Position numbers and translations under genes: made by a program. The notes under the pieces were generated by a model. It was not told where the DNA came from. It did no database searches and worked only from the letters and a program-made list of their open reading frames with translations. Source: Pseudocercospora fijiensis CIRAD86 (taxonomy: Eukaryota > Ascomycota > Dothideomycetes > Mycosphaerellales > Mycosphaerellaceae). From it: 64,000 nucleotides of DNA. Where the stretch lies: the NCBI RefSeq assembly GCF_000340215.1, contig NW_006921542.1, positions 431,610 to 495,609 on the forward strand, read 5' to 3'. Positions 1-64,000 of this stretch are shown here, in pieces (the first letter of the stretch is position 1; each line of letters begins with the position of its first letter).

Positions 1-2118
1 AGAGATACCTAGGTTAAACCCGAAACTATTAAAAGGATCCTAAAGAAAATTCTAGGCAATAAGGCACTAGGAGAAGACAAGATCTATAATAAACTTCTAA
101 AAGTATATAGGAAGGGGCTAGCCCTAGCACTAGCTAATATCTTTTTATAAAGCCTAGCACTAGGACACTACCTAAGACTATTTAGGAAGTCCCTAATAGT
201 AGTGCTAAGGAAGCCCTAGAAGGAAGACTATATATAGCTTAAGGCCTATAGACTAATAGCCCTACTTAATACAATAGGCAAGGTGCTAGAAAAAATTGTC
301 GCTAAAAGGCTAACAACCTTTGCCGAGGAAAGGAACATCCTTCCTAAAGGCTAGATAGGAGGAAGAAAGAAGAGGTTACCACTAATAGCTATTGAACTAA
401 TTATGGAATAGATCACGTATATCTAGCACTATANNNNNNNNNNNNNNNNNNNNNNNNNNNNNNNNNNNNNNNNNNNNNNNNNNNNNNNNNNNNNNNNNNN
501 NNNNNNNNNNNNNNNNNNNNNNNNNNNNNNNNNNNNNNNNNNNNNNNNNNNNNNNNNNNNNNNNNNNNNNNNNNNNNNNNNNNNNNNNNNNNNNNNNNNN
601 NNNNNNNNNNNNNNNNNNNNNNNNNNNNNNNNNNNNNNNNNNNNNNNNNNNNNNNNNNNNNNNNNNNNNNNNNNNNNNNNNNNNNNNNNNNNNNNNNNNN
701 NNNNNNNNNNNNNNNNNNNNNNNNNNNNNNNNNNNNNNNNNNNNNNNNNNNNNNNNNNNNNNNNNNNNNNNNNNNNNNNNNNNNNNNNNNNNNNNNNNNN
801 NNNNNNNNNNNNNNNNNNNNNNNNNNNNNNNNNNNNNNNNNNNNNNNNNNNNNNNNNNNNNNNNNNNNNNNNNNNNNNNNNNNNNNNNNNNNNNNNNNNN
901 NNNNNNNNNNNNNNNNNNNNNNNNNNNNNNNNNNNNNNNNNNNNNNNNNNNNNNNNNNNNNNNNNNNNNNNNNNNNNNNNNNNNNNNNNNNNNNNNNNNN
1001 NNNNNNNNNNNNNNNNNNNNNNNNNNNNNNNNNNNNNNNNNNNNNNNNNNNNNNNNNNNNNNNNNNNNNNNNNNNNNNNNNNNNNNNNNNNNNNNNNNNN
1101 NNNNNNNNNNNNNNNNNNNNNACTATACTAATAAGGTATAGGAACAGAATTAGGATCCTACTAGTTAACAATACTTAAAGGGCTAAGACACTAATATATA
1201 CCAAAGATAATGGAATACCTAGCCTAATAGACTATCTAAAAGGCACTAGACAAGATAAAAGCCTAGTATATTAGGACTAGGAGGCGAGACAGACTACAGA
1301 TAACTCCCTAGAAAGTTAAAGACCTAGAGCAATATAGAGTCTTAATAAGAGAAATGCTAGAGAAAGAGCTTTAAGGACTAAATATAAGGCTAAAGGAAGA
1401 TAAGCTAAAGGGAGAGAAATAAAGCCTAGCAGAATCAATTGCTAGATACCTATAGAAGTAGGAATAGAACAAAACACAAGTCAGACTAGGAACCCTAAAG
1501 GCACTAATCAAATTTAGTTAATACAACTACTAGCTCTATAAGGACCTAAACAGGGCCGAGGCAAGCCTAGCTATCTAAATTAGATCTAAATATATTAGAC
1601 TTAGATCTTACCTATTTAGAAGAAACGTCCTAGGAATTGAAAGCAGAGCTTACTAATATAGCTACCAATCTTAGAACCCTAAGCATATACTACTAGTCTG
1701 CCCTTAATAGTTAGAAGGTAGAAGTAATTAGAGACAAAAAGCAATAGAAAGGGAATACGATAAACTAATCTAGAGCAAAGAAGACCTAAAGAGGATAGTA
1801 AAGTGGATTATTAAATAGGGATTTATATAACAATTCGCACTAGCAAGGGAAACTAAGGAGTAGATAAGAAGGAGGGAAGAAGAGGGGGAAAGAAGGGCAG
1901 GGCAGCAGGCAAGGTAGTTAGAGGGTAACAACTATAATACTAGTGCACCCTAGAGGAAGGAAAACAAGGAAACGAGGAAGATTAATACTTATAAATAGGA
2001 TAGGAGGGAGGTTTTTACCAACTAAGTTAGTTTCCTACCTAAAACAATATATAGAAACAGACCTGCATAGGCCGAAAGGCACTATAACAGGCAAATGAAA
2101 TATCTATCTATCTATCTA
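1..2118 (+). mobile_element. Tad1-like LINE, copy 1 (3' part, interrupted by a gap)
   Basis: This is the 3' part of a non-LTR retrotransposon. Bases 1-433 match 20330-20759 and 1122-2118 match 21569-22570 of the fuller copy downstream, with mostly C/T and G/A differences. It covers the end of the reverse transcriptase region and the C-terminal part of ORF2. The 3' end is a short TATC repeat (about 2100-2118), the simple-repeat tail that LINEs of this kind often carry. The element continues left of the window. The frame is broken by TAG/TAA at Gln/Trp positions, as expected after RIP. The assignment to the Tad1 group rests on the other copy, where endonuclease and reverse transcriptase motifs can be read. 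Confidence 0.85.
434..1121. other. Assembly gap (688 N)
   Basis: A run of 688 N inside LINE copy 1. The matching interval of copy 2 (20760-21568) is about 809 bp and contains the reverse transcriptase active-site region. The gap therefore probably hides the catalytic core and is about 120 bp too short, unless copy 1 carries a deletion. Confidence 0.99.
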
Positions 2119-3059
2119 TATAAGAGCTAGGCGAGAAGCGTAAATTCGAGGAAGCGATAAGGATACCGAGTCCCGCTAAGACCCCGGATTTAGTATAGTA
2201 CCGCGCTTAATTAGTAGGATTAAACGTTCTAGCTACTTCCTTCTATATATTTATAATACCGACTTTTACGACTTTTACGACTTTTATAATAGTATATTAC
2301 TAATATATCGAGATACGCCGATTACGCGCATTTCTAGTAAATAGCGCTAATAAAAGTGTCTAATACGATAATAACGGCCGCCTTAGGCACTAAGAACCGC
2401 CTCTAAACCCCGAGAAGTTACTAATACTAGCGACACTAGTACTATACTTATTATACCGTAGCTATTAGCACTATAATATATACGGCAAGGATAGATACGT
2501 AGGGCGATAATATATATCGAGCGTAAGCACTCTTTAAGAAGCTACGATAGCCCTCTTACGTTAACGCCCTCTATTACTTAGACTCTCTCTAGAACGATTA
2601 TTCCGATAACTAGTTACTATATAAGGCAGAGAAAACGAATAGTAGCGTCCGCGGATCTTATTAACTAGCGGCACTAAGCGGCTATAGAAGTATATACTCC
2701 GAAGCATACTAGTATTATATATAGCCTATATACGTAACAATTAACGCATTCTATTACTAACTATAGTACGTATAGCCGAAGACAAGGTATATAGGACGGG
2801 ACTTATTAAGCGAAACAATAATAGCTTATTCGCTAAAGCGACACTTATTAGTACCTAGACAATAATAGAGTATAACCGCGCCCTTAGTATTAGAGACACC
2901 GTAGAAAAGGGTTGTCGAGCGTATTATAGTTATATAGCAATATTAATGCGCTTACTAGAAGAGGAGGCGTACTATAGTCGGATAATAGTCTTAATACGCT
3001 CGGTTCGGATCGATACGTGCTATAGTCGAATAGTAGTCTTAATACGCAAAGGGCTATAG
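2119..3059. other. RIP-mutated sequence, no gene recognised
   Basis: AT-rich, TA-rich, full of stops. It contains a triple 10-bp repeat (gacttttacg) near 2263-2292. A repeat of about 25 bp, with the core tatagtcg(g/a)ataatagtcttaatacgc, occurs twice at about 2975-3000 and 3020-3048. I recognise no protein on either strand. Confidence 0.6.
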
Positions 3060-3432
3060 TAGACCCTATAGTAGTTCGGTTTCCGAACTACTAAACGTAT
3101 ATAGTTTAGTTTCTTAGCGGTACCCCTCCGGTTTGGTTCTAGTTTGGTTTTTTGCCTCGCTAGTCTAAGCTAGTTTCCGAGCAAACTACGACGATATACG
3201 ACGACCTCGGAACGAGTCCGGGACGCGACGGGGGCCCTATATTATATACGCTATACGATTGTATCTGTGTTTCGGGCTGTTTAGACGTGTTTTAGGATAG
3301 GTTTTTGTCCGTAGCTAGTACGTAGCCGGCAAACCGGTCCGTATACTAGTTTCTTAGCAAACTAAACTAAACTAAACTAGAATTTCGGCTTAGCAAACTA
3401 AACCAAACCAACCCGGACTACTACGGGGTCTA
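3060..3432. mobile_element. 373-bp non-autonomous hAT element (MITE)
   Basis: The ends are tagaccctatagtagttcgg on the left and the inverse of tagaccccgtagtagtccgg on the right, the same termini as the large hAT at 10186-24837. The 8-bp target duplication ggctatag is perfect (3052-3059 and 3433-3440). Internally it keeps the subterminal blocks of the large element: ctaaacgtatatagttt after the left end, the aaaccaaacc blocks before the right end, and a GCCGGC motif near 3318. It has no coding capacity. It is a deletion derivative that would depend on a related transposase in trans. Confidence 0.9.
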
Positions 3433-5230
3433 GGCTATAGTCGTATAGTAGTGCTATAGTCGTATAGTAGTAAAGACTAAGACTAAGACTAAGCGCCTTT
3501 AGGCTTAAGTATACTAGAGGCTCTTATATACTAAGGTTATTATAACTAATAGTCCTAACGAAGGCGTTACGCCGACTTTACTAGATACGCGTATATTATC
3601 TTATAAAGAATCCGAACGTAGGAAGCCTATAGCCGCTACTTAAGGTATACCTTACTAAAGAGTTTTTACCGAGTTAGGCCTAGCCGCTACTTAAGGTATA
3701 CCTTACTAAAGAGTTTTTACCGAGTTAGACCTATAGCAATACTACGAACCTATCCTATCTACTTAGTAGGAAGGCGCTACCTTTAGCTACTTTCGGTATA
3801 TCTTACTAAAGAGTTTTTACTATTAGCTACCGTCGGATAAGCTATATCTATCTAAGACCTCTACAACGTTCTAACAAAAACTATTCTCTTTCGGTTAAAT
3901 ACGTAGTCGACGCCCGCTAAAGCTATAGCATACCTACTCGCTAGGAGAGTCGCCTTGTAACGTCTTACTTAGTAAAGCCTATCGGAGACTAAAGCTCGAA
4001 GAGAAAGGACTAAACAAACTCTACCTATCGAGGAACCTTAACTATTAGGTAAGCGGCTCTATCGGTAGTAAGCCGTAGAACTAGCAAGGAATAGTATTAA
4101 TCGCTATAGAGCTACCTATATACGACAAAGAGGTATCGATACTATTACTATTAGAAGCCGATAGCTAGTATATTACTAGGGGTAATAGTATATTAGTTTA
4201 TATAGAAGAAAAAGAAGAAGACGAAGTTAAACTAGGAAGCGTAGGTCTATATTAGCGTATCGTAGGTAAGGTTTGCCTCTACTAATAGGATTGCGCTATT
4301 TAGCTATAATAGCAAGGCAATAATAACGGCTATATATTATCGCACTTTTAACGTAATAGCCGCCGACTACTACTAGTCGAATGCCTAAGGCGAGAATGCC
4401 TAAGGCTAGAATTGCTAGCGACTAGAGGCATAGGCAAGGACTTCGTATTAGGCTATAGCTAGTTTAAAAAGCTCTTCGGTACGATAATAGAATGTACTCT
4501 ACGCTCGTTAGCCGACGTAGCTCTTTACTCGAGTTATCGTACGCCTATATCCCCGACGAGGTACGTACTCTAGTCTACCGCTACTACTTCGCCGCTAGGC
4601 GCGCACTCTAGTCTACTAGGTATATACTCTAGTCTACGGAGCTATTAGCTATTAAGCTATTATCGTACGCCTAGCCTAGCTAGCTATTAAGCTATTATCC
4701 TACGCCTAGCCTAGCTAGCTATTAAGCTATTATCCTACGCCTAGCCTAGCTAGCTATTAAGCTATTATCCTACGCCTAGCCTAGCCTAGCTAGCTATTAA
4801 GCTATTATCCTACGCCTAGCCTAGCCTCCTAGCTAGCTATTAAGCTATTATCCTACGCCTAGCCTAGCCTAGCTAGCTATTAAGCTATTATCCTACGCCT
4901 AGCTAAATCCTTCGACTTTATAAGTACCTCCGACGAGGCACGTAATCTAGTCTACCGCTACTACTTCGCCGCTAGGTACGCAATCTAGTCTACTACCGAG
5001 GAGGTACGCAATCTAGTCTACCGCTACTACTTCGCCGCTAGGCGCGCATTTTAGCCTAGCCTAGCTAGCTATTAAGCTATTATCGTACGCCTAGTTAAAC
5101 CCTTCGACTTTATAAATACCTCCGACGAGGTACGTACTCTAGTCTACTACTACTACTTCGCCGCTAACCGCCTAGTTAACGGGGCTATCGTTGTCGGCGG
5201 CAAGCGCACTTAGAAGATAAAGCTAGTAAG
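3433..5230. repeat. Gene-free block with three families of tandem repeats
   Basis: No protein is recognised. Three repeat families are visible. First, a unit of about 52 bp containing gccgctacttaagg and taaagagtttttaccgag occurs twice at 3629-3728, with a degenerate third copy near 3780-3820. Second, about six copies of a 40-47-bp unit (core tagctattaagctattatc followed by ctacgcctagcctagc) lie at 4636-4905, with one more near 5055-5095. Third, a unit of about 50 bp (gaggtacgtactctagtcta, then cgctactacttcgccgctag) recurs at about 4556-4610, 4930-4976, 4988-5046 and 5127-5168. The arrays are RIP-mutated like their surroundings. Confidence 0.75.
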
Positions 5231-5239
5231 GAAGGCCTA

Positions 5240-8200
5240 AATAGTAGATATAGCAAGTTAGATTACTATAAACGAATATAAAAGCTATATTTATTTATTC
5301 CTTAGTCGCTATAACCGCTGCTTTTATCTATATCTTAGTTACCGCCTGTTATATCGACTACTTTAACCTCCGTATCGATAAGCTAAGCCTATCTATTAGT
5401 ACGTTAGATAGTATCGACCTACTTAGAGTCGGTATTATCGATAGTAGTACCCTATATATTGCTACGATTAGTCGTAGCCTTACGACTAGCCTTAGTAGCC
5501 TCTATGTCCTCTACGACTGTATCCGTAATAGTAGAACGACCTTCGAAGTACTCCTTATTGCTTTAGTTAAATATAGCGACCTTCTCGCGGATCTAATCGC
5601 TACTAAGCTACTAGATATCGTCTAATATATACCTACTGTTATTGCTATACGGAGCTATAAAGCCATCCGAGAATAGCTTCTCTACGCGGCTAAAGACGTT
5701 AATAGCCGTATTCTTATAGATATAGTAACTACTTAGCTTAATACTAGTAAAGGAGGTTATTATATTACGTAGTATACGAGCCGGCTCGCGGTTAAGTACG
5801 ATCTTCTTAAAGGTTGCTAGTAGGTTATAAGTCGAGTTACCGATACGATTAATGTCTTCTAAGTACTCGTAGTTATAGATCTCGAGCTACTTATCCGCCG
5901 CTATTATATAACCTTTCTTCCTATTAGTAATAATGCTAGAAGATAGAATAGCTTCTTAGAGGACATTATTATAGCCTAGACTAAGCAGCTATCGCTTATA
6001 TGTTATTATCCGACTATAATTTCCCTACTTAGTACTAAGGAAACTAGGGATTAGATAGTCGACGGATTAATAGAGATAACTAATATCTACGTTACGGACC
6101 CTAAGGCGTAGGGTAAGGAACATCTTAATCTCCTATATTATCCGAGCTACAGTAGTATACTAGGCATTAGGTACCGGCTTACTAACGCGGTACGGCAAGC
6201 TACGCTATACCTCGATAGATAGGAGCTTCTTATAGATATCCTATACTATCTCTAGGTATTACTAAGCGGTTAGCCTAGATAGGGCCTCCTTAACTATATC
6301 TATACGGCTCTCCTTACTAGAGATTATAACGCGGCCCTACTTAGACAACTACTTAATAGCCGTACCGATACTACAAGCCCGGAATATAGTCTTAAGAAGC
6401 CGAAGGATCTCGAAGAATTTTAGCTTCGTACTACTAACCTTATTCTTACTATACTAGAATATAGTATCGCCCTTTGCTATCTAAGCGCTTAGAAGAGGCT
6501 TCCTATCGCTATTCTTATCCTAGTACGTACGTAGGATAGTAAATACACAGTTTATTATAGTATAGAACTAGGCTAGCGATATAAGGAGGCTATCGCGCTT
6601 ATCGTACGGGTCCTTATTCTCGACACTCTCGTTATATACGCTATACCTACGTACGACGGTTATATTATCGCTATTCTATATATATAGAGGTCCCTCTAGC
6701 CCGCTCGCAAAGTCCTTATTACGGTCTAGGTCCTAGAACTTAAGCAGGATCTCGTCCTATATAGTATATATACCCTTAATAGTCGCTTCGTCGTTAAAGG
6801 AAATAGGCTACGAATATACCTCTATACGGGCCGGGTCTAACTTATCGATTACTAGCTATACTAGTCGCTTTAGATTACTACCGCTATTCTCGAAAATTGC
6901 CTTTACGGCCTCTAGAAACGTATACGTAATAGCCTTATCGATATAGAAAAGCGCAGTCTTAATACTAATATCGGAAACCTCCTCTCTATCCGGTCGTATT
7001 GCCTTATCTTTATAGATATTCTTAAAGATATTATTAGCGTTTAGCGGCTTGTCGTAATAGATTATCTTCTTCTTTAGGCTACCCTTCGGAATACGCTTAT
7101 TAACGGCTATATACGAGGTAGTTATAGCTACTATCTAGTTAGTATCCCTAGTAGCCTAGTCGGTACGGTTCTATATCCGATTGAAATTGTCGATAGTACT
7201 ACTATACTACTTGTCGGGATAGTTGTATAGCTTAGCAATTTACGTCTCTATATAATTAGTATTCTTATCTATTAAGATCTAGATAGTCTAATATGCTAGA
7301 GTAATGTTTAGGTTATTTAAGACCTCGATAGTACGACGACTCGTACTATTACTAACGAGGAATATTCTAAGGGCCTTTAGAAAGAATAATGCCTTAATAT
7401 AAGATATAGAATATAGGACTTAAGAGGTTAGTATCGTCGTACGCTTCTATATAATATTACGCTTATCTGCGAACTTAGTCCGGTACTAGTAATAATCGCG
7501 ACGTACGTTAGGTAGCAGATCCTAGCCGAGTAACTAATACTATATAGGAGCGACCTATTAGATAGTATCGTCTATATCTCCGAGGTCGATTTCGAAGGTA
7601 TAGAACTCCGGTTTATATATACCAAACAAATCTTTGCTAATTAGGCTCTTTAGCTCATTACGAACAATACGAGTACTAAATCGGCGATTTTCTAGAAAGG
7701 TATCGATAATAGCCTAGAGGTTCTTCTCATATTCCCTAGAGCGCTTAGTAGTCTTACGAGTTTTAGTAGACGTAGATACTTTGTCGCCCGGCTTACTAAC
7801 TAGATACTTAACGAAGCAGGTTATACTAACCTTATTCTTTACTATAGTATCCTTTAGCTCCTTATAATACTTGTCGAGGAGCCGCTTAAGCGTAACGTCT
7901 TTACTAGTACGGCGTACTATTTCTAGGGCCTCTTTATCTTTATCTTTATTTTTATCTTTATCGACCGTATTGTTTTTATCGCGAGTATCTAACTCCTCGT
8001 TACTACTAAGATCTTCGTCTTCTTCGCTAAGGTCTTTATCTATAGTCTCCGACTCCGACTACTTATCTTTAAAGTCGCTAACCCTAGCTATATCCGCTAG
8101 TCGTACGATAGTCTCTAGTATATCGCTTAGGAAGCCGCTTACAGAGTGTATCGGTAATACTACTGTCTGTCTAGGAAGAGGTAGACCGACTAGAGCGTAC

Positions 8201-8340
8201 TAATAACCTAGCTAGCCTAGAAGTAGCGTATTATCTAAATCCTAGTCTATTAGATCGCCGCTATCGTCTTGCTACTAAGATAGAAGGATTAGATTGCCTT
8301 TATCGTCGTAATTATATACCGTTATCTTACTAGAAGGTTC
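5240..8340 (-). pseudogene. DUF6589-type protein, RIP-mutated
   Basis: A long minus-strand frame can be followed for about 1000 codons with stops almost only at Gln/Trp positions. In N- to C-terminal order it shows a short acidic/Lys-rich segment (about 8040-7930), a DNFN motif followed by an R..Q...T pattern (about 7210-7100), a GD-like block followed by YDKRD and an LISLAQF segment (about 6650-6550), and a C-terminal region with an ..AADKQLEIYNYEYL pattern (about 5910-5860). This order (DN.N, then GDqLT...yDrRDWL, then a late D..E block) is what I know of the fungal DUF6589 family, whose function is unknown. I infer that it is a repeated, probably mobile sequence, because RIP hit it. The true start is not determined; a triplet-repeat tract lies just upstream. 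Confidence 0.6.
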
Positions 8341-8364
8341 GTTAGATATCTTAAAGGACTCAAG

Positions 8365-8680
8365 GCCTAGCAGCTATAGTAGTAGCGGTAATAGTAGCGG
8401 TAGTAGTAGTAGTGCTAGTAGCTATAGTAGTAGCGGTCTACTAGCTATAGTAGTAGCTACAGTAGTAGCGGTCTGCTAGTAGTAGTAGTAGCTATAGTAG
8501 CAGCGGTAGTAGTAGCCGTAGTAGTAGCGGTACTATTAGCTATAGTAGCAGCGGTGCTAGTAGCCGTAGTAGCAGCAGTACTAGCAGCCGTAGTAGTAGT
8601 AGCGGTACTAGTAGCTATAGTAGTAGCGGTGCTAGCAGCTATAGTAGTAGCGGTAGTACTAGTACTAGTAGCGACTTTTA
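8365..8680. repeat. Trinucleotide (AGT/AGC/GGT) low-complexity tract
   Basis: About 300 bp of imperfect triplet repeats (agtagtagcggt, gctatagtagtag and variants). Read on the minus strand they would give a Thr/Ala/Ile/Ser-rich low-complexity segment upstream of, or within the N-terminal part of, the DUF6589-type frame. Whether it was translated cannot be decided. Confidence 0.85.
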
Positions 8681-10177
8681 GGTGTTTTAACCTTAGCTTT
8701 AGAGTCGCGTCTGCTATATAGTAGCAACTTAATAACTATACCTCGGATAGACTTATACTATATATAAAAGGTGTTTAGAAATAGTCTACGAAGGACCTCG
8801 AAGTATCGAGTTAGCTATAGGAAGGTTATCAATTGCCCTCGAAGGCTATAGAGCGGTTAGTAGGCATCGGACGGAATTTTCGCCTATCTAAACAATAATT
8901 ACCGGCGTTAGGAGAAGGACCTCTAAGTATTAGCTAGGCGATGCGGTATATTATATATTAAGGTGTTTCTAGTAGTGTAGCTAGCCGCCTAGCAATCTAG
9001 ATAGCTACAGTCGAGTCGGCTTAGTAGAATAGCGAAAACTTAACGCGCTAACGTCGTATAGACTTTTTTAAAAGGTAGAATAAAGCGCAATTAGTAGGGC
9101 TACAACCTTAGCTATTTAGAATGTCTTATATACGTTATAGTGTTATATTAGTATTTAGTAGGCTAGTTTCGTACGGGTTTATATTAGGCTCGTAGGCGAA
9201 GAATTAGTTAGAGTACTCGTAATTAGTTGTCGGTAAGTTCGGAAGCTAGCCCTAATTACTAATCTATTACGTATACTCGGTCGTAATATAATCCCTATTT
9301 ATATATCTACGCAACTTGATTCTTTATATCTACGAGCCTAAATAGAGGTAGACCCGACCTTAAGGCTAATAAGGTTAATAGCAAGTAGATATCTATATAT
9401 AGGGGCGCTATATAAGGAGCCTCTAGTACTATACGCTCGATTCTAGTTACGAAGCCTACCTCTCGAAATCTTGTCTCGAGAGTACTAGTCCGGAGTAGGA
9501 TAGAGTAGGCGCTAGTAGCCCTCGCAAAGGCGGTAGCGCAGAATAGAATTATTAGGGCGGTATAACGTAAGCAAAATAATTATATTATAGCGTATTAGCT
9601 ATCTACGAAATCGATATATCCCGGTATCGCGCTAAGCGATAGCTATAACGCGCTTAGAAGGTTACGCGTAACCGTAGGCTAGCTTCGCGAATTAACGAGT
9701 AGTAGCTTTCCTTCTATATAATATTAGTAAGGGTTACTTAACAGTTAAACTTACCGATAACTCTTTCGGCTAAAGCGATCTAGCTTTAAGATAGTCCTAG
9801 GAAGCGGTAGCCGTAGTATAAATTATATAATGCGTTATAAGAGATATACGGTTCCTTACGGATCTAGCGAGTAAGGTTAAAATCTCGATTTAGCTAATAC
9901 TACTCTTAATATAAACTTCTATAGTAGCTATCGCAGTACCTTATATATCTTTGTTTTGCTATCGTAGCGGTTGTATCTACTAAAGTAGCTGTTCCTTATC
10001 TACGTCTTAAAAGTAAGCGTTTAGGATAGGGCTTACGTCTTTAGCGGCTAGCGTTAAGATTGCTAGCGAAGGTCCTAATACGTCCCTCCTAGATTATCGT
10101 TTCTTATCTCCGAGCACTATCTATATCCTTCGAGACGTATCCTATCTTTTCTATATAGCTATTTATCCTCCCTAAGG
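8681..10177 (-). other. RIP-mutated sequence, weak minus-strand coding signal
   Basis: The minus strand can be read for stretches (about 9430-8690 and 10000-9740) with stops mainly at Gln/Trp positions. No domain is recognised. The large hAT is inserted at the right edge, so this sequence was once continuous with 24846 onward. It may be the N-terminal half of the neighbouring DUF6589-type gene or a separate gene of the same element. Confidence 0.35.
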
Positions 10178-10205
10178 CTCGTAGTTAGACCCCGTAGTAG
10201 TTCGG
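10178..10205. repeat. Left target duplication and terminal inverted repeat of hAT
   Basis: The 8-bp duplication ctcgtagt (10178-10185) is followed by the 20-bp TIR tagaccccgtagtagttcgg (10186-10205). The same duplication follows the right TIR at 24838-24845. Confidence 0.93.
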
Positions 10206-10326
10206 TTTCCGAACTACTAAACGTATATAGTTTGGTTTCTTAGCGGCGAACTAGCTCCCTAGTTCCGGTTTGGTTTTTTCGAACTATATAGATTCCTAGT
10301 TTAAACTAGAGACTGTATTGGTTTTA

Positions 10327-10665
10327 CTATAAGGACACTCTTATTCGACTGCCGGCTACGATTGCCGGCTATAATAGTAACTCTATTACATTTACTACGC
10401 TCTTTTGCCGTTGCTAGGGCGTAGTTGCCGTTGCTAGGGCGTAGTTGCCGTTGCTAGGGCGTAGTTGCCGTTGCTAGAGCGTAGTTTTGCTACAAGGACA
10501 CTCTTATTCGACTGCCGGCTACGATTGCCGGCTATAATAGTTACTAGGTTGTATTTACTACGCTTTATTACCGTTGCTAGGGCGTAGTTGCCGTTACTAG
10601 GGCGTAGTTGCCGTTACTAGGGCGTAGTTGCTATTGCCGGGGCGTAGTTGCCGTAGTTACGAAAG
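10327..10665. repeat. Duplicated subterminal block with 19-bp tandem repeats
   Basis: Two consecutive copies of about 165-170 bp, each beginning with caaggacactcttattcgac (first copy mutated to taaggac...), then two GCCGGCTA motifs, then about four copies of a 19-bp repeat (gccgttgctagggcgtagt). hAT transposases bind short subterminal repeats in the elements where this is known; that these serve the same role is inference. Confidence 0.8.
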
Positions 10666-10825
10666 CTTACCTATATAACGTTACGTAGGCGGCAACAATT
10701 AGGGCTTCGCGATATTCTTACACTTTTAACTTCTTCCTCTATATCTATACCGATAATAACTACTATACGCTACGCCCCCGCCCCTTTCCCTTACAATAGT
10801 AAGAGAGAAGCGCGCCGCGCGCTAA

Positions 10826-12213
10826 ATAGAAGATAGAACTAAAGACCGCGAGTTTGTTTTACCTAAGCGTCTAACTAAAACGCGTAAGACTAAAGAGGAG
10901 TACTCTACGAAGAAGAATTCCGTACGAGACCGCGAGAGAAAGGACAAGATAGATAAGGATAAAAGAGCTAAGGATAAGAGAAGAAAGGCGCGGAATAAGG
11001 CATTCTATCGATAGCTAGCGCTTATAGAAAAAAGTAAAGGTTAGAATAAGAAGACAACCTAAGAGAAGGCTAAGAGGAGGAAAGAATTACGGCTAGTTTT
11101 CGAGCGTAAGGTTCTAGCAGCGTAAGTTAATCTAGCTAGCGGCCGTAGCTAGTAGCTATAGCCGGCAACCGTAGCCGGCAGCTATAGCCGGTATATTTTT
11201 CTTTAATACGTTAACTAATAGCATTTAGACCTATAGCCGCTACCTCTATCGATACGAGGGGTAGTAACGGAGATATTCAGATAGCCGAGAACAACAATGC
11301 TAGAGTTTAGGATGCCGCGATAGAGCTTAATACTACGAATAAAGGAACTGAAAAAAGCGAGGAGATACTATATATCGATCTAGTAACAGGTATAGTCTTA
11401 GGGCCTAACGCTATAGACGATAAGCGCTAGGAGTAGATCGAGTATAGTTAAAGAGACGAGATACTAGTAAAGGGCTAAGGTATAAGTCCTATCAATCTAG
11501 AAAATCATAGTTAAAGCTACTACGAAAAGCTAGCAAGGATTAGAATCGAGACTAGTCGTCTTTATATCCTCGATATAGAGTAGAAGTTTCTTTATTAGTA
11601 TTAGAGCGAAGCCTTTGCGTCTATAAAGGCAAAGTAGCTTGCGATTAATGCGATCGGGGCTAGGTATCTAGAGACAGTAGAAGTGTTACTATAGGAGGAA
11701 GGGATATAGGTAATTATTCTATACTCGGTATATATAGCCGGCGTTCGTAGCCGGCAGATACTAATAGTTAAATAGAAAGCGTTTCTCGAAGGTAGAGTGC
11801 TACTACTATATAAAATCTTTACTAAGGTAGAGAGGGCTTGTATCCGGAATCTAAGCTGCTAGTAGGATAGGTTAGCGTTAGAATTCTCTAAATCTCTATA
11901 TAAGCCTCCGAAGGATTACCTATTTCAGCGATACGGCTTTATCTCGACTACTCCGCAGGTACCCGAAGAAGCTCGAGCGCTCTTTAAGGTCTTTACTAAG
12001 AAGCGGAAGGAGTTCGAGGATTAGGATTAGTTAATAGAGCTATTAGTTAGTCTTAGGTTTCGTAGTTAGACTCGGCCTAAGCATTTGCTTGTCGAGTGTC
12101 TTATACCGAAAGAGGATAGATTAAGACTAAAAACGAGCTTAGATTCGTTAGGTATAGTAGCTCGGTTCCGTTAGTAGGAGAGAGCCGCCGTATAGAAGGC
12201 AAAATTCAGGTAG
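10826..12213 (+). pseudogene. Unknown basic protein of the hAT (ORF-A), three exons
   Basis: One frame runs through three exons joined by fungal-type introns at 11122-11228 (GTAAGT...TTAACTAATAGCATTTAG) and 11728-11775 (GTATAT...TACTAAT...TAG). The phases fit (exon 1 is 98 codons plus 2 nt, exon 2 ends in phase 0). Both introns contain GCCGGC repeats. Stops are nearly all at Gln/Trp positions. The first ~95 codons are very rich in Lys/Arg/Asp (many KDK and RRK runs), suggesting a nuclear or nucleic-acid-binding tail. The rest, about 350 residues, matches no family I recognise. The start is assigned to an ATA at 10826 that RIP could have made from ATG. The frame ends before a short tandem repeat at about 12208-12310. 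Confidence 0.55.
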
Positions 12214-12312
12214 TTAGGGTAGCTAGGAAAGAAATTCTAGTAGTTAGGCTAGCTAGGGTAGCTAGGAAAAAAAATCTAGTAGTTAGGTAGCTAGGAAACA
12301 AAAAAAAAAGGT
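12208..12312. repeat. Short tandem repeats between ORF-A and the transposase
   Basis: Two and a half imperfect copies of a unit of about 40 bp built from tagttaggtagctaggaaa and aattctag, ending in an A-rich tract (12301-12310). It probably lies in the spacer between the two genes. Confidence 0.7.
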
Positions 12313-12399
12313 AGCTAGCTATTTACTGCCTAGCTATTCCTAACGATACGATACTATAAAAGAAAGGGTATTTCCCTATAGCTACTAGTACACATCTAC

Positions 12400-15300
12400 T
12401 ACTCCTAAGTCCTTACCTTACCGTACGAAACCTTAAAACATACCGACCGACATTGTATATATACTAGGCGCTATACTAGGAAGGGTAATAACGAGACGAT
12501 AGTCGAAACAGTCTAGTATACGAGCGAGATTGCGATAACGTCGAGAGGAGGTCGCATACTTACCTTCGAGCCTATCGAGTCCTAGACGACGATTAGGGCT
12601 AGATTTATCCTCTCCGAATCCTAGTAGTAGGAATTCATTATAGGGTACTACTACCTAGTCCTTACCTTTACGGAGTCTAAGCAGAAGGTTGTTCGGAGAT
12701 ATAAGAACATCGAGTATTAACCCGGAAATCTTCGAAAAGGCTAGCTAGGCGTATCTTTAGAAACCCGAGTATATAGAGCAGTTCAATTAATAGGTCTATA
12801 AGATATAGTTCCCTTTATACTTACGTTCGAAGGAGTATAAACTCCGGAAGTACTCGATGCGATAGGGGAGTAAGGAGCGAACGGATATATTCTAGAAGTT
12901 CTTTATAGAGGGGGTATTGTACCGTTATACGACTTCTCGACTTAAAGGTTAACTAGTAATTGTCTGTAACTTCTACGGTTTAATCTTAAAACACCTGAAA
13001 CTAGGGGATAGGAACTTATCGCCTACGAACTATCTCTATTCTAAACGGTATCGGGAATCTTAAAGAGAGAGGAGAGTTAATATAGATACAGCGTTCTAGA
13101 AAGAGGTACGTCTTCTAAAATGCCGGCTATAGCTACCGGCTATAGCTACCGGCTATAGCTACCGGCTATAGCTGCCGGCTATAGCTGCCGGCTATAGCTG
13201 CCGGCTATAGCTGCCGGCTATAGCTGCCGGCTATAGCTGCCGGCTATAGCTGCCGGCTATAGATTCCGGCTACAGATTCCGGCTACTTAAATTAACCGTA
13301 GAGGTCTAGCTAATTATTATAGGCTACGCTTAAGGAAGCTCTAGGATTAAAGGCTACCGATTTCTCCTCCGAAGACTTTAAGCAACTAGCAAACGAAATG
13401 CTAGCTACAAACGGTCTTCCGGAAGACTTCTACGAAAGGGAGTCTATATAGAAGATATGCCTATATCTTATAAACTACCCTCCCCTATTTCTCGGCGCGA
13501 CAACCTAGCGTATTATATTCGAAAAGAATAAAGAGGCTGCGTTAGACGACATTCGGGAGATCCTCCGTAATACTCGCCGAGTAGCTATTGCTATTAATAG
13601 CTAGTTAAGCCGGACTGTAAGAGCCTCCTTCCTCTCGATTATACTATACTTTATTAATTCGGATTGGAAACTCTAGGAACTTATAATCGGATTCCCTAAA
13701 ATTCTAGGTTCCTATACTAGTAAGGATATAGCGAAGCTTGTCTATACGGCAATAGATAGGGTTAGCGTAACAACGAAACTAATCTCGATTACTACGGATA
13801 ACGCTAGTAATAATCGAACATTATATAAGGCGTTGTATATACAATTCACTCGTATATATCTTTGAAATTACTAATTGTATCGATAGGGTCGAGTACGTAG
13901 AGGAGATTATAAGGTCTACAATCTAGCTTAATCTTCCGAATATTAAGCTCGCTACGATTCCGGATACGCACGATAATACGCACGATAATAACGATAAAGA
14001 GGAGCCTATTAATAGCCCTAGCCCTAACGAATCGGAGCCGACGTCGTTACTAGTTATATCCCTATAGAAGTTTCCCTACCTCGCTTATATAGTTTAAATC
14101 GCGATCCGAGCCCTCTTTAAGACGCTTAAAATTACACTATTAAACGACGACTAATAGAAGATCCTAGATAAGGATAAAGCAAAGTCGAAAGTCGAGAAAC
14201 TTATTATAGCAATAAGACGGGATAAGGCAGAGAGCCTCGCTCTCGTTTTATATAAGGTATAACTTTTGTCCGTAGCCGGCACCTATAGCCGGTAACCTAG
14301 TATAGTTCTAACTCTTTTTCTCTAGCTTCGTCGTCTAGTAATATATACGAACTCGAGCTTATAGAGATATAACCGATTCGAGGCTATTTAAAAGAACCTA
14401 ATCGAGCGCCCTAAAACCGATGCCTAGAATATCGTATAGAATAAGCGATAGCAAAAGCGGCCTCCTTAGCGCCTACTCCGTTTTACCTAAGACGTTAAGA
14501 CCCGGTTCGATTCGACTTTCTATATAGTTACGAAGGGATATACTTTACGTACCGCTCTCGAGATCTATTAGAGTTCCGAGGGTATTAAGTAGCTCGGCCT
14601 TACCGCCGCCGAATAGCGCTAAGCAGAGTATCTCGTCGATATTAGTAAGTATTACGCGAAGGTTACTACTACGATTAGAAGAACCCGAGGACCGACGATC
14701 TACCTTATCTTTACGTACTATAACTAGCTCTTTAACGAGCTCGAGGAAACCGTAGCTAAGCTAGCTAAGAAGAGCGTTCCCTAGAAAGTAGCTATAACGA
14801 AAGCTATAGACACCTCCTATACTAAGTTGTATAAATATTATAGTGCTACCTTTAAGTCGTTCGGGGATATCTATAGCATTGCGTACTTGCTTAACCCGGT
14901 AGAAAAGGATATATACTAGTAGAGGCCGGAATAGAAGGCGGACGAGGTATAGCCGAAGCATTACTAGACTATTCTAGAAAAGATATTCTACGAGCGTCGG
15001 AAAGAAACTAGTCTAAATACAGCTCCTATAAAGAAAAAGAAGGTTTAGAAGGCTCCGATATTATATCTGTTTCGTAGGTAGGAAGTAGAGGTAGAAGAGG
15101 AAGCAACTACTAAAGTAAATAAAGAAGAGTTCGATCTCTATCGGTACGCGAGTAAGTATAAACCCGTAGGCTCGGAAAGAGGGCTAATAATCTCTAGATC
15201 TTACCAGTCTTTTAGACGAATTCGGAGACGATATTCTCGCTATATAGTAGCGGTTAGAGCCTAAGTTTCTAACGATAGCGTCGGTCGCTCGGGACGTCCT

Positions 15301-15650
15301 CGCTATCCCGAGCGTAGGTATAGGCTATAAGAGGTCTTTTAGTATCGCTCGTTACTAGGGCCGCTTTAATCGAATATACTCGCCTACTACCTTCGAATCT
15401 ATTATAGTATTCCGATACTATCTCCTCTACTAGAATCGCTAAGGTAGGTTACTAAAGATTATACTAAAGGAGTTAATCGAGGAATTAGAAAACCTTAAGA
15501 TCGAAGAAACCTAGGAGCGCGAAGAGAATACGAAATTTAGTCTAAGCGAAACCCTAATTAGCGATAACGAAGAGGAGGAGGGCGGAGGTAGAAGGCGATA
15601 CCGGGTCGAGAAGCGGAAATGTATATAGGCTTAGAGCAGCTTTAAGGAGA
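12400..15650 (+). pseudogene. hAT transposase, RIP-mutated, with introns
   Basis: It would catalyse cut-and-paste transposition of this element. A readable ITTDNASNN core (13789-13815), preceded by a WKL.ELIIGFP block (about 13660-13700), is the conserved hAT catalytic-region signature. The C-terminal dimerisation domain is clear at about 15250-15440: ARDVLAIPSVGIG, then SFSIARY and PTTFESI. Introns are inferred at about 13104-13305 (GTACGT...TTAACCGTAG, filled by a 13-bp GCCGGC array) and about 14258-14325 (GTATAA...TTCTAAC...CTAG, also with GCCGGC motifs). Many Gln and Trp codons are now stops, so the copy is dead. The 5' end of the coding region is not defined; no zinc finger could be made out. 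Confidence 0.85.
13123..13286. repeat. 13-bp GCCGGCTATAGCT tandem array in a transposase intron
   Basis: About twelve copies of gccggctatagct with minor variants (accggc..., attccggctac...). It sits between two parts of the hAT transposase frame, bounded by GTACGT (about 13104) and TTAACCGTAG (about 13305), so probably inside an intron. It is the largest of many occurrences of the same motif in this element. Confidence 0.93.
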
Positions 15651-15984
15651 CGAAGCGTTTACGTATAAAGTAATATAGCCGGCGTATATAGCCGGTATAT
15701 ATCCGAAATGTGTTTCGAATTCCTAGGACCTAAACAGACTAGTTGCTATAGTAACCGACCCCGCTTACCTACGGACTATTTCTAATTCTCTATTCGCTCT
15801 TCCTCTCCTTCTTCCCTTTCCCTATATTCTTAAAGACAAACATACCTTAAGGATTCGGCTCTTCGGGCCTTCCTAAGCCGGCTACCTCCCCTTCCTTAAG
15901 CTACTATCCTTTATTCGAATCTAACGATAACCTACTAAGGCGGTTTAATAGAAGACTATTTATTCTAGAAGGCAAGAAGCATTA

Positions 15985-16626
15985 ATGTCTCCTTACGATT
16001 ATATACTTATTAATTTTCTAGGTCCTACCGATATACCCTCGTCGCCTAAACGCGTAGATAAATATCTTTAGAGGCTAAAGGGCAAGGGTAAAGCAAGCTA
16101 AGTATAGGGAGACTATAGCGAGAACGAGATATCGGAAGAGTAAGGCTCTCCGTAGTATATACGAAGGAAGGGGGTTCCTCGGAAAACAGTACCGAAAAAC
16201 AAGAAGGCTATAGGTAGATAGGAGAAGGCTAAAAAGAGTAGGCGGACGAAGACTATCGCAAAGAAAAGTTATCTTTCTATTAAAAGAAAGGGAATAAGGT
16301 AGGACTCGACGATAAAGAAGCGGCGCTTCAAACTAGGTACTATTACCCTTCGCTAGATCCGGCTTTTCTAAAACAAAAGAGGGACCGAGCTTTTAATCCC
16401 TAAGACTCCCTTCTAGCGACTCGTCCGAGAAATTATATTAGATTTTCGGTCTAGTATACGATTTACGGCTAAGGCGATTAGTGCTCTTTAGGAAGCTACG
16501 GAGGCATTTCTCGTAACCGAGCTTAAGCTTTTAAACCTCCTTGCTATCTATACGAAGCGGGTTACTCTTTAAAATAAAGATATACAGCTTCTAGCTAAAA
16601 TTCGGCGTCGGTTTATAGCGGATTAG
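15985..16626 (+). pseudogene. Histone H3-fold protein, CENP-A-like, inside hAT (RIP-mutated)
   Basis: One frame of about 213 codons starts at an ATG (15985) and keeps phase throughout; internal stops are all TAG/TAA at positions where Gln or Trp would fit. Codons 1-112 form a long tail rich in Lys/Arg/Ser. From codon 113 (16321) the H3 fold can be read in order: KLGTITLR (helix N entry), then GTELLIPKTPF, RLVREI, DFRSSIRF, EATEAFLV, LLAIYTKRVTL and KDIQL. This matches the order and spacing of the H3/CENP-A fold. The long unrelated tail, EAFLV and LLIPK resemble CENP-A (Cse4/CenH3) more than replication H3. That is resemblance only; a tree is needed. The last TAG may itself be a mutated Trp. 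Nothing shows that it was ever centromeric. Confidence 0.8.
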
Positions 16627-17631
16627 TTAGAAATTGTATTTAGTCGTTAGATTAACCTAGGAGGAGGCCTATTTTCGTATCCTTTTGCCGGCTATAGGTA
16701 CCGGCTATATTTCTAATTTTATCTCCGCGCCGTCCCTAAATCTAAGGTACGAAGTAGAAACCTAGCGCTCTATATTTACCCGGCTATTATAGAGACGAGC
16801 TATATTTAGATTAGTTTCTTCGTATATCGCGACCTAGTAGGTAGTAAGCGAAAGGGCGATAGAACGTTTATAATACGTCTCTATTTAGACCTAAAACACA
16901 AAGGTCCTAAGGAGCCCTAGCATCCTAACTATAAGGAGATTCTTTAGTATTAGTACTTTAATCCTCTATACTGCGAGGTAGATAGTAAGCCTACGAGAGA
17001 GAAACTTTAACGAGAAATTCTCTATAATGCGTAGCGCTATTATATAGCTATAGATACGTACTAAGTCCGGCAACTCGAAGAAGAATTGAGATAGCGTATT
17101 AGCGACCGAGGAAGAGATCGATAGTATACTAGTAGAGTCGAGGTCTTATAAGCGAAGTATAAGATAATATAGGCTCTTAGTCGTATAGAGTAACGTACTA
17201 TATAAATAACTAGGCGTACTACTCTTATTCACTTACGACCTATATCCTAGGATACTCTTCTCGTACTTTTTATACTCTTTTCTAATACCTTACCTATAAG
17301 CGCTCCGCGACAACCGAGTGAATATAAGCTATAGGGTTTCCGCTCGGTACCTTAGCCTCCGAGATAGGGCGGAGTTGAATTTAGAGCGACAGCCGGCACT
17401 CGCAGCCGGCATACAGAGACGGTAGTAGGCCTTTTCCTACTAAATAACTAGCTTGTTTAGTATAGCCTACCTGATATTTCTTATATTTACTAGCAATAGG
17501 CCTAGGTTACTTATAAGATTACTATAGCTAGTAAAGTTATTACTAAAGAATACCTATACTATAGTAAGATACCATTATTACGCCGGCTATTTATTAAAAG
17601 GAGGCTTTCGCCTATTACTATGCCGGCTATA
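16627..17631. other. hAT internal region, no gene recognised
   Basis: GCCGGC motifs lie at 16685-16706, 17388-17412 and 17580-17640. The first may be in an intron starting GTATCC at about 16676, so an extra exon of the H3-fold gene or a separate gene could follow. A plus-strand frame with a Lys/Arg-rich stretch can be followed from about 16740 to 17180, but I recognise no domain. Confidence 0.4.
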
Positions 17632-17759
17632 TATACCGGCTAATAGTAGCGTTAATACCGATGCTACTATACTATTCGGCCTATATACGACAACCGTAGA
17701 AAATGGCAGCGAACAATTAGAGACGAAGGGAAGACAGTTAAGAAGGAAGGGAGGACGAA

Positions 17760-18960
17760 CAGAAAGCACTACACACTAGGGCAGAGGAGGTACCAAAGGC
17801 GGAAGATAGAAGAACCCCTAAGAGGGTATATAGGATAATAATCTTAGAACTCCTTAGAGGACTGAAAGCAATCTATAACCAGGCAAGCTACGTAATCACA
17901 AAGGTAGCTAATATAGTCGTAGCAAAGATTACGAAGAAACAATAGGAGACAAGCCTAAACTACCGCACCTAGGTAGCAGTAGCTAGTTAGGAGGCGCTAA
18001 AACCCCCGAGGATAGTAGTTAGAGTCTATATTACGGACCTATAGGAGCAAAAGGAAATCTAAGGACTTATAGGGAAAGAGATTGTAGAAAGAATTGTAGT
18101 TAAAGAGGTAATTAGGGCTAGGAACGAAGGTAAAGGGGTAATTAAGCTATTTATAGTACAAGAGTAGGACAAAAAGAAGCTAGAAATACAAAAAGAATAG
18201 ACAACTAAGATAGGGAAAACAGCAAAGGTCTCCTAATAGCAATTCATAATTATAGCCTATAGTATAATAAGAAGCTTTAAGGAAGAACAGGATATAAAGA
18301 GCCTATAGAGACAAAACTAAGCTATATGCCTAGGCCTAAAGATTACAAAAGTAGTATAGATTAAAAGGAAAATCGAAGAGACTAAGAAGCAGTCTTCTCT
18401 AATTATCTAGGTAGGGAGTGTAGAGTAAGCTAATATAGTGCTAGATTAGGGGCTGTTCTAGGACTTTAAAAGATTAGAAACAGAGATATATAGAAGCAAC
18501 TATAGGATAATGCAGTGCTTCAAATATTAACACTATAGACACTTTGTAGCTAAGTATATAAAGACAACTAACACCTGCTCCTATTATATAGGGGATTACT
18601 AGGTTAAAGAATGTAAAGCACACAAGGGAGAAGCAAGATATATATACTGTACTAAAAGACACCCCTCTTAGGCGAAGGAATGCCTAGTAAGAATATAGGC
18701 AGCTAGGAAGGCAAAGGAAGCCAGAATTAATATACTAAAAAGATATACAACAAGCTAGGGCAGCTAGGTATAGAAGCAACCTAGCTAAGTACTACAAAAG
18801 AGGTCTAGACAAGATAATAGGTTTACATTTAGGGCCTTACTAGTATAAGAGGGTTACTAGCAACTAGGGAGACTAAGATACCTTAACATTATAGGAAAGG
18901 AAGTAGGGCAGACAAAGCTTAGTTAAATATTAGTCTAAAGTAAGGGAAGACTAAAGGAAA
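17760..18960 (+). pseudogene. LINE ORF1 (gag-like, zinc knuckles)
   Basis: This is the RNA-binding protein of the LINE. A frame of about 400 codons ends in three CCHC-type knuckle remnants: CFKYQHYRHFVAKY (about 18512-18555; second Cys and last His changed), TCSYYIGDY followed by VKEC (about 18570-18615), and YCTKRHPS followed by AKEC (about 18646-18685). Losses fit TGT to TAT or CAC to TAC changes. Upstream lies an unrecognised Lys/Glu-rich region, as usual for ORF1 of this group. It is interrupted by RIP stops. Confidence 0.75.
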
Positions 18961-18974
18961 ACTTATAGGGAAAT

Positions 18975-21900
18975 AATATAGATAAAACCTAATAAACATT
19001 GCAACATTACTGAACATTATACAGTACAATATTAATAAGAGCAAGGACAAGGTATAGAGGAGCTTCCTTTAAGTACTAAACCTAAAAGAACATTATATTA
19101 TTGCAATCTAAGAGCCCTAGCTCAACCTATATATAAAGAGACTAGCAACAGTTAAAGACCTAAGATACTACCTAATTATCTACAACTAGGGAGCCCTAAG
19201 GACATACATCTATATTAGTAAGGAGATAGATACAGAAACCTAGTAGGCTATACTATAGGAGGATAGGGACCTAATATTAGTTTAAGTAGAGACATCCTAA
19301 GGTACACTCCAAGTCTACTGCATATATAACCTACTACTAGACTTAAGAAGCAGTACCCAACTGAAAACCCTAGAAAGACTACCTAGAGTTATCTAGGGGA
19401 ACACCTACTAAATCCTACTTAGGGATTTCAACCTCTACTACCCCCTCTAGGGCTTAGACTTTACCCTAGCTTACTACTTCCTAGTAGGAAGACTAATTAA
19501 CATATTAGAGAGGGAAGGAATAGAAATTGTTACCCTAAAGGGACTAATTACCTAGGAGGCAAGAGGGAGCAGCAGTATACTAGACCTATACTTTATATTA
19601 TATTAGATTAGGAATAGGATTATAAGATACAGGGTTAACTAGGAACTAGAAGAATTATTAGACTACTTCCCGGTGCAGATTAAGCTAAATGTCTAAGCCA
19701 ATTAGGAAAAGGAACTAGAGGAGAAGCTTAACTAGAAAGGTACCTAATAGGGTAGGATAAGGGAGGAACTAGAAAGGGACCTAAAACTAGAGGAACTCTT
19801 AACAAAGCACCTACTAAGGCTAGAGGACATTAACAAGGCAGTAGAAGAACTAATAGGAATCCTAAAACAGGTAGCTAGAAAGCATACCCTAGCAAAGAAA
19901 CATTTACTATACTAGTAACTATACTAGACTAGTAAATGTATAAGGAAGGTTAAAGTAGTAAGGAAGGCTAAGAGGTAGTAGACACAAACCTATACCTAGG
20001 AAGCATAGGACAACTATAATAAAGCCTACTAGGAAAAGAAGATCTAGATTAAGAAAGACAAGATATAAGAATAGAGATCTATAATAGGAATAATTACAAA
20101 GAAACTAGAGGAGATATAGAGGATAGCTAAATAGATAAGGAGACCTAAACAGGATAAGGATATACTACTACAATTCCCGGACATTATAGACTAATAAGGA
20201 TAGATGTAGACTACAATAGAAGGGAAAGTAAGAGCCCTAGGCTAACACTTCTTCTATAGAAAAGTATAAGTAGACCTATTAGACATAAAGGAAAAAGAAT
20301 AAAAGACTCTACTACTAGGCACACTAGGAGACACCTAGGTTAAACCCGAAACTATTGAAAGGATCCTAAAGAAAATTCTAGGCAACAAGGCACTAGGAGA
20401 AGACAAGATCTATAACAAACTTCTAAAAGTATATAGGAAGGGGCTAGCCCTAGCACTAGCTAATATCTTTTTACAAAGCCTAGCACTAGGACACTACCTA
20501 AGACTATTTAGGAAGTCCCTAATAGTAGTGCTAAGGAAGCCCTAGAAGGAAGACTATATATAGCTTAAGGCCTATAGACTAATAGCCCTACTTAATACAA
20601 TAGGCAAGGTACTAGAAAAAATTGTCGCTAAAAGGCTAATAGCCTTTACCGAGGAAAGGAATATCCTTCCTAAAGGCTAGATAGGAGGAAGAAAGAAGAG
20701 GTTAATACTAATAGCTATAGAACTAATTATAGAACAGATTAAGTATATCTAGCACTATAGTTAAAACTAGGTAGCAACCCTCCTCTCCCTTAATATCTTA
20801 GGAGCCTTTAATAATATCTCCTATAAAAGGCTCCTATATATACTTAAATAGAAAGCTATACTAAACTAGATAGTCTAATTCATCTAGTCCTTCCTATAGG
20901 AAAGATTAATACAGCTCATTCTAGGCAAATTCAAATCAGACCTAATACTAACTAAAAAGGGAATCCCCTAAGGATTAACACTCTCCCTAATCCTCTTCCT
21001 TATCTTTATAGCAGACCTACTCCTACTCCTAGAATTAAAAAACACATTAGTATTAGGGTTTGTAGATAATACAAACATCCTAGCCTAGTCTAAGACAATA
21101 GAAACTAACTGTAAGATCCTAGAAGAGAAGCACTAGGAGTATAAAAAATAGGTAAGGAGGTATAGAGCAAAATTCGCCCTAGAAAAGTACTAGCTTATCT
21201 ACTTTAGTAAGGCTAAATCAACCTATAATATAAAGCAATCAATTACTATCTAAGGCTTTGAAACCTAACTATTAGTAGAGCTTAGGGTACTAGGGATCTA
21301 GCTAGACCTAAAACTAAATTAGGGACTATAAGTAAAGAAGGCAAAGCAGAGGGCAGATGCTAATATGTAATCTATTAATAGGCTTACAGCCTCTATATAG
21401 GGGGCTACATTCGAGAAAGCTAAAGTTATATATAAAGCAATTGTCAAGCTAGCAATGCTATATAGAGCACAGATATAGACAGCCTAGGAGAAAACACTAA
21501 AGAGGATTAAGCAACCAGTTAGCAGGTCCTAAACCTAAAGCCTAAAGAAAATCCTAGGAGTATACAAAACTACACTAATAAGGGTAGTAGAAATGGAATT
21601 AGGGATCCTACTAGTTAAACAATACTTTAAGGGACTAAGACACTAATATACAGTAAAGATAATAGAATACCTAGCCCAATAGACTATCTAAAAGGCACTA
21701 GACAAGATAAAAGCCTAGTACATTAGGACTAGGAGGCGAGATAGACTACAAATAACTCCCTAGAAAGTCAAAGACCTAGAGTAATATAGAGTCTTAATAA
21801 GAGAAATGCTAGAGAAAGAGCTTTAGGGACTAAATATAAGGCTAAAGGAAGATAAGCTAAAGGGAGAGAAACAAAGCCTAGTAGAATCAATTGCTAAATA

Positions 21901-22450
21901 CCTATAGGAGCAGGAATAGAACAAAACACAAGTTAGACTAGGAACCCTAAAGGCACTAATCAAATTTGGTTAATATAACTACTAGCTCTATAAGGACCTA
22001 AACAGGGCCGAGGCAAGCCTAGCTATCTAAATCAGATCTAAATATATTAGGCTTAGATCTTACCTGTTTAGAAGAAACGTCTTAGGAATTGAAAGCAGGG
22101 CTTGCTAATATAGCTACTAATCTTAGAACCCTAAGTATATACTGCTAGTCTACCCTTAATAGTTAGAAGGCAGAAGTAATTAGAGACTAAAAGCAATAGA
22201 AAGGGAATACGATAAGCTAATCTAGAGTAAAGAAGACCTAAAGAGGATAGTAAAGTGGATTATTAAATAGGGATTTATACAACAATTCGCACTAGCAAGG
22301 GAAACTAAGGAGTAGATAAGAAGGAGGGAAGAAGAGGGGGAAAGAAGGATAGGGTAGTAGGCAAGGTAGTTAGAGGGTAACAACTATAATACTAGTATAC
22401 CCTAGAGGAAGGAAAACAAGGAAACGAGGAAGATTAGCACTTATAAATAG
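18975..22450 (+). pseudogene. LINE ORF2: endonuclease, reverse transcriptase, C-terminal zinc region
   Basis: This protein would nick target DNA and reverse-transcribe the LINE RNA. The apurinic-type endonuclease is visible as IIAI.EP (about 19092-19112) and a DFNLYYPLWG-like motif (about 19428-19460). Reverse transcriptase shows a KKGIP.GLTLSLILF block (about 20953-20995) and GFVDNTNILA (about 21056-21087), where the second Asp of the catalytic pair is now Asn by a G-to-A change. The C-terminal ESRAC..........NPKYILLVYP segment (about 22091-22155) is the Cys/His region typical of fungal Tad1-like ORF2. RIP stops and the lost catalytic Asp show that it cannot work. Confidence 0.82.
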
Positions 22451-22857
22451 GATAGGAGGGAGGTTTTTACTAACTAAGTTAGTTTCCTACCCGAAACAAT
22501 ACATAGAAACAGACCTACATAGGCCGAAAGGCACTACAACAGGCGAATGAAATATCTATCTATCTATCTATATACCGGCTATATTTTAAAGTCTCCCGTA
22601 CCTACCTTTTTTAGCCGTACCTACCTTTTTTAGCCGTACCTGCCTTCTTTCCTTGCTCTAACGTTACTATAATATAGGCTTGCGCGAAGCTTACTCTATT
22701 GCCTAGCGATACCGCGACACTACCGCTATATTTAACCTTTGCATCGATACCTATACCTCTACGCTCTATATCTACTACCTCCGTAACACCCTCGCTCTAC
22801 GCGCGCCTTCGTATACCTTCGTAACGTACTTTTTTCCTTAATTCGACGACTTTTACA

Positions 22858-23542
22858 ATAGCGAGTCTACTTAACTAAGTTACGACGCCTCGCAAGAAGG
22901 GACCTAGTGCTTCTACGGGTCGCAATAAGACCGGAAATAGTAGAACGAGTATAGTACATTAACGTAAGAGGGCTGCTACTACTACCGCTAGCTCCGGTGC
23001 TAGAAAGGGCGTCGCGAGTAAGGCTCCGCGCAAGACAACGGCGGGTAAGGCTCTACGTAAGACGACAACTAATGCTTCTACTACTAGTAGCAATCGTACG
23101 AAGCGTCGATAGCGCCTAGGAAGTAAGTCCTATTTATAGCCGGTAGCGTAGCCGGTAGCGTAGCCGGCAGCGTATGCGGTAGCGTAGCCGGCATTCTTAC
23201 TATCTTTTTACTATTCCTTCTTGAGCCGTAGCCCTCCGTTAGATTCGGCAGTATTAGAAGAGTTCTAAGCTCCTAATCCGTAAAGCTCCTTTCTAACGAC
23301 TTGTTCGCGAAATTGCCTAGGATTATAGAACGGACCTTCGCTTCTAAGCCTCCGCGATAGGCGCCCTTTAAGAGGCTATAGAAGCCTACCTAGTTCGTAT
23401 CTTCGAATGTATATTTCTCTTCTACCTCTTTTCGGACTATACTAATACTATTTTAGCGGTTAACCTTATAGCTATCTACGCGAAGCGTATAACGATTATA
23501 GACAAGGATTTTAAAGCACTCGATTAGATTCTAAAAGGCTAG
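22858..23542 (+). pseudogene. Histone H3-like gene inside hAT, three exons (RIP-mutated)
   Basis: Exons 22858-23122, 23226-23408 and 23457-23542 join in phase to about 177 codons. Intron 1 (23123-23225, GTAAGT...TTCTTGAG) holds GCCGGC repeats; intron 2 (23409-23456) has TACTAAT and ends TTTTAG. The tail has H3-like runs, SKAPRKTT and AGKALRKTT. The fold then follows in order: GTVALR across the first splice junction, QYQKSSKLLIRKAPF, RLVREIA, DYRTDLRF, ASAIGAL, EAIEAYLVRIFE, then NLIAIYAKRITI and DKDFKAL after intron 2. It is much closer to canonical H3 than the 15985 gene. Stops fall at Gln/Trp positions only, and the start is an ATA in place of ATG. The tail is longer than the usual H3 tail. 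An inverted copy lies at 63099-63771. Confidence 0.88.
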
Positions 23543-23767
23543 AATATCTACATTCGAGACGGTGCTAGGTAGGATAGATGTTCTAGTAGAAAGGATGTTC
23601 GTAGTGTTATCTATAAGCTTTTCTATATACGAAATAAGCCGCTGTTATACGGCGCTATATACCGCGCTGTAAATACTCTCTAAGTATATATATATAGTAT
23701 AGTATACTTTATTAGCCGTACGGAATAGAAGTCTCCTAAAATCCCGTTAGTACTAAGGAGTAAAAAG

Positions 23768-23822
23768 GCCGGCTACGCTGCCGGCTACGCTGCCGGCTAC
23801 GCTACTAGCTACGCTACTAGGT
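23768..23822. repeat. 12-bp GCCGGCTACGCT repeats between the convergent hAT genes
   Basis: Four to five units of gccggctacgct, the last two mutated to actagctacgct. It lies between the H3-like gene and the convergent small ORF. The inverted copy has a matching array at about 62836-62875. Confidence 0.88.
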
Positions 23823-23879
23823 TTCTCAAAGAACTAAAAGAAGATAGATATTCCGGTTGATTTGTATTAGTTTAGATTT

Positions 23880-24405
23880 TTATAAAAAGAAAACAGGGAA
23901 AAATAAGGAAGGTTAAAGAGCCTAATAGTTATAGTTATAGGTACTATCCCTGTTTCTAGAGCATATTATACACCTGCCTTCGCAACTCTACCTAATACTC
24001 CCTCTAAATATCCTTATACTCTACCTACTAGAAATTCAACTAGGTACCTAGACCTGCAGCTGCCTCTATATCTTTCACTATCTTCTATAGGTTAAAGGCC
24101 TCTTCTATAGCAGCCTCTACCTCCTTATACAATACGAAGTTACTACCTACCCTACCCTTTATATCTCCTAAATAACTAAGAGTTCTAAGGAACGAACTAG
24201 CATTCGGCCTTAGTATAGCGAGTAACTAGTAGAACGTTCTATAGAGCTGCCTTATAGCTCTTTTATATACTATACCGATACCGAGGGAGGAGCTATCCTA
24301 GTACTTAATATTGTCGAATAGTTCGGTAGGAAAGTGTATAAACTTCTTAAGGAGGAGGACTTCTAGGGAAATCGATAAGTTCTACCTAGATCTAGATAAA
24401 GACAT
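23880..24405 (-). pseudogene. Conserved small hAT ORF of unknown function (ORF-X), copy 1
   Basis: A minus-strand ATG (24403-24405) opens a frame of about 155-175 codons, beginning MSLSRSR and containing SSLGIGIVYKRAIRQLYR, a LLAILRPNASSFLRTL block and FVLYKEVEAAIEEAF. The copy at 62249-62773 shares frame and most residues while differing at several places by codon changes and one in-frame codon indel. This suggests protein-level constraint before RIP. Near the 3' end this copy has lost a base relative to the other, shifting the last ~20 codons. Length, helical look and lack of known motifs do not reveal a function. It runs convergent to the H3-like gene. Confidence 0.6.
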
Positions 24406-24631
24406 TCTACTAAGCAGTTAGGGAATTGAACCGTAAACGAAAGGATAAAATTCATACCTAAGGAGTGCAGTTTCCGAACTAAACTATAATGCCTTGTATA
24501 TATATATGTATGCTTTTGATTGGTTAGTGCCCTTAGCTAATTGTCTATAGATTTGAGGTCATATAAGTACCTTTATACAACTACGTAGCCTAAGTAGGAT
24601 TCGAAAATTCCATAAGTACTAAGGACTAAAA

Positions 24632-24845
24632 ATGCCGGCTACGCTGCCGGCTACACTGCTAAGTCTTACAAAGGGCTTGCTTAAAGCTACGTATACATTT
24701 GTACACTTCTTAAAAACCGATAAATTATATAGTTCGAACTAGCTACTTATATAGTTGCTTAGCAAACCAACCCAAACCAAACTAGAGTTTCGGCTTAGCA
24801 AACTAAACCAAACCAACCCGAACTACTACGGGGTCTACTCGTAGT
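24632..24845. repeat. Right subterminal repeats, TIR and target duplication of hAT
   Basis: GCCGGCTACGCT units lie at 24632-24660. Two copies of the block ttagcaaac(c/t)aa..ccaaaccaa(ccc) lie at about 24758-24782 and 24795-24818. The 20-bp TIR (24818-24837) and the 8-bp duplication ctcgtagt (24838-24845) follow. The last 25 bp before the TIR is also present in the MITE at 3060-3432. Confidence 0.88.
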
Positions 24846-27800
24846 AGGAAGCTCGCTACTCGGTTATCTACGAAAGGTAGCGCTACCGTCGGATTTTGTA
24901 TATCTCGCGTAGGGCTTAGTAAAAGGAGTCTACGATCGGGATTTTCGTGTTTTTATATATATAGTTAATAACGCGCGTAGTAGTACGACTAGTAGACATT
25001 GTAAATAGTAAGGAGCGCTCTACGAGGAATGCCTATACGCTCCTCTAAAGTTGTCTCTATCTATAAGTGTTTCTAGCTTGCCTTGCTTTGCCCTATTTCT
25101 AGTAGGTTAAGCTTATTACGAACCTTGTTCTGAATTTAAAGGACCCTAGGCCTTGTCGAGCCTCGCGATTCGCGAAGCCCCTTCGACTTTCGGTTATTAG
25201 TAGGGCGAGCCGGATAGAGTTCTTTATAGCTTCGATTATCGAGACTACGTATCTACTAGAGTTCTTTATAGACTTACGCTACGACGCTTCAATTCTACTA
25301 TCCTTAAGACTATACTTAGTAACATCCTTTATATATAAAATAGCTAAGATTTAGGAAGGAGTATAGGAACTATTTATAAACCTTAAATATCTACTAACTC
25401 TTAATCGGCTTGCGAGGCTACTACCTCTAATTATAAGAATAGTCTCCCGCCGTATATCGACTAAGGAGACAACTAAGGATAAGAATCTTATTATTAAAGC
25501 TTATACGATAAGCGTATCTAAAGGTTAGCGGCCCTAGTCCGGAGGAAACAAATCCTCGGTATAGCTAAGAACTAGATCCCGGGTCTTCCCTAGCTAAAGA
25601 TTAGTATCCCGCTAACCTTAATTAGCCTAGTACTTAACTCGGAAATCGGAGGAGCCTTATAAAAAGCTTACGGGATCGAAGGCCCGAATAGCAAATTCGA
25701 GCGAAGAGCGGTACGAAGCTATAATAGATATTAGAAAAGCGACGAGTCTCTCCTTTTACTAATTCCTAAAGCTTATAGAGACTCGTAATCTAATTATAAG
25801 CAATAGCAACGCTAAATGCTTATAAATTAGTTAATTACCTAACCTTAGGTTACTAGTTCTTACTCTAGGAAGCCCTACTAACGAAGCGATATACCTTTCC
25901 GAAGTACTCGAAGAGCCTTTAAATTGTAACGGCTTAACTATAGCTAGCTAGAAGCCTTCTTCTATTCTACCGTACGATTGCTAGCGAGGCAAACTAGGAA
26001 TAAGTAGCCTCCTTACGAACCTAGCCTACTAAATGTTCTACTAAATCGCGCGATTAGAGTTACTACTTCTATCCGCTCTAGGCTTCGTTCGCTTATATCC
26101 TAATACTAATAAATGTTATAAAGACAGGATTAATACGAATGTCGCACGTTCTTAATAGATTACGGTTGCTATATATAGTATTATCCTCGTCCGTAGGAGG
26201 CTAACTAACTGCCTAAGAAGTACTAGCTCGAGAAGCTATAGTAGTATATATCTTCTATATAGTAGGACTCGCCTATACTCTATATCGATATCTAGCTTAG
26301 CGATCTATCGTATACTAATATAGGTTTACGGTACCTTTAGGGCGCTAAATCTCCTCGCGAGTTTAATCTCTAAATACGTCTCCGTAGGTACCCTATACGA
26401 GCCTAGTAAGCTCTAAAGAGCCGATATTACGGTATAGGACTAAACGGCTAACGACCTACGTAGATATATAATCGTACCTACTACAATCCCTATATATATA
26501 TTAATCTCCTAGTATAGGACTAGACGGCTAGCGACCTACGTAGATATATAATCGTACCTAGTACAATCCCCGTAGATATACTAATCTTTAAAAATCGCTA
26601 TTATATATTCGGGATTAACGAAACATACCTACGAGGTCGTAAAGGTATAAGATCGTAAGGGCTTCGCTTAATTGCTTATTACAATAACTATCGTTATTAC
26701 CGCTAGACGTATAGCCGTACTTAAATATACCTATAAGAAGGGTTAAGAGCTAGGAAGCCTCTAAATCTCTCTAGACATTATATACTTAGACTCCTATACG
26801 ATTAAACTTACGACTACGATCGCTCCGGGTAGTAATAATCGTTAGGCCTTTAGCTTTATAGACGTTCGTAGGCTTTAACGCCTCGCCGGTCGTAAAGTAT
26901 CCCTTCTATAGCTTAGTACTCCTTAACCGCCGCGCTTACTAAACTTCGAGGTAAATGCCTAAAATAACGAGACTAAGACGATAGTCGAACCCGAAATTAG
27001 ACTACTATTAATTACTCTATAAAACGTAATATAACGTCCTATCTCTCGACGCTCTAAACGATATTATACCGCCGAATATAAAAAACGATGATTTTGTTCT
27101 TAGTAACAATTATACTATTAATAATGCTTCGTTATATACGAATATATTATTTAAACAAAAACTTACCGTACTTGTAACGACAATTATAAATATAACGGTA
27201 CTAGATAAAGCAGTTATAGTAGTAGGCAATTACTTAGGTACGCTTACGCTCTACCTAATTGTATATAGTAGAGATATAATTAGTATACCGCGAAATACAG
27301 TTAGGTGCAAGCTATATTTATAGAGGTAGGACTAACTAATACGCGAGGCAATCCTTGCGATATTATTAATACGCCTACTATCGATCCTAACGCCTTTAAT
27401 ATTCGCGAATCTAGCGAAGAGTTAACCTTTCGGAATCTTTTATATTTAAGTAGCTTTATAAGGAAGGGCTTATAGTATATTAACTATACGCTATGCCGAA
27501 TCCGGGCGTAGATATAGTAACACTTAATATACTTAGGCGTAGTGTTTAGTAGTAAGAAGTTAATATACTCGTTATCGATCTAAGGGCGCCGCCGAATTCT
27601 CGGGATAGTACTAATTAGGCTAGATATAAACAGGCGTAAGTAAGGACCTATACGACTACTACTATAATATAGCTATAGGTCTTAATAGTAATAACGAGTT
27701 CTAATCTTAGGTTATACTACGCTAGGATAAGATACGCGATAAGATACCTACTAACTTCGCGGATATAAATCTAATACTGTCTATAAGAGTATATAATTAG

Positions 27801-28900
27801 AACGCCTTCCCTATAGTCTAAGGTACAAATTAATATACAAATACTAGTACTAATTTATTGCCTTATAGGTATTTATTACCCTTAGTAAGGCTAAGAGGGC
27901 GGGACTTGCTATATTAGCTACTTAGAGATCGTAACCGAGTAAAGCTTCTAGCCGCGCTAGAATTGTATACTAGTAAGAAAATTTAGATTAGTTTAGTATA
28001 GGAGAGTCCTTTCGAGCCCCTAATACTCGGGTCTACTACTAATATAGCCTCGAAACTATCTTATAACTTTATCGTTATTATTAGCTGACAGATTTAAGTA
28101 GCCTAGCACTTCGACTAACTAACTTTACTAATTTAGAAACGCGTCTAAAGGTAATACGTAGCTTATATACTACCGCGTAGTAGGTACGGCGTAATTTTAG
28201 AAAGGATGGTCGAAAGAGATAATTATAAATACTAAGTAGTATAATAACTAGGGAGGGAAGTAATAGAACTTAGCGCGGTATTAAACAAAGCTTAAGAGTT
28301 GCCTTCGGGAACGTTAGATAAAGTAAGCTAAGATATATATATACGTATATAAAAGAAGATACGTAAGGTAAGTTAGCGGTAGATAAGAAGGGATAATTAA
28401 CTAGTACGGAGGGCATTTATAGTAGGTCTTAGGCGTTATAGGCGTATAACGTATTTCTAGGTTGTAACTAGGTGTTCTAGGTTCCTTTATTATATTATAC
28501 TCTCTATATTTTACGACGAGGGCTCGCTACCGTAAGTGTTACGGCTTAAGTATAAAGCTTAGTAGAGTACGATATAGGGGATCGAAGACATTTTCGGTAT
28601 TAGTATAAATATAGAAGTAGTAGACTATAGTATAGACGTAGGTATAGGTATAGAGGACGGCGTAAATGCTTAGTAGCTGTTAATATAGGCCGTCGGCGCT
28701 TCGGCGCTATCTCCTGTTAGAAGTACTATAAATGCCTTAGGATAGAGAAGCTACTAGGTTTTGCGAGTTACCTAAGAATACTAAGACCTCTCGAAGAGCC
28801 GTATACCGTATTTTAAATCCACCTCTTTATAGACCGTGTCGCCGCATTTTTAATAGTATAGAAGCCGTTAAGGTGTTGTTTTAACCGTATAATATCGCTA
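24846..28900. other. RIP-mutated sequence, coding origin likely, nothing recognised
   Basis: Before the hAT insertion this joined 10177. Plus-strand stretches can be read at about 25690-26200 and 27060-27480 with stops mostly at Gln/Trp positions, but no domain is recognised. A 73-bp segment is duplicated at about 26447-26575 (ggactaaacggctaacgacc and ggactagacggctagcgacc). A conserved segment encoding GFASYLR lies at 28751-28785 and recurs, inverted, at 39068-39103. Confidence 0.4.
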
Positions 28901-28929
28901 TATTCGGCTATAGGTCGTAAGAAGAAGGC

Positions 28930-29950
28930 GCCGCCCGAGAAGAAGCTAGAGGTACGTACTAGGGTTAGTACGAAGATACCGGCCGAGACCGTAAGAAAGG
29001 TAGAGTTGTTGTTCGAAGAAGGTACGAAGTCGATCGACGATATAATGCTAGCGACTAGCGTTTCGAGGTCGATACTATATAGGTAGCGAGTTAACTACGA
29101 TCTCTTCTAGTAGGCCTATTGTCTACTACGTATTCCGCTAGGTCCGAAGCGTACGCTTACTAAAGAAATACAAGACTAGCTCGAAGAATATCTCTCCTAT
29201 CGACTAGAGGTATATCTTAAGGAAATATACCTCGCGCTATTCGACGAGTTTAATGTCTAGTTACACCCTTCGAACGTATACCGCTACCTAACTAATGTAA
29301 TAAAGTAGACTCGGGAAGCATCGCGGAAGATAGTAAAGGAGCGTAATCCTTTAGCAAGAGCCGTTTAGAGTAAGAAGTGTAAGAGATAGCCTATTAAGAA
29401 GCTAGTGTTTATCGACGAGACTGCTATAAACTAGAAGACGGCGTACCGCAAGTATAGCTAGTCTCCGGAAGGCGTAGATTATATAGATTATTAGTACGTA
29501 TAACGCGAAGAGCGTACTTTAGTCTTACCGGCACTAACTATTAATAGATATCTGCCCTATACGCTTTGTATCTAAGGCTCTATAGATTAAGTTACCTTTA
29601 ACGACTAGCTCGAGAGTTAAGTGTTACCGCTTCGTATTAGAAAGGAGATAATCTTTATAATAGATAACGCGTCGATCTACTATAGTAAGGGTATTAAAGA
29701 GATTATCGCTCGCGCTAGATATAGGCTCGAATATCTGCCTCCTTATTTACTAGACCTTAACCCTATTAAGTAGACCTTTAATATACTAAAGATATAGATA
29801 AAGAAGAACAAGGACTTAATTAAGGACTTCGACTACTTTATAGACTTCCTTATATAGGCGCTAGAATACGTAGTAGGAACGGACGTACGATCGTTGTTTA
29901 GGTACGCTAGATATAACGTTAATAGTAGAGAGGAAGAATGTAAGGATTAA
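28930..29950 (+). pseudogene. Tc1/mariner-type transposase, RIP-mutated
   Basis: An IS630-Tc1-mariner DDE transposase. In order: an N-terminal helix-turn-helix region (about 28990-29300), FIDETA with the first Asp (about 29410-29427), FIIDNASIYYSKG with the second Asp (about 29652-29690), and LPPYLLDLNPIK (about 29730-29766). Here the expected Glu is Lys through a GAG-to-AAG change. Counted spacing between the second Asp and this position is 34 residues, so it was DD34E. Many Gln/Trp stops. Terminal inverted repeats and the flanking TA could not be identified, so the element's limits are unknown. Confidence 0.82.
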
Positions 29951-30290
29951 TTACTTCGTAACTTCGACTCGCTTTATATTTAACTATAACTATACTACAA
30001 ATATATAATATTATATATAGAATCTCGAGATAATATATATCTAAAGCTCCGCTGTTAATTTTATATATGTTACTATAGTATTACGTATATAGTAAAATAG
30101 ATAATATGTTAGTAGGTATTGCTAAGCTTTATATATTTCCTCTACCGAGACCTCCGAGAATTTTGCGAAGTACGTCCGTAGAGGCGCTTCGTAGCGATAG
30201 TAATAATATAGATACATATAGCCGAGCAGATAATAAGCTAGTAAAGTTTGAAATTGTTAGCGAGTATCTAACAAATCTAAACTAATAAGA
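29951..30290. other. AT-rich spacer after the mariner transposase
   Basis: Highly AT-rich, with no coding signal. It probably contains the 3' end of the mariner element, but I could not pair an inverted repeat. Confidence 0.4.
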
Positions 30291-30299
30291 ACAGCCGTT

Positions 30300-31923
30300 G
30301 CTCCGTTATAAATGTCGTTATTATTACTATTACTTTCGACTTCCCTCCGCCCTCTTAACTAACTTCTCCTTCTAAAAGCGCTTTAAGCACTTAAGCAGGC
30401 GACTATAATAGCCTTTAAAGAAGCCTAACTTATCCTTCTAATACTTCTTATCGACTCGTACTATACGATTACAGTCCTATTTCTTAGTAAGGAAGTGTAA
30501 CTCTATCTTTAAGAAGTCGTCCTTCTCTTCCGAATTAGACTATTCGTATTGCTTGCCTACCTACTAAAAGAACTGTCTTATAAGGCTTAAGATAGGCGTA
30601 CTAATTTACTTAGTAACTCGCACTAGAATAGGCGACTCTTGCTATACTTATTATAGCTCTAATTAAGGTTGTTGCTAAGCCGGAATAGTACGAGAGCCGC
30701 TAGGCTAAAGAATACTAGTAACAGCTCAGAAAGCCGCCTTAATTACTCCCTTATAATTAATATAAGTTATAGGCATAGACTTACTTCGGTTATATAGTAT
30801 ATATAGAACCTAAGCTTATAAAGCATCCTTTGCCTTCGTCTTAGTCTTATCTCTCGTATTGTTAGTAAATTAAGCTATTTTAATAGCAACGTTCTTAGGT
30901 AGCTTTCTAGTCGTAACGCTAGGTTTGTTAGTAGTAAGGGCTATAGACTAGAGCCTAGCATTATTATTACTAATCTAGAGATAGTTCTCTTTAATATTAG
31001 GCAGGTCGTCTAGCAAGTAGTAGAATTAGTTATAGTTCTTATAAGATCCGTTAAGGCACTAGTTATTAGCTTTAATCTTAGCGATATAATTACTAACCTG
31101 CCGTTACTTAGTAATATAGGCAATTCTATCGATAGTCTACTAATCGTTTAGCTTTAACTTAGACACTTTAATAGCCGTAGGTCTAGCATCCTTTACCGCT
31201 ATTTTAAACTCGAGATCTACTTTAATCTTGTCCTTTCTATTACGCTTAAACTCTAGTACGGCAGCGAGTACTATACGATAATCGTCCCCTTTAAGAGGTT
31301 AGTATTCGTAATAAGGTAGGAGCGACGGATATAGCTAGAGTAGCAATCTTAACCTTACCTTCTTCTTTTGCACTTATTAATTACTTAAACTAGTTACTCT
31401 TACTAATACCCTTCGTAGAAGCTATTATAAAGCAGTTATCTATAAAGAGCTACTTCTTCTACGCCTTAGCGACCGCCTAACGATAGGCTTTATAGCAATA
31501 TTAAGTAGACTAGCTAGTACGCTCGAAATTCTTTATAGCGACCTCTTAGTTACTAGTAAGTAGGCGCTACGCTTATTTATACTAGAAATTGTTACAAGAG
31601 TTATACGAAGCTATTTCGATATCTTCTTCCCTTATTTCTACCCTATTAACTACTCGCGGTAGCGCTAACTTATTAAAGATAGATCTAGAGCCCTTCGAAG
31701 GCGAGGCGCCTACTATAGCTATTAAATTAATAACCTCTTTATTATTACTAACTGCCGTCGAAGCGCTATTATTCTACTTAGTAAACTCCTTCTACGCCTA
31801 CGCGTCGTTTACGCGAGCCTTACTAAACTTCTTTAGCGCCGCCGCTGCCTTCGACTTTATATTCTTCCGACCCTTTATAAGTAACTCGTACCGCTTAGTA
31901 GCCGTCTTATAGTCTAGTAGGTC
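30300..31923 (-). pseudogene. Unrecognised minus-strand gene, left part, split by gypsy 1
   Basis: A minus-strand frame with RIP-type stops runs from the gypsy 1 insertion point leftward. It is rich in Lys, Asn and Ser, with helical blocks such as GRKNIKSKAAAALKKFSKARV (about 31875-31815) and VAIKNFERT (about 31545-31520). Its 5' part lies beyond the retrotransposon, at 38832-39110, where the same strand reads GFASYLRML and LIPPIAIIINLPPELV. I recognise no family. The overlapping plus-strand open frame at 31589-31912 is a shadow. Confidence 0.45.
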
Positions 31924-31928
31924 CTTAT

Positions 31929-32274
31929 TGTTACGGTTACTCGCGACAGATCGTTAAGTGACTTCTTATTACGTGCAAGCCGAGGCTTCTTTAGAGAGGC
32001 TAATATAAGCGGGAGGTAGAGACAGAATAATTGGTACAAAGGTAATTCTAATTAGTAAGTAGGTAATATAAGTTAAACGCCTCGAGCTATAAGGGCATTC
32101 CGGCGTTCCTAAATACAAAGGAGATATCTTGTCTGTAGTCGTAAGCGACGTAAGCGACGCTGTCGCTCTCGACCGCTCCTATCGCTCCTAGTAAGATAGA
32201 GCGACAGCTTAGCCTACTAGTCTTAGCGTCGCTCTAAGATTATATAAGGACTCTAACTAATTAGATCCGTAACA
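31929..32274 (-). repeat. 3' LTR of gypsy 1
   Basis: A 346-bp LTR, TGTTACGG...CCGTAACA on the plus strand. It pairs with 38481-38826, with about a dozen differences, all C/T or G/A. This copy is the less mutated of the two at most of these sites. Confidence 0.95.
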
Positions 32275-32287
32275 CTATCCCCCTCCT
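32275..32287 (-). promoter_or_regulatory. Polypurine tract of gypsy 1
   Basis: On the minus strand the sequence ggagggggatag directly precedes the 3' LTR. This is the usual place and composition of the plus-strand primer in LTR retrotransposons. Confidence 0.8.
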
Positions 32288-32338
32288 TAAGCGGAATAGT
32301 CCCTTATTCTAGGACTTTCTAATTCTAACTTCTTTGTT

Positions 32339-32923
32339 ATACTAAAGTTATCTAAGGATTTGTCTTCTCGCTAGCGTAAGGAAAATATCGTAAATAACAT
32401 CCTCGCCGACTGCCTCGAAATACCGATCCGCTGCTTTTATTACGAATAGGCCGGTAAACCCTATAAAGTCGATCTTCGTTCCGGTCGCTACTCCGAGTGC
32501 GCCCTATACGGCTAGTCCTATAATATATAAGTTACTTATATAGAGTATAAAAAAATCCGGAAGGCGCGCCTAAAGATAGCTAAAGATCTCGAAGCGGCCG
32601 AAGAGGAGGAGGACCTCCTTACGCGGAAGCTTTTCGAGTATCGCGCAAAGGTCCGTCGCTTACGTAAGTCGCTGCGTATAAAGGAGGATCGGGAGATATA
32701 AGCTCTTAAGGTAGAGGAAGCCTCTATTTAATAGGCGGAGGAGCTCGAAAGAGAGCTAGGCTCTTCGCCTATAGAGCCGATAATATTCTCGTTGCCTACT
32801 AACGAGCCGTTTCCCCTAGATAGCCGATTATAGATGTCGCCTTATAACTAGAGTCGTCTAGATAGGATATCCTAGCCTATCTCTAAAATCCCTAGTAGGA
32901 GTGCCGAGAGTCTAGTGTCCTAA
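32339..32923 (+). pseudogene. Antisense Cys-rich, coiled-coil ORF inside gypsy 1
   Basis: On the strand opposite to gag-pol, a frame of about 194 codons has stops only at Gln-like TAG/TAA positions until a TAA at 32921. It begins at an ATA that RIP could have made from ATG. A cysteine cluster lies at about residues 29-58: IRCFYYE, then AGKPYK and SECALYG. Several expected Cys codons are now Tyr (TGC or TGT to TAC or TAT). The inferred pattern is C-x2-C...C...C-x2-C-x5-C, which resembles a small zinc-binding module. After it comes a charged, probably coiled-coil region (LEAAEEEEDLLTRKL to AEELERELG) and a Ser/Pro-rich tail. It is an extra gene of the element; its function is unknown. Confidence 0.6.
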
Positions 32924-32963
32924 AGGTATATATTTTTAATGTTTCCTATCTATTTTATCTTCT

Positions 32964-33130
32964 AGCTAGTTAGTCTAGTAGTATAATTCTTAGCTACAAA
33001 AGACATAGTTACTAGGTACGCTATTAGAGTCCCCGCTCCTCGAGCTATACTACCCTAGGTCGTTAAGAACTCTAAGGCGCTATAATCGATAGGATCTAAG
33101 AGGTCGTAGGTTTAATTCCCGTACTAGTTA
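32964..33130 (+). pseudogene. tRNA-like sequence with an intron, RIP-mutated, inside gypsy 1
   Basis: Cloverleaf parts can be paired on the plus strand. Acceptor strands agctagt (32964-32970) and actagtt (33123-33129) pair with one G-U. The D-arm region gtctagtagtataat (32973-32987) looks like fungal tRNA D-arms with G-to-A changes. The anticodon stem is cttag (32989-32993) with ctaag (33096-33100). The T-arm is gtagg-tttaatt-cccgt (33106-33122), a B-box with C-to-T and G-to-A changes. About 95 bp between the anticodon half-loops would be an intron. The apparent anticodon is uncertain because RIP may have altered it. It is antisense to gag-pol. Confidence 0.45.
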
Positions 33131-33139
33131 TTTCTTTTT

Positions 33140-36100
33140 TGTCCGGTTTTGATATTTTTTAATTATCTACTAATAGTTCTGCAGGTTTTCTTTTAGTTCC
33201 TAGGTGTTTTCTGAATGTAGGTATCCTTTCTATTTAATAAGGTATTTCTAACCTTGCTAATCTAGGATTTCCTCGACTTTAAACTTATTTTCTTCCTTAG
33301 GTTAGAAGTAAAATGTTTCTTAATACGGTGTTTCGGCGTCTGTAGGTTCTAGTATAGAGATATAGAATACTATGTAGATTTTCGCGTCGTCCGGTAGTTT
33401 GAGTCGGTAATTAACTAGTCCTTTAGGCTTATTAATCAAAAATAGCCCGACTTTAACGTAGTCTAGTTTCTTAGTCGATCTCCGGGTTTTTAGATTCTTT
33501 ATTAGGAGGTAGACCTTATCCCCCTTTTTTAGCTAAGGTGCTATTTTTCGTTTAGCATTATATAGTCCCGTAATCTTTTCTTAAGACTCGGCAATTGCCC
33601 TTTGCAATTCTTTATATACCTGCTTTAAGTCTTCTAAAGCGACTATCGCTTTATCCGCGTATAGATGCTATAAATACTATTCCCCGAACAGCTACGGATG
33701 TTTCCCAAAATTAGCGAAGAATAGTATCTCTTTCGTAGTCTTAGATTATTGGTTGTTTAGTGCAAGTTGTGCTATAGGCAATAGCGATGCCTAATTGTTT
33801 TGTACGTAATTGACGTAGTGCCGTAAGTATACCTCTAAGGCCTAATTCTTAACTTCCGTTTGGCCGTCTGTCTATAGATAGTATGCCATTAATAGCTTAT
33901 ACTTAATTCTACGTGTCGCTGTAAGCGTCTTCTAGTAGTTTGATATAAAGAGCTTATCTCTATCCGTAATGTAGGTCTTTAGAAATCCGTAGTATCGTAT
34001 AAGTCTATCTAGTACGAGGTATCCGAGTTGCTCTGCCGTACTTGCTTCGTTAGTAGGAATAAAGTGTGTATATTTCGTAAGCCTATCGACTATAACAAGT
34101 ATTATATCGTAGCTATGTCCTATAACCGGATCCTTAGACTTCGGTAGTTTCGTAATAAAGTCTATTGTAACTTCGTCCTATAGTTTGTCTAGTAGCGTCC
34201 TAAATTGGATATGTCTATATCTAGCGTGTCTATTAGCCTTGTTACGCTGATATTGTAGACATTTCTTAATATATTCTAGAACTCGTTGTCGTATATATAG
34301 GAATCCGAAGCTTCGCTTAACTAGTTCTATTGTTTTTGAAACTCTAGGGTGTCTATTTTCTAGCCCGTCGTAGTATTGTCGTATATACTCCGTAACTCGT
34401 TCCTTAGGTACTTAGTATTTCCTATATTCGATTAGAAACTGTTCTTCTATATCCTAAAGAACTCGTATAATGTAGTTAAATTCTTTTGTATTAGTACTAA
34501 GGCTTCCGTCTTAGTTTGCTTTTAATATCTGCTACTATACTAGTTCGTAACCCTCTATATAGTCGCTACGGCGGCTTAGTGCGTCGGCTCGTCCGTTCTC
34601 GCGTCCTAGGGTATAGCGGATTTCGAACTTGTACTGTCCTAGTAGCTCCGACTAGCGGGCCTATCTTCGGGTTAGTACTTTAGTCGTAGTAAAGTAAGTT
34701 AGATTCTTATAATTAGAAAGAATCGTAAGACTTAGTACTCCTTCCGCGTATACTCGCTAGTATTATAGTAATGCAACTATTGCAAGTAGCTCCTTATTAT
34801 AGATATCGTAGTTCTATTCCGCGGGTAATATCTTTCTCGAGTAATAGGCTACCGGGTATCGTTTCCCGTTATGCTCCTATATAAGGCATGCTCCTATAGC
34901 CCTATCCGACGCGTCTGTTTCTATCTAGACCGCCTTACTCCTATCGAATAATCGTAGCGTTAGCGTAGAAACGCATTGCTTCTTTAGCTGCCTAAACGCT
35001 TCCTCTTCCTTCGTGCTCTAGTTCTATTGCTTGTCTTTCTTTATAAGCTCCGTAAGGGGTGCCGCTATCTTAGAGTAGCCCTCGATAAATTTTCTGTTAT
35101 AGTTAGCTAATCCTAGGAATGATTGTACGTCTTTAACGCATATAGGCGTTAGCTATTCCTGTATTGACTTAGTTTTTTCTAGATCGATCCTAATTCCTAT
35201 AGTGCTAATAATAAATCCTAGGAATTTAACTTCCTTCTTATAGAATTCGCATTTCTTAGGTGCAGTCTTAAATCCTACTTAAGTGAATCGTTTAAAGACG
35301 TCCTACACTATTCGTATATAGTCCGCGAGAGCTCCCTTAGTATAGACTAAGATATCGTCTATATATGCGATAACGTATACGTTTAGAAGGTCTCGGAGGA
35401 CTTCGTTTACAAGGTCTTAATATAACGCTAGGGCATTTGTAAGTCCTATAGGTATAACTAAGAATTCGTAAAGCCTATATCTTGTTCGGAATGCTGTTAT
35501 CTATTCGTATCTAGCTGCTATACGTATTGCGTAAAACGTATCGCGTAGGTTAATCTTCGTATACTAGTCTAATCTAGTTAATCGGTCTTGTATTTCTTCG
35601 ATGTTCGGTAGTAGGTACCGATTCTTAATTGTAATGTCGTTAAGTCGTCTAAAATCGACTACTAGCCGTCCTTCGTCTAATCCGGCTTTCGGAACGAATA
35701 TTACTAGTAAGGCTGCCGAGGATGTCGACTTCCGTATCTAGCCTTTTCCTAATTTCTCTTTTAGCTACTTGTCTAGGGTTTTAAGCTCTTTCTTAGACAT
35801 TGCGTATAAGGGTCCCTATAGAGGCTCTTTCCTAGGCTATAAGTGTATCTTATAATCCTATAGTTAGTGTTTAGGTAAGGCTACCTTGCCTCTCTCCTCT
35901 TTAAAGAGTCGCTTCTACTTACTATACTCTTTAGGAATGTCTAGGTCCGAGATTCTAGTTTTATTCTTCGATAGCGTATAACTTCTATCCTTCCCGTAAT
36001 TATTATTATAACCCTCCTAACCTAACGGTAGTGTCGATCCGGGTTGAATACGGTTCTCCGTAATTCCTATCGACGTAAACGTCTTACGAGTCGCCCTACG

Positions 36101-36500
36101 TTTGTTAATCTTATCTGCCTGCGAACGCTGCCGCTATATAGGTTGAATGCCGATTATACAGTCGCATTCCTTAAATATAAGTACTCCTTTTCTCTAGTCT
36201 ACGACTAGGTTATACTTTCTTAACTAAGGTATACCTAATACAATATTATAACTAGCTATATTAGTAACATCTAAGACAATCTCCTCGTAGTGCTATTAGA
36301 TAGCTAGTAGTAACGGTATCGTTTCTCGTTCTATACTAGGTAGCGGTGACCTATCTACTACTATAAGTTTATACGCTCCTTCTCTTTTGCTTCGGGTTAC
36401 GATCCCTCGGCTTTTAACGAATAATTCGGAGGCAAAGTTCCCGCTCGCTCCGGAATCTATTAATACACTCGTCGGGTGCCCGTTAACGATAACTTTTATA
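33140..36500 (-). pseudogene. gypsy 1 pol: protease, RT, RNase H, integrase, chromodomain
   Basis: On the minus strand, in N- to C-terminal order, the following can be read. Protease: LIDSGASGNF (about 36468-36439). Reverse transcriptase: ITAFRTRY (about 35515-35490), then YVIAYIDDILVY (about 35385-35345) with both catalytic Asp kept. RNase H: ETDASDRAIGACL (about 34925-34885) and later GRENGRADALSRR (about 34608-34570). Integrase: an AxxRHARYRH-type end of the zinc region (about 34240), TIDFITKLP (about 34168), ITDRDKLFIS (about 33980) and QTDGQTEVKN (about 33875-33845). Chromodomain: KFKVEEILD, KYLIK and GYLHSENT (about 33275-33185). Stops are moderate in number and of Gln/Trp type. A chromodomain would direct integration to heterochromatin. 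Confidence 0.88.
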
Positions 36501-37559
36501 CGGAAGACTACTGTTAATGCTTAAGCGCTTTCGGTATTAAGGAACTCTCTTAGAACGCTCTAATCTAGAGAGTTAGTCCGTTTCCCGACTAATTAGTAGC
36601 CTAACGTTGTTCTAACTAGTTACGGGTCCGCAGTCCTGCCGTTCGTACTTCTTCGGCATATAATTTTTCCTCGAGGGTATCGTTATATATATCCCGTCCC
36701 TACGCTGCTATAGCCTTTCGGTATTACTAATTTAATCGCTAGACCGTCTAACGTATATCTTAAGTAATAATCGTCCTTTCGTCGGGTAGGACGTATCCGT
36801 AGGGCGTAATTATACTTCCTATCGGTACTCGCTCCGTAATAAAGTTATAGTACGTATAGTCTATAGGTATCCGGGGGTAATTCTAGAATTTTGCCCGTAA
36901 GCTTATCTAGAAATAATTAAATTAGATAGGATCGACCTTCCGTTGTCCGTTAACCTTTAGAAACATTTCCTCGTATTTGCGTACTAGATGTAAGGCGATT
37001 GTTCGCGCTACTATAGGTGTATCTATTATAAACGTAAGGATCGTATCGTCGTTAATCCCGAATTCGTCTTTACTTTCTTTATTCGTAGTTTCTTCCTTAG
37101 TATCTAGACTTCCTTCTGAATCTTCTTGCTATTCCTCCTCTTGCTAAGGGGACTCCGGTACTTCTAGGATAGCTCCTAACTCCTCCCCGGGAGGGAATAA
37201 AGCTTCCGGATCTTGGTTTTCTTTATCGTCGGTATCTAAGTAAGATTTATTAATCGTTTCTTCTTCTAACTAGGATTTCGCATCTTCTCGTACAAGTCGC
37301 CTAATCTAAGGGAAGAATCCTGCTTCTACTTTAGTAGAATAATGAATTTAGCATTAGTCGTCGTAATAGAATCTCTAGTAAAGGGTTCTATATACAGGTT
37401 CTTATCGTCGTGCTATTATACAGATTTGTCGTAGCTCTTTCTTTACGACCTCTACGTAGGTCCTCGGCGCGTTATTAATAGAGTATAGCTCTACTACTAT
37501 TCGGTAGCCTTCTCTGCCCGAGTCCTTTCGTTATATTATATTAAACTATTCGCGTCGCA

Positions 37560-38420
37560 CTATATTCTTACCGCGGCAGTTCCGTGCTATATAGCCTTCC
37601 TTGCTATACGTATAGCAAGTTAATCTTCCTACTTTCTTAGGCGAACTCTTGCCTTTTCTTCCTTTAATTACTCGACCCTTTTAGGTAGCGTCTAGCTCTA
37701 TTAGTTGCGTACCGTAGTAGTTGTTCCCCTTTAGTTTATCGTAGATACTATAGTTTCGTCTATTATCGTATCTAGGAGTATAACTAGCTTTTCTAGAAGT
37801 CTTAGAATCGTAACGTCGTTCTAAAGCTCGTTCGTAGAGCCTATCGTCGAGATCGATTGTAACCTTAACTAATGTTCCTATATTATCTATTTTTCTACCG
37901 TCGCGTATAAGCTCGTCTTTAACGTTATCCTTAAGACCTCGCCGATACATTATTATAAGAGCTTCGTCGTCCTAATCTATAAGTTAGGCGTATTCCTAAA
38001 ATTTGGCGGCGTAATCGGTATATAACCCCTTCTAAGTTAAGTGTTAGATAACCCTAACTACGGTAGCAACTTCGTTAGAAGATCTAAAGACCTTCTTTAT
38101 CGTACGCTTAAGATTTTCGTAGCTTACGAAGATTCTATCCGAATTGTTGGTCCCGTTGCTATCTAGATAGGTCCTAAGAAATAGTTTAACCTAATGCTAA
38201 GCCCTACCTCGTATAAACGTCGTTACGAAGACTAGCTTTAAGTTATCTTAAACCTAGTTAAATATAAAATATATATCTATCTAGCTAACCTAGGTATCGA
38301 ACTTGTCTCGGTCGCCGTAATAAAAGTCTAGCTTTCCGATCTTAAGAGAATCGTTTCCGGCATAGGTTCCTAGTGTATTGCTAGTACTAGAGGTAGTACG
38401 TCGAGTACTGCCTATCTCGC
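37560..38420 (-). pseudogene. gypsy 1 gag with CCHC knuckle
   Basis: This is the capsid/nucleocapsid region. A stretch still open (37950-37681) reads YRRGLKDNVKDELI and DRLYERALERR, the typical C-terminal capsid part of fungal Ty3/gypsy gags. Downstream, at about 37625-37570, TCYTYSKEGYIARNC is a C-x2-C-x4-H-x4-C knuckle whose second Cys and His are now Tyr (TGT to TAT, CAC to TAC). The upstream part (about 38420-37960) carries RIP stops. It overlaps nothing else on this strand and is followed by pol. Confidence 0.8.
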
Positions 38421-38480
38421 TAGGGGCGGGAGTTCCCCTTCCGACTTATAATAAGGCACTTATCCTAAGGGCGTTTAAAG

Positions 38481-38826
38481 TATTACGGTTACTCGCGATA
38501 GATCGTTAAGTGACTTCTTATTACGTACAAGCCGAGGCTTCTTTAGAGAGGCTAATATAAGCGGGAGGTAGAGATAGAATAATTAGTATAAAGGTAATTC
38601 CAATTAGTAAGTAGGTAATATAAGTTAAACGCCTTAAGCTATAAGGGCATTCCGGCGTTCCTAAATACAAAGGAGATATCTTGTCTATAGTCGTAAGCGA
38701 CGTAAGCGACGCTGTCGCTCTCGACCGCTCCTATCGCTCCTAGTAAGATAGAGCGACAGCTTAGCCTACTAGTCTTAGCGTTGCTCTAAGATTATATAAG
38801 GACTCTAACTAATTAGATCCGTAATA
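38481..38826 (-). repeat. 5' LTR of gypsy 1
   Basis: A 346-bp LTR, starting tattacgg and ending ccgtaata on the plus strand, where its partner has tgttacgg and ccgtaaca; both end changes are RIP-type. It is followed by the target duplication cttat (38827-38831). Confidence 0.95.
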
Positions 38827-38831
38827 CTTAT

Positions 38832-39240
38832 CGACTAGTTTACGCGTTCTCGAAGACCGCGAAGTCGCTCCGCCGCGATTAGGTATCTCGAAATACTATC
38901 GTACGAGGTCGCTAGTAGTATAGATTGCGACTATATATACTAACTCGGGCGGTAAGTTAATAATTATCGCTATAGGCGGTATAAGGATACGATACAAGGT
39001 CTACGAGAACAGAAGAGGAGTATATTCCCTAGTAAACTATAAGGTTCCGTACTACGGAGCCGCTATACTTAGCATTCTTAGGTAACTCGCAAAACCTAGT
39101 ATATTATACTATGCAATAAGTCGCGCTATACTATCGGAGGGATGGAAATTAGCGCGTATTAGTGTCTTTGCCGAGTATCTACCGCACTATACAAATTAGG
39201 TATAGAATGCGATCCGGTACGAAAGCCTTTCTTACTTCTA
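38832..39240 (-). pseudogene. Unrecognised minus-strand gene, right part (N-terminal side)
   Basis: This continues 31923 across gypsy 1. The minus strand reads GFASYLRML (about 39100-39074), then a hydrophobic stretch LIPPIAIIINLPPELV (about 38980-38930). The GFASYLR-encoding segment is also present at 28751-28785, upstream of the mariner transposase, on the opposite strand. No family is recognised. Confidence 0.4.
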
Positions 39241-39269
39241 TCTATTCACGACCTCTTAGTAAGCCTCAA

Positions 39270-40940
39270 GGTTAAGAGCTAGGCATTTTAGCACTCTCTC
39301 GTCTATTCTATTGCTACGCTAGTATACTAAGAGCCTCGAAGCGACTACATAAGCTTACTACGAAGAAGAAGGAAGCCCTCGAAGCCGCCGCTACTAAGAA
39401 ACAACGACGTAAAGAGCTACTACTATTAAGTGATAGTCCGGAAGAGCCAAATACTAACGACGAGTTACTAGATTCAACGACTTCTTAGCGCTAAGACTCT
39501 ATAGAAGTAGATATCGATGAAGACTACAGCTTAGAAGAAGATAAAGACGACGAGAACGAGCGAGAGGTATTCGAATACACTATATAGTAGAACCTGTATA
39601 CGGACAAGTAGAAGGAAGCCTTGCTAAGTAAGTGCTATCCGAGTAAGCTAAGCTACGAGTCGCCTTGTAAGGCCGTAGACTACTAGTTTGACGACTAGCG
39701 CAACAAGGCTAATAACCGACTTATGTTTAGTCTTAAGAGCGCTACTATTATAGCCTCTACGGACAAGGTGAAGGCTAAACACTTCTACCGTAGCTCTAGT
39801 ATAACAGACCTCAATTTTGAGCGCGTATATACTATGCTAGCTGTCTAGAATAGTCAAGGCAAGAAGGGCCTACGACTTGAGTTTAAACTCGCTATTATAG
39901 CTAAGCCAACCGCTGTTACTAAAGAGCCTGCAACTTAACAACTACGGCGGACTTAATAGGCTTCTTAGAGGCTACGGAATATAGCGACTTAGCAACAGTT
40001 AGCTGCCCTACTAGCTAAAGGGCGCTCGGAAGATAATGAAGCGACTCCTAACGACAATAATAGCGACCTAACTAGCTCTCTAACGGACCTGCGACACGCT
40101 CTTGCTTAGCGCTAGCCCTGCAAGAATAGATACTATCTAAACAAGGGTAGATTGTGCTAGTTTAGTAGTCCGGACAGGGCAGAAGACCACTGCAAGATCT
40201 ATCCGGAAATAGCCGCTAGATAGGTTAAGGGGACTCGAGAGGCTAATCCGGCTAGAAGGCTAACAATCGACGACCCTAGAGCGGCACTAGCATTAAAGAT
40301 ATAGAAGCAACGAGACAAGCAGTTGTCTAATCCATTCAGACAGCAAGGTAGTAGTAGTAGTAGTAGACGTGCTATCGCACTAATAACGCCAACTCTAGTA
40401 GTAATCTATAACTATTATAGCTAGTCTAATAGCAGGGGTCGTAGAGGCGCCATTTCTAGTCTACCGGCTTCTAGTCTACTAGTTGGACTGCAATCAAGTC
40501 CAGTTAGCGGCTTAATCGCTTCCTATTAATCTTATACCGCCGATATAGAATTGATAGGCTTCTTTAGCTAGTTGCGTAAAGAGTTAACTAGTAGCTAGAG
40601 TAAGCGACACGCCGATATAGCTAATATTAAGCGTGTCTACGAGGAAGGCGACTTCTCACTTAAACAGCTTAGAAGGGTCAAATTAAGCGATTGGGTCCGC
40701 TATAGACTTAAGGAAGGCTAATACGCTCGATTTATCGCCGCAGTAGGGCGATATATTAACAAGGAAGTCCGTAAGTAGCGACTTAGTCGTATTAATAAGT
40801 CGGACGATAGCCTATTCGTTAGTTAGCTGTAGAAGCGCTGTTTTAGTATAGAAGCGAGCTAGAAGCGAGGATTTCCGGGTATAGGTCGGCGGCTTAACAG
40901 CTAATATTTAGTTTAACTGATGTCGCTTCTTATTCTACTA
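39270..40940 (+). pseudogene. Unrecognised protein with Cys/His cluster and helical C-terminal domain
   Basis: One plus-strand frame can be followed for about 550 codons with stops at Gln/Trp positions. It has a Lys-rich start (KKKEALEAAATKKQRRKEL, about 39363-39420) and an acidic segment (EVDIDEDYSLEEDKDDENE, about 39507-39563). A Cys/His cluster follows at about 40104-40210 (PCKNRYYLNKGRLC, then DHCKIYPEIAARWV-like). There is a Ser-rich linker (about 40340-40500) and a C-terminal region, LSDWVRYRLKEG and ARFIAAVGRYINKEVRK (about 40690-40780). The layout resembles uncharacterised fungal proteins with a CxxxxC...H module followed by a helical domain, but I cannot name a family. CA/TG dinucleotides are commoner here than next door, so this copy seems less mutated. 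Confidence 0.45.
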
Positions 40941-41870
40941 ATACTACGTATTTCTGTATAGTATAAATTAGAGGAGCATCAGATAGATATAGTCTCGGCT
41001 CTCTGTACTTATAGTAATAAAAAACAATGCGTTATAGTGTTGCGCTAGTGCCTAGTTAGAGTGGTTAAAATCAGCTTCTTAAGCGTAGACCCGCTAAGCT
41101 TAACCGCCGAGCAAAGCCGAGTACTATAGAAGCCGAAATTTCGGTAGTCTCGGCGTAGAGAAAGCGGTAGAAGGTCGCAAATTCCCTAATATATTACTAA
41201 CACTATATCTTTACTATACCTGCATATTTTTTGAAACGGACAACGGGAGGTTATTTAGCATAGCCAACAGTATTATTTCCTACCGAGGAGGGCATATAGA
41301 CGTGTTGTTGTAGTGGTATAGTGATGCCCTATTAGTCGTTATAGATTCCGGCTTTCTAAGCGGGTTCTCTCCGGACCGCTACTCGATTGCGACACGAATA
41401 GCGACCTACTAGCGGCACTAGTTTAAATAATCTCGAGGTAACACTAGCGATAGAAACGGCTTAGAATCTACCGGATTCTAGGCTCTTTAATCGCAATAGC
41501 TATCGGTAGCGTATTAGAAGTATATCGATTAGGTATCGCTATAGGTTTAACTAATTCTTTATAGGTTGCCGACAGTTAAGAAGAAGAGGACCTTATACGA
41601 GACGCTACTACTATATTACCGACTACTGTATTACCGTTAGCTGTTAATTCAAGAGGCTCGTTACTATAGCTAACATTGCTAGATCTATAGCATATAGAAG
41701 CAATAATGAAAGAGCAAGCTGCTAATACTACGCGTACTATTATAGATGAAATAAGGAAGGAGATAGACGAGTTAAGAAGCCGTATTACTAAGCTAGAGAT
41801 AATAGTTGGTATAAGTGAGACTATAAGGGAGTAACTACAAGGTCGATATTAGCGATAACCTACTCGCTAG
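40941..41870. other. Mixed sequence without a recognised gene
   Basis: Moderately RIP-mutated. A short Glu/Lys-rich plus-strand frame (KEQAANTTRTIIDEIRKEIDELRSR-like) runs at about 41700-41830 and could be the coiled-coil end of an otherwise decayed gene. A small inverted repeat (agccgaaatttcggtag) lies at about 41131-41147. Confidence 0.35.
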
Positions 41871-41879
41871 AACTACGAT

Positions 41880-42920
41880 CTTACTATTGTTTAAGTATCT
41901 AGTTAGTTAATAGTATACCGTATAAATTTGCCGAAGTCTACGAAGCAATTAGCCTCGTTAATATGCTTCTTAACCTATGCCTTAAGTACGTTAAATAACA
42001 ACTTAATAGGGTTGAAGTCTAGCGAATACGGAGGCAGGTGTCGAAGGTAGACACCTACCGCCGCTACGATATCCTTTATACGCTAAGTGCGGTAGATTAA
42101 CGCGTTATCTATAACAATAAATATACTAGGCTCTATTTAAGGCAGTACTATATGCTATAACTATGCCTCGAAGATCTCCGCGGTAATAGAACCTTAGTAG
42201 ATAATAGTGCTATTAAGATAACTATTAACTAATATAGCCGGCAGGACACTCTATCGCTTTAACCTTACCGCCGACCCTTCTTTAAAGACAGGGCGGTTAA
42301 CTAGACCGTATCTATATTTCCGCTATCTAGTGCGCTCGTTAGAGGCGCTCTTATCGACATATACTACCTTATACGCCGGCATAGCTATTTGCCTTATCTT
42401 AAAGTCGTTTCGAAGGTCCTAGTTCTATTCCGCCGTAAACCGTATCGCTTTCTTCCTCGTCTAGCTACGCCTCTTTAGTACTCGCGATACCGTCGACTAG
42501 CTAATAACAACGTCGTATTCGTCGTATAGATACTATACTACCTCGTCTTAGTAGGTATATAGTCGGTCGTTAAGGAATTCGAAGATGCGCTATAGAAATA
42601 GGTAGATTAGTCAAACTGCGACCGTACGCGCTAGGCGACACGATACTACCTATATCCTTAAAGATTAGTAATAGCGACTATAGACGACCTAACCTCGCAA
42701 GGTCTTTAATATAGAATATACTAAATAGGCGATAATTGTTATAGATCTTGTCGATACTGCGCCTAGCGACATTTAGTAGGTTAGAGATAGCGATATTAGA
42801 CAACTCGCCCTCGTCGAATAGGCGTTTAATCTTATTAAGCTAATAGTCTAGTAACCGCGCTATTAACAACACCTTCGAGGGGTATATACTATAGAAATAG
42901 CGACGACGAGGTATAGTATC
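41880..42920 (-). pseudogene. Second Tc1/mariner-type transposase, RIP-mutated
   Basis: The minus strand reads, in order, YVDK (about 42365-42350; the usual Glu after Asp is Lys by G-to-A), RPVFKEGSAVRLKR (about 42295-42255), FIVIDNALIYRT (about 42125-42090) and LRHLPPYSLDFNPIKLLFNVLKA (about 42045-41975). The spacing from the second Asp to the position of the lost Glu is 34 residues, hence DD34E. This copy is not a close repeat of the 28.9-kb one (GVYLRHLPPYS against RLEYLPPYL). Its N-terminal part runs toward the GC island, whose left edge is at about 42.93 kb; the element may end there. Confidence 0.8.
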
Positions 42921-43487
42921 ATTTTGGAAGAGAAGTGGGAAACCGCCAAGAAGCTAATTCTATGCTAATTATAGTGCAGCCACACCACAGTAAATTCCAT
43001 GGTCCTCCGAGCGCATGGCGCGACATATTGCATAGCGCAGTCGGCGTCGGAGCTCCGACCCCGCGATCGCGACGCTGATGCTGGCCCTACGCGTCGTGCC
43101 TGCATCAACCTCTGTTTGCACCACCACCATCACTTACCTGCAGGAAAGTGCATCAGTCGGTCGACCGACCCGGCAGCTAACCGCTGCAGGCACTGCAGCG
43201 ATGAAGCAGTCATTCATCAGGTACGCCGGCAGACAGTCAGCCAACACGCCAGCTCCACCGCATTTGACCGCGCAAGCCAACCTCCCAGCCTTCGACGGCA
43301 CGTGCTAGCCCATTCACCCCATTCACCAAGATTCCGGCTGTTGCGAAGCACACATCACTGCAAGCGACAACACAAAGCGCACGAAGAAAATGTTCGCTGC
43401 GATGGCCCCGAAACCATGCGACGGCGAGGTGGGGGATGTCCGCCTGCACGCAACCGCGAATGACGGACTTTGGCGGCCAGACGATCG

Positions 43488-43655
43488 GGATGCGAACAGC
43501 TGGCCATGCGAACTCCCATGCGCGCCGCCATTCGTACAGCTATGCGAACGACTTGCGCTGCGAACTGTCATGCAAACCGCTACGCGACCTGCCAGCCATG
43601 TAGCCAGTCATGCGAACTCGTTACGCAAACTGCCGTGCGGCGAACATGTCGCTGC
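43488..43655. repeat. Degenerate (c)catgcgaac repeats upstream of the island gene
   Basis: About nine spaced copies of catgcgaac and variants (tgcgaacag, ccatgcgaactc, ctatgcgaacg, tcatgcaaacc, tcatgcgaactc, tacgcaaactg) at 12-30-bp intervals. It is about 0.5-0.6 kb upstream of the start codon. It may be a decayed minisatellite or a cluster of protein-binding sites; the sequence does not decide. Confidence 0.55.
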
Positions 43656-43993
43656 ACTATCACGCAGCTTCTTCAGATCCACATCCACTCTCTGCAGCTA
43701 CCGTACATGGAACTTGGCGCTGACAACTTCACTGCGATCACCCGTGAAACATTCAAGATTACCACCACTCGTACTGAGCTCATCCACGTCTGCCATCCGC
43801 CACCAATGTCGTCTCCGCTGCTCCTCCACTGCACCGCGATCAGCTTGACTATGCTCGCTGCCGACACGAAGCTGCTTTCAAAGCATACCATGCGCTGCCA
43901 ACGTAGCGAATTTGTCTCAGAACTGCGTGCGCGACATCCGATCCAGCATCGCCGTCCATGCAGTCGCTTTCCCCTGCGCGGAGGCCGAAACTC

Positions 43994-44067
43994 GCTTCTC
44001 CTCTTCAGACTATTGCTTTTGTCTTGCTTCTCCTCTGCTTATTGCCCGTGTCTCACGCCATATAAGA
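43994..44067 (+). promoter_or_regulatory. Pyrimidine-rich tract and TATA-like box of the island gene
   Basis: A CT-rich tract (43994-44040) is followed by tataaga at 44061-44067, 53 bp before the proposed start codon. Both are common features of fungal core promoters. Confidence 0.5.
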
Positions 44068-44119
44068 CCTGGTCTCAAAGCACGCAACTCAACCCTACCA
44101 AGTCCAAGAGATCCGAAAG

Positions 44120-45631
44120 ATGGATAACAAGACACGAGCTGAGCACTACTGCCGCATCTTTGGGTTGAATGACAACCGCAACTGTTTCAGCCTGCCTGTC
44201 AAAGTCTATCGCAAGGCGAGCGAGCCAACCTGTAGCAGGCTGCAGAGCACACACAACACTGGTAACTCTTCCGAGCATTGATTGTTCGTGCACACTCTAG
44301 ACCTTGGCTAACTGTTCCCAGATCGTCCGGGCTGGAAGGTCGTGGTGCGCCACTGCGACAGCATTCATCGTGCTGTCTGTAGTGGAAATGAGAACGAAGT
44401 CAAGAAACAGATTCGTGACCTTGGCAGGATTGTGGCATGCGGCATTCACAAGAAGAGATTCGAACAAAAGCAGAAGGAATTTGATCACCACATTGAATCA
44501 ATCGTGATCCCCGACCTTCTGGCGTTCGAGAATTCCAACATGCCAAATGGTCGTTCCGCTGCGACCAACCAGCAGCCAGACACAGCACCCTCGGCGCCTC
44601 CATCACTTGCGATGGCCAGCTTGCAGTCGATGGCCGGAGCGAACGTGCAGCCTTTCCGACCAGTGCCATTGACACCAGTCGTCCCGGAGTGGCAGGCAAT
44701 GGGAGGAGGCAATTACGGAATGCTTGCCAATCAAGCTCACGGCTTCAGACACTACGGCAGTTATGGCGACGCATCCGCAAGCTACGGTGGCATGGAAGTT
44801 CCTGTGCAACCTGATCCATTGTCGTCAATGCCTACGAGAATCTCGACCTCATCTTCCAACACCGCTCTGCAGGCTTTCCCTCCAGCATGGCATCCGACGT
44901 CGACCAGTGGCTCAAGCTCATCATCAACCTGGAACGCCCAACGTTTCCCGTCCTTCATGCCAGAGCTCCGAGCCCCGTCCTTCGTCGCGCCTACAAACAT
45001 CTCAGGCTCAGGCTCCGTATCACACCTCACTGCGCAGCCTGTCTACCCATGGCTTGACACTGATCTCCTCGCATCCACGCCCTCTGGCGGTCCACGAGTG
45101 AACGGCAACCTCAACGTCGCCAATCACAACATCGCCAATCACAACATCGCCAATCACAACATCGCCCATCACAACATCGCCAATCACGATATCGCCATCC
45201 ACGACGTCGCGAATCAGAACATCGCCATCCACGACGTCGCGAATCAGAACATCGCCAATCACAACATCGCCAATCACAACATCACCAATCACGAAATTGC
45301 CAACCACGACGTCGCCAATCACGACATCGCCCATCAGAACGTCGCCCATTACAACATCGCCCATTACGACATTGCCAATCACAATCCGAGTGCATGCCTC
45401 CCTCCGCAGCCTGTGCAGCCATGGCTCGGCACTGATCTCCTCGCATCCACATCCTATGGCAGTCCACAAGTCAATGGCAACATCAACATCGTTAACGACA
45501 AATCTACCCTGGGTATGAGTACCACCAGCATTGATCAAGGCATGTTCGCTCCTGATCCAACTCCGACTGAGCCAATGCAGACGCCTGGTACCAAGAACAT
45601 CGTCACTGAACTCACCAACGACGTTGAGTGA
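44120..45631 (+). CDS. Two-exon gene with ANHNI pentapeptide repeats, unknown function
   Basis: Exon 1 44120-44261, intron 44262-44321 (60 bp; GTAACT...GGCTAAC...CCCAG), exon 2 44322-45631. The exons join in phase to 483 residues and begin MDNKTRAEHYCRIFGL. Without the intron the ATG frame ends at 44280, so I chose the spliced model. Residues 1-110 are charged and probably folded (KKQIRDLGRIVACGIHKKRF). Residues 120-310 are low-complexity, rich in Pro/Ser/Ala/Gln. Residues 314-403 are about eighteen pentapeptides of type A-N-H-N-I. A 27-residue segment ending VNGNLN precedes the array and a related one ending VNGNIN follows it. There is no signal peptide and no membrane segment. This is not a canonical A(D/N)Lxx pentapeptide protein, because His takes the place of the central Leu/Phe. 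It may be an orphan or lineage-specific gene. Confidence 0.7.
45035..45487 (+). repeat. 15-bp coding minisatellite bracketed by an 80-bp direct repeat
   Basis: At 45119-45388, about eighteen units of 15 bp (gccaatcacaacatc and variants) encode the pentapeptides. They are bracketed by two related segments of about 80 bp (45035-45114 and 45412-45487), both beginning cagcctgt and containing actgatctcctcgcatccac. One unit pair (gccatccacgacgtc, gcgaatcagaacatc) is itself duplicated at 45194-45253. Units are not RIP-mutated. Confidence 0.92.
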
Positions 45632-46210
45632 TACACTCGAGACGCAGATCTGGGCATCTGTCACGCACCGACACCGAAGAATTCCACGAGTGAGGCAGTA
45701 ACACTGGCGGCACATCCCAATCCACGGCGAGCAAATGGTGGACGTCAGTAACGTCGATGCCAACTCGTCGGGCTGGTTCATTGAGCATTTTCTGGAGCGC
45801 ATAGGCATGGAGTCGGGAGGAAAAAAGGAAAAGGAACGTCACAACTTGTACCGATAAAAATCTTCCCACAAGATAGCATGCACAAAAGCCCTATACGAAA
45901 CCAGGATGGAAAGCCCTGTTGTGTTTTCTTCTCGTCAAGATAATTCATGCCACCCGCCGGAGACGGACTGAGGGAATAAGTCGCGCGACGATAGAGTCCT
46001 TGGGCTTGAAGACAGGATGAGTATCGGCGTTTTCTATAGTCAACGTGAGTGCGGACGCTGGAGACTCGCGGCCGGTGCTTTTGATTCACGTATCTCTCAC
46101 TCGTCGACCTGCTTAAAAGCTTCAGTGCGACATCTGCCGTGGTCGGCGAACCTTTGCTGCTCGGCGCCAATAAAGTCGCGGCGATGGTACTTTCGCTTTA
46201 CAATACCGCA
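45632..46210. other. Downstream part of the GC island, no gene
   Basis: Contains the presumed 3' UTR of the repeat gene. An AATAAA at about 46169 lies 540 bp after the stop and is probably too far to be its signal. Open frames on both strands here (for example 45778-46170 minus) look non-coding. The RIP texture resumes at about 46.2 kb. Confidence 0.5.
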
Positions 46211-46550
46211 AGTCCTAGCTTGCTACACTATTATATTACGCAGCCGATATATGCAAAAATCAATACTTATAAAATAGGATTGCATCTTTAGAATATTCCT
46301 TAGTTACTACGATTAAGCCTATACCTTCCTTGCTCTTATACGGGTTATAGATACGTAAGGCTCGGCTTTTACCTCTAATCCTAAGGTACGCCTATAAAGT
46401 ACGACTCCCCTTAGAAGTCTTCCCTACCTACCCTATAGCCCCGCCTATCGCATACCTCGATTTAACTTTCTCTAAATTCGACTCTCTATCTTTAAATAAC
46501 TATAACAATAGATATAGATAAGCAAAATAAGCGTACGATAGCTAATTTAA
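46211..46550. other. RIP-mutated flank before the pogo element
   Basis: AT-rich, with no coding signal. It probably includes the 5' end of the pogo/Fot1 element, but no terminal repeat could be paired. Confidence 0.4.
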
Positions 46551-48310
46551 AAGAGTAGAAGAAGCCGAGTATTTCTACTACTATACGGAAATATTCTATT
46601 AAGCGTACGAAGTTTTAAGCAAGCTATAGAATAGCAAAGCTAGAACTAAGAAGTAGTAGTACGAAGAATAGTAATTACTTACTTCCTAATAAGAACAAAT
46701 ACTATATAACTATATTAATCTTCTTATAGAGATAGCCCTCCCTTCTACCGCCGTAATAATACGCTATTTCGCCTACGAGATCTATAGAAATATACCTAGA
46801 AAGAACTAGCCTACTCGCTTTAAATACCGCTAGAGGGATTACCTAGACTTAGGATATATTAGTAACTTAGATAAGGCTCGTAAGAAGGCGGATAGCTATT
46901 TCTCCTATACTTAGTACCTCTAGAAGTTATAAGCGGCTATTAAGAAGTATTAAATTAAGCCTAATAATATTACAGATATAGATAAGAAGGGCTTTATAAT
47001 TAGGGTCTTAAGTAAGGTATTAAGATACTTCTTAAAGAACGTAGTTAAGAGTAGACAACTTATAGGGCACCTATAGACTAGTAATAGAGAGTATATAACG
47101 TATATTATAACTATTTATACCTACCTTACTACCCTTCCGCCTATACTAATCTATAAGGCTTACCCTAGCAATCTTTAAGATACTTAGGTAGAAGATATAG
47201 ACCTAGATAAGTATATAGCCTTCTTTATAACCTCTCTAACTAGGTAGACCTTAGCTAAACTCGGCTTTAAATAGTTAACTAAAGTCTACAATCGCTATAC
47301 TAAGAAGAACGCTCGTAATAGTCGCGATTAGAGGCTTCTTATAGTTAATAGATACGGCTCTTATCTAACTATAAAGTTTATTAACTAGGCTCTCAAACGG
47401 AAGATATTAGTAGGTGTTTATCTATCTTACTTAACTTATCGGTTATAGCTACTAGATATATCTATATTCGTACCTCTTACCTCGTAGTATTCTATTGCTT
47501 TAAACGCCTATCTTTATAGGTTATAAGCTATAGAAGGCATTACTAAGAGAGACTTCTTTATACTATTCTAGCAAGCTTAGACACTAGCATTAATACCTTA
47601 TAATATAGACTCTACGTTCTCGAAGATAGGTATTAATCTATTCGACCTATAAGTTATTCTATCTAAGCTACTACTACCGAAGCTATATAACGGTTTAAAT
47701 AAGTCCGTTAGGCCTTTTATAGCTTCTAGACCCTATATAAGTAGCTTACTTACTATATAAGATTAGCGGAAGATTAGTACGTTAATCCGTATTAAGGTAA
47801 GGTATAAGAATACTAATAAGGTACTAAACCTACGTAGTAAAGTTAGCGCCTTAGCGGCTAAGAATTCATTGCTTATTGCTTAGGTTAACAGTCTAAGATA
47901 GTTACTATATAATAAGCAGAAGCGCTATAAACGAGGTAAGAAGCTTTTTAAATAAGTAAGGGTAGAAGACGGCTCTACTTCTACTTTCTATAGTCCTTCT
48001 AAGCTATAGAGGGCTCGAGAGATATAGCAAGAGAGGGATTAAGTAAAGGAGTTAGAAGCGGCTCGCAAATAAGACGAGAAGTTATAGAAGATACTCGAGC
48101 AGCAATACGTAATATATATTAAGCAACTGTAAGCGGTATAGAGGCAACTAGAAGCTAAAGAAAAGAAGGCTAGGCTTGCTAAGGAAGTATATAAGAAGGA
48201 GATAAAGAAGGTAAATAATTAGGCTATAAGACAGCTTAATAATAACCTATAGGAGAGTATTAAGAAGTCTAAGAACCCTCTCCGGCGTAATGTCTTCTAA
48301 TAACCGCCTA
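46550..48310 (+). pseudogene. pogo/Fot1-type transposase, RIP-mutated
   Basis: A DDE transposase of the pogo/Fot1 group common in ascomycetes. Readable landmarks in order: LNNKQEQILYNYI (about 46676-46715, the start of the CENP-B-type HTH), IRYFAYEIYR, IDKKGF with the first Asp (about 46981-46998), YIAFFITSLTR-type block (about 47214), SRDWRLLIVN with an Asn in place of the second Asp (about 47325-47352), LTYRLQLLDISIF-type block with the third Asp (about 47434-47470), and a C-terminal Glu/Lys/Gln-rich coiled-coil (about 48000-48290). All stops are of Gln/Trp type. The order and spacing match Fot1-like proteins of about 550 residues. Confidence 0.85.
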
Positions 48311-48650
48311 AGTAAGACATAGTACTTACCTTAACTAAGAAAGCTAGTAGTTTAGCTTCTAGTAGGGCTTTACGTAGTACGTAGCTGCTACTACGGTATA
48401 GAATAGAATTTCTATATTAGATTAAAGAGCGCATTTAGCGCTTTTATATATACTAATAATAACTACAATATGTCTAGTATTGCGTAAATACGACCGTATT
48501 AAAGATATAGTACTAAATAGTATACGGCTATATAGTAGGCGGGAGTTTACGGCAGGTATAGAAGACTTCTATAGCCTTACCTTCGCGCTTCTATACTTCG
48601 AAAACAGACGCCCCTCGGATACTTCCTTTACTAGCATCTCGTCTAGGAGC
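48311..48650. other. 3' flank of the pogo element
   Basis: A short further coding-like stretch (to about 48440) may be the end of the transposase. The open frame at 48480-48662 has no recognisable content and is probably chance. Confidence 0.4.
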
Positions 48651-50120
48651 TCCTACTTATAGAGATACGCTTCGAAGGCTCTTTCTTCCTCTATATTAAG
48701 AACTTACTAAATATCTCCTTATAATATCTAAGAGAATACTAAGAAAGCCGGATAGCCGCTTATAAATAGCTTACCGAGCGAAGAATTATATTATCTAGAA
48801 GTATACTAACGCCGCTTAGAAGATATAATATAAATAGCCTACTAATCTAAGAACTCCTCTTACTTATAGAGATATTCTTCGAAAACTAGCTCTTTCTTTA
48901 GAAGCTTACGGACTCTAAAGACTAATCTAATACCTTTCTATAATATCTAGAATTATACTAACGGCGCTAGATCGCCGCTTATAGCGTATAATATAAATAG
49001 CTTACGAAGCTAAGAATTGCTCTTACTCTTAGAGATATTCCTTAGAGCTTCTTCCTTTCTATCGTAGCTTTTCTAATTCTAGAATTTACTAAATACCTCC
49101 TTACGATACCTAGAAGCTAACCGACGGCTATAGTATATAATATTATTAATTATCTTACTAAGGTAAGAAACGCGCCTACCTTTAACGCTATACTTCCTAA
49201 GTACTAGCTTACTAAGATCGGAATTACCGCCTATTATATATAGTATAAACGGCTTATCGCTATTACGATATAAATAGCTTATAGCCCTAGATTACCGATA
49301 ATTATATATAAAATAAATAGCTTACTATATTAGGAAGGCCTAGTTATCGTATACTATATAAATAGCTTATAGCGCTAGATTGCCGCGTATAAATAGCTTA
49401 CTAAACTAAGAGTTATAATACTAGGAAGCGTACTAAGGGTAATAGATCGCCGCCTATTATATATAATATAAACTCGCTAATAAGTTTAAAGTCGCCGCGT
49501 ATCGTATACAATATAACTAGCTTAACGAGGGAAGAATCGCGTCTAGCTATACTACTAAGTAGCCTCTAGTATCTTAATAGCCTCCGCTATCGTATATAAT
49601 ATAGACGATTTACTAGCCTAAGAATTACAATATCTAGTAGTATAGTAACTGCTATAGTATATAATATAAAAAGCTTACTAAGCTAACATTATAATGCCCC
49701 GAACTATACTAACGGCTAGAGTATACAAAAGGAATAAGCTTACTAATATAAAAATTATACCTAACGATAGAACTAAGATAGCCTATAGATATACCGATAG
49801 CGGCTACTATTATATATAATATAGATATCTTATAGCCTAAAGGAGTATAATATCTAGAAGCATACTTACGGCGCTAGTTTATAGCTTATAAATAGCCTAC
49901 TAAGGCAAGACTTACAATATCCGGAAGTATACTAATAGCTATCGTACTCGATATAAATAGCTAAATAAGTCGGGAATAACAATATCTAGAGGCATGCCTA
50001 CGTCGCTAGATTACTGCTTATAAACATTTTACTAGGCAGAGAATTATAATATCTAGAAGTATATAGGCGGTAGCGTAGGATCGCCGCTTATCGTATAAAA
50101 TATAAAAACGTTAAAATAGC
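48650..50120. repeat. Degenerate tandem array with (ataatataaatagcttactaa) core
   Basis: About fifteen to twenty irregular units, spaced roughly 60-150 bp, each with a variant of ataatataaatagcttac and often tatctagaagtatactaac and gatcgccgctta. Clear cores lie near 48760, 48826, 48990, 49271, 49310, 49358, 49390, 49660, 49895 and 49975. Most units show RIP-type transitions. No protein is recognised. It could be an old satellite, or a decayed repetitive coding sequence. Confidence 0.7.
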
Positions 50121-51574
50121 GCTAGGCCTCGGGGAATTGCTACCGCTTACTTAAAGATTCAAGCTAATAGCCTTAAAGAGTAATACTTTATAATATAGGG
50201 TATTAATCTTATAAGGTAGCGCTATTAGAATACTAATGCCGTTAAGTATATATATACTGCACTTATTAGAGAAAAACAGTAGTACTAGCTTAGCTTAAGG
50301 CTTACGATATAGAGCTTAAGAATGCCTGCCTTATTTATAGAGACTAGGCAAGCTAAGTTAGAAATATCTTTTATACTAATATAGAAGAGTATTAATATCG
50401 ATCTATTATAGACGGATCTACTATAGATATAGGGTAATTCTACGAAATACTACTATCGATTATTGCTAATATTTATAAGATCTCGTCCTAAATCTAGCGG
50501 CTAATAATTTAGAATCCGTCTCTTAAGGCCTATAACGCTATATCTCCTATTAATCTTACTATAATAGCGGTATACGATAAATGCTTAGATTTAATACTAA
50601 GAAACCTAGCGATAGTATATCTATAAGAGATATACTTCCTTAGTAGAGGCCTGTAAATGTCTTCTTTGCTCGATATAAGTAGAGGCGCCTAATATTGTAT
50701 AGGCTAACTTACGGCCTATAGCGACGGTTAATTATAATCTTATATAACAGCTATACGCTAGGTACTATACTTATTTTAAGGACGAATCTAGAGGTTTAAA
50801 AATTAAAATCTAAATGCCTAAGACCGTAGTAGACGCCGAATTTCGCTTTAGATACCGAGATCGAAGGGCAAATATCGTCTCGCTATTTAGGTAAGGTTAC
50901 GCTTAGTGTTACGTTCGAGTCCTACTAGGTTATTAGTTAAGTATAAAGTATATAGCGTATAAAGGAAGATGGCTAGGGAGTAACTAAGTAGAAACAAGTT
51001 AAGAAGAAAGTTCTAGTGCGCTAATAGAATAGTGAAAGGTAGGCTTCGGCTAGCTAAAAATGTTAATCTCCGAGGATAGTATAGGTACCCTTATCTACGC
51101 TAAACTTGCCGAGTTTATCTTGCGAAGGGTCGTAATCGTCGATTTCTATAGCTACGGGATATTACGCTAATATATAGGGATTTTACCTAAGCTACCGATC
51201 TAGGCTTAGAATTCTTTAGGTAGACTAAGTCTATAATTTACAAATTAGTGCCTAATAATAGTAGTAAATTATACTAGAGCTCCTAATGTCGATATAATCT
51301 TTATATATCTAGGGGTTTCGGTAGATACCTAAAGCAAATATTAGGCTTAATATGCCTCTTATACTCGGTATTTATCTAGTTATAGGCATAGAAGCGCGCC
51401 TTCTACTTTGTAATAAGTAGATTAGAATGTGCGAGTATAGTACGGTTAATCTTCTATACTAATTAAGAATCGATAAGGTCCTTTATGCTAGGAAGGTATT
51501 AAATATATAGTATAGAAGCGGCTAGCTAGGTAGACAACTAAACGATAGCTATAAGGGAGAGTATTATACTGTTA
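50121..51574. other. RIP-mutated block, nothing recognised
   Basis: Left flank of gypsy 2 and once continuous with 61035 onward. I see weak plus-strand frames with stops at Gln/Trp positions (about 50160-50420) but no domain. Confidence 0.4.
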
Positions 51575-51579
51575 GAAAC

Positions 51580-51707
51580 AGTGGAAGTGTGATGGCAACT
51601 GTGTATTCGATAGGTACGTAGAGAGGTAGAAGTTCTAAGTACGGAAGAGGGCTCTCGTAGTATACTAAGTCCGCTTTGTCGATGCCTTAGGCTCTAACTC
51701 TCTAACT
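51580..51707 (-). repeat. 3' LTR of gypsy 2
   Basis: A 128-bp LTR beginning agtggaagtgtgatggcaac on the plus strand. Its partner at 60902 reads agtagaagtgtaatagcaac, so this copy keeps the unmutated G at three sites. Confidence 0.93.
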
Positions 51708-52099
51708 ACTCCCTTATCTACAAGTCGCAGAGCCTACGATACAGTATCGCTATTGCCTTGTCTAATATTCCATCTACTACAATAGTGGATTATATAAAAG
51801 AAGTGTACCTATACGCTAATTAGTCCCTAGGGTATTATACAAATTAGTCTCTTACGTCGGTAACACGCCGGTTACTATATCCAATCTATACTTCTATCTA
51901 TAACTCTAATCTAACCTACGTATCTATGCCCTTGTAACAATGCTTAGTAGGCGAGTGCAAGCGATAGGCTACGGGGCGTATAATGCTATACGTTAGAAGG
52001 GTCGATCGATGTCGATAATAGGTAACTATTGCGGAGGTCTCGGAGGTATCGATCGATTATTAATCACTAAGCGCTATTGCGCAAGTTAAATCGGTAATA

Positions 52100-55000
52100 T
52101 GCTTCTACCTTCTTCGTAACCTTCTTTAGGTGCAGTGTGCGCGGCTATAGTAGTCCTTCTAGTATATCGATCTGCTACTTTACTAGGTGTCTACTTCTAG
52201 GCGTAAACTTTTACAAGTGCTTACGATAATAAAGGCCCTATAGTAACTTAGTTCTATCGATAGTCTGCAACTCGAAAGCATTGTCTATATTATCGCTTAA
52301 TTGTTTAATACGGAAGAGGCTAGTCTAGGATAGTTACTAACTCTTTTAACGGATTAACTAATTCTTAAGAAGAACGAGATTACTAGGTCTAAGTAGAGGC
52401 TGTATATTTATTAACCGATAAAGACGTCTAATACGCTTAGCTAATGCTGCCTTGCTACGGCGACGCACCTCCGAGTAAACGCGATGCCGGGTTGTAAGGT
52501 GCTCTAGTATATTAAAGAGGCTAGTGTATAGCACCTTTAGCTGCTAACTCGTAGTAGTAGCGTTAACGTCGATTTCGGGCTCATTGTTAATTAAATTAAC
52601 TATTGCTATATTAGCTTCTTTAACGCCTTCTAATACGTTGATTAATTCCTATCGTCGTACGGAAGGATAGAGATCGGCCTTGTTACTAAGCTCTTCCGGT
52701 CGGAGGCCTAACTTGATCTCCGTAGGTAAATATCCGATGCCCTCGATATGCCTATAATTAGCATGCCTTATTGCCTTAATAGTATTAGTAACCTAGCCGC
52801 TAAGTTGCTTAATCGGGTGTCTATTTAGGTCTATTAGGTAACTATTATTGTTGCGCTTAAGTAATCGACGAATAACTCGGTTTAATATTTCTACGGAGCT
52901 AGTAAGTCGCTTACTTCCTATAGGCCCTAGCATTACGTAGATGCCTCTATCCTATCGAAGGTGTTCTATTACTATTACAAACTTAGTACCGGGGTTATAG
53001 AATGCTACTATAGGGTCCGTAGAAGCGTCGAAGACCTTATCTAGTGCTATATATATAGTCTCTATTTCCTTATCTTCTAATAGCTTTACCTCGCCGAAGC
53101 GTAAGAAGACATCTGCGACTACGAGCAAGTATCGATACGGCTTCTTACTAATTCTAGTACGTTCTAGCGGGAACGGCCCTATTAGATCAATTTCGACAAC
53201 CTTACTAGGATATAGTACGTAGAAGACTTTGTATAGATGTGTCGGGTTTGCTAGTCTCTAGAGTACGTAGTAGAAGCAGCCCTTAACGTATTTGATAATG
53301 TCGCTATATATGCCTAGCTAGAACACTCGGTTAATAAGCTTCTAGTAAACGATACGGTTATTAAAGTAACCTACTTCATCGTATAGTTTCTATAGCAATA
53401 GCACAATCTCGTATAGTAACAAGTAGGGCACTAGGATCCGTCGCCTATTAATTCGATCTATAACAATGTATCTCTACAAGATGCTAGTCGCTATATAGTA
53501 TCGATAGCTAGCGGCAGTAGTCTTAAAGCTCCTATATACGGCCTTAGTCTAGGTCTAAGGGATCTGTTAATATTTGTAGTACCTTACAATGTTACCGTAC
53601 TATTGCTTAGTAAGCGCTAAGTCCTTATCTGATAGCTTCCCCGGTATAACATTCGGTACCTTATAATAAAGGTGTTCGTAGTAAGGGTTATAGTATGTCT
53701 AGCTCGGATCGCCGCTCTTATAGATACAAAGAATCTTATATCCGATCTCTAGGCAATCTAGGATAGGCACCTTTATTGTTGCCTCTTTAGTCGGTTGCTT
53801 AGGTTCACTAAAGGATATCTATAGCAACGGCTCTTCGATAGTAATGTTATTGATCGGTAGTGCTCTTATTTCCTCCTCTTACTCCTTCCTTAATCTGTCC
53901 CTTACCCGTATAAGTGCCTTACCGAGTAGGTTTAGGCCCTAATATTCCCTTATTCTATCGGCCTTATATCCTTTAAACCTAATGCCCTATATTCGATTAG
54001 TTAGTAATGCCTCTACAAGTTTACGATTACTAGTGCCTAGAAGAGATTCTAGTAGCCTAGGGTTTGCTTTAAACTTTAGGTAGTTGCCTTGTTCCGCGAT
54101 AGCCTCTCGGTGTTTATTCTAGATCGCCGGTTGCTATCGTAACCCGTGCACCGTGCGGCTAAGTAGCTTCTATTCAGTAGGGTTGTTAGCGTTTATAATC
54201 TTAGCGGCGGTCTCGAAGTTACGATAAATCTCTGCTTTCCGCATTATTATAAACTGTTTAGTAGTGTTGAATGTGAGGCCCTCGTATTCGATATTGTTAC
54301 TAAGGATATGCTATTAAGAAAGGAAGCTATAAGGCTGTAGTTGCTAGAAATATACAGGTCCTAGTTGTCGATTAATAGCGTTGCCGCAGGTGTCGTATCT
54401 GTCGCCTTTAATGCGAGTATTGCAGGTCCTATAGGTTACGATAACTCGTATATTGTTAGTGTCGACCTCCTCGTACGTAGTATTGTTCTTGCTTGCTAAT
54501 TCGATGCTGCTAAGCATATATTTCTCGTATCTCTCCCCTCTACCGAAAAGTTTATTTAACGTCTCGTTAAAGCCGCCTTTACTATCTTTCTATATCTATA
54601 AGTTATTATTGTTATATACGTCTAACTCCTTCCTTAGTTCGATAGTCTTAGCGTTAAGGTCCTATTTATTATCGTCTTCGAAGATCGTACGAGAGAGCGT
54701 ATCTACTACTACGTTGCGAGGGCCTTCGATATACTCGATACGGATATTGTACTATCGAAGGGTATCTTGCTAGCGTGCGTAGATCCTATCTGCTTAAGCG
54801 TTAATAAAGCTAGTAATAGGCTTATAGTCCGTATAGATAATAGAAGTAATAGGTCCTTAGAATATATAGGTATATTTGCCGATAAAATAAACGATTGACT
54901 TTAGTTCTCGCTTATAGGTACTATAGTTGCGTTCGGTCTTACTAAAGAGATAGGTATCGTATAGGATAGGTACCTATTTGCTAGTTGTCTTGCTATTGTA

Positions 55001-57300
55001 AGTAACCTCCTACCTCTATCGGATAAAGCAGCCTATACCCTTAGTAGAAGCATCTAAGTACATCTTATACGGTAGTATTAGGTTATATCTATGCTATTCT
55101 ACTACGGATGCTACCTGTTTCTTTACTAGGTCAAAGCTTAGCTAAGCAGCCTCGTTCTATTGCTAATCTTCTAGGTTGTCGCTTATTAGCCGCCGAATAG
55201 GTATTATAATTTCTCCTATATTCTTAACGTATTCGCGCGTAGTATTAATAATACCGTTAAACCTTCGTACGTTATAGGCGTTCTACGGTACTAGCTAGTC
55301 GAGGATCTTCTATACTCTTGCTAGTTTTAATACCTTGCGTCTACCCGATTTGTATATGTCTCTAAGCATCTCTAACTCGTTAAAGCTAATATAGACTTTC
55401 CGGAAGGATAGCTTTATCTTTACGAATACTAAGCGAGGGAAGAGGTAATCTCGGATAAAGGGCTATTAGGCGTTCTAGTCTCGGTGCGCTAGCAAGATAT
55501 CGTCGACGTAAACGGTTATATATAGCAGTTGCTATTCTTAGTCTAAGCCGACTATAGTGTCGACGGCGATAAGTAAAGGTTCTAGCTCCGGTAGAGGTAT
55601 TGTTCTAAAGGCTACGTTACTATACTTATTTATAGTAAAACTCGAAGATCTAGCACCTATTAGTATACGCGTTAGTTAGAGCTGTCCTATCGTAGGCATA
55701 TAGAAGGCTAGTAGGTGCCTATTAGTAGGGTAAATCGATATCGTCTAGTATACGTCTTTAATATCGAACTTCGAGAAGTACCTATAGGTCGGATTACTAA
55801 GGAACTCTTAGCTCTTCTTTATTAGCTGCATTTGTTCGCCGCTCTCCTACTCCTATATATAGTAATAGTTAAATGTAAGGCGCGGGCGTAGTTTACCTAG
55901 CTTAGTAACGATAACGCAGTTAGTATTCTATTTACTAATCTCTCTATTAGCCGTTACTATACTTTCGAAGAGGCCGTTCTCGAGCCCTTCTATCGTATAC
56001 TTAATTAGCTACTATTCCTTATTAGCGCTTATTCGTTTCGGCTTAGCGCGGAAGACCTATATGCCCTCTTTTAGGATAGTACGATGCTATATTAGGTCCG
56101 TAGTAGGTCCGAGGTCTCCTTATCTAAGTGCCTCTAGGTTACGATAGGTCTATAGAACTTAAAGGACTTCTAGTATATCCGATTTAGGTATTAATAGACT
56201 AAGCTTAATCTCCTTCGTACTAATCTATTCCTTTAGTTCTACGAGGCCCTTACTTATATCGATCTCTCGGCGCTTAACTCGGCGTATAACGGGGTATTTC
56301 TTAGTAGTTTCGGCGCCGATACTATTATTCTAGATTATATAATTATCGATCGTTTCTAGTAACTAATAGCGGAAGCAAAGGTATTCGGTACCGTAGCGGT
56401 AGGTTGCTTCGGAAACGTCGTAGTACCGCTTAGGGTAGGGGTTAGGGTTAGGGTTGTCGCTTACGTAATCGCCTTTTGCCTCCGAGGCCTTATATGCTCT
56501 AAATAGCCTAATTCTTCGAGAGATGCTATTATATACCTTAGGGTATAACCCTAACCCTAACCCTAAGCCTAACCCTAACCCTAACCCTAGTATCTCTCTA
56601 AAGCTCTCCTTCTATCGTAGCTCGGCGCTATTAACGTCGACGCTATAGTTAGTATTTATATTAGTACTAAGCCTTTTCTTATTATACTAAGGACTTAATA
56701 AAAAGCCTAGCCCTTCCTACTAGTTACCTTTATATTACTAAGGTCTATCTCTTCTAAATTATAGTTTAGCTCTTCTATATCTATATTATCCTCTTCCTCC
56801 TTATCGCTACTACGCTCTTCTATTTCCTTTACTTCTCTTAGACTTATTAAGTCCTAAATGTCTATTATAAACTTCGGTAGGTCGCTATACTTTAGTATTG
56901 TCTTAATACGGACGACCTACTCCCTAATACTAGTATCTCTAACTTCTATAGCTCTATCTTTAATATATAGAATAGCGTTAACTTAGTCTAGGAACGCTAA
57001 ACCGAGAATAAGTAAGAGGTTGCTACGTTCCTTAGGGTAGTAGATCGCCTATATATCCCTCCGAACGCCTCTAATATTAACGTAGAAGGTCGAGAAGTAT
57101 ATAATACTAACTAAGCCTCCGTCGGCGACCTTTATATTAAGTAACGGAAAGCTAAGGAGCTTAACCGAGTAGAGCTATAGCTTTATACCCTTACGGAGGT
57201 ATAGGTAGATAACGTTTAAATCTAATCCTTAGTCTATAATATACTAGGTACGAGGCACTTATACCTCCCTTCCTCTCGCGGCGTTATAGATCTTAATAGG
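52100..57300 (-). pseudogene. gypsy 2 pol: protease, RT, RNase H, integrase
   Basis: On the minus strand, in N- to C-terminal order. Protease: IIDQGLDLNVI (about 57245-57210), where the DSGA-type site is altered. A linker with telomere-type repeats follows (56590-56431). Reverse transcriptase: CVIVTKLGKLRPRL (about 55920-55880), FDIKDVYQTI (about 55760-55730), then ITVYVDDILLAHR (about 55525-55485) with both catalytic Asp intact. RNase H: IYTDYKPITSFI (about 54842-54808) and GPRNVVVDTLSR (about 54725-54690). Integrase: a His/Cys zinc region (about 53390-53270; CFYY where Cys-x2-Cys is expected) and VEIDLIGPFPLERTR (about 53200-53155). The frame is long and comparatively clean, which suggests a younger insertion. 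Confidence 0.85.
56431..56590. repeat. Two opposed interstitial telomere-type arrays inside gypsy 2 pol
   Basis: On the plus strand, tagggtaggggttagggtta followed by gggtt (56431-56455), then about 90 bp, then taaccctaaccctaacccta followed by further CCCTAA units with one AAGCCT variant, ending at 56590. TTAGGG is the usual telomere unit of filamentous fungi. The two arrays face each other, TTAGGG then CCCTAA. Both are in frame with reverse transcriptase on the minus strand, giving (LG)n and (NP)n runs. Confidence 0.9.
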
Positions 57301-57799
57301 CAATAAGTAGGCCTTAGTCTTTAAGTCCCGCTAGCGCTAGCTGCTAATGCTTACCTATACCTATACGGTAATGCTATTACTATTGCCGTTAATCGTAGCA
57401 CTTAGGCTAACCTAGTACTCCTTTATTATATCTTCCGCGGTAACTATAGGCATTCCTTTACCGAGGCCGGTATCGGCTATAGTCGACAACTAGACAGCCT
57501 TTATTACCTCTATTATAACGGTCTCTAGTAGTACTATCTCGTACAACTCCGTAACCGCGATACTATTATTCTCGGCTAATTCTATTATCTCCGCTATATC
57601 TTCCTCTTCGGCCTTCTTAGCCTTACGCTTACCTGCTTTACGGAAGCGTAGTTGCGAGAAGAGGTACTTATACCGGTTACGGAAGAACGGTAACTACTAT
57701 ATAAGCTATAGGATTAGTAAGCGGATCTCTAGGTTGCTAAGGACCTTCTTTATATTAATCGGTAGTTCGTTAAAGAGGCCGTTAATAGGCTTTATAGGC

Positions 57800-59529
57800 T
57801 TAGCGCCTTTATCGACCTTCGAGGTACGTACCTTTATAGGCTTAATAACCCGTACAGTTAGGATGTTTAGTATATCGGTGTCTCCGTTGCCCTCCTTATT
57901 ATAGTAAACTCTCTTGTTCGTATTACTAGTAGGCTCGGTAGGCTCCCTATTACTATGTCCCTTAGCTTTATTCGTATCGACGTCTTAGCTCTAACTCTTC
58001 TTGCTAATAGTAATAGCGGCAAGTAGCTCTTCTAGTGTCTTCGTACTATCCTAGTTTAGTAACACTTCGATATAATAAGCATCCGCCGATAGCGCGTTAC
58101 TATTCCGCGCGTCGTTTAATAGTCGATCGCTTAGTAGCGGAGGCCTAGGAGGAGGTGTTCTACTATAATCTCGATCGCTACTATAACCTCTACGGCCGCC
58201 TCTATATAAGCTATAACCCCTACGATTATTACTATAACTGCTACTATATCTACCTCGATTGCCCTCGCCCCGATTAGCACCTAGATTCTTAGTAAAGAAA
58301 TCCTCTCGTTATTCCTATATAAGATATATAAGGAACCTGCTCTCCTATAGCATTAGTCGCTAATCTTCCGTATAGACATTGTTACGCTTAAGGTGTCTAC
58401 GCTAGCCGCACCCGTAGTATAGTAGATTGTTGAACTTATATCGGTACTAGATTATACTATTAATATAGCTATTCTAAGACCGGGTTAGGTCGACGTCTCT
58501 ATTACGCTTACGGCTACGGCGTATAGCCGTATAATAGTACTCTAGTATTAGGTTGTTCTCGCTATAACCTAGTCCTATATTGTTGCGTAGAGCGCGTAAC
58601 TAGAAACCCTAGCGTTGCTGCTACGGAGGTCCTTATTAATACCCTAGTTGCTAAGCTTGCTATTATAGTAGCGGCGGGGCCTAATTCCTCGGTAGTGTAT
58701 ATAGGGAGCGCTATTAAGAAGGTGTCGGTAAAGGTAAGGCGTAGTAATAGTGGCCGTTGCTATATTAATACAGGTAGCCCTGCTAATCCTTAGCCTCTAG
58801 TAGAGTTAACTGTACTGCGTTAGTATCGGCATTATAAGACTCTGTAGCCTCTTAGTACTTCTTCAAACGTTGATTAAGCTTATATAGTAACTGCTTACCG
58901 ACCGACTAATACGTAGCAGCCTCCTTTAGCACTTCTATATGCTTATGCTCTCTCTGCTCCTTCTTAGCCTTCTCCTTATCCTTAATAAGGCGTTGAGCCG
59001 CCTCCGCCTCTATTAATGTTGCCTTTAGGGTAGACTGCTTCTTGCGCTACATCTCGGTACGGAGCTTCTTGTCCGCGAGGCTATTAACGAACCCCTTAAT
59101 AGCAATAGTAAGAATAGTACGCTTAGCACTAGTAGCGGTATTATTATCTTTGCCGTTTGCCTAGCGGAGTAGGACTATATAGCGATAATAATATTCTCTC
59201 AAGTCCTTATCTTTCTTCTATACTACTTCCGTAAGTGCTTCGATAGTCTCGATAGAGTTATTAGCTAATAATGCTATATTTGACTATTTCGTAAAGAACC
59301 TATCTTTAATAGTCTATATAGTAATCGCTATAGCGTTGTTAACGTAAGGTCTCTATACTAAGTCTTTTAATTCCGTGTTTACCTAGCGTACTACCTTACC
59401 CTTTATCTATATATTAAAGTCCTTACACTACCGAACTAGGTCGGCTCTACTATTAACTTAATCCTGTTGCCGCTTAAAACGGTCCTACTAACGCTCGGCA
59501 TTACCCTTAACTTCTTCGCTAACAAACAT
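57800..59529 (-). pseudogene. gypsy 2 gag with zinc knuckle
   Basis: The minus strand opens at an ATG (59527-59529; MFVSEEVKGNAERQQDRF) and runs about 550 codons with a few Gln/Trp-type stops. Landmarks are a capsid-like region (about 59520-59050), a Lys/Glu/Gln-rich coiled-coil (about 59060-58850), a knuckle remnant LLYYGCGQRRHLKRNNV-like (about 58440-58390; two Cys changed) and an Arg/Gly/Tyr/Ser-rich tail (about 58300-58180). Protease follows. The frame may extend farther upstream of this ATG. Confidence 0.72.
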
Positions 59530-60901
59530 GCTAACTAGCTCTAAGTTAGCTACGCTAGTCGCTATGTTAGGTGCTAGTAGTAGAGGAACTAGTAGACTTC
59601 CTAGTAGTAGTGTTTTTGAGCGTAACGATAATGTTAATAATCCCGATAAAGAAGGAGGCCTATTGCCTTGCTTCTAGGGGGAATTAGGTAGCGAATATAG
59701 CGGTATATGTATCTTAGTATTAGCGTAAGACCTAGAAGAACGCCGGGAGCCTCTTCTAGAAGAGGGATAAGACCGTAGTAATTGCGGACGACCCCTTTTA
59801 CCCTATAGCTCTTTACACTAGTATAATAGGAATTTCCTAGTACCTACGAGTTCCCCGAATGCTCCCTTTAGGTGTCCTATATTGCTCTCCGAGAGAGACC
59901 TTTGCCTCGCTAGTCGCTGTCGTCTCTAGAACTCCTACTCCTACTTCTTCTTGTCTTCGGCCCGTAGGATCTTGTATTAATATCGGTTTAATCTATAGAC
60001 TACTCGGAATTTAATGTAACCTACCCTACGGTACGGGCGATATAGATTAATCCCTAGTAGAATCCTATTAATCTCCTTGTCGCTATAGATCCACTCCTTT
60101 CTACTAGCTTGCTTCTATAATAATAGGGAGCTTGCTAAGGTTCCGGAAGAGGCCTTTAATGCCTTTAACACTAGACTCTGCCGGTAGATAGTCCGTTTAA
60201 TGTCCTCTTCGTTCCGATCTCTCTTACTACTCGTACGATATAGTATTTCCGTAGGATTGCCCTAATTATAAAACCCTTTAAAATTAGCAATCTTCTTAGC
60301 TAATTCCGGGCTCTTAAGATCCTAACTAGCACGTTTCTTCCTTACGACCTTCTATGTGCCCTTAATATTGTTCTACTTGTTCCTTCCTTCTTCTAGTATA
60401 CGTAGCCTACTTAGACCGCCTATTAGAGCGGATAGTTCTCGATATATCGGGCTCTTTAGTAGGTCGTTGCTATACGCGGGTAGGCTCGGTAGGTAATTTC
60501 CGCTTGCGTAGAGCCGCTGTCTACGCTAATACAGGGCCTCCTATATGTCTTGTGCTTTCGGTAGGGGAAGTGCGGACATGTGCGTATGTTATTAATGCTG
60601 GATTCGGAGTCTCCTATATGTGATGCTATAGGGCAATACGTACGCCCGGTCGATGCTATTGCTATAAGATGCCGATACTAAGTGATAATTGCTATACTAT
60701 TACTGATAATGCTGTTACTAATGCTGTAAGTGCTGTATTCTAATGCTGTATTCTAATACTATATCGTCTCGTCTTCTCGCTCAAACTGTATATACTAAAC
60801 GCCTATCGCTATGCCTCAAATCTGCATAAATATATCGCTGCCGCTACACCTGCTAATCCATGCCGATAACTATTGCACTTTCAGGCCCCTTGCTACTCGC
60901 T
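59530..60901 (-). other. 5' leader of gypsy 2
   Basis: About 1.37 kb between the 5' LTR and the gag ATG. Minus-strand open stretches with Arg-rich content exist (about 60000-59750), so gag could start earlier. The primer-binding site should lie just left of 60902, but I could not match it to a known tRNA 3' end. Confidence 0.45.
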
Positions 60902-61029
60902 AGTAGAAGTGTAATAGCAACTGTGTATTCGATAGGTACGTAGAGAGGTAGAAGTTCTAAGTACGGAAGAGGGCTCTCGTAGTATACTAAGTCCGCTTTG
61001 TCGATGCCTTAGGCTCTAACTCTCTAACC
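60902..61029 (-). repeat. 5' LTR of gypsy 2
   Basis: A 128-bp partner of 51580-51707, followed by the duplication gaaac at 61030-61034. Confidence 0.93.
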
Positions 61030-61034
61030 GAAAC

Positions 61035-61810
61035 TTATAGTAGAATTAGAACAAGTCTGCTCTCTTAGGTAAAGAGACCGTTATAGGGTAGTGTTTCTTA
61101 AAAGAACCGCGGTATAAGCTATTATTAACTCGTAAATAGACCTAGAAACAGTATTAAATGCAACAATTAGAAGGAAGAATAAGTATACTTCCCTAAATAG
61201 TATAGTCCTTAGAGCGTTTAGTATTAATTATAACGATTATTCTACTCTATAGTACTAACTACTAGACTACCTACTCGTTGCCTAAGATACTATCCTTTAT
61301 CTTTATTACGAAAGAGTTAAATCTAGGTATAGAAACAGTAGCGGACTAGCGATACTAGTTAACGAGCTACTAGCCGTACTATATAGAGATATTAGGAATT
61401 ATAGAGATTTTTAGTATATCGTACGAGAAGACGAACAAATTTCGAGCGGCTACTATAAACAAACTTAATAATAATAATATACTAGGATCTAAAGTATTTA
61501 AGTCGAGGCTCCCTAGCCTCTAAGTGCTTTATATACTACGGTAATATACCTATTAAGAAGCTACCTGAGACTATAGATAGCTCTTCTGCGTAGTATAAGA
61601 ATGATGCTATATTACGAGTATTCTTGCTCGGGAAAATCGTACTATAAATTATCCGCTATTATAAGATAGTAAAGGATATATAGGTAGAATTTTATTTGAG
61701 TATAGCCTAAGAAGAAAAGATTAGCTTAAGCACTAGTTAGTAGATTCGTAATACTCTAAAGAAGGCTAATAGATTACTAGGTATTATAAAGCTAGCTAAA
61801 ATTAATTGTA
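61035..61810. other. RIP-mutated block between gypsy 2 and hAT copy 2
   Basis: Right flank of the gypsy 2 insertion. AT-rich, with plus-strand coding-like stretches (about 61230-61470) but no recognised domain. Confidence 0.4.
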
Positions 61811-62248
61811 GTTTAAATTGGACCCCGTAGTAGTTCGGGTTAGTTTAGTTTGGTTTACTAAGCCGAAACTCTAGTTTAGTTTAGGTTGGTTTGCTAAGCA
61901 ACTATATAAGTAGCTAGTTCGAACCATATAATTTATCGGTTTTTAAGAAGTGTACGAATGTATACGTGGCTTCAAGCAAGCCCTTTATAAGACTTAGCAG
62001 TGTAGCCGGCAGCGTAGCCGGCATTTTTAGTCCTTAGTACTTATAGAATTTTCGAATCCTACTTAGGCTACGTAGTTGTATAAAGGTACTTATATAACCT
62101 CAAATCTATAGACAATTAGCTAAGGGCACTAACTAATCAAAAGTATATACATATATATAAGGCATTATAGTTTAGTTCGGAAACTGTACTCCTTAGGTAT
62201 AAATTTTATCCTTTCGTTTACGGTTCAATTCCCTAACTGCTTAGTAGA

Positions 62249-62773
62249 ATGTCTTTATCTAGATCTAGGTAGAACTTATCGATTTCCGTCGAAGCTCTCT
62301 TTAAGAAGTTCTAGCACTTTCCTACTAAACTATACTCTAATATTAAGTACTAGGATAGCTCCTCCCTCGATATTAGTACTATATACGAAACAGCTATAAG
62401 GTAGCTCTATAGGGCGTTCTACTAGTTACTCGCTATACTACGGCCGAATGCTAGTTCGTTCCTTAGAACCCTAGGTTATTTAGCAGATATTAAGGATAGG
62501 GTAGGCAGTGACTTCGTATTATATAAGGAAGTAGAGGCTGCTATAGAGGAGTCCTTTAACCTATAGAAGATAGTAAAAGATATAGAGGCAGCTATAAGTC
62601 TAGGTACCTAGTTAAATTTCTAGTAGGTAGAGTATAAGGATATTTAGTAGGAGTATTAGGTAGAGTTGCGAAAGCAGGTATATAATATAGTCTAGAGAAC
62701 AGGGATAATGCCTATAACTATAAGTATTAGGTTCTTTAATCTTCCTCCTTTTTTCCTTATTTTCTTTTTATAA
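62249..62773 (+). pseudogene. Small hAT ORF (ORF-X), copy 2
   Basis: ATG at 62249, TAA at 62771-62773, 174 codons in one phase with only Gln/Trp-type TAGs inside. It begins MSLSRSR and shares LLAILRPNASSFLRTL and FVLYKEVEAAIEE with copy 1. The C-terminal segment is hydrophobic (FFNLPPFFLIFFL), which copy 1 has lost through a frameshift. Unknown function. Confidence 0.6.
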
Positions 62774-63098
62774 AAATCCAAACTAATACAAATTAACTAG
62801 AATGTCTATCTTCTTTTAGTTCTTTGTAAGACCTAGCAGCGTAGCCGGTAGCGTAGCCGGTAGCGTAGTCGGCCTTTTTACTCCTAAGCACTAACGGGTT
62901 TTTCGAAGACTTCTATTCTATACGGCTAATAAAGTATACTATACTATATAGGTATGCTTAGAGAGTATTTAAAGCGCGGTATATAGCGCCGTATAACAGC
63001 GGCTTATTTCGTATATAGAAAAGCTTATAGACGATACTACGAACATCCTTCCTACTAGTATATCTATCCTATCTAGCACTATCTCAAATGTAGACATT

Positions 63099-63771
63099 CT
63101 AGCCTTTTAGAATCTAATCGAGTGCTTTGAAATCCTTGTCTATAATCGTTATACGCTTCGCGTAGATAGCTATAAGGTTGACCGCTAAAATAGTATTAGT
63201 ATAGTCCGAAAAGAGGTAGAAGAGAAATATATATTCGAAGATACGAACTAGGTAGGCTTCTATAGCCTCTTAAAGGGCGCCTATCGTAGGGGCTTAGAAG
63301 CGAAGGTCCGTTCTATAATCCTAGGCAATTTCGCGAATAAGTCGTTAGAAAGGAGCTTTGCGGATTAGGAGCTTAGAACTCTTCTAATACTACCGAATCT
63401 TACGGAGGGCTACGGCTAAAGAAGGATTAGTAAAAAGATAGTAAGAATACCGGCTACGCTACCGGCTACGCTACCGGCTACGCTACCGGCTACAAATAGG
63501 ACTTACTTCCTAGGCGCTATTAACGCTTTATACGATTGCTACTAGTAGTAGAAGCGCTAGTTGTCGTCTTACGTAGAGCCTTATCCGCCGTTATCTTACG
63601 CGGAGCCTTGCTCGCGACGCCCTTTCTAGTACCGGAGCTAGCGGTAGTAGTAGTAGCCCTCTTGCGTTAATATACTAGACTCTTTCTATTATTTCCGATC
63701 TTATTACGACCCGTAGAAGTAGCAGGTCCCTTCTTGCGAGGCGTCGTAACTTAGTTAAGTAGACTCGCTAT
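63099..63771 (-). pseudogene. Histone H3-like gene of hAT, copy 2
   Basis: The reverse complement of the 22858-23542 gene with the same three-exon layout. It is 12 bp shorter, matching one fewer GCCGGC unit in intron 1 (about 63448-63497). The tail and fold are recognisable but RIP-mutated, and the start codon is again ATA. The window ends 229 bp upstream of the start, so the promoter is only partly visible. Confidence 0.85.
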
Positions 63772-64000
63772 TATAAAAGTCGTCGAATTAAGGAAAAAAG
63801 TGCGTTACGAAGGTATATAAAGGCGCGCGCGGAGCGAGGGTATTACGGAGGTAGTAGATATAGAGCGTAGAGGTATAGGTATCGATACGAAGGTTGAAGA
63901 TAGCGAGAGAGGTAGTATCGCGGTATCGCTAGGCAATAGAGTAAGTTTCGCGCAAGCCTATATTATAGTAACGTTAGAGTAAGGAAAGAAGGCAGGTATA

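Follow-up and report, generated by a model that had tools for sequence, protein, structure and literature searches.

The window analyzed here, a 64,000-nucleotide stretch of Pseudocercospora fijiensis DNA, contains a hAT-type transposon that carries two histone H3-like genes, H3-A and H3-B. With slightly better than even confidence, we read it as a RIP-killed member of a published family whose two H3 variants were separately derived, owned by the element and kept by selection, likeliest for nucleosomes on or near element DNA. The H3-carrying hAT itself is already known. Our additions to the published account are (i) two apparent H3 lineages, (ii) predicted introns in one of them and (iii) evidence that reading frames were kept.

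Anatomy of the element

The element spans positions 10186–24837 (plus strand; ~9.7 kb without a nested LINE). The 20-bp terminal inverted repeats (TIRs) and the perfect 8-bp target-site duplication (TSD) that the initial annotation had placed around an H3 gene are both exact: the TIRs (TAGACCCCGTAGTAGTTCGG; 10186–10205, plus strand, and 24818–24837, minus strand) are identical at the two ends, and the TSD (CTCGTAGT) is the same on the left (10178–10185) and on the right (24838–24845). An 8-bp TSD and short TIRs are features of the hAT superfamily, and the window element has both; a perfect 8-bp TSD was found in three elements, the window copy and the loci L039 and L040. A broken hAT transposase region lies at approximately 13300–15650 (plus strand), its limits inferred, and a dimerization motif was read by eye at ~15250–15370. 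A Pfam search of the frames in the window itself turned up no transposase domain, Dimer_Tnp_hAT (PF05699) included. PF05699 did match at one place in each of three subfamily-2 copies, L040, L041 and L042, at E 0.055–0.16, below the Pfam cut-off. The hAT identity proposed by the initial annotation thus holds by TIRs and TSD and is weaker by profile, where the matches come from other copies only.

A LINE, assigned by eye and not part of the initial annotation, is nested at approximately 17643–22569 (plus strand), with a CTAT-rich tail and a duplication of ~13 bp (TATATACCGGCTA). It separates H3-A from H3-B, which in this copy lie 6 kb apart with H3-A upstream; in other copies the two genes are adjacent. 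Pieces related to the LINE occur at 2–433 and 1122–2122. Short GCCGGCTA-type repeats are scattered through the element (10300–10660, 13120–13290, 23140–23180 and 23760–23815) and occur in the first intron of H3-B too. A tRNA-like sequence near 24.4 kb was ruled out, as ARAGORN gave no match in the window. At its far end the window cuts a second, inverted copy of the element (61821–64000, minus strand), which holds H3-B and is 91% identical to the first copy across 2.2 kb.

Relation to published H3-carrying hATs

By its anatomy, the window element is shown to belong to the P. fijiensis hAT family with H3-like sequences described by Dhillon et al. in 2019 (PMC6710886). The available text of that paper gives 471 elements with 784 H3-like copies, all reported as RIP-inactivated, and describes elements of ~9.5 kb with a 20-bp TIR, an 8-bp TSD and one or two H3-like sequences. 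The window's family is alike in its 20-bp TIR, 8-bp TSD, length of ~9.5–9.9 kb, two H3-like sequences and RIP bias. Our 772 first-look histone candidates stand beside the 784 copies counted there, and the stop-free host H3 on contig 6 beside the original H3 on scaffold 6. The same text reports DUF659 for the family and a dimerization domain as not found, whereas we obtained the weak PF05699 matches in three subfamily-2 copies. The element is therefore in print, but it is read there as an accidental passenger: introns are reported absent, from which the available text concludes that a transcript or retrocopy was captured, once, ~100 million years ago, its copies then becoming pseudogenes. According to this explanation, the hAT took up a host transcript or retrocopy of H3, doubled it and carried it unused until RIP killed it; the published single capture and pseudogenization speak for this.

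A hAT with an H3-like gene (H3L) was also described in Pyrenophora tritici-repentis by Manning et al. in 2013 (PMC3538342). As far as the available text goes, that element is alike in having its H3-like gene between TIRs; it differs in its 5.6-kb and 2.3-kb forms, its one H3L gene and central ORF, its reported ESTs and its low level of RIP. Dhillon et al. looked for similarity between the P. fijiensis and Pyrenophora hAT sequences and found none. Beyond these two papers, nothing else relevant was found in the literature, as judged by title and the start of the abstract. The initial annotation had known of no hAT that carries core histones, which the two papers put out of date. The rest of its overall picture, a hAT-type element that owns H3 genes, one of them with introns, stands.

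H3-B is predicted to have two introns

The three-exon H3 gene that had been annotated at 22858–23542 was confirmed. On the plus strand, H3-B consists of exon 1 (22858–23122), which encodes the tail; intron 1 (23123–23225; GTAAGT..GAG); exon 2 (23226–23408), where the histone core starts; intron 2 (23409–23456, 48 nt; GTATAT..TACTAAT..TTTTAG); and exon 3 (23457 to ~23542, its end uncertain). Predicted splicing of both introns, with stops read through, yields a continuous H3 core from GTVALR to AKRITI, and the profile search that had been proposed as a check gave a histone match in exon 2 (PF00125, E 2.4e-20). The start codon reads ATA in this copy, and the spliced translation contains 11 stop codons. 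The second H3 copy annotated at 63099–63771 is present in the inverted element, running from 63771 down to ~63099 on the minus strand, with 13 stops in the same stretch. To call the gene near-canonical was an overstatement: its relatives are mostly canonical fungal H3, mostly at 55–66% identity over ~70% of the query (among the 120 of 1,233 matches listed). The lysine-rich tail repeats in exon 1 vary between copies, L041 and L048 having 15 and 30 bp more than L040.

Intron 1 is 69–116 nt long in six copies, and its length changes are non-triplet. By eye, it splits the Thr codon of GTVALR in phase 1, and the host H3 intron splits the Gly codon preceding that Thr, in phase 1 too. The 48-nt segment has a TACTAAT-type branch site followed by TTTTAG. 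Of the copies examined, only the first one in the window has a GT donor; the nine others (the second window copy, L039–L044, L047 and L048) have AT, which is what RIP would give. Without the 48 nt, H3-B reads IFE-SVNLIAIYAKR against LFEDTNLCAIHAKR in the host. The available text of PMC6710886 describes a 16-amino-acid insertion in the second H3 copy; this is our 48-nt segment with intron signals, and a second intron is seen here. Intron signals in the 48 nt, together with that second intron one codon from the host H3 intron, make H3-B unlike a spliced retrocopy, which would lack the two intron-like segments predicted here. The intron reading alters the published capture model, and introns with splice signals, the first with non-triplet length changes, argue against an H3 that was merely carried along.

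H3-A is an intronless H3-like gene

The second H3, absent from the initial annotation, lies at 16159–16626 (plus strand; PF00125, E 1.4e-23). H3-A is intronless, which fits capture of a transcript or retrocopy. Its inferred start codon reads ATA, and eight stop codons fall within 16165–16635, the last of which (16624–16626) may be the true stop. Among the 120 of 147 matches listed, from which 23 of the 147 were retrieved as sequences, the closest relative is P0001 (47% identity), an intact 164-amino-acid protein from a 1,189-bp metagenome contig. Both have a two-residue insertion preceding LLIPK and end in AKxRRRF, and VPRK is equidistant from the (inferred) start in both. One scan of viral contigs for relatives of P0001 gave 9 stretches that matched the pattern, none of which was confirmed. 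A profile search (A2), in which the 7,990 candidates sharing most words were scored, returned mostly longer H3 and CENP-A-like proteins.

AlphaFold2, given the read-through H3-A and 16 relatives, predicted helices at residues 59–71, 80–94, 102–129 and 137–156, with pLDDT 86–89 per ten-residue block over residues 81–150, a mean pLDDT of 70.9 and pTM 0.45. In Foldseek the model matched nucleosomal H3 in the PDB (best E 6e-8; TM ~0.5 by query length). H3-A is thus modeled with the four helices of the H3 fold, a result to be expected from the 40–48% identity to H3s in the alignment. PF00125 matches, H3 homology and the predicted fold of H3-A all point to the histone H3 core.

The two genes look separately derived

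A tree was built from 32 hand-chosen rows (8 element sequences, host H3 and 23 database proteins). H3-A was placed with P0001 (support 90/96, not starred), and H3-B branched from among canonical H3. A joint clade of H3-A and H3-B was rejected (AU p 0.025), which counts against a host copy captured once and doubled inside the hAT; because of long branches and RIP-biased letters, this evidence on ancestry is moderate. A single capture followed by duplication is accordingly disfavored at that p value, AU being open to long-branch and RIP-composition bias. H3-A shares some residues that we take to be CENP-A-like. A CENP-A origin was rejected, as both genes fall outside the group formed by P0015, which its source labels centromeric, and P0021, P0037 and P0086, its three neighbors in the tree; this comparison was made among the tree's rows, leaving out the host gene L049. 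From these sequences, H3-A (intronless, a lineage of its own) and H3-B (two introns, nearer canonical H3) look separately derived. The captured transcript in the available text of PMC6710886 differs from the two H3 lineages suggested here.

Copies across the genome are decayed and carry both genes

The genome searched comprises 73.94 Mb in 30 contigs. Among the 150 histone matches scored out of the 772 first-look candidates, only two were stop-free, the host H3 on contig 6 and L049, which we read as host CENP-A. All element H3 copies scored were broken, as expected of unused cargo. The TpA/ApT ratio was 1.88 and 2.08 in two parts of the first element versus 0.53 at the host H3 locus, and both window copies are RIP-mutated.

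We fetched 29 other element loci, the best-scoring of 40 scored from 627 first-look candidates. Of the 29, 28 run on from H3-B to the side of H3-A, and 26 extend as far as its inferred start. This bears out the earlier claim that the H3 sequence belongs to the element and is no chance insertion. In the main family, L039 is complete (9,562 bp), with both H3 genes between its TIRs and a perfect TSD (AAAGTTAC). L040, of subfamily 2, is also complete (8,599 bp; ~80% identity to L039), has a perfect TSD (GAAGTAAA) and holds both H3 genes between the same TIRs as L039. A third subfamily (L043, L044), 82–88% identical to L039, has both genes as well.

Three further structural features were seen. The subfamily-2 copies L040, L041 and L042 lack ~906 bp that the main family has (~23742–24648). 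The stretch 17017–17378 is tandemly duplicated in L002, L004, L006, L007 and L008. A 383-bp MITE-like derivative with H3-hAT-type TIRs, an 8-bp TSD (GATCGAGG) and no H3 sits in exon 3 of H3-B in the subfamily-2 element L041 (L041:1118–1500).

Selection on the H3 reading frames

RIP makes transitions, and we therefore used indels and transversions. Indel counts in frames were limited to the inferred genes, so that a 3-bp indel that precedes the inferred start of H3-A falls outside them. Between L039 and L040, 4 of 4 indels in the H3 frames were triplets versus 16 of 55 outside them (p 0.011); the corresponding counts were 4/4 versus 8/23 elsewhere for L039 and L043 (p 0.028) and 4/4 versus 9/31 for L043 and L040 (p 0.014). 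In all three subfamily pairs the triplet indels lie in the H3 tails, and the tests are not independent because the pairs share branches. Two single decayed copies depart from the pattern: in L047, H3-A contains an indel of 1 bp (triplets 4/5 versus 3/18, p 0.017), and in L041, H3-B is interrupted by a nested insert of 391 bp (5/6 versus 16/36, p 0.09). Indels that are nearly triplet-only in the frames speak against passive carriage.

Codon-level tests are mixed. In the H3-B core, the nonsynonymous-to-synonymous transversion ratio between the main family and subfamily 2 was 0.32–0.39 (p 0.002–0.03), favoring synonymous changes; it was 0.68 and 0.90 (not significant) between the main family and subfamily 3, and 0.52–0.61 (p 0.07–0.15) between subfamilies 3 and 2. 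The H3-A core gave 0.74–3.15 on 6–11 changes, with no excess of synonymous transversions and too few changes to inform; it also had fewer transversions (11/301) than an upstream stretch (22/206; p 0.003). Neither the H3-A tail (0.30–1.07) nor the H3-B tail (0.71–2.94) gave a significant ratio. In H3-B, transversions between subfamilies were more frequent in exons 2–3 (33/321) than in the introns (1/138; p 7e-5), a possible hint of mosaic recombination. Purifying selection did not reach significance in the codon tests of H3-A or of the H3-B tail, a result that suits an element that carried its histones idly. The indel pattern supports the reading that selection maintained the H3 frames as the subfamilies diverged, and the frames may have been selected before mutation destroyed the examined copies.

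Only one gene may have been selected, the other being a decaying passenger; the synonymous excess in the H3-B core and, in H3-A, low overall divergence with no such excess would fit this, but triplet indels were kept in both frames across subfamilies, and we consider the case improbable. The reading we prefer is that selection kept both.

Discussion

The preferred reading, of two element-owned H3 variants kept by selection, would work as follows. While the element was active, H3-A and H3-B would have been element genes making H3 variants. Their likeliest use would have been to enter nucleosomes at or close to the element's DNA, which could thereby have become easier to express or mobilize, or harder to silence. 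Packaging, marking or target choice by an element histone, as the initial annotation envisaged, is speculation.

Among the alternatives, passive transduplication as published fares best. Given the introns of H3-B, the separate placement of the two genes and the indels, on the one hand, and the broken copies, the intronless H3-A and the codon tests, on the other, it is possible but on the doubtful side. It is very improbable that the H3-like genes act as sequence and not as protein, whether by pairing with host H3 through homology and so bringing RNA silencing or RIP upon that gene, or as a decoy. The available text of PMC6710886 discusses both RIP signatures that host H3 may bear and regulation of an original gene by extra transcripts, which would suit such a role, but the 51–55% identity of element H3 to the host H3 coding sequence given there is low for pairing, and frame-keeping indels indicate a protein.

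Selection on both genes could be taken further. In the strongest form, a transposon lineage would own two dedicated, separately acquired H3 variants, translated and long relied on against silencing by host chromatin or for its own chromatin, with the H3-hATs of distant fungi representing a recurring strategy instead of chance captures; this we think rather unlikely.

Rice Pack-MULEs are likewise DNA transposons with pieces of host genes, some reported under purifying selection; they differ in belonging to another superfamily and in carrying pieces of many genes, not one kept gene type. If the H3 genes of the P. fijiensis family are selected element genes, the family would be a case of a DNA transposon in a eukaryote supplying core histones of its own. 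One could then test directly whether a transposon changes the chromatin of its host by means of its own nucleosomes.
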